Assembly: GCA_003169845.1 (NCBI GenBank)
Contig: PNAG01000015.1
Span: 1 to 34,017, forward strand
Direction of reading: 5' to 3'
Source: Candidatus Dormiibacterota bacterium
Lineage (GTDB): Bacteria; Chloroflexota; Dormibacteria; Dormibacterales; Dormibacteraceae
DNA: 34,017 nucleotides
Positions 1-34,017 of this stretch are shown piece by piece. The notes beneath the pieces are model-generated. The model was given only the letters and a program-made list of their open reading frames with translations. It was not told the DNA's origin and made no database searches. Positions within the stretch are counted from its first letter, which is position 1, and the number at the start of each line of letters is the position of its first letter. Made by a program: the position numbers and the translations under genes.

Positions 1-70
1 GCAACAACGCAGATGGGCCGCATGGGCGCCGAAGATCCGTCGAGGGCTCTGGGCGGGCCTCCTAGCCTCC
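1..70. other. Window edge, no confident gene
   Basis: Downstream of the MshC-like stop on the minus strand a purine-rich GGAGGCTAGGAGG stretch is followed by an in-frame ATG at 23. Too little sequence remains to decide whether a gene starts here. Confidence 0.3.
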
Positions 71-1258
71 TTAGGTCAGCGAGGCCGTGCCGGCCAGGAT
101 GTCCAGTATCCATCGCACCGCCGCCGCGTCCCGGCGGCGGATGGCCAGTCGCAGCGTCCTCACGGCGCGTGGAGTGTCGAGATCGTCGGACAGCGCGGCG
201 TTGAACTCTTTGATGATGGCCGCCGATGCCTGACCGTCCGGCCGCTTGAGCACAACGCGGGCGCGCTCGATCACGCGCGCCGACCTCGCCAGCGCTTCCC
301 AATCGAACTCCCAATCGCGGGAGTAGCGATGCGAGACGAGGTAGAGGCGCACCGCCGCGGCGGGCGCGCGCTGCAGGGCCTGGCTCACTTTGACCAGGTT
401 GCCGAGCGACTTGCTCATCTTCCGGCCTTCGTAGCGGACCAATCCCGTGTGCATCCACGCCCTCGCGAACGGGGCCTTGTGCGTCAGGGACTCCGACTGC
501 GCCCGTTCCGACTCGTGGTGGCTGAACATCAGGTCCCGCCCGCCGCCGTGAACGTCGATCTGCTCGCCCAGGTATCGCATCGCCATCGCCGAGCATTCGA
601 TGTGCCACCCGGGCCGGCCAGGCCCGAACTTCGACGGCCACGACGGCTCATCGGGAGCCGAGGCTCGCCAGAGTGGGAAGTCGAGCGGGTCACGTTTCGA
701 GGCAGGGCCGACTGTTCCGAGCAAGCCCTCGTCCCGGAGCTTGCGCAGCATGGATCGCCGAGTGCGGTGCGACAGGCGGCCGTAGCCGCGATAGCGGCTC
801 ACGTCGAAGTACAGGGCGTCCGTCCGGTACGCGTAACCGGACGCGTGCAGCCTGTTGGCGGCCGCTTTGATGCGGCCGATCTCCTCCGACACCCGCGGCA
901 TCAAGTCGGGCGCGCGCCACCCCAAAGCCGTCATGTCCCGGATGTGAACGGCGGTCTCGCGCTCGGCAAGGAGCTTCCAGTCTTCCCCATCGCGCCGCGC
1001 CCTTTCGAACAGCGGGTCGTCGATGTCGGTGACGTTCTGCACGTATCGGACTTTCACCCCGCCTGACTCGACGAAGCGGACGAGCACGTCGAACATCGAG
1101 AAGGTGAAGGCATGGCCCATGTGCCCCGAGTCGTACGGAGTGACACCGCAGACGTAAAGGGTGAGCGCCTTACGGCCGTTCTTGGTCCGCGGCGCGAGCT
1201 GGACCTTCCGTTCGGTCAGCGTGTCGCGGACACGCAGGCGCAGGGCGGGCTCAGCCAA
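71..1258 (-). CDS. MshC-like cysteine ligase (CysRS paralogue)
   Basis: Class I cysteinyl-tRNA synthetase fold, 395 aa from the TTG at 1258. That start lies 14 bp after the metK stop; a longer frame reaching 1342 would run into metK. The ATP signature HMGH is at residues 46-49 and KMSKS at 280-284. All four Zn/cysteine ligands are present (C37, C222, H247, E251). The stretch around YVQNVTDIDDPLFERA and the KRDPLDF...WPSKFGPGRPGW region resemble MshC, the mycothiol-pathway ligase joining cysteine to glucosaminyl-inositol, more than CysRS, which usually has an NITDVDDKI-type motif. The length also fits MshC (about 400 aa) better than CysRS (about 460 aa), because the C-terminal anticodon-binding part is short. 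It could still be a compact CysRS; no other mycothiol gene is certain here. It is probably co-transcribed with metK. Confidence 0.8.
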   Translation of the reverse strand: MAEPALRLRVRDTLTERKVQLAPRTKNGRKALTLYVCGVTPYDSGHMGHAFTFSMFDVLVRFVESGGVKVRYVQNVTDIDDPLFERARRDGEDWKLLAERETAVHIRDMTALGWRAPDLMPRVSEEIGRIKAAANRLHASGYAYRTDALYFDVSRYRGYGRLSHRTRRSMLRKLRDEGLLGTVGPASKRDPLDFPLWRASAPDEPSWPSKFGPGRPGWHIECSAMAMRYLGEQIDVHGGGRDLMFSHHESERAQSESLTHKAPFARAWMHTGLVRYEGRKMSKSLGNLVKVSQALQRAPAAAVRLYLVSHRYSRDWEFDWEALARSARVIERARVVLKRPDGQASAAIIKEFNAALSDDLDTPRAVRTLRLAIRRRDAAAVRWILDILAGTASLT

Positions 1259-1272
1259 GACAGGCGGGCGTG

Positions 1273-2514
1273 CTAGTGGCCTGTTCGAGCTACGGGGGAG
1301 GCGTCGGCTCGTAGGGCCTCGACCCGGTCGGTCAGCTCCCAAGGGACACCGAGGTCGTCGCGGCCGAAATGCCCGTAGGCGGCGGTCTGGCGATAGATCG
1401 GTCGCAGCAGGTTCATGTTCGCGATGATCGCGCCGGGTCGCAGGTCGAAATGGCGACGTACCAGCTCGAGCAGCTCCGCCTCCGACGCCGAACCTGTGCC
1501 GAAAGTCTCAACTGCGATCGACGTAGGGTGCGCCCGGCCGATCGCGTAGGAGACCTGCACCTCGCAGCGGTCGGCGAGCCCGGCCGCGACCAGGTTCTTG
1601 GCGACGTGTCGCGCCGCGTAGGCCGCCGAGCGGTCGACTTTGCTCGGGTCCTTTCCGCTGAACGCGCCACCGCCGTGCCTCGCGATGCCGCCGTACGTGT
1701 CGACGATGATCTTGCGTCCGGTGAGCCCTGCGTCCGCGGCCGGGCCGCCGAGGAGAAAGTGACCGCTCGGGTTGACCATGATCTTGGTCTTGCCGTCGAC
1801 GACCATCCCCTCGAGCACCGGGTCGATGACAAGGGCGCGCACGCCCTCGGCGAGCTCTTTCTGTGTCACCGACGCGGAGTGGTGGGTCGAGACGACGATC
1901 GCCTCGATTCGCTTGGGGCGTCCTCGTTCGTACTCCACCGTCACCTGGGTTTTGCCGTCAGGGCGGAGGAAGGGGAGCGAGCCGTCCTTTCGCGCCTTCG
2001 CGAGCGCTCGCGCCAGCCTGTGAGCGAGTGAGATGGTCAATGGCATGAGCTCGGGGGTCTCCCGGCACGCGAAGCCGATCATCATCCCCTGGTCGCCGGC
2101 GCCCTGCAACTCGAACGGGTCGTCCTCCAGGCTGCCCTCGCGCTCCTCCAGTGAGTGGTCGACGCCCGCGGCGATGTCGGGCGATTGCTCCTTCAGATAG
2201 ACCTGGATCAACGCGTGATCGGCGTCAAAACCGATCTCTTCGTTGTTGTACCCGATGTCGCCGATCGTGCTGCGGATGGTGCGCTGGATGTCCAGCTCTG
2301 CGTGCGTGGTCACTTCGCCGATCACCACGCACAGACCCTTGGTGATGGCTGTCTCGCACGCGACGCGAGCGTGGGGATCCTGGGCCAGCATCCCGTCGAG
2401 CACCGCGTCCGAGACCTGGTCGCAGACCTTATCCGGGTGGCCCTCGGTGACCGATTCAGAAGTCAGCAGGAACGAAGGGGATTCGCTAAATGACGTGGTC
2501 ACAACGGCTGCCAA
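1273..2514 (-). CDS. metK: S-adenosylmethionine synthetase
   Basis: Makes S-adenosylmethionine from ATP and methionine; cytosolic. It has the N-terminal GHPDKVCDQ motif (about residues 26-34), the central GAGDQG motif and the glycine-rich [17 protein letters not shown] motif, over a full-length 413 aa. The frame opens with TTG at 2514. A GTG at 2502, giving a protein starting [10 protein letters not shown], is an equally good start. Neither has a Shine-Dalgarno, and a TATGAT hexamer at 2514-2519 lies just upstream, so a nearly leaderless message is possible. The TAG stop at 1273-1275 is followed after 14 bp by the MshC-like gene, which links SAM supply and cysteine metabolism in one transcript. 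Confidence 0.96.
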
Positions 2515-2519
2515 TCATA
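2514..2519 (-). promoter_or_regulatory. Possible -10 box of metK
   Basis: TATGAT on the minus strand, one mismatch from the TATAAT consensus. It ends 11 nt before the GTG at 2502 and overlaps the TTG at 2514. No convincing -35 is visible 16-18 bp upstream. If used, transcription would start around 2507 and give a leader of only a few bases, in line with the missing Shine-Dalgarno. The call rests on one hexamer. Confidence 0.3.
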
Positions 2520-2579
2520 CCCGCGGGACAAGACTCGACCGTTGGGACCGCGCCTTCTCCTCGCCAGCGTCGCCTGGGC

Positions 2580-2598
2580 GCCCGGGCTTGGCCCGGGC
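2580..2598. repeat. GC-rich 8-bp inverted repeat upstream of metK
   Basis: Two copies of the palindrome GCCCGGGC (2580-2587 and 2591-2598) separated by TTG form a very stable hairpin. On the plus strand it is followed by a loosely T-rich stretch (TTAACTTTGTCTCTATTT), so in isolation it looks like a weak plus-strand terminator, although no plus-strand gene lies upstream. On the minus strand it would sit in the 5' region of metK. Confidence 0.55.
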
Positions 2599-2638
2599 TT
2601 AACTTTGTCTCTATTTCCCCCAGCGTGGTTGGGCTTAA

Positions 2639-2654
2639 GACTCTCAGTTGAGTC
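2639..2654. repeat. Short inverted repeat (GACTC/GAGTC)
   Basis: GACTC at 2639-2643 and GAGTC at 2650-2654 around a 6-nt loop. It is one of several hairpins packed between the 87-aa gene and metK. Too short to mean much by itself; listed because it belongs to the clustered structure at 2580-2737. Confidence 0.4.
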
Positions 2655-2679
2655 CCATCGATATACCGGAAGGAGAGCA

Positions 2680-2705
2680 GACCCTGCGGCGACAGCCGCA
2701 CGGTC
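2680..2705. repeat. Hairpin upstream of metK
   Basis: TGCGGC (2685-2690) and GCCGCA (2695-2700) pair perfectly around GACA. The stem extends through a C-C mismatch to GACC (2680-2683) with GGTC (2702-2705). There is no T-run on either side, so it is not an obvious intrinsic terminator. Confidence 0.5.
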
Positions 2706-2706
2706 G

Positions 2707-2737
2707 ATGAGAGGGAACCATCCGGGTTCCCTCTCAT
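2707..2737. repeat. Perfect 13-bp inverted repeat overlapping a stop codon
   Basis: ATGAGAGGGAACC (2707-2719) and its exact complement (2725-2737) flank a 5-nt loop. On the minus strand the hairpin begins at the last base of the TAA stop of the 87-aa gene, so it could protect or end the sigma/Rieske message. No U-tract follows on the minus strand (CGACCGTG), which argues against a textbook intrinsic terminator. An operator or a leader stem for metK are alternatives. Confidence 0.6.
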
Positions 2738-3000
2738 TAGTTTCCGTTGCGCTGCCGGCTGTCCTCGGGCGACTGGCCGAGCAGCTGCGCCTGCAGGGCG
2801 AAGATGTCATCGAGGACGCGATCGATGCGCCTGCCCTCGAGGCGATGATCGGCGATCACCCCGGCGCCTTCCAGGTTCCGGCGCAGCGAGACTCCAAGCG
2901 GCCCGTCGATGCGTAGCTGACCACGCACCTGCGCCTCTTCGAGCAGCTGCAGGCACCGATCGAGCGCGAGCTGCCTGGACCTATGGCTCCTCAGCTGCAT
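2737..3000 (-). CDS. Hypothetical 87-aa protein, third gene of the sigma/Rieske module
   Basis: Starts at ATG 3000, one base after the TGA of the Rieske gene (TGACATG), so it is almost certainly co-translated with it. The product is small, soluble and highly charged, with no signal peptide or membrane segment and a single cysteine near residue 16. It contains an amphipathic Leu/Arg/Asp-rich helix-like N-terminus (LALDRCLQLLEEA) and a second helical stretch (RRIDRVLDDIFALQAQLLG). I do not recognise a family. Its position in a sigma-factor operon suggests an accessory or regulatory role, which is inference only. A perfect hairpin begins at its stop codon. Confidence 0.65.
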   Translation of the reverse strand: MQLRSHRSRQLALDRCLQLLEEAQVRGQLRIDGPLGVSLRRNLEGAGVIADHRLEGRRIDRVLDDIFALQAQLLGQSPEDSRQRNGN

Positions 3001-3001
3001 G

Positions 3002-3661
3002 TCAGGCGGTCCCGAGCACCTCGACCCGTCCGGCGGGCGTCACCCTCACGCGGACCGTGTTCAACGCCGGGAGCGGATATGTCGGGTCGGTCGACTTTCC
3101 CTCCGGGGTGAACGATGCGGGGTGGCACGGGCAGTCGAGCAAGTCCTGCCCGCCGTTCCACCAGAGCTCGCACGGGAGGTGCGAGCAGATCGAGGACACC
3201 CCTGTCACCGTTTCCCCGCGGCGGAAGAGAAAAGCGCCGACGCTGCCGGCCGTGACGCGCGTGCCCTGACCTTCCACCAGGTCGGACATGGCGGCGACGT
3301 CGATCCACCGGCCGCCGATGGGGTCGATCGGAGCGCCTCCGAGCTGTCGCTGCGCGACGGCGGCGGGCTCCAGAGTTCTTCCGACGAGGGCGCCGGTGAC
3401 CACTCCCGCAGCCACGCCAAAGCCTGCGACCAGGGCTGCGCGGCGCGTCAACCATGACTGGTTGGGGGCCGATTCGATGGCTTGCTCGAGGCGCTTGCGA
3501 AACGCCGGGCTCATGCGCTGCTGGCCCTGCCGCGCGCCGATCAGGCGGGCGGCGGCCGTGATCGCGGCCTTTTCCTCGGCATCCCCGCCCTTCAGCCTCA
3601 ACCGGCGGCCGTGCAGGAGGTCGGAAACGATCTTGTCCACGCGGTTTTCCGGCTTGTTCAC
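3002..3661 (-). CDS. Membrane-anchored Rieske [2Fe-2S] protein, candidate redox anti-sigma factor
   Basis: 219 aa from GTG 3661, which overlaps the sigma-factor stop (GTGA), so translation is coupled. Residues 1-70 form a charged, helical, probably cytoplasmic domain; the segment SPAFRKRLEQ resembles stretches near the membrane in bacterial anti-sigma proteins. Residues 72-96 are one hydrophobic helix preceded by a Tat-like twin arginine (TRRAALVAG), and Rieske proteins are commonly Tat substrates. The C-terminal half is a Rieske domain: box 1 C159-S-H161-L-P-C164 and box 2 C177-P-C179-H180. Cluster ligands would be C159, H161, C177 and H180, with a C164-C179 disulfide. The usual Gly of CTHLGC is Pro here. 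No cytochrome b gene is nearby, so a bc-complex role is unlikely; the ECF partner suggests signalling. Confidence 0.85.
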   Translation of the reverse strand: MNKPENRVDKIVSDLLHGRRLRLKGGDAEEKAAITAAARLIGARQGQQRMSPAFRKRLEQAIESAPNQSWLTRRAALVAGFGVAAGVVTGALVGRTLEPAAVAQRQLGGAPIDPIGGRWIDVAAMSDLVEGQGTRVTAGSVGAFLFRRGETVTGVSSICSHLPCELWWNGGQDLLDCPCHPASFTPEGKSTDPTYPLPALNTVRVRVTPAGRVEVLGTA

Positions 3662-4206
3662 GGGTACACCTTGACTTTGGCGGCTGCGCGCAGGGCGCGA
3701 AGCTGCATGACCTTGACTGCTCCTACGGTTGAGTGCATCTCCGCGGCCACTTCCTTCAGTGAATACCCGTGGAGGAAACGCAGCTCCAGCACGCGGCGGT
3801 AGTTGTCCGAGAGCTCGGCCAGGATCCTCTGCACGGTGTCGGCCCGCTCCTCGGAGGGTGGCGCCTGCGGGACCGCCAGTGCAAGGTCTTCGTGAAGCTC
3901 GGCTTCGGACAGTCCGAGCCGGGTGCTCCAGAAGCCGCCGAGCACCGAGCGGGCGGTGGCGAACAGGTACCCGCGGATGGCGCTCGCAGGCGACCCCTCC
4001 CGGAGCCGCGGGATCGCCTTCAGAGCCACCTGCTGCGTGAGGTCCTCGGCATCGGCCCGGTTGCCGACCCGCGCGTAGATGAACGCGTACACGATCTGCA
4101 GCTCGCCGAGCGCGATGTCCGTAGCGCGCGGCGCCATCGGGAGCTGGAGCAGTTCGCCGGGCTCGTCGGGCGCGTCGCTCCGTTGGTTCGGTGGGCCGGC
4201 GCTCAT
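3658..4206 (-). CDS. ECF-family RNA polymerase sigma factor
   Basis: 182 aa from ATG 4206; an in-frame GTG at 4230 would add eight residues but looks less likely. Region 2 spans about residues 37-90, including the NRADAEDLTQQV helix typical of sigma region 2. Region 4 spans about 125-175, with LSDNYRRVLELRFLHGYSL followed by a helix-turn-helix (KEVAAEMHSTVGAVKV). There is no region 1.1 or 3, as expected for an ECF (group 4) sigma. Its stop overlaps the start of the Rieske membrane protein by 4 bp. That arrangement is typical of ECF sigma/anti-sigma pairs, so the signal is probably sensed by that partner. Confidence 0.92.
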   Translation of the reverse strand: MSAGPPNQRSDAPDEPGELLQLPMAPRATDIALGELQIVYAFIYARVGNRADAEDLTQQVALKAIPRLREGSPASAIRGYLFATARSVLGGFWSTRLGLSEAELHEDLALAVPQAPPSEERADTVQRILAELSDNYRRVLELRFLHGYSLKEVAAEMHSTVGAVKVMQLRALRAAAKVKVYP

Positions 4207-4288
4207 CTCAGCGCAACGCCAGGGGCGCACGCGAGCCGCTCAAAGGATTTCACCGCTGATCCACACCGCTCTCGGCACTACCGCTGCA

Positions 4289-4294
4289 GGTTAC
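4289..4294 (-). promoter_or_regulatory. Possible ECF-type -35 element
   Basis: GTAACC on the minus strand, about 83 bp upstream of the sigma ATG, resembles the AAC-containing -35 boxes of ECF promoters and could mediate autoregulation. I cannot identify a convincing -10, so this is only a candidate. Confidence 0.2.
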
Positions 4295-4337
4295 GAGAGG
4301 CCTGGGCGGATTCAGCTCTTTAACCATGGATAGAGAC

Positions 4338-4366
4338 GAGGGCCGGGGAGCTGGTGCCCGGCCCTC
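4338..4366 (-). terminator. Probable terminator of the DUF4349 lipoprotein gene
   Basis: GAGGGCCGGG (4338-4347) and CCCGGCCCTC (4357-4366) form a perfect 10-bp stem with a 9-nt loop, starting 10 bp past the TAG stop at 4376 on the minus strand. The downstream tail is only weakly U-rich (GTCTCTAT). Confidence 0.6.
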
Positions 4367-4375
4367 AAGTGCTGG

Positions 4376-5275
4376 CTACGCGTGTCGAGGAAGCCACCTG
4401 CTGCGCCGGCGCCACAGGAGGTAACCAAGCCCGCCGAGGAGGATGAAGGGTCCGATGACTCCGAGCCCAACCACCACATAGTTGACTGTGGCCACGAAGT
4501 TGTGCGCCGCGTCGGTCAGCGCGGTCGCAAAGCCCCAGTTGTCTGAAGCCGGCGCCTGGGCCGTCGCCGCCGCCTCGGTCATCGTGATGGTGAGAGCGCT
4601 GAACGAGGTGTGGTCGTCGAGGTACTTGATCTGGCCTTTCAGCTGCTCGATCTGGCCGGTGATCTGTCCGATCTGGTTCTGGACGGCGATCATGTCGTTG
4701 ATCGTCTTGGCCTGCGTCAGCAGGGCCAACATCGCCGTCCGCTGGGCTTCGGCGTTCGCGAGGCGGGTCTGCAGGTCCACGTACTGGCCGCTCACCTCGG
4801 TGCCGGTGATCTGCTCGTTCTGGACCTTTCCAACCTTCGACAGCTGATCGATGGTGGTGTCGAAGTTGGCCGCCGGGACCATGAAGTTGATGGTGCCGGT
4901 CCGAATCTGGCTGTCGACCGGCCCGGCCTGCGCGACCGTTCCGGCGATGTAGCCGCCCTCAGCCTCGACAATCGTTCTTGCAAGGCTTAGCTTCGAGTCG
5001 AAAGTGCCGTAGCCAACGCTCATGCTCAGCTGAGCCTGGCGGATGACCGGCGGCCCCTGGAGCACAGGGACAGTGGTGCCGGAATTGGTTGGACTGGTGG
5101 TGTCGCCGGGCTGCCCGTTGATGGTGGTCGGCACGCCTGACGAACCGCCCGACGCGCCGCCCGACTGAGCTGGGAGTTTCGGCAGCGGAGCCGGCCCTGC
5201 GCTCGATGCAGCGCTGCCGCCGCCGCATGCGGCCGCCGCCACGAGGATCGCGATGACTACGAACGTCTTCTTCAT
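4376..5275 (-). CDS. DUF4349-type membrane lipoprotein
   Basis: 299 aa. I start it at ATG 5275, which has a GGAGG Shine-Dalgarno six bases upstream; a longer frame opening at 5341 adds a non-signal-like extension into the divergent ABC-F gene. The N-terminus is a lipoprotein signal (MKKTFVVIAILVAAAAC, lipidated Cys17). A Gly/Ser/Pro/Thr-rich spacer follows, then an extracytoplasmic alpha/beta part with a coiled coil (roughly residues 175-240, rich in Q, N, I and L), and finally one transmembrane helix followed by RRRSR. This order matches the DUF4349 family, whose biochemical role is unknown. A strong hairpin follows the stop. Confidence 0.8.
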   Translation of the reverse strand: MKKTFVVIAILVAAAACGGGSAASSAGPAPLPKLPAQSGGASGGSSGVPTTINGQPGDTTSPTNSGTTVPVLQGPPVIRQAQLSMSVGYGTFDSKLSLARTIVEAEGGYIAGTVAQAGPVDSQIRTGTINFMVPAANFDTTIDQLSKVGKVQNEQITGTEVSGQYVDLQTRLANAEAQRTAMLALLTQAKTINDMIAVQNQIGQITGQIEQLKGQIKYLDDHTSFSALTITMTEAAATAQAPASDNWGFATALTDAAHNFVATVNYVVVGLGVIGPFILLGGLGYLLWRRRSRWLPRHA

Positions 5276-5349
5276 TCGACGGCCTCCAAAGTGAATTTCC
5301 GAGCTGTCTGACCAAACGCCGGATGCGACGGCACGTAACATTCGCCGAC

Positions 5350-6936
5350 GTGCTCCAGGTCAGGAATCTCGCCATCGACGTCGCCGCGCGCCGGGTGCTC
5401 TCGGACGCGAGCTTCACCGTGGCTCCAGGAGACAAGGTCGGATTGGTCGGCCGCAATGGAGCTGGCAAGACGAGCCTGCTCAAGGTCTTGGCAGGCGAGG
5501 ACGACCCCGCCGCCGGCCTCGTCCTGAAGCAGGGCACGCTCGGCTACGTGCCTCAGAACCCACGCCCACGAGCCGAAGCCTCGAAAACCGCGCTTGCGCA
5601 CATCCTGTCGGGGCGCGGGCTGGATCGCGCCGCAATACGGCTCGCGGAGCTGCACGCCGAGCTCGAGCACGATCACTCACCGGCCACGGTCGAGCGTTTC
5701 TCCGAGGCGGAAGAGCGATACCGGCTCGATGGCGGTTACTCGTCTGAATCAGACGCCCGGCGAATCGTCACGGGCCTCGGGCTGCGAGCCGACCGGGTCG
5801 ATCTGCCGGTCAGCGTCCTGTCGGGAGGTGAAGGGCGCCGCGTCGAGCTCGCGCGCGTCCTGTTCGCGGAAGCCGATCTGCTGCTTCTCGACGAGCCGAC
5901 CAACCACCTCGACAGCGACGCGAAGTCGTGGCTGATGGACTTCCTGCGCGACTACCGAGGCTCGGTGATCGTGGTGAGTCACGACCTGGTGCTCCTGGAC
6001 GCTTCGATCACCCGCGTGCTTCACCTGGACGCCGGGCGAATGCGCGAATACCGCGGCACGTACTCGCAGTACCAGAAGGCGTTGGTGCTCGAGGAGAAGC
6101 GCCTGACGTCGCTGGCCCAGAGGCAGGAGTCCGAGATCAGCCGGTTGAGCGTGCTCGCCGAGGTCATGCGGCGGCAGACGGCGAAGCGCGCGCGCACCGC
6201 GAAATCGATTTTCAAGCGAGTCGACCGCATGAAAGCGGAGCAGGTGTCCGCCCCAAAGCGCGAGCGCAAGGTGAAGGTCACGTTTCCCGAACCGCCCCAC
6301 AGCGGACGCGTCGTGCTCACCGCGACCGGCCTGAGCAAGGGCTACGGCGGCCCGCTCGTGTTTCGCGACGTCACGTTCGAGGTCGAACGCGGGCAGCGCA
6401 TCGTCATCATGGGCCTCAACGGGGCCGGCAAGACGAGCCTCCTGCGCATCCTCGCGGGCCAGAGCGAGCCGAATTCGGGCAGCTTTCGGCTGGGGCATGG
6501 CGTATCGCTCGGCTACTACGCGCAGGAGCACGAGGGCATCCGCAAGGGTATGCCGGTGCTGGCGCACATGCGGGAGCAGTCGGATGCCGACGAGCGCGTC
6601 CTGCGCGCGCTGCTGGGCTCGTTCAATCTCACCGGAGACATCGCGCGGCAGGACGCCGGGACGCTGTCGGGCGGCGAGAAGACCAAGCTGGCGCTCGCGC
6701 AGCTGGTCGCGGGAAAGCACAACCTGCTGCTGCTCGACGAGCCGACCAACAACCTGGACCCGCCGTCGCGAACCGGCGTGGCCCGCGCGCTGGCGGAGTG
6801 GCCGGGAACGATGGTGATCGTCAGCCACGATCCCGAGTTCGTGGAGGCGCTGAAGCCGCAGCGGGTCCTGTTCATGCCCGAAGGCCGGGTCGACTACTGG
6901 GAAGAGGACCTTCTTGACGTCGTTTCTCTCGCTTGA
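5350..6936 (+). CDS. ABC-F family ATP-binding protein
   Basis: 528 aa from GTG 5350; an in-frame ATG at 5323 is possible but adds nine residues unlike the family N-terminus. Two ABC cassettes are fused without membrane segments. Cassette 1 has Walker A GRNGAGKTS (34-42), signature LSGGEGRR and Walker B LLLLDEPTNHLD. Cassette 2 has GLNGAGKTS, LSGGEKTK and LLLLDEPTNNLD. A basic, charged linker rich in K, R and E joins them. ABC-F proteins bind the ribosome E site to relieve stalling or protect against antibiotics; which applies here cannot be told from sequence. It diverges from the lipoprotein gene with about 75 bp between starts. Confidence 0.93.
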   Translation: MLQVRNLAIDVAARRVLSDASFTVAPGDKVGLVGRNGAGKTSLLKVLAGEDDPAAGLVLKQGTLGYVPQNPRPRAEASKTALAHILSGRGLDRAAIRLAELHAELEHDHSPATVERFSEAEERYRLDGGYSSESDARRIVTGLGLRADRVDLPVSVLSGGEGRRVELARVLFAEADLLLLDEPTNHLDSDAKSWLMDFLRDYRGSVIVVSHDLVLLDASITRVLHLDAGRMREYRGTYSQYQKALVLEEKRLTSLAQRQESEISRLSVLAEVMRRQTAKRARTAKSIFKRVDRMKAEQVSAPKRERKVKVTFPEPPHSGRVVLTATGLSKGYGGPLVFRDVTFEVERGQRIVIMGLNGAGKTSLLRILAGQSEPNSGSFRLGHGVSLGYYAQEHEGIRKGMPVLAHMREQSDADERVLRALLGSFNLTGDIARQDAGTLSGGEKTKLALAQLVAGKHNLLLLDEPTNNLDPPSRTGVARALAEWPGTMVIVSHDPEFVEALKPQRVLFMPEGRVDYWEEDLLDVVSLA

Positions 6937-6976
6937 TTGCAGGATCCTCGTCCCGCCAATCCGGCGCGTCGCGCCA

Positions 6977-6997
6977 CCTTCCCCCTGCGGGGGAAGG
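6977..6997 (+). repeat. 9-bp hairpin between ABC-F and lipoyl genes
   Basis: CCTTCCCCC (6977-6985) and GGGGGAAGG (6989-6997) pair perfectly around TGC. The 3' arm runs into the purine-rich Shine-Dalgarno region (AAGGGAG, 6994-7000) of the lipoyl gene, whose ATG is at 7010, so the stem could mask the ribosome site. It may also end the ABC-F transcript, although no T-run follows. Short G/C hairpins of this form occur as dispersed intergenic repeats in many genomes; only one copy is seen in this window. Confidence 0.6.
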
Positions 6998-7009
6998 GAG
7001 AATAGGCGA

Positions 7010-7255
7010 ATGAAAGTCGAGCTCCGCGATGTATTGATGCCTGAACTCCAGGGAGCCGAGGAGATCACTGTCGGCGCGTGGAGCAAGAAGCAGGGCGAGA
7101 GCGTGGCGGAGGGCGAGACCCTCATGGAGGCGCACACCGACAAGGTCAACGCGGAGATCCCATCGCCCCTGACCGGAAAGGTCGAGGAGCTGCTGCTCCA
7201 TGTCGGCGACCAGGTGAAGCCGGGGCAGCCGATCGCCAGGATTTCGCCCGAATAA
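7010..7255 (+). CDS. Stand-alone lipoyl/biotinyl carrier domain protein
   Basis: 81 aa, ATG 7010 with AAGGGAG upstream. The whole protein is one lipoyl-type barrel: the modification turn is HTDKVNAEIPSP with Lys45 as the predicted attachment site, and VGDQVKPGQPIARI forms the second half. The DKV context is typical of lipoylated E2 domains of 2-oxoacid dehydrogenases (ETDKV) rather than biotin carriers (MKM). There is no catalytic, peripheral-subunit-binding or linker region. The stop (TAA) directly abuts the TTG of the flavin oxidase downstream, so the two are probably made together. Free lipoyl carriers are otherwise known mainly as GcvH, which differs in length and motif. Confidence 0.85.
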   Translation: MKVELRDVLMPELQGAEEITVGAWSKKQGESVAEGETLMEAHTDKVNAEIPSPLTGKVEELLLHVGDQVKPGQPIARISPE

Positions 7256-8413
7256 TTGACGGCGCCAGTGGTCGGCCGGCCACCGCGCGTCGCCGTCGTC
7301 GGGTGCGGCGCGATGGGAGCCGCGACCGGTTGGAGGCTGGCGGCGCGAGGAGCCCAGGTCGTGTGCTTCGACCGCCACTCTCCGCCCCACTCTCTCGGGT
7401 CGTCGCACGGCGAGTCGAGGATCACGCGGACCGCCTACTTCGAGGGGCCGTGGTACGTGCCACTGCTGCAGGAGACCTTCCCGCTTTGGCGTGAGCTGGA
7501 AGCGGACACCGGCACGGAATTGCTGACCCTGACCGGCGCGCTCATGATCGGATCGCCATCGGCCGAAGCGGTCACCGGCGCTCTCGCCGCCGCCGCCGAT
7601 TACGGACTCGACGTGCGCCTGCTCAAGGCGGACGAGGTGCGCAGGACTTACCCCGCTCACATCGTCGGAAACCGAGATGTCGCCGTGCTCGACGCGCAGG
7701 CCGGCTTTGTCCGTCCCGAGGCGGCGGTGGACGCGATGATCGGCCGCATCGAGGCGCTCGGCGGAGAGATCCGGCGTGGCGTCGCGGTCTCCGCCGTCAA
7801 CCACCGTCCGGATGGCGTAGAGGTGGTCAGCGAAGAGGCCCGCGAAACATTCGACGCGGTCGTGATCGCCGCGGGTCCATGGATGCACGAGCTCGTCGAC
7901 TGGCTCCCGCTCACCGTGGAGCGCCAGGTGCTCGTTTGGTTCGCACTGGCGAAAAACGGAGCGAGCCCGCTGACGCCAGGCAGGTTTCCCGTTTTCATCC
8001 GGCAGGCGGATGGCATCGGCGACGTTTACGGCTTTCCGACCCTGGACGGCGCCTCGGTGAAGATCGCGCGACATCATGCTGGTGACGCCACGGATCCGCA
8101 GCACGTGCGCCGCGAGGTGAGCGACGGCGAGCTGGATCCATTGCGGCGCTACGTGAGAACGCGCTTGCGCGGCGTCACTCAGCGCGTGATCCGCACGGTC
8201 ACCTGTATGTACACCAACACACCTGACGGGCACTTCGCCATCGGCCTCCATCCCGAAGACGCCCGCGTGACGGTGATCAGCGCGTGCTCAGGACACGGTT
8301 TCAAGTTCGCTCCAGTGATCGGCGACATCGCGGCCGACCTCGCGTGCGAGGGCCATACCGCGCGCGACATCTCGCACTTTTCCCTGACGCGATTTCTAGA
8401 GCCGGAGGGCTAG
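7256..8413 (+). CDS. Sarcosine oxidase / N-methyltryptophan oxidase-like flavoprotein
   Basis: 385 aa from TTG 7256 (a GTG at 7268 is the alternative). FAD-dependent oxidase of secondary amines. The dinucleotide motif GCGAMG is at 16-21. The GSSHGESRITR segment (48-58) matches the H/R active-site region of monomeric sarcosine oxidase. Lys269 in GASVKIA corresponds to the oxygen-activating Lys. Cys317 in TCMYTNTPD is the predicted covalent FAD attachment, and CSGHGFKF lies at 344-351. Oxidation of an N-methyl amine would release formaldehyde and H2O2; the true substrate is unknown. It is coupled to a lipoyl carrier upstream. Its TAG stop shares bases with the stop of the convergent DedA gene (CTAG). 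Confidence 0.88.
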   Translation: MTAPVVGRPPRVAVVGCGAMGAATGWRLAARGAQVVCFDRHSPPHSLGSSHGESRITRTAYFEGPWYVPLLQETFPLWRELEADTGTELLTLTGALMIGSPSAEAVTGALAAAADYGLDVRLLKADEVRRTYPAHIVGNRDVAVLDAQAGFVRPEAAVDAMIGRIEALGGEIRRGVAVSAVNHRPDGVEVVSEEARETFDAVVIAAGPWMHELVDWLPLTVERQVLVWFALAKNGASPLTPGRFPVFIRQADGIGDVYGFPTLDGASVKIARHHAGDATDPQHVRREVSDGELDPLRRYVRTRLRGVTQRVIRTVTCMYTNTPDGHFAIGLHPEDARVTVISACSGHGFKFAPVIGDIAADLACEGHTARDISHFSLTRFLEPEG

Positions 8414-9042
8414 CGCTCTCCCGACTTCGTTTCTACTGCGTACTCCTCGTCCTCGCCGAGCTTCCGGCCGAACCACCAGGCCACCGCCAGCAGGATCACC
8501 ACGCCGATGGCAATCGGTATTACGAACGGGCCTAATGTGGCCGCGACCGTCTGGTAGTGCTGGCCCAGCTTCAGCCCCGCGTATGCCAGAGCGAGGTTCC
8601 ATGGGACTGCGCCCGCCAGGGTGGCGAGAGTGAACCTGACATAACCGATTTTTGAAAGCCCGGCCGGAAAGGAGATATATGTGCGCACGATCGGCAGCAG
8701 CCGGCCGACGAAAACGGCCCAGAGGCCGAAGCGATCGAAGAAACGGTTCGCCAGCCGGAGGTGGCCCCTGCTCAAACCCACCCGGCGGCCGGCGCGGCTT
8801 AGCACCACCCGCTCGCCGTAACGGCGCGTGAGGTAGAAAGCGATCAGCGAGCCGGCGAGGTTCGCGAGGCTCGCGACCAACACCACGAGAATGATGTTGA
8901 GCTTGCCCTGCGAGGCGAGAAAGCCCCCAAGCGGCACCACGATCTCACTCGAGATCGGCAGCCCGGCGCTCTCCCCGATCATCGTTACGAAGATCGCGAT
9001 GTAGCCCCACGACGCGACGAGGCTGATCAACCACTGGGTCAT
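8410..9042 (-). CDS. DedA family membrane protein
   Basis: 210 aa from ATG 9042, with AGGAG upstream; longer frames extend into the preceding gene. Multi-pass inner-membrane protein (about five helices and a re-entrant loop). Family motifs visible: GESAGLPISSEIVVPLGGFLA near residues 26-46, a basic YLTRRYGERVV stretch and FVGRLLPIVRTYISFPAG, the conserved F..GR..P..R....AG pattern. DedA proteins are linked to membrane homeostasis and undecaprenyl-phosphate or lipid flipping; the exact substrate here is unknown. The start overlaps the preceding gene's stop (ATGA), and its stop overlaps that of the convergent oxidase gene. Confidence 0.92.
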   Translation of the reverse strand: MTQWLISLVASWGYIAIFVTMIGESAGLPISSEIVVPLGGFLASQGKLNIILVVLVASLANLAGSLIAFYLTRRYGERVVLSRAGRRVGLSRGHLRLANRFFDRFGLWAVFVGRLLPIVRTYISFPAGLSKIGYVRFTLATLAGAVPWNLALAYAGLKLGQHYQTVAATLGPFVIPIAIGVVILLAVAWWFGRKLGEDEEYAVETKSGER

Positions 9043-9464
9043 GTAGCACTCCTGGAGGTCTGCTCGGCTCGAAAGGGAAGCGTGCGGACCTGCTGGTCGT
9101 CGACAAGGATCTCGAAGTTGTAGAAGCCAGGTTGCGCGATGCCGACCCCGCTGAGGTTGATGACGATGTGCGCCGCCAGGTCCCATCCGTGCGGGTGGTC
9201 GGCGGGAACCTGCCGGGCTGGAATTGTAAGGACGATTGGTTGCGCGAGCACCGCCCCGCCATCCTCATCGCTGCAGTGCACCTCGATCGTGTGCGGACGT
9301 TCGGATTCCAGGCGCGTGGTCAGCAGCCGGAGCACCATCGCCCCGCCGAACGGCGCCGGGTACTGGTCGCGCCAGAGTGTGTCAATGCCGGCGCCGAGGA
9401 TGTACACGAGACCGTTGGGCGGTCCTTCGGCGGCGCTGGCGAGCAGCGCCCAATCAAGCCTCAT
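9039..9464 (-). CDS. DUF6941-like protein coupled to DedA
   Basis: 141 aa from ATG 9464. Predicted soluble, mostly beta. The opening (RLDWALLASAAE..NGLVYILGAGIDTLWRDQYPAPF) and the later SERPHTIEVHCSDEDG segment resemble, from memory, small proteins annotated as DUF6941; no function is established for them. No signal peptide, transmembrane helix or catalytic motif is evident. The TGA stop overlaps the DedA start codon, so it is likely translated in a fixed ratio with the membrane protein, but a physical interaction is only inferred. Confidence 0.7.
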   Translation of the reverse strand: MRLDWALLASAAEGPPNGLVYILGAGIDTLWRDQYPAPFGGAMVLRLLTTRLESERPHTIEVHCSDEDGGAVLAQPIVLTIPARQVPADHPHGWDLAAHIVINLSGVGIAQPGFYNFEILVDDQQVRTLPFRAEQTSRSAT

Positions 9465-9601
9465 TCAGGTCGATTATCGGGTGCCGGCCGCTCCCGATGA
9501 CTCGTGGGGCATCTTCGCGATCTCGATGGGGACGAGGAGATCTTCGGTTCATGCAGTCGTTGCAAGCTCGGCTTTGCTTCGGCTCGGGGTGTGTCGAGTG
9601 G

Positions 9602-10798
9602 TTAGACCAAACCTTCAAATATGCCGCTGACGCCCAGGTCGCGAATCTTGACCAGGCCGCCTGCCTGATACAGGGAAACCTGGCCGGTCGGGTAGTTCGA
9701 TTCAACCACTGTGCCGGCGTCCAGCCAACCCAGCGCAGTGAGAGGCGGCTCACCGCCGTTGCTCTGGCGTGCCGCCGACGCCACGCTCGTGCTTGTGACC
9801 ACCACGTTTTGGACCGCTATAGAGTTGCCATCGGGAGAAAGCCATAGTCCGTAGTAGTAGTTGTCTGAAGGAAGGCTGGCCTGCCAAAGGCTTGCGCCGC
9901 TTGAAGTTCGCACGGTGACGTTCGTCGAGTCACCGTCACAGATCACCGTCCCGTCGGGAAGCTCATCCACGACGGTGCAGCCCGGGCCGCCAAGCGTATC
10001 GAGGTGCGTTCCGTCTGCAGCGAGGTGAATGAGCGGGCCACCGAAAATGTGGCCTGACGCAGGGGCCTGCTGAGCTCCGATTTGGGTGTTCAGTGTTGCC
10101 ACAGGGCCGTGCTCGTCCCACCCCACGATTTGGGTCGGCGCCGGATAGACCGTTCCGAAGTCGCGTTGAAGAGTGGTCGTAGTGCTGCCGCCGGCGTCGG
10201 CGGTTTCCAGCTTGAGCGTCCAGTGACCCCCGTCCTGGAACAGGGGGTCGCCCAAACTCTTCGGTGGTGGATTGTGGAGCGGCGGCGTGCTGAGAACGGT
10301 CGCGATGAGATGGGCGCCGTCCGGGCTCACGGCATAGCTCAATTCTTGCTGCGCGTTGGTCAGGGGGAAGGTCGCAACGATCGAGGTAGACCCGTCCGCC
10401 TTGAGCTTGTGCACAGTACCGGTGCTGTCGGCGTAGAAGACCGCGCCACCGACCGTCCGCACCGGGGACTGGAGCAGTGGCGCCGCGTTGCCAATCTCCG
10501 GTGCCGGCGGTGGCGCGAACGATGCCTCGGCGTGCACTCGCCCGTTCGCGTCGACGATCTTGACGGTTGCGTGACCGGGCGTCGGGTTGGAATTGACGAG
10601 CTGCAGGCCCGGAAGGCCCGTGGCGATGGCGATCAGGGTTGTCCCGAGGGCCGCGGGAGACGGCTGCCCGGAGGCGCCAGTCGCTGGCGATGCCCTACCG
10701 CTCGGTTGACTGGGGGACCCACATGCTGCGAGACCGACAAAGGCAGCAACGGCCAGCGTTCGCAAGCGCATTTGTTGAAATAACGAGGTTCGCGCCAC
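9602..10798 (-). CDS. Secreted lipoprotein, predicted beta-propeller-like
   Basis: 398 aa from GTG 10798, or 389 aa from ATG 10771; neither has a clear Shine-Dalgarno, and the shorter form gives the cleaner signal peptide. The lipobox LAAC ends at about residue 26. A Ser/Pro/Gly spacer follows, then an extracytoplasmic domain with repeated beta-blade-like stretches (SYAVSPDGAHLIA, GLWLSPDGNSIAV, IVGWDEHGPVA) of the kind seen in WD40/TolB-like propellers. No enzyme motif is visible. It is probably a surface-anchored binding or structural protein; no partner is evident among its neighbours. Confidence 0.78.
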   Translation of the reverse strand: MARTSLFQQMRLRTLAVAAFVGLAACGSPSQPSGRASPATGASGQPSPAALGTTLIAIATGLPGLQLVNSNPTPGHATVKIVDANGRVHAEASFAPPPAPEIGNAAPLLQSPVRTVGGAVFYADSTGTVHKLKADGSTSIVATFPLTNAQQELSYAVSPDGAHLIATVLSTPPLHNPPPKSLGDPLFQDGGHWTLKLETADAGGSTTTTLQRDFGTVYPAPTQIVGWDEHGPVATLNTQIGAQQAPASGHIFGGPLIHLAADGTHLDTLGGPGCTVVDELPDGTVICDGDSTNVTVRTSSGASLWQASLPSDNYYYGLWLSPDGNSIAVQNVVVTSTSVASAARQSNGGEPPLTALGWLDAGTVVESNYPTGQVSLYQAGGLVKIRDLGVSGIFEGLV

Positions 10799-10829
10799 GC
10801 AAGTTACCGAATCGCGATGAATCGGGGAT

Positions 10830-10906
10830 TGGTGGGCCCGGTTGGGGTCGAACCAACGACCAGCCGATTATGAGTCGGCCGCTCTGACCAGCTGAGCTAC
10901 GGGCCC
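10830..10906 (-). tRNA. tRNA with CAT anticodon, probably tRNA-Ile2 (lysidine type)
   Basis: Complete cloverleaf of 77 nt with encoded CCA. The acceptor stem GGGCCCG/CGGGCCC pairs fully, the D-arm is GCTC/GAGC, the anticodon stem GCCGA/TCGGC closes the loop CTCATAA (anticodon CAT at 10870-10872), and the T-arm is GTTGG-TTCGACC-CCAAC. The GACTCATAATCG core plus TGGTCG.TGGTTCGA on the 3' side resembles the minor isoleucine tRNA whose C34 is modified to lysidine by TilS to read AUA. Elongator tRNA-Met is the alternative; it is not an initiator, since position 1-72 is paired. A TAGACT hexamer ten bases upstream (10916-10921) may be its -10 box. Confidence 0.93.
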
Positions 10907-10943
10907 TCCGGGTGGAGTCTATCCGCGGCACAATCGAGGCGTC

Positions 10944-10959
10944 CGCGCACTCGTGCGCG
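10944..10959. promoter_or_regulatory. 16-bp inverted repeat between tRNA and doxX-like gene
   Basis: CGCGCAC (10944-10950), two-base spacer TC, GTGCGCG (10953-10959): a perfect dyad in the divergent intergenic region. It sits 69 bp before the DoxX ATG and 37 bp before the tRNA 5' end. The short spacer suits a dimeric repressor site better than an RNA hairpin. The cognate regulator is unknown. Confidence 0.4.
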
Positions 10960-11028
10960 TTCATGTTTCAAGTTCGCGCCGGCGTGGGTAACGGAATGTC
11001 AGACCTGTAGGGGAGGTAGCTACGAACG

Positions 11029-11544
11029 ATGATGACCGCACTTGGACTCTTGATTCTTCGACTTGGCATCGGCCTGATCATCGCCGCCCATGGCGCCCAG
11101 AAGCTCTTCGGTGTGTGGGGCGGCCCTGGAATGACCAAGTGGGCCCAATCGGTCCAGAGGCTTCGCATCCGGCCGGCTCAACCGTGGGCCTGGGTCGCGG
11201 CGCTCTCTGAGTTCGGCGGCGGTCTCCTGCTCGCGCTTGGCCTGCTTTCGCCTCTCGGCAGCCTGGCGATCACAGGCGCGATGCTCGTGGCGATCGCGAC
11301 CGTCCATTTGAGCAAGGGCTTCTGGGCCGGAAAAGGCGGATTTGAGTTCAACCTCTCCCTCATCGTCGGCGCGGCGGCCCTCGCGTTCACAGGACCCGGT
11401 CAGTACTCGCTGGACGGCGCGATGGGCGTCCACCTGCCTGAACCTCTGACGCTGATCGTCGGCACGATCGCGCTCATCGTGGGCGTGAGCGCGACGCTGC
11501 TTTTGCGCAGCCCCCAGCCCGACACCCAGACCCAGACGGCATAG
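11029..11544 (+). CDS. DoxX family membrane protein
   Basis: 171 aa, ATG 11029 (a second ATG follows at 11032), with GGGGAGG about ten bases upstream. Four predicted membrane helices, with the family opening LLILRLGIGLIIAAHGAQKLFG and a GGLLLALGLLSPLGSLAITGAML second/third helix region. The C-terminus is a short polar Gln/Thr tail. DoxX-like proteins are small inner-membrane proteins linked to thiosulfate:quinone oxidoreductase subunits and, in actinobacteria, to oxidative-stress complexes; the role here is undetermined. It is monocistronic. Confidence 0.9.
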   Translation: MMTALGLLILRLGIGLIIAAHGAQKLFGVWGGPGMTKWAQSVQRLRIRPAQPWAWVAALSEFGGGLLLALGLLSPLGSLAITGAMLVAIATVHLSKGFWAGKGGFEFNLSLIVGAAALAFTGPGQYSLDGAMGVHLPEPLTLIVGTIALIVGVSATLLLRSPQPDTQTQTA

Positions 11545-11585
11545 GAGTCAGGCCCGAGACGGCATGCACGGCCGGCGAGTGCTCC

Positions 11586-11870
11586 TTAGAGCTCGATTGT
11601 CTCCACCGTGTCGACGATCCGAGCTTGGGGGTTCCTCATTACGTTCCGGCCTTCGCCGTTCCATACTCCGCGCATCTTGCTCAGGAGCCCTTCGGCATCT
11701 TCGAGACTGTCGAACTCCAGGTCGATCATCACGTAGTTCGGATCGTCGACCGACCGCAAAACCTGATACCGGCGAACGCCGGAGCCCTTGCGGTCGACGG
11801 GATCGCTGTCGAAGGCCCGCTTCCAACCGGTGAAGTCAGGAACGGCATGTTCGATTCGCAGAGTTGGCAT
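11586..11870 (-). CDS. Small dimeric alpha/beta-barrel (ABM/cyclase-like) protein
   Basis: 94 aa from ATG 11870, with AGGAGG eight bases upstream. The pattern MPTLRIEHAVPDFTGWKRAFDSD, a middle strand YQVLRSVDDPNYVMIDLEF and a helix SLEDAEGLLSKM fits the dimeric ferredoxin-like fold of antibiotic-biosynthesis-monooxygenase and polyketide-cyclase-like small proteins. No cofactor motif is seen, as is usual for that fold. It lies 34 bp downstream of the VOC gene and could be part of the same message, though it has its own strong ribosome site. Confidence 0.65.
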   Translation of the reverse strand: MPTLRIEHAVPDFTGWKRAFDSDPVDRKGSGVRRYQVLRSVDDPNYVMIDLEFDSLEDAEGLLSKMRGVWNGEGRNVMRNPQARIVDTVETIEL

Positions 11871-11904
11871 TTATGCCCTCCTCACTCACGACTGAGCTGC
11901 ACTA

Positions 11905-12306
11905 CTAACCAGGAGAAATAACTTCGACCTCGTTCCCCTCAGGGTCGTCGACGTAGAAGGTCCGCGCGCCTTTCAGCACGGGATGCACTCCGGTGCGCAC
12001 CTCGACGCCCTCGGCCATGAAGTGGAGCTGCAAGTCGTCGTACGCCTTGGCCTCCACCCTGAAGGCCATGTGGTGCAGGACTCGCTTCGCCTTCTCTCGG
12101 GGAAACTCGGCCGATCGCTCTGGATGAGGTACGAGCACGATCATCTCGGGCACCCCGGAGCCGCCCTGACCGGCGCGAAGGAACTTGTTCGGCAACTCGG
12201 GGGGCGATATAGGCTCGAGGCCGAACCCGCCACAGTAGAAACGCAGCGCCGCGTCCATGTCGTGCACCCACAGGACGATCTCCGCCAGGCCCTCTACGCG
12301 ATTCAT
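11905..12306 (-). CDS. VOC (glyoxalase/bleomycin-resistance fold) protein
   Basis: 133 aa from ATG 12306, overlapping the stop of the UROD-like gene (ATGA). Two beta-alpha-beta-beta-beta modules are visible: residues 6-60 (AEIVLWVHDMDAALRFY) and about 78-131 (HHMAFRVEAKAYDDL ... ARTFYVDDPEGNEVEVISP). A His in LHHMAF and a Glu in NEVEVI occupy normal metal-ligand positions. The first strand has Glu9 where His is more common. Family members include glyoxalase I, dioxygenases, methylmalonyl-CoA epimerase and antibiotic-binding proteins; the substrate cannot be assigned. Coupling to the UROD-superfamily gene suggests a shared pathway. Confidence 0.87.
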   Translation of the reverse strand: MNRVEGLAEIVLWVHDMDAALRFYCGGFGLEPISPPELPNKFLRAGQGGSGVPEMIVLVPHPERSAEFPREKAKRVLHHMAFRVEAKAYDDLQLHFMAEGVEVRTGVHPVLKGARTFYVDDPEGNEVEVISPG

Positions 12307-13289
12307 GCCGCGAGCGCCGACACCATCGCCGCCAGGTTGATGTCTTTCGCGCGCGTCGGCACCGAGCAGCCCGGCGCCAGGAGCAATCCGCGACCGCCCG
12401 TCTCGGCCACCGCCCGCCGCGCCTCGGCCTCCACCTCCGGCGGGGGCCCGTACAGAAGGCTCGCGCGCTGCCCCAGCCCGCCCATCACCGCCCGGCCGAT
12501 CAGCTTCCTGCCCTCAGCCAGCGACGGGTTGCCCTGGTTGTGGATCGACCAGCTGACGACCTGCGCCGGCATGTCGCGCGCCAGGCCGAAGTTCAGGTTC
12601 GAGCCGCAGAGGTGGACGACGTTGAACCACGCCTCGCTGGGCAGCTGCCGCAGCACGCTCACGTCGTAGGGCAGAACCAGGTCGCGGTAGACGTCTTCGG
12701 GCATCACGCCTCGACCGGCGTAGCCCGAGATCGCATAGAAGATTCCCGCGGCCCCCGCCTCGACCGAGCTGCGGCTGAAATCGACCAGCGCCTCTGCAAT
12801 CTTTTCGAGCGCCGGCCGGACGAGCTCCGGGTGTTTGCGAAGCTCGCGTACCACACGCGCTTGCGACTTACCGACCAGGTAACCGCCGACTGTGATCGGG
12901 CTGAACACGGTCTGGATCACCGGGACGTCTGGACCGAGCTCTCGAGCCACGATCCCGATCGACTCCACCTGGTCGTCTAGAGCCTTGGGGTTGACCAGCT
13001 GCACCTCGCGCCAGGATTCGAGATCCGGGACGGCGGCGCTGACCAGCACAGGCCCTTTCAATCGATGGCCGGCCGGCTTGTACACGGAACCGAACGCTTC
13101 GGCAAAGCTGCTCGCGCGTGGCTGGAACTTCACGAAATCCCAGCCAAACTGCCGCGCTCTTTCGACGGTGATCGACGCGAGCGCCTCCGGCGACCATTCC
13201 TCTCGATAGGTGTGTCCCCACGCGCCCACGGGCGGCCGGTCGGCCACACCCATCGCAATCGCAGCCAGCACCCTCGCCTTTCCGTTCAC
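12303..13289 (-). CDS. Uroporphyrinogen decarboxylase-superfamily protein, methyltransferase-like
   Basis: 328 aa from GTG 13289. TIM-barrel of the UROD/MtaA superfamily. It lacks the RQAGRY-type N-terminal signature of true HemE; the equivalent region reads GAWGHTYREEW. It has a HxC motif (H226-L-C228-G) and a late Cys (C308 in APGCSVPT), spaced like the Zn-binding H-x-C...C triad of corrinoid/coenzyme M methyltransferases such as MtaA and CmuA. That points to a Zn-dependent methyl-transfer enzyme rather than heme synthesis. No corrinoid protein gene is nearby, so the partner is unknown. It is translationally coupled to a VOC protein and divergent, with 23 bp between starts, from the 112-aa unknown gene. 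Confidence 0.85.
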   Translation of the reverse strand: MNGKARVLAAIAMGVADRPPVGAWGHTYREEWSPEALASITVERARQFGWDFVKFQPRASSFAEAFGSVYKPAGHRLKGPVLVSAAVPDLESWREVQLVNPKALDDQVESIGIVARELGPDVPVIQTVFSPITVGGYLVGKSQARVVRELRKHPELVRPALEKIAEALVDFSRSSVEAGAAGIFYAISGYAGRGVMPEDVYRDLVLPYDVSVLRQLPSEAWFNVVHLCGSNLNFGLARDMPAQVVSWSIHNQGNPSLAEGRKLIGRAVMGGLGQRASLLYGPPPEVEAEARRAVAETGGRGLLLAPGCSVPTRAKDINLAAMVSALAA

Positions 13290-13312
13290 CGTTCGAGTTT
13301 AAGCTGGACTCG

Positions 13313-13651
13313 GTGGACGACATCGGCGCAACGGCGGAGAGGCTCCGGGCGGCGGCCGAAGCGAAGCCCATGCGCTTGCCGGTGAACCGTCGCGTCGACG
13401 AAACACATCACGCCGTTACACCCGACGGCCTTTCGGTCTGGTACACGATCCAGGTCTCCCCGCACAGCCGCATCCAGGAGGCGATCTTCGAGCGCGCGGA
13501 CCGCATGCCGTCCGACGAGGAATGCAAGCGATGGCTCGAGCTCCTCATCGTCGGCACGCAGGCGGCCGAGGCCCCCGGCATGCCCGGCTCGACGACTCGA
13601 CGATTCGAAGCGTTCGAGCGCAGCCCTGAGCGTGAGGCACCGCTCGCCTGA
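13313..13651 (+). CDS. Hypothetical 112-aa protein coupled to glcD
   Basis: Begins at GTG 13313 and ends in TGATG, where the stop shares its A with the glcD start, so the two are translationally coupled. The product is soluble and polar: a helical Ala/Glu/Arg N-terminus, a central stretch SVWYTIQVSPHSRIQEAIFERADRM, and a helical DEECKRWLELLIVGTQ segment. There is no signal peptide or membrane helix, and I do not recognise the family. The start is only 23 bp from the divergent UROD-like GTG, so any promoter must lie inside one of the coding regions or the messages are leaderless. Confidence 0.7.
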   Translation: MDDIGATAERLRAAAEAKPMRLPVNRRVDETHHAVTPDGLSVWYTIQVSPHSRIQEAIFERADRMPSDEECKRWLELLIVGTQAAEAPGMPGSTTRRFEAFERSPEREAPLA

Positions 13652-15093
13652 TGGCGCTGGCACCTGCGGTTGTGGAAGAGCTCCGGCGAATCGTCGGCCT
13701 CGAATCCGTGATCGACTCGGCCAACGACCTGCGCATCTTCGAGCGCGACGCTTCGATCGAGGGCGCCCTACCCGACGCGGTCGTGCTGGCCGCCACTACA
13801 GAAGAGGTCGCTCGCGTGATCAAGGTGGCGGCGAAGCACCACATCCCCGTCGTACCACGCGGCGCCGGCACCGGTCTTTCCGGTGGCGCCGTGACGATTC
13901 GCGGCGGCATCGCGCTGCAGGTCACGCGCATGCGACGCATCCTCGAGATCGACACGGTCGCGCAGACTGCGCTGGTCGAGCCCGGCGTGGTCAACCAGGA
14001 GCTGTCGCTGGTGGCCGCATCGCACGGTCTCTTCTACGCCCCCGATCCCTCCAGCCAGAAGGCCTGCACCATCGGCGGCAATGCCGCTGAAAACTCCGGC
14101 GGACCTCACTGCCTCTACTACGGCGTGACGACCAACCACGTGCTCGGCATGGAGGTGGTCTTCGCGGACGGCAGCGTCCACTGGGTGAGCGGCGACGCGC
14201 CCGACCGGATCGGCCTCGACCTGTGCGGCGTGCTCGTCGGCTCGGAGGGCACGCTGTGCGCGATCACAAAGATCAAGGTCCGCCTGCTGCGCATCCCGCC
14301 GAGCGTCGCCACGTTGCTCGCTGCATTTCCCACCATCGAGACGGCGAGCCACGCCGTGTCGGCGGTCATCGCCCGCGGAATCGTGCCCGCGGCGCTCGAG
14401 ATGATGGACCGCGTGACCGTGGGCGCCGTCGAGGCTCACTACCACGCGGGCTATCCGACCGACGCGGGCGCGGTCCTGCTCGTCGAGGTCGACGGCATCG
14501 CCGAGTCGACCCGCGAGCTGATGGGCGCGATCCGCGAGGTGCTCGAGGAAAACGAGGGCTACGCCCTGCGCGAGGCACAGACGCCTGCGGAGCGAGATCT
14601 CCTCTGGGCCGGCCGGAAAGGCGCGATCGGCGCGCTCGGCAGAATCAAGCCGAACTACTACCTGCACGACGGCGTCGTCCCGCGTTCGCGCCTGCCCCAG
14701 GTCCTCTCCGCCGTCGGAGAGATCGGCAAGCACTACAAGCTCCCGGTCGCCAATGTTTTCCATGCGGGCGACGGCAACCTGCATCCCAACATCCTTTTCG
14801 ACCTGCGCGACCGCGAGGTGCTTCACCAGGTGGAAAGCGCCGGAGAGGAGATGCTTCGCGCCGTGATCGAACTTGGCGGCGCGCTGTCCGGCGAGCACGG
14901 CATCGGGCTGGAGAAGAGCGCGTTCATGCCATGGGTCTTCAGCCCCGACGACCTCGACGCGATGCAGCGGGTCAAGCGAGTTCTGGACGTCGACGGAATC
15001 CTCAACCCGGGCAAGATCTTTCCCGACCCAACTCGCAAGCACGTGCACCTCGCGGGACGCAGCGGGCTGGCGATCGAGGCCAAATGGTGGTGA
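13651..15093 (+). CDS. glcD: Glycolate oxidase subunit GlcD-like FAD oxidase
   Basis: 480 aa from ATG 13651. FAD-linked 2-hydroxyacid dehydrogenase of the vanillyl-alcohol-oxidase fold, expected to oxidise glycolate (or D-lactate) to the oxoacid. The FAD-binding PP-loop VVPRGAGTGLSGGA lies at about 66-79, with CTIGGNAAENSGG further on. C-terminal active-site/metal motifs HAGDGNLHPN and GGALSGEHGIGLEK are intact. It is the first of three overlapping genes matching glcD-glcE-glcF. D-lactate or 2-hydroxyglutarate dehydrogenases share the fold, but the three-gene order favours glycolate oxidase. Confidence 0.92.
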   Translation: MALAPAVVEELRRIVGLESVIDSANDLRIFERDASIEGALPDAVVLAATTEEVARVIKVAAKHHIPVVPRGAGTGLSGGAVTIRGGIALQVTRMRRILEIDTVAQTALVEPGVVNQELSLVAASHGLFYAPDPSSQKACTIGGNAAENSGGPHCLYYGVTTNHVLGMEVVFADGSVHWVSGDAPDRIGLDLCGVLVGSEGTLCAITKIKVRLLRIPPSVATLLAAFPTIETASHAVSAVIARGIVPAALEMMDRVTVGAVEAHYHAGYPTDAGAVLLVEVDGIAESTRELMGAIREVLEENEGYALREAQTPAERDLLWAGRKGAIGALGRIKPNYYLHDGVVPRSRLPQVLSAVGEIGKHYKLPVANVFHAGDGNLHPNILFDLRDREVLHQVESAGEEMLRAVIELGGALSGEHGIGLEKSAFMPWVFSPDDLDAMQRVKRVLDVDGILNPGKIFPDPTRKHVHLAGRSGLAIEAKWW

Positions 15094-16187
15094 AGGGCCC
15101 CCACGCCCCGGTGGTCGAGAAGCCAGCAACGGCGGAGGAGCTCGCCACTCGGCTTCACCAAGCGGCCGAGAGCGGCTCGGCTGTCGTTCCCGTCGGTGGG
15201 GGCAGGGCGGCCGGCATGGGCGGTCCGCCGCTTCGCTGCGACGTCGAGCTGCACACGACACGCCTCGACCGCGTGCTCGAGCATTCGCAGGCCGACATGG
15301 TGGTGAGCGTGGAGGCGGGAATCACGCTCGAGGCTTTGCAGTCCGAGCTGGGCAAGGCCGGCCAGTTCCTGCCGCTCGATCCCTTCAACTCACCCGGCCA
15401 CACCATCGGAGGTTTGCTGGCGACGGGCTGGGCGGGTCCTCTGCGCCAGCGCTTTGGCTCCGCGCGAGATTTCCTGATCGGAATCCGAGTCGCGCTCCCG
15501 GACGGGCACCTCGCCAGCGCGGGCGGGCGCGTGGTCAAGAACGTGAGCGGTTACGACCTGATGAAGCTGCACTTCGGCGCGATGGGATCCCTCGGTGTGA
15601 TCGTGGCCGCCTCGTTCAAGGTATTTCCGAGGCCGCTGCACGACGTCACGGTTGAGAAAGCGAGCGCTTCGATCGAAGACGCATGGGAGGCAGCGACTCG
15701 TGCCCTGGACCTTCCGCTTGCCCCATCTGCGATGGAGCTGTTCTCCGACGGCCGTGTGCTGGCGCGCTTCTTTGGCAGCCCCGACGCGGTGAATCGAATG
15801 GTGGCGGAGCTCGGTTGGAAAGCCGCTGACCCCTCACTGTGGGCGGAACACTCCAGGCTCGGTTCGGAATCGTGGGCCCGGATCTCCGTGCCGCGGAACG
15901 CGCTGCAGCGCATTGTCTCGGGCCTGCCCGAGGGCGCGCAGTGGTGGGCCTCGCCAGGCGCCGGCATCGCGCACTGGTCGTTCGGAGATCACTCCGACGA
16001 CGTCCGTAAAGCACGCGCCGCTGCGGAAGCTGCGCAGGGCTCGCTCGTCCTGATGGCGGCGCCGGGCGGAGTCGTCGCCGAGCTCGGAGCGTGGGGCACT
16101 CCGCCTCCGACCCTCGAGGTTATGCGGCGGATCAAACAAGCCTTCGACCCCCACGGAGTTCTGAATCCGGGAAGGTTTGTAGTGTGA
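15084..16187 (+). CDS. glcE: Glycolate oxidase subunit GlcE-like FAD-binding protein
   Basis: 367 aa from ATG 15084; GTG codons at 15087 and 15090 are alternatives, the last giving a GTGA overlap with the glcD stop. Same FAD-binding fold as GlcD but shorter and lacking the catalytic HAGDGNLHP segment. Visible landmarks are VVPVGGGRAAGMGG (PP-loop), PGHTIGGLLATGWAGPLRQRFG, GGRVVKNVSGYDLMKL, which is characteristic of GlcE, and the terminal FDPHGVLNPGRF. GlcE is required with GlcD and GlcF for membrane-associated glycolate oxidation. Longer upstream open frame in the same register is the shadow of glcD. Confidence 0.92.
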   Translation: MVVKGPHAPVVEKPATAEELATRLHQAAESGSAVVPVGGGRAAGMGGPPLRCDVELHTTRLDRVLEHSQADMVVSVEAGITLEALQSELGKAGQFLPLDPFNSPGHTIGGLLATGWAGPLRQRFGSARDFLIGIRVALPDGHLASAGGRVVKNVSGYDLMKLHFGAMGSLGVIVAASFKVFPRPLHDVTVEKASASIEDAWEAATRALDLPLAPSAMELFSDGRVLARFFGSPDAVNRMVAELGWKAADPSLWAEHSRLGSESWARISVPRNALQRIVSGLPEGAQWWASPGAGIAHWSFGDHSDDVRKARAAAEAAQGSLVLMAAPGGVVAELGAWGTPPPTLEVMRRIKQAFDPHGVLNPGRFVV

Positions 16188-17374
16188 GCGGCAAGCCGTT
16201 CGACCTTCTGAGCGACGACGACCTCAGCACCTGCGTCCACTGCGGCCTGTGCCTCGACGCGTGCCCGACGTTCCGGGTCACAGGCCTCGAGACCGAGTCG
16301 CCGCGGGGCCGCCTCTATCTCATGACCCAGTGGAAGCGCGGGACGCTGCCGTTCGAGGAAGAGCAGGTTCGCCACATCGACCTCTGCCTGGGCTGCCGAA
16401 CCTGCGAGGCGGTGTGTCCTTCGGGCGTCCCCTATGGGCGCATCATCGAGGCGGGTCGGGCCGAGGTCGAGCGCTTGCGGCGCCCCTCACCCAAGCGCTC
16501 GTTGAGCAAGCTCGCGCTCAGGCAGCTGCTGGCGCATCCCACCAGACTGCGCGCGGCCGGCGCGGCAACGCGCGCGGCACAGGCGCTGAAGCTCACGTCG
16601 ATCGTCCGCGCGGGCCGCCAGCTGCCGAGGCTCCGGCCGCAGTTCCGCCGCCCGGCGGGTGACGTCGCGCCGGCTATCGGCCCACGCAAGCACCGTGTCG
16701 CTTTTCTCGTCGGTTGCGTGATGCCGATCCTCTTCCCGCAATCGCACGAGGCGGCGGTGAAGCTGCTGCAGCTCGCCGGCTGCGAGGTGTGGTTTCCGCC
16801 CGGTGAGCGCTGCTGTGGCGCATTGTTCGCGCACAACGGCGACCTGGAGAGCGCCGACCGGCTGCGCGACGTGAACACCAGCACATACCTCGCCGGTGAC
16901 TTCGACGCGCTGGTCGTGGACTCCGCAGGCTGCGGAGCTCACCTGAAGGACTTCTATCCCGAGCTTGAGGGCAGGGTGAAGGACATCACCGAATGGCTGG
17001 ATGAGATCGGCCTGCCGGCGCCGAAAAAGGAGGTCAAGGTGCGGGTGACCTACCAGGACGCATGCCACCTCGCGCACGCGCAGCGCATCAAGAAGCAGCC
17101 CCGCGAGCTGATCCGGTCGCTGCCGGGTGTGGAGCTGGTCGAGATGCGCCACCCGGAGATCTGCTGCGGAGCGGCCGGGCTGTACAGCACGCTCGAGCCG
17201 GCGATGTCGAACCGCATCCTTCAGGAGAAGCTCGACGACCTCTCAGCGACGCGCGCCGAGATCGTCGTCAGCGCGAATCCCGGCTGTCAGATGCAGCTGG
17301 CCGCGGGCCTCCGCTCCCGCGGATCGAATATGAGAACCGAGCACATCACAGAACTTCTGGCCAGGGCTTACTAA
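16184..17374 (+). CDS. glcF: Glycolate oxidase iron-sulfur subunit GlcF-like
   Basis: 396 aa from GTG 16184, overlapping the glcE stop (GTGA). Two [4Fe-4S] ferredoxin motifs are complete: CVHCGLCLDACP (about residues 18-29) and CLGCRTCEAVCP (about 68-79). Two CCG (cysteine-rich) domains follow, with ERCCGALFAHNGD and PEICCGAAGLYS. These pass electrons from the GlcD/GlcE flavins to the quinone pool. The TAA stop overlaps the stop of the convergent phosphatase gene (CTAA). Confidence 0.94.
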   Translation: MSGKPFDLLSDDDLSTCVHCGLCLDACPTFRVTGLETESPRGRLYLMTQWKRGTLPFEEEQVRHIDLCLGCRTCEAVCPSGVPYGRIIEAGRAEVERLRRPSPKRSLSKLALRQLLAHPTRLRAAGAATRAAQALKLTSIVRAGRQLPRLRPQFRRPAGDVAPAIGPRKHRVAFLVGCVMPILFPQSHEAAVKLLQLAGCEVWFPPGERCCGALFAHNGDLESADRLRDVNTSTYLAGDFDALVVDSAGCGAHLKDFYPELEGRVKDITEWLDEIGLPAPKKEVKVRVTYQDACHLAHAQRIKKQPRELIRSLPGVELVEMRHPEICCGAAGLYSTLEPAMSNRILQEKLDDLSATRAEIVVSANPGCQMQLAAGLRSRGSNMRTEHITELLARAY

Positions 17375-18147
17375 AGCTTCATCTTGGGCAGCACGGCGGT
17401 CTTGGTCACGTCGACCTCGACCCGCGCGACCGCCAGCGTGACGTTGTCGGGCGCGCCGAGCTCGCGGCACCGCTCGATGACGCGCTCCGCCCCGCGGTCG
17501 AGGTTGCCGTCCTTAAGCAGCAGCCGTCCCATCTCCTCCACGCTCACTCCCGCCGTCTCGACCCCGTCGCTGCACAGCACGACAGCATCGCCTTCCTCGA
17601 GCTTTACCTTGTCGGCGAACGGCTGGATTGCCTCCCACACGCCGACCGCTCGAGTGAGGCGGTGCTTGAGTGGATGCGTGGCGGCCTCCTCTGGCTTGAT
17701 GAGACCAAGCCGCACCTGCTCCGCAGGCCAGGAATGGTCCTGCGAAACGAGCGTCGCGAGGCTATTGCGAAACAGGTAGGCCGGGCTGTCGCCCACGTTC
17801 AGGACCGCCATCTCGCCGGCCCTGATCGCGGCGATAACCAGCGTGCTGCCCATCCCCGCCCAGTCAGGGTTGTCGCGTGCAGCCTCGAAGACCGCGGTGT
17901 TCGCTTCCTTGCACGCCCGCTTCAGGCGCTCGATGTCCGGGCCCTCTTGCCCGTCTTCGGCCAGCACGCTCGTCACAGTCTTGGACGCGATCGAGCTCGC
18001 CGTCTGGCCTGCTGCATGCCCGCCCATTCCATCGCAGACCACGAGCAGCGTGTCCAGCCCCGCCTTGTTGCGCCAGACGACCACAGCGTCCTCGTTCTCC
18101 TCACGCTCGAGACCGGGATCGGTCGCCCAGGCGATCCGAAGCCGCAT
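17371..18147 (-). CDS. PP2C-type Ser/Thr protein phosphatase
   Basis: 258 aa from ATG 18147. Compact bacterial PPM/PP2C (Stp/PstP-like catalytic core without a membrane tail). Metal-binding motifs are intact: ENEDA (17-21), VVCDGMGGHAAG, CSDGVE and the terminal APDNVTLAVARV. The usual GDSRAY motif reads GDSPAY, with Pro for Arg, a possible change at the phosphate-approach surface. It starts 6 bp after the FHA-domain gene on the same strand, so the pair likely forms one Ser/Thr phospho-signalling unit. No kinase gene is in the window. Confidence 0.93.
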   Translation of the reverse strand: MRLRIAWATDPGLEREENEDAVVVWRNKAGLDTLLVVCDGMGGHAAGQTASSIASKTVTSVLAEDGQEGPDIERLKRACKEANTAVFEAARDNPDWAGMGSTLVIAAIRAGEMAVLNVGDSPAYLFRNSLATLVSQDHSWPAEQVRLGLIKPEEAATHPLKHRLTRAVGVWEAIQPFADKVKLEEGDAVVLCSDGVETAGVSVEEMGRLLLKDGNLDRGAERVIERCRELGAPDNVTLAVARVEVDVTKTAVLPKMKL

Positions 18148-18153
18148 CAGTTG

Positions 18154-19839
18154 TTACGAACCGATGACTGAGAACTGAACCGCGTTCTGGCCGATGGTGA
18201 CGCGATCGCCGTGGTTGAGCTCCTTTTCCTGGACCGGCTCACCGTTGACGAGCGTGCCGTTCGTGCTTCCCAGGTCGACGAGCCAGAACTGATCGCCTCG
18301 CCGCTCGAGGCGCGCGTGGTGGCCGCTGGTCGCGGGGTCTCTGAGGATGACGTCGTTGTCAGGCGAGCGACCCAGGCGCAAAGCGTTGTCCCCGGCGCGA
18401 TGGCTGTGACCGGCATCCGGCCCTGACTCGATGGTCAGCTCGGCCTGGCGGCCGGTGCCGGGGGATGTTCCCATCGCCGGCACGGCCCTGTTGTCGATGG
18501 CCATCGTCTCCGCGACATCCGCGGCTGCCGGAGGCGCCGGCGGCGGCTGCCAGGCCGGCATGAGGGTGGTCGACTCGCGAGCCTCGGCGGCCGCATCGGA
18601 CGTCATCGTCGCTGCGACGTCGGGGACCATGGTCTCTGCGACGTCCGGTTGCTGCTGCCCGGTGGTCCCGGCGGGAGTCTCCCAGGGCAGAGTTGCCTGC
18701 GCTTCGGGCGGTGGCGCGGGTGCTGCCTCGACCGGGGGGGCCGATGACTCGGCTCCCGCGGCCGGCACTGCGTCAGTGGAGCTGGGGATAGATTCGGCCG
18801 GCGCCGGTGCCGACCACTGCGAGGTGGCTGCGGGAGCCGTGGGTGCAGGCGCGTTCCACGGCGGCGAGGCGAGCGCCGGCTCGACAGGCGCCGCTGCCGG
18901 CGCCGACCATGATGGGGCGGGCGGTGCGGCGGGTTCCTCTGTCTTCGGTGCGTCCCAGGATGCGGACGCGGGCGCGCTCCAAGCAGGCGCGACGGTCGGG
19001 GGTGGCGCTGCCGACGCGGGTGGTGGCGCGCCCCAGTCCGTGGAAGCCGGCGCCGCGGACGTGGATCCCGAAGGTGCCGGTGCATTCCAGGCGGGGGCCG
19101 GCGGGTTCCACGAAGGAGCCGTCGGGATCGGGGATTGCGGTGAATCGGTGGGCGCTCCCCACGCGGGCGCCGGCGCCGCCTCTGCGGCGCCTCCCCACGA
19201 CGGCGGGCCCGCCGGCGGAGGGGCGGCTTCGGGCGCTGGGGCGGCAGGCGGAGACGGCGGAGCAGCCGCGGGTGGCGTCGGCGGAGCCGGTGGAGCCGGC
19301 GGCGCCGGTGGCGCACCCCAAGACGGCGCGGGCGCGGCGAAGGCGGCGGGAGGAGGCGACGAGGAAGCCGCCGGCGCGGGTGCACCCCAGTTCGGGGCCG
19401 GCGCGGACGCTGGTGGGGGCGGAGCTGGAGCGCCGGCTGCCGGCGATCCCCAAGTCGGCGCGGCGGCAGGTGTGCCGGCGGGCGGCGCCGGCGGCGCAGC
19501 GGGCGAGCCCCACGTCGGCGCGGGAGCAGTGGGCGGTGCCCCGGGCGCGCCCCACGTTCCCTGGCCGGGCTTAGCAGGCGACGCCGCCGGTTGATCCCAG
19601 CTTGGAGAGCCTGATGGAGGCACGACCACGGTCGGCGCCATCGGGCTAGGCGCGTGTGTGGCCATGGCGGGAGGAGCCCAGGTCGAGGCGACTCCGGCGG
19701 TCTGGCTCGCCGGCGCTGCGGGACGGACCGGCGGCGCCGACTTCTTGCGCTTACGCCTACGCCGCGCCCCCATGTACATGACGCCTGCCACAAGCGCCAC
19801 CACCGCGAGGATTATGTATATGTAGGGTTCAACCGTCAT
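18154..19839 (-). CDS. Membrane-anchored FHA-domain protein with Trp/Pro/Ala repeat linker
   Basis: 561 aa, ATG 19839 with AAGGGAGG upstream. Residues 5-27 are one membrane helix, followed by a basic stop (RRRRKRKK). A linker of more than 400 residues, rich in Ala, Pro and Ser, carries about nineteen W-x-x-P/A units (WGAP, WGSP, WSAP, WNAP). Then comes a Thr-containing segment with two copies of VAETM plus VAATM. The C-terminal 95 residues are an FHA phosphothreonine-binding domain (LRLGRSPDNDVIL, TSGHHARL, VDLGSTNGTLVNG); the usual SRxH motif reads SGHH. It probably tethers a phosphopeptide reader near the membrane, antagonised by the PP2C encoded just downstream. Confidence 0.9.
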   Translation of the reverse strand: MTVEPYIYIILAVVALVAGVMYMGARRRRKRKKSAPPVRPAAPASQTAGVASTWAPPAMATHAPSPMAPTVVVPPSGSPSWDQPAASPAKPGQGTWGAPGAPPTAPAPTWGSPAAPPAPPAGTPAAAPTWGSPAAGAPAPPPPASAPAPNWGAPAPAASSSPPPAAFAAPAPSWGAPPAPPAPPAPPTPPAAAPPSPPAAPAPEAAPPPAGPPSWGGAAEAAPAPAWGAPTDSPQSPIPTAPSWNPPAPAWNAPAPSGSTSAAPASTDWGAPPPASAAPPPTVAPAWSAPASASWDAPKTEEPAAPPAPSWSAPAAAPVEPALASPPWNAPAPTAPAATSQWSAPAPAESIPSSTDAVPAAGAESSAPPVEAAPAPPPEAQATLPWETPAGTTGQQQPDVAETMVPDVAATMTSDAAAEARESTTLMPAWQPPPAPPAAADVAETMAIDNRAVPAMGTSPGTGRQAELTIESGPDAGHSHRAGDNALRLGRSPDNDVILRDPATSGHHARLERRGDQFWLVDLGSTNGTLVNGEPVQEKELNHGDRVTIGQNAVQFSVIGS

Positions 19840-19965
19840 CCGGTGGAGAGCCTCCCTTTCGCCGTTTCCGGCCGTGGATCAGAGACATAAAGCAGCATCC
19901 GCGTAGTGCTGAAGTATGGCATCCGAGCATCCCAACCGAGGCCGGCTCGCGCATCAAACGGATCG

Positions 19966-22581
19966 TCATGAACCGACCGACCCTTCGATCACGAGGCGCC
20001 CCGACGCGATCCCCGGCACGGTGATGTCCGCCTCCAGCGAATGCGACCCGGCGCCCAGTGGATCGCCGCCGAGAACGTGGACCACCACGCGCCTCCCGAG
20101 CGGCAGATCGAGGCGTCGGGGCAGCGGCGCCAGCGCGGCGTGGGTCTCGATCTGCAGGTGGTGGCGGGCAAGCACGATGCCGTCGAGGCGCAACCCGGTC
20201 ACACCGACGAGCACCGCAGGCCTCGTCCGGTTTTCGAGCACGAAGCTCATTCCCTCGTTCTCCGCGCGAAGGCTCTTCACGTCGGCCAGCCGTTCCGCGA
20301 GGTAGCGCGGTATCTCCGGCCTCGGTCGGGGTGATGGAAGCGAAGACGTGACCGTGAAAGGCAGCTCCGCGCGGTCGAGCTCACGCCCCGCCACCGTCAG
20401 CGAAGCCTCGAGCGTGTAGTCGCCCTCGGCCGGGAGCGGAAGGCTCAGCGTGGTCGCGCTGACCGCCGGTTCGAACGCCGTCGGGATCTCGACCTCCACC
20501 GATCCGGCGTACGACTTCCTGTGCATCGCGTCCCGCAGACGCCGCACGCCTCTACCGCTCGCGGCGCGCTCGCGCGCCACCGACCAGCGGATCGAGCCAC
20601 GTCCGGATACTTCCGGGTCGTCGTTGACGATGACAAGTCGCGCCGCGAAAGGCGTGTCCGGTTTTTGCAGGATCCCGAAAGGCCGGTCGGGCTCGAATGC
20701 AAGCGGCTCGATGATCAGTCGCGTTGGCTCGAAGGCCCGCGCAAGCGATACGAGGGCAGGCTTCGGCCGCCTCGCGCTGTCCAGCAGGCCGAAGCCGATT
20801 CCTGGAAATGGATCGACGAGGTGATAGGCAAATGCGCCCCAGCACGACTCGAATTTGCGTGTTCGCATGTGCTCGGCGGCGAAGCGAACGATGTCGGCCT
20901 GGTATCGCTGCGAGGCTTCGGCGTAGGCCTCGAGGCTCTGGTGCGCGGACGGCAGGCCGGCGCCTCGCTCCGCCCAGTTGACCGGCTGAAAGCCTGCATA
21001 GCGCCACGAGGGTTCGTCGTCGGCGGCGGGCCATCGCGTCTCGATCTGCTCCCACGCCGGAGAGTCCACGTCAGGCAGCGATTGCGCCCCGAAAGCAGTG
21101 ACCATCATGGGCTCGACGTGGGCAAGGTCCGCCCATGAGCCCGTGGACCAGCCGAGCATAAGGTGAAGGTCGACCTCGCCCGAAGCCGCAAGGGCGGGGC
21201 GGCTTGGGTCGAGGCGCTCGAACGACGCCTTGAGCTCCTGGTCGATCGAGTGGTTCTGCCGCACGGCATGAACCTCGCCGAGATCCGAGTTGGTCGCGAG
21301 CCACGGCGGATCGTCATGCCCAACCCACAGGATGATCGACGGCCGGTTGTGCAGCATCTCGACCATCTCGGCCTGCTGCTCGCGCGCGGCCTGCTCGAAG
21401 AACCGAGCGTCGTTGCTCATCGCGTGGTACACGTACGTGCCGGTCAGCGGCATGTCCTGGATCACGAGCATGCCCATCGCGTCGGCGCGCCGGTAGAAGT
21501 CTTCGGGGAGCACGTTGGCGATCACCCGCAGCGCATCGAGGTTGGCCTGTTTCGCCGTCATGAGGTCGGCGTCGATGCGCTCGGCGGTCAGCTCATCGAG
21601 CCTGTACGAGGGCGCATAGCAGGCGCCGCGGAGAAAAACCGGCCGCCCGTTCACCGAGAGCGCCCACCGGCGCGGGCCGATGTCCCACGTGAGCTCGCGA
21701 AACGCGAAAGTGTCCTCCACGCGTGCCGACTCGGCAGCTCCGGCGGCACGCGTGATGAGCTCGGCGCGGTAGATCGGCTGGTCGCCGAGCCTCCACGGAT
21801 CCCACCGGCGGGCGCCGGGAAACGCGAGCCGCATGGTCAACGTCTGGTCGGCTCCCCCGGCCAGGCGGACCTCCCGCTTGAGGCGTAGCGCGTCGCGGCC
21901 CGGCACCGGCACGCTGAGCTCCACCTCGCCCTCCATCTGCCTGCCGTCGAGGTTGCGCAGGCGCGCCTCGACCTCGATCCGGCCGTCGCCCCCTTCGAAG
22001 TGCGGCTTGATCCGCATCCAGTCGATCGTGATCGGCCCCACGTACTCGAGCTCGACCGGGCGCCACAGGCCGACGGGCACCTCCCACTGGTACTGGCCGG
22101 GCAGGCTCGAGTAGGCAGAAGCGGGATACGGCTTGAGGTCGCCGTCGTTGAAGAGCCCCATGATGTGGCGCTTCTTGTCGGGCTGGCTTTCGACCGGCGA
22201 TTCGCAGCAGATGACCAGCAGGTTCTCCGGCTTCAGGTACGGCGTGAGGTCGAAGCCGAAAGGCGCGAAGTATCCGTAGTGCGACCCCAGGAGCTTTCCG
22301 TTCAGCCACACGTTGGTGGCCAGGAACGCCCCGCCGATGCGCAGCACGACGCGACCCGAGTGATCCGGGCGCGGGAACTCGGTCCGGTACCAGACGGACT
22401 GGCGTCCCTCTCGCGCGGACAGCTGGCGCGGAACCTCGATCGGCTTCCAGCCGGAGCTGCGACCGACGGTCAGCCCTTCCGCCTCGCCCTCACCCAGCGG
22501 CATCCAGACCGCCTCCCACGCGCTCAGCTCTCGGACGCCGGCCGAACGCTGCGGTAGCGGGAGGAACAGGCAGTCGCTCAT
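19966..22581 (-). CDS. Glycoside hydrolase family 2-like protein, probably catalytically dead
   Basis: 871 aa from ATG 22581, 8 bp after galK. Domain order is GH2-like: N-terminal jelly-roll sugar-binding domain (about 1-185), immunoglobulin-like domain (190-295), TIM barrel (300-600) and C-terminal beta domains. Family landmarks such as NGRPVFLRGACYAPSYRLDEL and HNRPSIILW are clear. The acid/base position, normally Asn-Glu after the I.LW strand, reads G-H-D423-D424-P-P, and the nucleophile motif SEFGAQS reads T-A496-FGAQS. Both catalytic Glu residues therefore appear replaced (Asp and Ala). No signal peptide. Lying behind galT-galK it may bind galactosides or galactose-containing ligands, or use a non-standard mechanism. 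Confidence 0.86.
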   Translation of the reverse strand: MSDCLFLPLPQRSAGVRELSAWEAVWMPLGEGEAEGLTVGRSSGWKPIEVPRQLSAREGRQSVWYRTEFPRPDHSGRVVLRIGGAFLATNVWLNGKLLGSHYGYFAPFGFDLTPYLKPENLLVICCESPVESQPDKKRHIMGLFNDGDLKPYPASAYSSLPGQYQWEVPVGLWRPVELEYVGPITIDWMRIKPHFEGGDGRIEVEARLRNLDGRQMEGEVELSVPVPGRDALRLKREVRLAGGADQTLTMRLAFPGARRWDPWRLGDQPIYRAELITRAAGAAESARVEDTFAFRELTWDIGPRRWALSVNGRPVFLRGACYAPSYRLDELTAERIDADLMTAKQANLDALRVIANVLPEDFYRRADAMGMLVIQDMPLTGTYVYHAMSNDARFFEQAAREQQAEMVEMLHNRPSIILWVGHDDPPWLATNSDLGEVHAVRQNHSIDQELKASFERLDPSRPALAASGEVDLHLMLGWSTGSWADLAHVEPMMVTAFGAQSLPDVDSPAWEQIETRWPAADDEPSWRYAGFQPVNWAERGAGLPSAHQSLEAYAEASQRYQADIVRFAAEHMRTRKFESCWGAFAYHLVDPFPGIGFGLLDSARRPKPALVSLARAFEPTRLIIEPLAFEPDRPFGILQKPDTPFAARLVIVNDDPEVSGRGSIRWSVARERAASGRGVRRLRDAMHRKSYAGSVEVEIPTAFEPAVSATTLSLPLPAEGDYTLEASLTVAGRELDRAELPFTVTSSLPSPRPRPEIPRYLAERLADVKSLRAENEGMSFVLENRTRPAVLVGVTGLRLDGIVLARHHLQIETHAALAPLPRRLDLPLGRRVVVHVLGGDPLGAGSHSLEADITVPGIASGRLVIEGSVGS

Positions 22582-22589
22582 CTACCCGA

Positions 22590-23507
22590 TCATCTCAGCG
22601 CCACGTAGGCCCCGTCGGCGGTGGCACAGAAGAGCACCTGCCGGCCGATCGCGTCGGCGAAGGTCTTGGTTTGGTTGCGGTCGACAAGAGCAAGGATGCT
22701 GCCGCCGAACCCTGCGCCCATGATGCGCGCGCCGTAGCATCCCGCGATCCCCCACGCCTTCTCGACGATCGCGTCCACCGTTCGGGTCGAGACTTCGAAA
22801 TCATCGCGGAGGCTTTCGTGCGACTGCTTCAGCAAACGCCCGAGCTCGTTGAAGTCGCGGCGCCCCAACGCATACACGAATGCGTGAACCCTCGCGATCT
22901 CGGAGTCGACGTGGCGGCGTCGTTTCGGATCGAAGGCTTCCGCCTCACGCCTGCGCTCGTTGTATGGGGTGTCGGCCAGGACGCGATGCTCACCAGAATC
23001 GATGACGGCGATCGCCAGCTCGTCCGGAAACGGCACGGCCTGGTACTCCAGGGTTGTGCAGTCGAGCAGGAGCGCATGGCCCCGCCGCCCGAGCGCCGAC
23101 GCGACGTGGTCCATCACGCCGACCTGCACGCCGGTCGCCTTTTGCTCGGCGCGCTGGCACGCGAGAGCCGCCTCCATGCCATCCATGTCCGGACGGAGCC
23201 CCGCGGCCACGGCGACAAGGAGCGCCGCGGACGAGCTGACACCCGTCGCGGGTGGTACCTCCGAAGAGACTGCAACCACCTGTGGGCCGGCGCCCAGCTC
23301 CTCCCCCACCGACCGAACATATTCAAGACCGCCAGGCACCACGCTCTCGACCGCCCAGTCCTCGGCGGGATGCCCCGTCGCGGTCGTGTGCTTGTCGATC
23401 GCGGCCGGCAGCACGACGCCCCCGAGGTAATCGATGTGTTCTCCAATGAGGTTCACGCGGCCGGGCGCTCGCCCCAGCCACCGACCCCATACCCGGCTAG
23501 ATTCCAC
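22590..23507 (-). CDS. galK: Galactokinase (compact)
   Basis: Phosphorylates galactose to galactose-1-phosphate. 305 aa from GTG 23507, which lies 11 bp inside the end of galT; longer starts are not family-like. GHMP kinase motifs are present: GRVNLIGEHIDY (16-27), PPATGVSSSAALL (P-loop-like) and MGAGFGGSILALV near the end. The catalytic Asp is in GVMDHVAS, where Gln usually follows Asp (MDQ). It is shorter than typical galactokinases (about 380 aa), starting almost at the GHMP motif with trimmed loops. The gene order galT-galK with overlap supports the assignment. Confidence 0.92.
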   Translation of the reverse strand: MESSRVWGRWLGRAPGRVNLIGEHIDYLGGVVLPAAIDKHTTATGHPAEDWAVESVVPGGLEYVRSVGEELGAGPQVVAVSSEVPPATGVSSSAALLVAVAAGLRPDMDGMEAALACQRAEQKATGVQVGVMDHVASALGRRGHALLLDCTTLEYQAVPFPDELAIAVIDSGEHRVLADTPYNERRREAEAFDPKRRRHVDSEIARVHAFVYALGRRDFNELGRLLKQSHESLRDDFEVSTRTVDAIVEKAWGIAGCYGARIMGAGFGGSILALVDRNQTKTFADAIGRQVLFCATADGAYVALR

Positions 23508-24405
23508 GCAGCTCCGCGGCGGTGTCCTCGGCGCGTGCGTCGACGATGAAGGCGCCGGCACCGATCTCAGAGCCGGCGAGGTACTTCAACTTGTCCCGGC
23601 TGCGGTTGGGCGGGTAGAACTCGAGGTGGAGGTGGTGGTGCCGGCCGCCGCGCCCGGGCGGTTTCTGGTGCATCGCCATGACGTATGGAAGCGGCCTGTT
23701 GAACAGGCGGTCGTACTTCTGCAGCAGGCCCTTGAGCGTTTGCGCGAAGGACTCGTCGTCCGCCTCATCGAGGTCGGCGAGCCCGCCGCGATGGGCGGTC
23801 GGCGCGAGGTGCACCTCGTAAGGCCAGCGCGCGAACGGCGGGACGAAGGCGATCCAGCGCTCGTCCCGGAGCACAGTCCTCTCTCCGCCCAACTCGCCTT
23901 CGATCACGTCGCAGTACAGGCACCGTCCCGTCTTCCGCATGTGCCGCGCCTCGGCGGCCAGCTCGCGCTGGACGATCGGGGGCACGAAGGGGTACGCATA
24001 GATCTGGCCGTGAGGATGGCTGAGCGTGACACCGATCGCCTCACCACGATTCTCGAAGACAAAGACGTAGCGCACGTTGGGCAACCGGCCGAGCTCGTTC
24101 GTGCGATCGCGCCAGACCTCGATCAGATCCTGGATGTGATCGACGGTCTGCTCACCGAGCGACGAATCGTGATCGGACGTGTAGCAGACGACCTCGCACC
24201 GTCCCTGCTCGCCGGTATAGGAAGGAAAGCGGTTTTCGAAGACCGCGATGTGATAGTCGGGCTCGGGGATCTCGGTCTCTTCCTTGCCGGGACGGGTCGG
24301 GCACAAAGGGCAGTGGTCGGCGGGCGGGTGATAGGTGCGGTCCTGCCGCCATGGGGCGACGGTGACCCACTCTTCGAGCAGGGGATGCCAGCGAAGCTCG
24401 CTCAC
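23497..24405 (-). CDS. galT: Galactose-1-phosphate uridylyltransferase
   Basis: 302 aa from GTG 24405. Exchanges UMP between UDP-glucose and galactose-1-phosphate in the Leloir pathway. Zn-site CPLC near residue 33, the catalytic SHPHGQIYAYPF motif (the second His carries UMP) and a C-terminal HHHLHLEF metal motif are all present. HIT-superfamily duplicated fold; slightly short compared with the 348-aa E. coli enzyme. It is the first gene of galT-galK-GH2; the region upstream contains a divergent structured RNA whose promoter may overlap that of galT. Confidence 0.94.
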   Translation of the reverse strand: MSELRWHPLLEEWVTVAPWRQDRTYHPPADHCPLCPTRPGKEETEIPEPDYHIAVFENRFPSYTGEQGRCEVVCYTSDHDSSLGEQTVDHIQDLIEVWRDRTNELGRLPNVRYVFVFENRGEAIGVTLSHPHGQIYAYPFVPPIVQRELAAEARHMRKTGRCLYCDVIEGELGGERTVLRDERWIAFVPPFARWPYEVHLAPTAHRGGLADLDEADDESFAQTLKGLLQKYDRLFNRPLPYVMAMHQKPPGRGGRHHHLHLEFYPPNRSRDKLKYLAGSEIGAGAFIVDARAEDTAAELRGI

Positions 24406-24490
24406 TAACTATTTGATTGCGCTGCGCGCGGCGCGTAATAGATCAGATATCGACCGTCGGGCTTCTGGACCACGCGCTTCTTCAGCCGCT

Positions 24491-24518
24491 TTGTTTTCAA
24501 GTGCTCGAAGAGTCTAGC
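24491..24518 (+). promoter_or_regulatory. Tentative promoter of the structured RNA
   Basis: TTGTTT (24491-24496), 16-bp spacer, TCTAGC (24513-24518). Both hexamers deviate from consensus; a TACACT at 24534-24539 is another -10 candidate without a good -35. Offered only because a plus-strand transcript is demanded by the terminator downstream. Confidence 0.2.
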
Positions 24519-24536
24519 CCGGCCCTCGGCTGGTAC

Positions 24537-24755
24537 ACTTCGGGACGAAGTTCAACGCCCGTGGGGCGAAGGAGGTGAGGCGGAAGCTTGGATAAACCGA
24601 ATCGTGGTGCCAACCGCCTCGTTTGCCAGCCGGGAGCTCGGGAGGACGTAAGCCTCTAGGGCTTCCATTCCGAATCCGGCTCCTGGAGTCGGAGGCGGGA
24701 AGCACTGCGAACGTCGACCGGCGAGGGCCTGGGTCTCCCAGGCCCTCGTCTTTTT
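24537..24755 (+). ncRNA. Unidentified structured RNA (leader or independent sRNA)
   Basis: About 220 nt with a chain of hairpins readable by eye. ACTTCG-gga-CGAAGT (24537-24551). CGCCC-gtg-GGGCG (24556-24568). A long arm GAGGCGG (24577-24583) with CCGCCTC (24614-24620), continued by TTGG/CCAA. A branched arm AGCCGG/CCGGCT (24628-24633/24676-24681), continued by TCGGGA/TTCCGA and AAGCC/GGCTT. Finally a perfect terminator. An alternative helix CCGGGAGC/GCTCCTGG (24630-24637/24679-24686) excludes the AGCCGG/CCGGCT pairing, so two folds are possible. I see no SRP, RNase P, tmRNA, 6S, 5S, T-box, SAM, TPP, cobalamin, glycine or c-di-GMP signature. It ends 19 bp before the thioesterase ATG, which fits either a riboswitch-like attenuator or a free small RNA. 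Confidence 0.65.
24722..24755 (+). terminator. Strong intrinsic terminator
   Basis: CGAGGGCCTGGG (24722-24733) and CCCAGGCCCTCG (24737-24748) form a perfect 12-bp stem with a TCT loop, followed by TC and five T (24751-24755). It is directional: no T-run follows on the minus strand. It is the clearest terminator in the window and lies just upstream of the thioesterase start. Confidence 0.92.
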
Positions 24756-24774
24756 ACTCGCTAGGATTTCTCGC

Positions 24775-25239
24775 ATGAGTCAAGACTTCTCGGCGCGGCT
24801 CAACGAGCGGCCGGAAGGATGGCCACAGGTGATGGGCATCACCATCACGAAAGCGACGGCGGACGAAGTTAGGGGCGAGCTGATAGTGGGGCCTCAGCAC
24901 CTGCAGCCGTACGGCGTGGTTCACGGTGGCGTTCACTGCGGGCTGATCGAGACCCTGGCATCGATCGGCGCGGCGTTGTTCGCATTGCCTCGCGGCCAAT
25001 CCGTCGTCGGCCTCGAGAACAGCACGAGCTTCGTGCGCGCGGTACGCGCGGGCGCCAAGCTGCACGCCGTTTCGACGCCGATCACCCGCGGCCGTAAGAC
25101 CCAGGTCTGGGAAGCGCGCGTCCTCGACGACAAGGAGCAGATTGTCGCCATGGGTCGTGTGCGGCTGCTTTGCCTGGACGCCGACCAGGAGCTCGCGGGC
25201 GAGCAGGTACGAGGACCACTGCACCCACCGGTCGAGTGA
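24775..25239 (+). CDS. PaaI-type hotdog-fold thioesterase
   Basis: 154 aa, ATG 24775. Single hotdog domain hydrolysing acyl-CoA thioesters. The active-site helix is visible in PYGVVHGGVHCGLIETLAS (HGG with a downstream Glu), followed by the strand GLENSTSFVRAVRAG and the typical VWEARVLDDKEQIVAMGRVRLL end. The substrate is not predictable. The ribosome site is weak (AGGA, about ten bases upstream), and a perfect terminator ends 19 bp before the ATG, so expression may depend on read-through of the structured RNA or on a promoter within this short gap. It converges with the next gene after 1 bp. Confidence 0.9.
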   Translation: MSQDFSARLNERPEGWPQVMGITITKATADEVRGELIVGPQHLQPYGVVHGGVHCGLIETLASIGAALFALPRGQSVVGLENSTSFVRAVRAGAKLHAVSTPITRGRKTQVWEARVLDDKEQIVAMGRVRLLCLDADQELAGEQVRGPLHPPVE

Positions 25240-25240
25240 C

Positions 25241-26782
25241 CTACCCGGTTGCGTAGCTGAAGATGATCTCGTCGATCAGGCGCTCGACCGGGGCGAGATC
25301 ATCTGTGAAAACCTGGCCGTGATATGGCGACACGCGTAGCCCACCGTCGGTCACCGCGCTCGTAGCGATTGCGCTCGCGAGCGGAGAGTTGATGAGTCCC
25401 AGGTTGTGCTGGATGTCGGCGATGGTGGTCGGCTCGGTCGACCCGTAGACCATCGTGTTCGTGAAGTCGGGGACGTCGACCAGGAACACGCTCGGATAGA
25501 CGGCCGCCATCGTACTGGCGATCGCATCCACGAGCCGGTAGTCCGTCGTGGTCCTTCCGACATTGACCACCACCGCGCCGCCGGGGTTCAGGTGATCACG
25601 CACTGAGCTGAAGAACTCACGCGTGGTGAGATGAAACGGGATGTAGGGCTGCTGGTATGCATCCAGAGCCATCACGTCGTACTTGCCCGCCTGCGTGTCG
25701 AGCCAGTACCGCGCGTCCGCGACCACCGGGTGGACGTTGGGCGCGGCGAGATGGAAATAGCGGTACGCGACGTCGAGGATGGCAGGATCGATCTCCACCC
25801 CGGTGACCTGGACCTGGTCGCCGAAGGCCGCCGTGTACTCGCGCGCGGCGGTTCCACCGGCAAGGCCGAGAATGGCCACGCTCTTGGGCTTCGGTTCCGT
25901 CGCCTGCGCGGGGCGGAATGAGTCCGCGATGACCATGTAGTCCCAGGGGCCGCCCGTGAGAAGTTGCTTCGAGTCGTAGATGGAGTGGATCGCCTGCCCC
26001 TCGTTGAGGATGAGCTCGGTTTTCGTGCCGTCCTGGACGACCTGGATGTAGTTGTAGGCGGACTCCTTCTCGTAGAGGAGCGACCCCACCTGCGGCGGCT
26101 TGATCCCCGCCGGGAGAAGCACCCACGCGAGGATGACCGCGAGGCCGAACGCGGCGTACAGGCGCCGCCGCGGCCAGAGTCCCACGACCGAGATCACGAC
26201 CAGCGCGAGACCGAAACCCACGAGCGTGGGCCTGGTGCCGTACGTGGGGATGAACCAGAAGACCGGCAGAAAGGTGCCGAGGATGCTGCCCGCCGTCGAC
26301 AGCGCGTACACGCGACCTGCGGTGTTGCCGCCGGTCTCGACGTCCTTGAGGAGGAGCCGGATCGCGAATGGGCTGACGCAGCCGAGCAGGATGACGGGGA
26401 TCGCAAACAGCAGCACCACCGCGAGCAACGTCCCGGCGACGAGGCCGACGCTCAACTCTTTGAACCCCTGTTGCGAGATGAGCAGGATCGGATAGCTGAC
26501 GAGCGGAATGAGCCCGATCCACAACCCGGCCCACGCGGTGATCTGATACAGCACCTCGTCGCGAGGGTGGCGGTCGGCGAGCCGTCCTCCGATAACGTAG
26601 CCGGCGGAAAGATAGATGAGGACCAGGCCGATGAGGACGCCCCACACGTACAGGCTCGTGCCGAAGTAAGGGGCCAGGAGTCGTGACGCTCCGAACTCCA
26701 CTCCGAGCGAGGTCATGCCGGACACGAACACGATCGGAAGCAGCAGCCGGCGCGACCAGGGGAGGGGTCCCCGCGAACTCAC
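25241..26782 (-). CDS. Membrane-fused spermidine synthase-like protein
   Basis: 513 aa from GTG 26782. The N-terminal half (about 10-225) has seven or eight membrane helices, beginning LPIVFVSGMTSLGVEFGASRLLAPYFG as in the fused MFS/spermidine-synthase group. The C-terminal half is a Rossmann methyltransferase/aminopropyltransferase-like domain. It shows AILGLAGGTAAREYTAAFG (cofactor loop, Ala for one Gly), VEIDPAILDVAYRYF, VVADARYWL and MALDAYQQPYIPFHLTTREFF. True polyamine synthesis is uncertain for such fusions. It is the last gene of a five-gene minus-strand run, 55 bp after the DnaJ-like gene. Confidence 0.88.
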   Translation of the reverse strand: MSSRGPLPWSRRLLLPIVFVSGMTSLGVEFGASRLLAPYFGTSLYVWGVLIGLVLIYLSAGYVIGGRLADRHPRDEVLYQITAWAGLWIGLIPLVSYPILLISQQGFKELSVGLVAGTLLAVVLLFAIPVILLGCVSPFAIRLLLKDVETGGNTAGRVYALSTAGSILGTFLPVFWFIPTYGTRPTLVGFGLALVVISVVGLWPRRRLYAAFGLAVILAWVLLPAGIKPPQVGSLLYEKESAYNYIQVVQDGTKTELILNEGQAIHSIYDSKQLLTGGPWDYMVIADSFRPAQATEPKPKSVAILGLAGGTAAREYTAAFGDQVQVTGVEIDPAILDVAYRYFHLAAPNVHPVVADARYWLDTQAGKYDVMALDAYQQPYIPFHLTTREFFSSVRDHLNPGGAVVVNVGRTTTDYRLVDAIASTMAAVYPSVFLVDVPDFTNTMVYGSTEPTTIADIQHNLGLINSPLASAIATSAVTDGGLRVSPYHGQVFTDDLAPVERLIDEIIFSYATG

Positions 26783-26837
26783 GGCGAAGCCTCTGAGTTC
26801 GTGGGGTTTGGCGTGGGCAAGGCGCCCTAGAGATTAA

Positions 26838-27722
26838 CTACTCGCCGATCGGTTGCTCAGCCGCCCACTTGCGTGTGCGCTCATCCATGGGCACCGGCAG
26901 CTGCACGCGGACCTCCGCATAAAGGTCGCCCGGAGGCCCGCCTTTGGGATCGGGCAGGCCAAGCCCGCGGAGGCGGATCTTCGTTCCGTTCTGCGTCTCG
27001 GGCGGCACCTTGAACTGCACCTGTCCGCCCTTCAGCGACGGCGCCGCGACCTCGCCCCCGCGGAGCGCAACGTGCAGTGGAACGGGAACCATCACCCGCA
27101 GGTCCTTGCCCTCGCGGGTGAACGCCGGGTCGGGCGCCACCTGGACTCTTGCGCGCAGGCCGGGCACGCGCAGCACCGTGCCTTCTTTCACGCCGGCGGG
27201 AACTTTGACCTCCACGCGGCGACCACCCGGCAGCTCGACGGTGCGGCTCGTACCTCGATAGATCTCCGGCAGGCTGACCGTGATCGGCGCCTCGACGTCG
27301 ACCGGCTGCTGCCGGGCGCGCCCGCGACCAGCCCCGAACATCGACCCGAAGATGTCTCCGAATCCTCCCTCACCGCCGAAGAGGTCCTCCATCTCACCCG
27401 GGGTCACCGTGCGGTACTGCACGCTCGGACCCGCGTCGGGGCGAAACCCGCCCGACCCACCGCGCGTACCAGGTTGAACCCCGGCGGCCTGGGCGGCCGC
27501 CCAGTCGGGGCCGAACTGGTCGTAGAGCTTTCGCTTCTTGGCGTCGGCCAGGACCTCGTGGGCCTCGGACACCTCCTTGAAGCGCGCCTCGGCCTGCTTG
27601 TCCCCGGCGTTCAAGTCGGGATGGTGCTTCCGCGCGAGCTTCCGGAAGGCAGTCGAGATCTCCTTCTGGTTCGCCGTTCGCGGAACCCCGAGCACCTCGT
27701 AGTAGTCCTTGACCTTAGGCAT
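26838..27722 (-). CDS. DnaJ-like co-chaperone without zinc finger (CbpA type)
   Basis: 294 aa from ATG 27722, overlapping the end of the GNAT gene by 8 bp. The J domain (1-70) has HPD in RKHHPDLNAG and the YDQFG end. A Gly/Phe-rich linker (FGGEGGFGDIFGSMFG) follows, then two beta-sandwich client-binding domains (ITVSLPEIYRGTSRTVELPGGRRVEVKVPAGVKEG and the later GGPPGDLYAEVRV). The CXXCXGXG zinc repeats of DnaJ type I are absent, so this is a type II/CbpA-like J protein that would stimulate DnaK. Neither dnaK nor grpE is nearby. Confidence 0.93.
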   Translation of the reverse strand: MPKVKDYYEVLGVPRTANQKEISTAFRKLARKHHPDLNAGDKQAEARFKEVSEAHEVLADAKKRKLYDQFGPDWAAAQAAGVQPGTRGGSGGFRPDAGPSVQYRTVTPGEMEDLFGGEGGFGDIFGSMFGAGRGRARQQPVDVEAPITVSLPEIYRGTSRTVELPGGRRVEVKVPAGVKEGTVLRVPGLRARVQVAPDPAFTREGKDLRVMVPVPLHVALRGGEVAAPSLKGGQVQFKVPPETQNGTKIRLRGLGLPDPKGGPPGDLYAEVRVQLPVPMDERTRKWAAEQPIGE

Positions 27723-28692
27723 CCTGTCTCTTAGTTACCCGTTTGTGGTGCTCGACAAATCCAGGCCGCCGCTGGTATCCGAGAGTCTCATTGATGTGCA
27801 GGATGGGCGCGTTCTCCCCGTCATTGGCCGTGCCGACGACCGGCACGCCAAGCTCGATCGCCTGAGCCAGCGTCTGGAGCTTGATCGCGCGCGCCAGGCC
27901 GCGGCCCCGATATTCCGGATCTGTGCACGTGTAGCCGGTCCATACCGGCCCACGCACCGGCGGAAACTTTAGATAGGACATCGCAACGGGGCGGTCGCCG
28001 TCGAGCGCAATCCAGAATCGGTCGTGCGGCCGGTCTGGCGCGACGATTCGTTTCTCGAAGTCGTCGAACGCCTCGCGAACGATGGTCAGGGTATGTGGGA
28101 CGTCCTCCACCGTCCGCTCGTTCAGCTCGTGGAGCTTTCTGATGCGATCGGGATCATGCCAACCGGCAAGTGTCGTCCACTCAATACCGGCCGCGGCCAT
28201 CCGGTCGCGCGCTTCCGCCGCCTCGCCGGCGAGGCGCGGCCCGTGCGCCTTCAAGTCCAGCTCCCATACCCTCTCAATGCGCTCGCGCCGGTAGGCCAGC
28301 GCGTCTAGGGCCCCGAGCATCTCGGCCTCATCCTCAGCGCAATAGGCCATCAGAAGGCGCGATCGCTCGGCCTCGGCCCGGTCTCCGATCCAGGTGAACA
28401 TTTCGATCAGCACGTCGCGCTCGAGCGCTGAGCGCTCGAGCCAGACCTCAACCTCGCAGTGGCCGTCCTCGACCTCGTTCCACGGACCGTGGACCCAGCC
28501 CAGGAACGCGACCGGCTTGCCGTTCATCTCCGCAATGAACCGGCCATAGAGAAATCCGCGCCTCGGCTGCTCCCAGCGCAAGCGAGTCGTCACAGGGTCT
28601 TGCGCCAGCGCCGGGTACGACGCGGTCATGAGGTCCGCTGCCAGCTCCGCATCGTCGAGCTCGGCCGGACGGTAGGTGACCTTGGCCATCAC
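27715..28692 (-). CDS. Tandem GNAT acetyltransferase
   Basis: 325 aa, ATG 28692 or 28689. Two GNAT folds in one chain: residues about 1-150 (degenerate acetyl-CoA site) and about 165-315 with a clear motif A/B region (GYTCTDPEYRGRGLARAIKL, then NETLGYQRRPGF). The R-G-x-G-L-A pyrophosphate loop is intact only in the C-terminal half. This architecture matches mycothiol synthase (MshD) and several aminoglycoside/small-molecule acetyltransferases. Given the MshC-like ligase at the other end of the window, MshD is worth testing, but I see no decisive MshD motif. It overlaps the DnaJ-like start by 8 bp. Confidence 0.85.
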   Translation of the reverse strand: MMAKVTYRPAELDDAELAADLMTASYPALAQDPVTTRLRWEQPRRGFLYGRFIAEMNGKPVAFLGWVHGPWNEVEDGHCEVEVWLERSALERDVLIEMFTWIGDRAEAERSRLLMAYCAEDEAEMLGALDALAYRRERIERVWELDLKAHGPRLAGEAAEARDRMAAAGIEWTTLAGWHDPDRIRKLHELNERTVEDVPHTLTIVREAFDDFEKRIVAPDRPHDRFWIALDGDRPVAMSYLKFPPVRGPVWTGYTCTDPEYRGRGLARAIKLQTLAQAIELGVPVVGTANDGENAPILHINETLGYQRRPGFVEHHKRVTKRQDA

Positions 28693-28704
28693 GTGAATGT
28701 AGGG

Positions 28705-29328
28705 CTAGAGCACCACGACGCGCGGCACGATGCCCGAAGCACTGACCTCGAGGATGCCGACCGACGGATTCATATACCGGCGCAGGTGGCACGCCACCTG
28801 CAGCCAGCACCATTCGAACCAGCCAGGATTTTGGGTCAGGCGATGCTTCGCCGTGGCGGGGCTCCACTGGTAAACACCCCCGGGGTTGAAGAGCAACACG
28901 CCGTCGATGATCTCGACCCTGGCACGGTGCGTGTGGCCGTACACGATGGCATGGGCGTAAGGAAAGCGGCGCCTGAGCGCCCGCGGCAGCCCGCGATGCG
29001 GCCGGAAGTAGCCGAGGCTCAAAGTCCATATGAGGGTGTTGGGCTCCTCGAGCCACCGGCTGCGCTGGCCGTGTACGACGACGATTCGCTTTCCCTCCAC
29101 CGTGAGCTCGCGCGACGCCGGCAGGTTGTCGAGAGACCGGTCGTGATCGCCCTTCACAGCCTCCACCGGCGCCAGGCGACGCAGCGCGGCGAGGGTCTCC
29201 TCCGCGTCGACGTCGCCGGCATGGACTATGAGGTCGACTCCGCTGAGGACCTCGAACAGGCGGTCGGGCAGACGCTCGAGAAACTCGGGGCAGTGCGTGT
29301 CCGCGACGACGCCGATGCGCGTTGTCAT
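28705..29328 (-). CDS. YfcE/MJ0936-type metallophosphoesterase
   Basis: 207 aa from ATG 29328. Calcineurin-like phosphodiesterase core with all metal motifs: VADTH (D10, H12), HAGDVD, KGDHD, VVHGQ and YGHTHRA. Bimetallic enzymes of this group hydrolyse cyclic or linear phosphodiesters in vitro; the natural substrate is unknown. It sits between the MFS gene (26 bp) and the tandem GNAT gene (12 bp). Confidence 0.92.
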   Translation of the reverse strand: MTTRIGVVADTHCPEFLERLPDRLFEVLSGVDLIVHAGDVDAEETLAALRRLAPVEAVKGDHDRSLDNLPASRELTVEGKRIVVVHGQRSRWLEEPNTLIWTLSLGYFRPHRGLPRALRRRFPYAHAIVYGHTHRARVEIIDGVLLFNPGGVYQWSPATAKHRLTQNPGWFEWCWLQVACHLRRYMNPSVGILEVSASGIVPRVVVL

Positions 29329-29353
29329 GTCGACCGCCCCGCATTGCGGGTCG

Positions 29354-30574
29354 TCATGCGAGCCGCCCGACCTTCCGTTCGCGAGGCATCGTCAGCAGGA
29401 CCACCAGCGGAGCCAGGCTGAGCACGGCCGCGACCCCGAACACGACAGGCTGGCCGGCACCGAACGCTGCGGCGCCGATGACAGGCCCGATGACGCCTCC
29501 GATGTAGAAGGGAAACAGGATCTGGCCGAGGACCGCGCCTCGTCTCTCGGGGCTGACGGTTGCGGCCATGACGGCCATGCTCGCTGTCAGCATGGCCGCG
29601 GCGAAGACGCCGTTGGCGAACAGGCCGGCCGCGAACAGCGCGATGTTGTGGCTGAAACCCACGATCGCCAGCGCCAGAGAGGCGCCCACCGATGTGAGGC
29701 TGAGCACCAGCACGTGGCCGAACCTCTGCATGACCAAACCCCACAGCGGCGAGGCGATCGCCTGGCCGAGCCCGACCGCCGACAGCACGACACCCACAGC
29801 GGTGACCGTGTCGCCCGGGGCCAGTCGTGCGATGTAGATCGGCGCGTAAGGCAGAATCGTCCAGAGCCCGATCTGGGTGACGGCTGTGGCCAGAAACAGC
29901 CGCCAGACCAGGGGCTTGCTCGCGATCTCATGCACCGCGCCGCGCAGCAGGCTGACGACGCGAAGGTCGGCCGGCCGGGCGTGGTCGTCCTCCCGCATGA
30001 CCACGGTGAGCAGGACGGCCATGAGCGCGGACAGCGCGGCGTCGAACAGAAGCATTCCTTTGACGTCGACCAGGTGAACGAGAAGGGCGCCAAGGATCGG
30101 TCCCACCGCGCGGCCGGCAGGCGAGCCCGCGCCCACGATGCCGACCGCCAGCGCCAGCCGCTGCTTGGGCGTCGTCGAGGCCTGGACCGCGAGCATCACT
30201 CCCGTGTTTCCGAGGATGAATCCGTTGAGGGAGCGGAAGGCCAGGGCCATCCACGGGCCCGTCGAAAGTGCCCAGCCGGTGAAGATCACCGCCTCGAGGG
30301 CGGCGCTGCGCACGATCACGAGCTTGCGGCTGTAGCGGTCGGCAAGGACACCCCAGAACGGAGCCAACGGCAGGGCGAGGATCCATCCGAGGCTGGACAT
30401 GCCGGCGATCCAGCCCGGCACCTGCGAGGCCGGCACGTGGAGCTCTCGAAGGTACAGAGGCGTGTAGGCGGTGAGCTGGTTCCACGACATGCTCTCGACG
30501 CAGGTGGTGGCGGCGAAGAGAACGGCGATCACGGCCCAGCCGGTCGCCGCTGACTTGTGGGAGGTGGCCTGCAT
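29354..30574 (-). CDS. MFS transporter
   Basis: 406 aa from ATG 30574, about twelve membrane helices. The loop 2-3 signature GVLADRYSRK is present and the central loop (about 193-215) is charged (MREDDHARPADLR), separating the two six-helix halves. Drug or sugar efflux types are most similar in general appearance; the substrate cannot be assigned. It is the first gene of a minus-strand run and diverges from the DUF4097-like gene across an AT-rich 89-bp promoter region. Confidence 0.9.
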   Translation of the reverse strand: MQATSHKSAATGWAVIAVLFAATTCVESMSWNQLTAYTPLYLRELHVPASQVPGWIAGMSSLGWILALPLAPFWGVLADRYSRKLVIVRSAALEAVIFTGWALSTGPWMALAFRSLNGFILGNTGVMLAVQASTTPKQRLALAVGIVGAGSPAGRAVGPILGALLVHLVDVKGMLLFDAALSALMAVLLTVVMREDDHARPADLRVVSLLRGAVHEIASKPLVWRLFLATAVTQIGLWTILPYAPIYIARLAPGDTVTAVGVVLSAVGLGQAIASPLWGLVMQRFGHVLVLSLTSVGASLALAIVGFSHNIALFAAGLFANGVFAAAMLTASMAVMAATVSPERRGAVLGQILFPFYIGGVIGPVIGAAAFGAGQPVVFGVAAVLSLAPLVVLLTMPRERKVGRLA

Positions 30575-30626
30575 CGCTGGCTAAAAGCTTATCCGGCGCC
30601 GAAAACTGCGTGTTTTGATCTTTAAA

Positions 30627-30656
30627 TTGACAAATTGGCAAGTCTAGATGTCTAAT
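30627..30656 (+). promoter_or_regulatory. Strong sigma-A-like promoter giving a nearly leaderless mRNA
   Basis: TTGACA (30627-30632, perfect), 18-bp spacer, TCTAAT (30651-30656, one mismatch), in the most AT-rich stretch of the window. The last base of the -10 is only 8 nt before the GTG at 30664, so transcription should begin on or within a base or two of the start codon. Confidence 0.75.
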
Positions 30657-30663
30657 TAGGCGT

Positions 30664-31428
30664 GTGAAAGATCTTCAACGCGAAATCTTGAGCCAGGTTG
30701 CCGGCGGCAGGCTGTCTGCCGAGGAAGGCGCCGCCCGCCTGGAGGCACTCGAAACCGAACCCACCGTTCCCTCTCCGTCGCGCCCGGTACCCGCCTCCGA
30801 TCCAGGGGCCGGCGTCAAGCAGGTCCGGGTTGTCGCTCGACTGGGAAACACCGAGATCATCGGTGACCCAAGCGTGAGCTACGCGGTCGCCGAAGGGCCA
30901 CACAAGGCGCGCCAGGAAGGTGACACGATGATCATTGAGCAGTCGCCTCTGGACGACGAAGCCAGCTTCGAGTTCAGCCACCCGCAAGGCCGGTTCAGAA
31001 TCCCCCGTGTCGACATCGGCGGCAAGCTGACCGTCCGCATGAACCCGGCGCTGCCGGTGACGGCCAAGACCCAGGCGGGCAACCTTCGCATCAGCGGAGT
31101 GAAGGGTGACGTCGCGGCCGAAGTCCAGGCTGGCAATTGCGACATCGCCGGGTTTCGGGGACCGATGAACCTCAAGGTGACGGCCGGAAACGTCACCGCA
31201 AGGGGCCGCCTCGACAGCGGCGCGAGCACGATCCGCTGCCAGATGGGAGAGGTACGTGTCGTGCTCGACAAGACCTCCAGTGTCCGCATCAGAGCGCGCA
31301 CCACGATGGGCGAGATCTCGTTTGAAAACGTGGAGCCGGCCGGCAAGAGCGAGTTGACCATCGGGTCGGGCACGGGAACCCTCGACTGCGACTGCACGAT
31401 GGGCACCATCCGGATCGCGGTCGAATAG
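30664..31428 (+). CDS. DUF4097-like beta-repeat protein with N-terminal SHOCT-like helix
   Basis: 254 aa from GTG 30664; no Shine-Dalgarno can exist because the promoter -10 ends 8 bp upstream. Residues 3-30 (DLQREILSQVAGGRLSAEEGAARLEAL) form a short SHOCT-like helical motif seen at the ends of regulatory and membrane-stress proteins. After a Pro/Ser linker, residues about 50-254 are repetitive short beta strands with regular Gly turns (VTAKTQAGNLRISGVKG, AEVQAGNCDIAGFRG, VTAGNVTARGRL), as in DUF4097/adhesin-like beta-helices. No signal peptide. It directly abuts the DUF2089-like gene (TAGATG). Confidence 0.8.
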   Translation: MKDLQREILSQVAGGRLSAEEGAARLEALETEPTVPSPSRPVPASDPGAGVKQVRVVARLGNTEIIGDPSVSYAVAEGPHKARQEGDTMIIEQSPLDDEASFEFSHPQGRFRIPRVDIGGKLTVRMNPALPVTAKTQAGNLRISGVKGDVAAEVQAGNCDIAGFRGPMNLKVTAGNVTARGRLDSGASTIRCQMGEVRVVLDKTSSVRIRARTTMGEISFENVEPAGKSELTIGSGTGTLDCDCTMGTIRIAVE

Positions 31429-31809
31429 ATGGCGAGATCCACCACGCGAAGGCCGCCATCCAACTGCCCTGTTTGCAACCACCGCCTGGCCACGACGCGC
31501 CTCACATGCCCGGAGTGCTCGACCGAGCTGTCGGGCGCGTTCACGTCGTGCGAGTTCTGCGTGCTGACCAACGAGGATCGTGACGTGCTCCGCGTCTTTC
31601 TCGCATCGCGCGGGAACATGAAAGAGCTCGAAAGGCATCTCGGGGTCAGCTACCCGACCGCGCGGGCGAGGTTCGACGCGCTCCTCGCGAAGATCGGCAT
31701 CGACCGGCCGTCCGCGGCTCCCTCCCCTACTCGAGTCGAGCTCATGGAGCAGGTCGCCCGCGGAGAAATAGACATCGACGAGGCGCTCAAGCGCCTCGAC
31801 GCCATTTAG
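31429..31809 (+). CDS. DUF2089-like zinc-ribbon regulator
   Basis: 126 aa, ATG 31429 immediately after the TAG of the previous gene. The N-terminus is a zinc ribbon with CPVCNH and CPECST pairs plus a further CEFC. The middle (LRVFLASRGNMKELERHLGVSYPTARARFDALLAKIG) is a helix-turn-helix-like segment typical of DUF2089. The C-terminus (LMEQVARGEIDIDEALKRL) is another SHOCT-like helix, the same kind of motif that starts the neighbouring protein. This suggests the two interact or are co-regulated, perhaps as a DNA-binding regulator with its beta-repeat partner. Confidence 0.85.
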   Translation: MARSTTRRPPSNCPVCNHRLATTRLTCPECSTELSGAFTSCEFCVLTNEDRDVLRVFLASRGNMKELERHLGVSYPTARARFDALLAKIGIDRPSAAPSPTRVELMEQVARGEIDIDEALKRLDAI

Positions 31810-31857
31810 ACAATCGAGACCATGCGCCGACTCGAGAACAGCTGAAGGAGGTCCCAC

Positions 31858-31923
31858 GTGAATCCCATGGAACGTGCCGACAGGATCGACCCGACCGGCG
31901 AAGCTCGCCGCACGCGGAGCTGA
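31858..31923 (+). CDS. Possible 21-aa leader peptide before MFS exporter
   Basis: GTG 31858 is preceded by a perfect AAGGAGG (31845-31851) at a 6-nt spacing, the best ribosome site in the neighbourhood. The frame encodes MNPMERADRIDPTGEARRTRS and stops at TGA 31921-31923. The transporter ATG follows after 4 nt (31928), with its own GGAG (31916-31919) inside the last leader codons. This layout suits translational coupling or leader-peptide control of an efflux pump. A decayed gene start is an alternative. Confidence 0.45.
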   Translation: MNPMERADRIDPTGEARRTRS

Positions 31924-31927
31924 AGAC

Positions 31928-33178
31928 ATGGTCGAGCTGATCACATCACCTGCTGTTGGCGCGCCGCGGCCGCGACCGTGGACGGTGTTTTCATCGGGGT
32001 CGTTTCGCAAGCTCTGGGTGGGGACGACCCTCTCGTTGTTCGGCGATTTCTTCAACTACATCGCCATGGCGTGGCTCGTCCTCCAGCTGACCGGTTCCGG
32101 CCTGGCGCTGGGCACGGTGCTCGTGGTGCAAGCGCTGCCAAGGGCGCTGCTCATGGTCATCGGAGGCGCGCTCGCCGACCGGCTCTCGTCGCGTCTGACC
32201 ATGCTCGGGTCCATGGGCCTGCGCGCCATCTTCGTCGGTCCTCTTGCCGTGCTCGTGCTCACGGGTCGCGTGCAGATGTGGGAGGTCTACGGGTTCGCCG
32301 TGGTGTTCGGCATCGTCGACGCGTTCTTCATGCCGGCCCGCACCTCGATCCTTCCCAAGGTTGTCGCCGACCACGAGCTGGAGCCGGGGAATGCGGTGCT
32401 GAACGTGACGGCCCAGACCTCCGTCATCCTGGGCCCTGTTCTCGGCGGCCTCATCGTGGCCGTCCTCGGAATCGGGTGGGCCTTCGCCGGGGACGCAGCC
32501 TGTTTCGCGATCGGCTTCCTGTTCATCCTGTGGCTGCCGGGTGCAGCTCGCGCTGCCGGAGAGAAGCACCCCGACGGGGGTCTCGCCGGTCAGATCGTGG
32601 CCGGCCTCCGCTACGCCTGGGCAAACATCGCCATCCGCGTAATGCTGATCGTCATCGCGGTCATCGATTTCGCCGCCAACGGGGCGCTGGGCGTGGGGCT
32701 GCCGACCCTGGCCCACGGGCGATTCGGCGCCGGCGCCACCGGCCTTGGAATCCTGCTCGGCGCGTGGGGAATCGGTGCGACCGCTGGAGCCCTGGGCGCC
32801 GGCTTAGTGTCGCCACCGAAGCGTTTCGGATGGTTGATCGTCTTGCTGTGCGCCTGGCTCGGTGTCGGCATCGGCGCGGTCGGCCTGGTGCACTCACTCG
32901 TGCCTGCGGCGCTCCTGATGGGCTTTTCCGGTGTCGGCACCGGCGTGGTCAACACCTATGGGATCAGCTGGCTGCAGCGCCGGATCGACTCCGCCATGCA
33001 GGGCCGCGTGATGTCCCTGGTGATGCTCGCCTCTATGGGCCTGACCCCGTTGGCCTACGCGGCGTCAGGCGCGATCGCGAATGTCAACCCGTCGCTGCTG
33101 TTCCTGATCGCGGGAGGGATGATGCTCCTGTGCGCCGCCGGCGCCGCAGCGAGTCGCTCGGTCCGCACGTTGCGGTAG
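31928..33178 (+). CDS. MFS exporter (EntS/MFS_3-like)
   Basis: 416 aa from ATG 31928; an in-frame GTG at 31874 lies inside the leader ORF and has no ribosome site. About twelve membrane helices. It opens FRKLWVGTTLSLFGDFFNYIAMAWLVLQLTGSG, the pattern of the enterobactin-exporter-like branch, with the loop motif GGALADRLSSR and the later VLNVTAQTSVILGPVLGGLIV helix. Enterobactin, macrolide and other small-molecule efflux are known for this branch; nothing local identifies the substrate. It converges with the following gene after 5 bp. Confidence 0.9.
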   Translation: MVELITSPAVGAPRPRPWTVFSSGSFRKLWVGTTLSLFGDFFNYIAMAWLVLQLTGSGLALGTVLVVQALPRALLMVIGGALADRLSSRLTMLGSMGLRAIFVGPLAVLVLTGRVQMWEVYGFAVVFGIVDAFFMPARTSILPKVVADHELEPGNAVLNVTAQTSVILGPVLGGLIVAVLGIGWAFAGDAACFAIGFLFILWLPGAARAAGEKHPDGGLAGQIVAGLRYAWANIAIRVMLIVIAVIDFAANGALGVGLPTLAHGRFGAGATGLGILLGAWGIGATAGALGAGLVSPPKRFGWLIVLLCAWLGVGIGAVGLVHSLVPAALLMGFSGVGTGVVNTYGISWLQRRIDSAMQGRVMSLVMLASMGLTPLAYAASGAIANVNPSLLFLIAGGMMLLCAAGAAASRSVRTLR

Positions 33179-33183
33179 GACCC

Positions 33184-34017
33184 CTACTTGATGCCGGCCG
33201 CGTGAAGTCCCGCCGCATGTGCGCTGGAGGCGTCTGCACCGGCGTCGAGCGCATGCACCGCGGCGGTCGCGAATGCGTGTGCTTTGTGCTGGTCCAGCGC
33301 AAGGTCGATGTTCGCCAGCGAGAACCAGGCGCAGTAGGACTGGCGGTCGGCTGACACGGGCACCGGCGGCCGCGTCATCGCCGCTGTCGCCCACTGCACC
33401 GCGGTCGCGACGTCCTTGCCGCTCGACAGGGCCTGGAAAGCGCCCTGGGCGGCAGCGTGGCATGCGCTCGCCGGAGCACCGCCGCGCTTGGCCCAGGCAA
33501 ACCACTCGGCGTAGGAACGGTCTTCGGGGCTGGGAACGACCTTCTGGGGCTCGGCCTTTTGCTTCTGCTCGACGACCTCCCATGACGACCTGGTACCGGT
33601 TGCCGCCGGCTTCTGGGCCGTGGGTTGCTGCGCGACAGGCGCCTGCGCGGCGGGCGCCGGCTGCTGCTGGACGGCCGGCGGCGGCGCGGCGGGTTGGGGC
33701 CGGGGCGGCGGCGGCGCGGCAGGAGTCGCGTGCTCCGTGGTGACGTGAATCTGGGGCGCCCAGGCAGGGATCGGCACGGCCGCGGGCCAGTCGATCGCCG
33801 CCTCCGAGCTCTTGACCGGCGTTTCCGGCGTCGCCGCTGAGGCGGCCACAGGAGCGGCCGGAGTTGGGGTTGGAGTGGCCGGCGCGGGTGCCGGCGGGAT
33901 TGCGGCCGGCGGAGCAGGCGGCACGATCGGAGCCGGCGGCAGGGTCGGAGCGGTCGGCGCGACCACGGCCGGCGGGACAGTCGGAGCCGTAGGCATCTCC
34001 ATGGCCGGCGGCACGGT
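33184..34017 (-). CDS. Pro/Ala-rich protein, N-terminus cut by window edge
   Basis: At least 276 aa are visible; the frame stays open to the end of the window, so the true start lies outside. Residues up to about 165 are low-complexity Pro/Ala/Thr/Gln. A C-terminal folded part follows, with two similar helical units (SYAEWFAWAKRGGAPASACHAAAQGAFQALSSGK and SYCAWFSLANIDLALDQHKAHAFATAAVHALDAG). Each unit begins S-Y-x-x-W-F and ends in an Ala-rich helix, so this is an internal duplication. The family is not recognised. The linker composition resembles the FHA protein at 18154-19839. Confidence 0.75.
   Translation of the reverse strand, partial: TVPPAMEMPTAPTVPPAVVAPTAPTLPPAPIVPPAPPAAIPPAPAPATPTPTPAAPVAASAATPETPVKSSEAAIDWPAAVPIPAWAPQIHVTTEHATPAAPPPPRPQPAAPPPAVQQQPAPAAQAPVAQQPTAQKPAATGTRSSWEVVEQKQKAEPQKVVPSPEDRSYAEWFAWAKRGGAPASACHAAAQGAFQALSSGKDVATAVQWATAAMTRPPVPVSADRQSYCAWFSLANIDLALDQHKAHAFATAAVHALDAGADASSAHAAGLHAAGIK

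Follow-up and report, generated by a model that had tools for sequence, protein, structure and literature searches.

Why should the gene of an ECF sigma factor be followed directly by a gene for a membrane protein with a Rieske iron-sulfur domain? The question arises from one locus in the window, by which we mean the whole stretch of 34,017 nucleotides that was analysed. Its features are the following.

3658..4206, minus strand: ECF sigma gene, BldN-like, 182 aa (Pfam scores above cut-off; sigma-BldN, 6dxo_A, is the nearest solved structure)
3002..3661, minus strand: predicted Rieske-domain membrane anti-sigma gene, 219 aa, GTG start (paired with a sigma gene in 80/80 homologues)
3446..3661, minus strand: N-domain, residues 1-72, likely sigma-binding, from predicted AlphaFold helices and a weak, indirect link to RsbN
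3368..3448, minus strand: Tat-like signal anchor, residues 72-98, with the twin arginine R73-R74 (RR conserved)
3005..3313, minus strand: Rieske [2Fe-2S] domain, residues 117-219
3170..3187, minus strand: box 1, C159-S-H161-L-P-C164 (C-x-H in 75/80 readable members)
3122..3133, minus strand: box 2, C177-P-C179-H180 (invariant in the 15-sequence alignment)
2737..3000, minus strand: 87-aa gene, a lineage-specific third gene (own family only)
4279..4295, minus strand: bipartite promoter-like element CGTAACC-TGCAGC-GGTA upstream of the sigma gene (a form of it in 76/81 family operons)

In the sequence and ORFs of the window, the sigma gene (4206..3658) overlaps the Rieske gene (3661..3002) by the four nucleotides GTGA, as the original prediction had described. 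The 87-aa ORF (3000..2737) starts one base past the Rieske stop codon, also where it had been placed. Both Rieske boxes are intact (C159-x-H161 and C177-x-x-H180), and the disulfide-type cysteines C164 and C179 are present as well. Likewise, the helical N-terminus and the single Tat-like anchor hold as sequence features and in the AlphaFold prediction. Where the 87-aa gene ends, ahead of metK, positions 2707-2737 of the window form a perfect inverted repeat, with arms of about 12-13 bp (GAGAGGGAACC/GGTTCCCTCTC core) and a 5-nt loop. It is hairpin- or terminator-like and has no obvious T run. A DUF4349 gene (window 4376-5281) lies before the module and metK (window 1273-2514) after it. Neighbour clustering found them as neighbours in 11 and 14 own-family loci, respectively.

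We consider it likely, from comparisons of sequence, that the sigma gene and the Rieske gene code for an ECF sigma factor and its membrane anti-sigma factor, whose sensor would probably be a [2Fe-2S] Rieske domain on the outer side of the membrane. Several searches bear on this reading.

We surveyed 301 genomes of the same phylum (Chloroflexota). Below, A1 is the N-domain profile, A2 denotes the sigma type, and A3 is a 15-sequence alignment used for the conservation of residues in the Rieske protein. The whole protein found a match (E<=1e-8) in 67 of the genomes, and A1 (E<=1e-3) in 74, at 91 places. All A1 places but G144:C62 were examined, together with ten Rieske places that had no A1 match. 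These loci were scanned in six frames with the N-domain, sigma and Rieske profiles, and duplicates were removed. The result is 80 unique ORFs with both an N-domain and a Rieske domain; the eightieth, L158, came from the six-frame scan only and not from the A1 genome search. We added L157 by hand (sigma and Rieske, no significant N-domain), which gives n=81 for the residue counts.

Each of the 80 ORFs is immediately preceded, on its own strand, by an A2-type sigma ORF, which argues for an anti-sigma pair; the same is true of L157. From the sigma stop to the N-domain start, the distance ranges from -14 to +217 nt in the 80 pairs and L157. The original prediction had taken the Rieske protein to be dedicated to an ECF sigma factor and had proposed to check whether residues 1-70 co-occur with this sigma subgroup; the pairing (80/80) supports the first and answers the second with yes. 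Homologues in cytochrome bc/b6f operons without a sigma gene, which it had named as contrary evidence, do not occur among the N-domain-bearing homologues examined. In the seven loci of named genomes (one titled Dormiibacterota and six Chloroflexi), the sigma factor, the Rieske protein and the 87-aa ORF stand in the same order. The sigma/Rieske pair is also present in all 29 loci of the first set from other genomes (L012-L040), so the arrangement exceeds chance. The pairing is an old family. A 74% identical homologue, P0174, is labelled Candidatus Baltobacterales; perhaps the bin is wrongly named, or the gene was transferred recently.

There are 14 Rieske ORFs whose N-domain match is not significant. 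An A2-type sigma is absent from the examined stretch in 11 of them (L002-L004 of the window's own genome, and L149-L156), and this too favours the anti-sigma reading. Two others are second Rieske genes behind a sigma/anti-sigma pair (L097, L099). L157 lacks an N-domain by score and has the sigma; by eye, its N-terminus resembles a diverged N-domain.

The N-domain shares its ORF with a Rieske domain at 79 of the 91 A1 places. The other 12 include a contig end with a sigma upstream (G095) and one DUF5667 protein by Pfam, with no sigma in its stretch (L148). There is also a second short copy (L095), and there are three short ORFs without a sigma (L111, L115, L143); G144:C62, left out of the fetched loci, completes the set. 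Five more of these places speak for the anti-sigma reading. At L141, L144 and L159, A1-like N-domains carry other outer parts and adjoin sigma genes. At L097 and L099, the N-domain is fused to a sigma-like domain. The fusion ORF (L097, minus strand; L099:1494-2247) has no Rieske part and directly precedes the sigma/anti-sigma pair and the second Rieske gene. It is possibly a decoy or a self-inhibited sigma factor.

The sigma factor itself exceeds the Pfam cut-offs of Sigma70_r2 (26.7 bits vs 24), Sigma70_r4_2 (44.3 vs 25.7) and Sigma70_r4, and it scores 63.1 bits against TIGR02937 (cut-off 42.9). The BldN family, TIGR02952, is its best-scoring family at 65.4 bits, far under the equivalog cut-off of 206. 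Its profile finds sigma-BldN (6dxo_A) as the nearest solved structure (E 4.5e-28). In the converse search, the sigma profile at E<=1e-35 gave 97 places in the 301 genomes. A Rieske partner stands at 80 of them (L157 counted in), and G095 is a contig edge. The remaining 16 places, as examined, have neither N-domain nor Rieske domain; the stretches of L230 and L233 end too early to tell. A FastTree phylogeny of 136 sigma factors, rooted on an own-genome ECF sigma, puts the 81 Rieske-linked sigmas in one clade (support 0.92). The share of places with a Rieske partner and this single clade are further arguments for the pair. The clade also includes 12 of the 16 non-Rieske sigmas, so it is mainly, not only, Rieske-linked. 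Three of those 12 (L236, L238, L239) have a long C-terminal extension. Two of the three were scanned; both carry Clp_N, and one has a ClpX-type zinc finger in addition.

What could the N-domain do? AlphaFold predicts three helices (4-16, 28-44 and 52-64) followed by the anchor, with low to middling confidence (pLDDT blocks 55-74). DUF5667 proteins offer a comparison, since an ECF sigma gene lies upstream of them at 23/25 loci. Aligned with their N-termini in hhalign, A1 scores 23.2 (33%), and 25.8 (51%) with distant members only. Of 40 column shuffles none scores above 12.4, and the reversed control scores 14.1. Against 177,635 PDB sequences, the DUF5667 N-terminal profile ranks RsbN (6dxo_D) first, with a weak E of 0.085. 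The merged N-domain profile again puts RsbN first, at a weak E of 0.024. A1 alone has no significant match, and a comparison with 69 residues of RsbN gave 0.1%. RsbN is absent among the fold matches listed for the N-domain. As for class I anti-sigma domains (ASDI, including the zinc type), the 13 Pfam families listed for 31 N-domains include no anti-sigma/zinc-finger model, and the window N-domain has no Cys and so no H-x3-C-x2-C; a class I domain that is zinc-free and has no Pfam model would escape such tests. By its profile, then, the N-domain has a weak and indirect link to RsbN, which is the class III anti-sigma that acts on BldN. An anti-sigma role is likely because of these weak links to DUF5667/RsbN-type sigma partners. 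The DUF5667 loci, the hhalign scores and the RsbN-first PDB ranking thus count towards the pair as a whole.

A simpler origin would be an ordinary cytochrome bc1/b6f Rieske subunit that stands beside a sigma gene by chance. The automatic names of homologues ("cytochrome b6-f complex iron-sulfur subunit") suggest it, and b6f-type Rieske proteins are among the nearest PDB sequences and structures. The domain is a Rieske domain by Pfam (PF00355, 35.3 bits vs cut-off 20.3, residues 119-191). However, it scores only 33.8 and 33.3 bits with the NCBIfam b6f subunit models, whose cut-offs are 154 and 250, and the sigma partner is fixed. Moreover, both cytochrome b matches of the window's genome are on contig C4, whereas the window is on C3. 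A separate Rieske match (C4:231678-231857) lies about 230 nt from one of them (C4:230895-231449). Because another Rieske gene adjoins cytochrome b, the bc complex can do without the window protein, which again favours the anti-sigma pair. We give the chance neighbour hardly any credence.

The iron-sulfur domain is well conserved. The four ligands, C164 and C179 are invariant in A3, and R73 likewise. Box 1 reads C-x-H in 75 of the 80 readable members. In the other five (L018, L096, L103, L106, L158), from four families, it reads C-[ST]-D, and the substitute is always Asp. The Pro/Gly position of box 1 holds Gly in 57 of the 80 readable members, Pro in 17, Ala in 5 and Ser in 1. The original prediction had suggested that Pro tunes the cluster. 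The counts lend this no support: 16 of the 17 Pro-bearing boxes belong to the window's own family.

A twin arginine stands beside the most hydrophobic stretch in 79/81 members, mostly as S/T-R-R, and a few contexts depart from this form. By this motif the Rieske protein is a candidate Tat substrate, with export itself predicted. Rieske proteins are known to cross membranes in folded form via Tat. Tat passage is therefore expected here, given that known route and the conserved motif.

These same residues bear on what the signal might be. The Rieske fold could act as a loading check, so that the anti-sigma factor reports failed cluster building or Tat passage (Fe-S supply, Tat state) and not redox chemistry outside. 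The near-constant twin arginine would fit, as would the repeated His-to-Asp change in box 1, which suggests that normal redox behaviour is dispensable in places. On the other hand, the box-1 ligands, retained in 75/80, and the two disulfide cysteines, which do not vary in A3, fit a working exported cluster, and exported redox genes adjoin in some lineages. We regard the loading check as rather unlikely; it is a variant within the anti-sigma pair, and its probability overlaps with that of the pair.

The potential of such a cluster can be guessed from box 2. In yeast Rieske protein, mutating the Ser and Tyr positions cut the potential by 130 and 65 mV, according to passages of PMC12954380. The potential-raising Ser position of bc1-type clusters is Ser in 0/77 readable members, and the Tyr position near box 2 is Phe in all but one readable member, two having an insertion out of register. 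Among the control Rieske proteins, ten have a readable CPCH box; four of these have Ser and one has Tyr. The loss of Ser and Tyr is thus shared beyond the family, because the controls mostly lack them too. Our guess from these residues would be a medium or low cluster potential.

The genes around the pair raise another alternative. Behind the Rieske gene, other lineages have genes for YtkA (L113, L133), Lipoprotein_15, cupredoxin (L037, L100, L114), DoxX-like or DUF4331 proteins, or a second Rieske protein (L099). These come from ten representatives picked from 86 companion ORFs, many of them without identification. They suggest an exported, partly redox or copper theme that is not uniform. 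The Rieske protein could accordingly carry electrons in an extracytoplasmic redox chain and be the main target of the sigma factor, its N-domain serving as a docking or targeting extension. The exported redox proteins added by some lineages (cupredoxin, YtkA, second Rieske) and the conserved Rieske ligands agree with this. Yet the sigma gene always precedes the N-domain+Rieske ORF (80/80), whereas the added genes vary by lineage. Sigma-like/N-domain fusions exist, and the N-domain is weakly tied to DUF5667/RsbN-type sigma partners. A carrier role of this kind is improbable in our view, and we keep to the anti-sigma pair.

The 87-aa gene follows the Rieske gene in 16/16 own-family main-copy loci and in 0/14 loci beyond. 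The original prediction had counted its product as part of the core module, and this distribution does not uphold that. The gene is an accessory of its own lineage. Neither the 87-aa protein nor its relative L005 has a Pfam or NCBIfam match over the cut-off.

How is the operon switched on? The pattern GTAAC-N6-7-xGTA lies upstream of the sigma gene in 65/81 members, within 260 nt of the sigma domain. Its exact N7 form with C or G is found in 53 members; 200 letter shuffles gave 0.12 on average and never more than 1. When the whole examined upstream is considered and A is allowed at one base in three cases, the element is present in 76/81. It was not found in L027, L104, L120, L130 and L131; the examined upstream of L104 reaches 553 nt from the sigma stop. 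Of the 13 families, 10 have the strict form. In several own-family members some 1 kb separates the element from the sigma stop, and a CHRD gene follows it.

The spacer sets this element apart from our control, which peaks at 16-17. In 39 regions upstream of other ECF sigmas, either linked to DUF5667 or from the own genome, there are 5 cases at N16, 7 at N17 and 2 at N7 (shuffles <1). The family has 1 case at N16 and 8 at N17, with a small excess at N14 and N18, mostly from one near-identical group. In two members, L023 and L024, a further GTAAC precedes the element's CGTA by 17 nt; this would be a normal ECF spacing. Five others (L113, L116, L118, L119, L121) show by eye a second GTAAC-N7-xGTA copy about 44 nt past the first.

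In one family (L124, L125, L128, L129), the sole ATG/GTG/TTG start by rule lies 25-26 nt after GTAAC. Transcription should therefore begin ahead of this codon. This would set CGTA at the -10 place and leave GTAACC too near for a normal -35. We infer that the element is the promoter of the sigma/Rieske operon; the sigma factor may read both halves by itself, or a second protein may bind one of them.

Genome-wide, the element is at chance level in the window's own genome (8 matches vs 10 for the reversed control), and 42 family genomes show no clear excess. One of the seven other own-genome matches precedes a CHRD-like lipoprotein gene (L193). Its relatives, 38-45% identical, stand before the sigma gene in six own-family loci (L014, L015, L017, L019, L021, L022), with the element further upstream. 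Of two such relatives scanned, one reaches the CHRD cut-off.

The anti-sigma pair could work as follows. The sigma and Rieske genes would be transcribed together from the conserved upstream element. The 70-residue N-domain would stay in the cytoplasm and bind the sigma factor as RsbN, a class III anti-sigma, binds its own. The Rieske domain would load its [2Fe-2S] cluster, cross the membrane folded via Tat and be anchored by the twin-arginine helix. If an oxidant or a metal altered or removed the outer cluster, or if the cluster were never built, the protein might be degraded or rearranged and the sigma factor freed. The freed sigma would then transcribe its own operon together, depending on the lineage, with the genes of exported proteins (CHRD lipoprotein, cupredoxin, YtkA, Lipoprotein_15, second Rieske).

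A broader proposal joins this scheme with the promoter. It would be a phylum-wide module in which a Tat-delivered outer Rieske [2Fe-2S] sensor on an RsbN-class anti-sigma gates the ECF sigma, and in which the sigma clade reads a compact promoter. Its -35-like GTAACC and -10-like CGTA would be 6-7 nt apart, about one helical turn under the ordinary 16-17 nt. We put this forward tentatively, at slightly less than an even chance.

If the compact element is the promoter of this sigma factor, the accepted ECF promoter spacing is challenged. A Rieske cluster outside the membrane, if true, would be a new means of reporting redox or metal state across it. Dormibacterota and other Chloroflexota would thereby have a response to redox outside the cytoplasm that can be tested. 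Many proteins of such genomes that bear the name "cytochrome b6-f complex iron-sulfur subunit" or "nitrite reductase/ring-hydroxylating ferredoxin subunit" are probably regulators.

Among known systems, RsbN of Streptomyces (class III) is one of the closest. It is a membrane-anchored anti-sigma with a three-helix domain and a BldN-like ECF sigma, as described in passages of PMC7406223 and PMC8103513. The window sigma profile has sigma-BldN (PDB 6dxo) as its nearest structure, and the merged N-domain profile ranks RsbN first in the PDB, though weakly. Nevertheless, the sequence link of the window N-domain to RsbN is weak and indirect, the sigma reaches 65 bits where the BldN cut-off is 206, and a Rieske domain is mentioned 0 times in those two papers. 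The DUF5667 membrane proteins resemble the window protein in a weakly similar N-terminal profile, a hydrophobic stretch, an outer domain and the ECF sigma upstream. Their outer part is DUF5667 and not iron-sulfur, and their anti-sigma role is itself presumed.

The Rieske proteins of bc1/b6f complexes and arsenite oxidase share the fold, the cluster ligands and the disulfide Cys pair. They differ from the window family, which has an extra sigma-linked N-domain, no adjoining cytochrome b, a box 2 without Ser and Phe for Tyr in nearly all members.

The FecR-type anti-sigma factors use Tat for insertion. FecR senses a partner receptor and is not known to carry a metal cluster; in both respects it differs from the protein proposed here. 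RsmA and RshA are both cytoplasmic. They resemble the Rieske protein as anti-sigmas with a [2Fe-2S] cluster, which in the Rieske protein is predicted. RsmA of Streptomyces belongs to the HATPase_C family (PMC3427169), and RshA of Mycobacterium tuberculosis is of the zinc type with cysteine ligands (PMC8346170); the passages of these papers describe no membrane protein with a Rieske cluster. Because of these two, Fe-S anti-sigmas are already known as a kind. An anti-sigma with a Rieske sensor outside the membrane was not found in the literature searched, and within that literature it would be a new variant among the Fe-S anti-sigmas.
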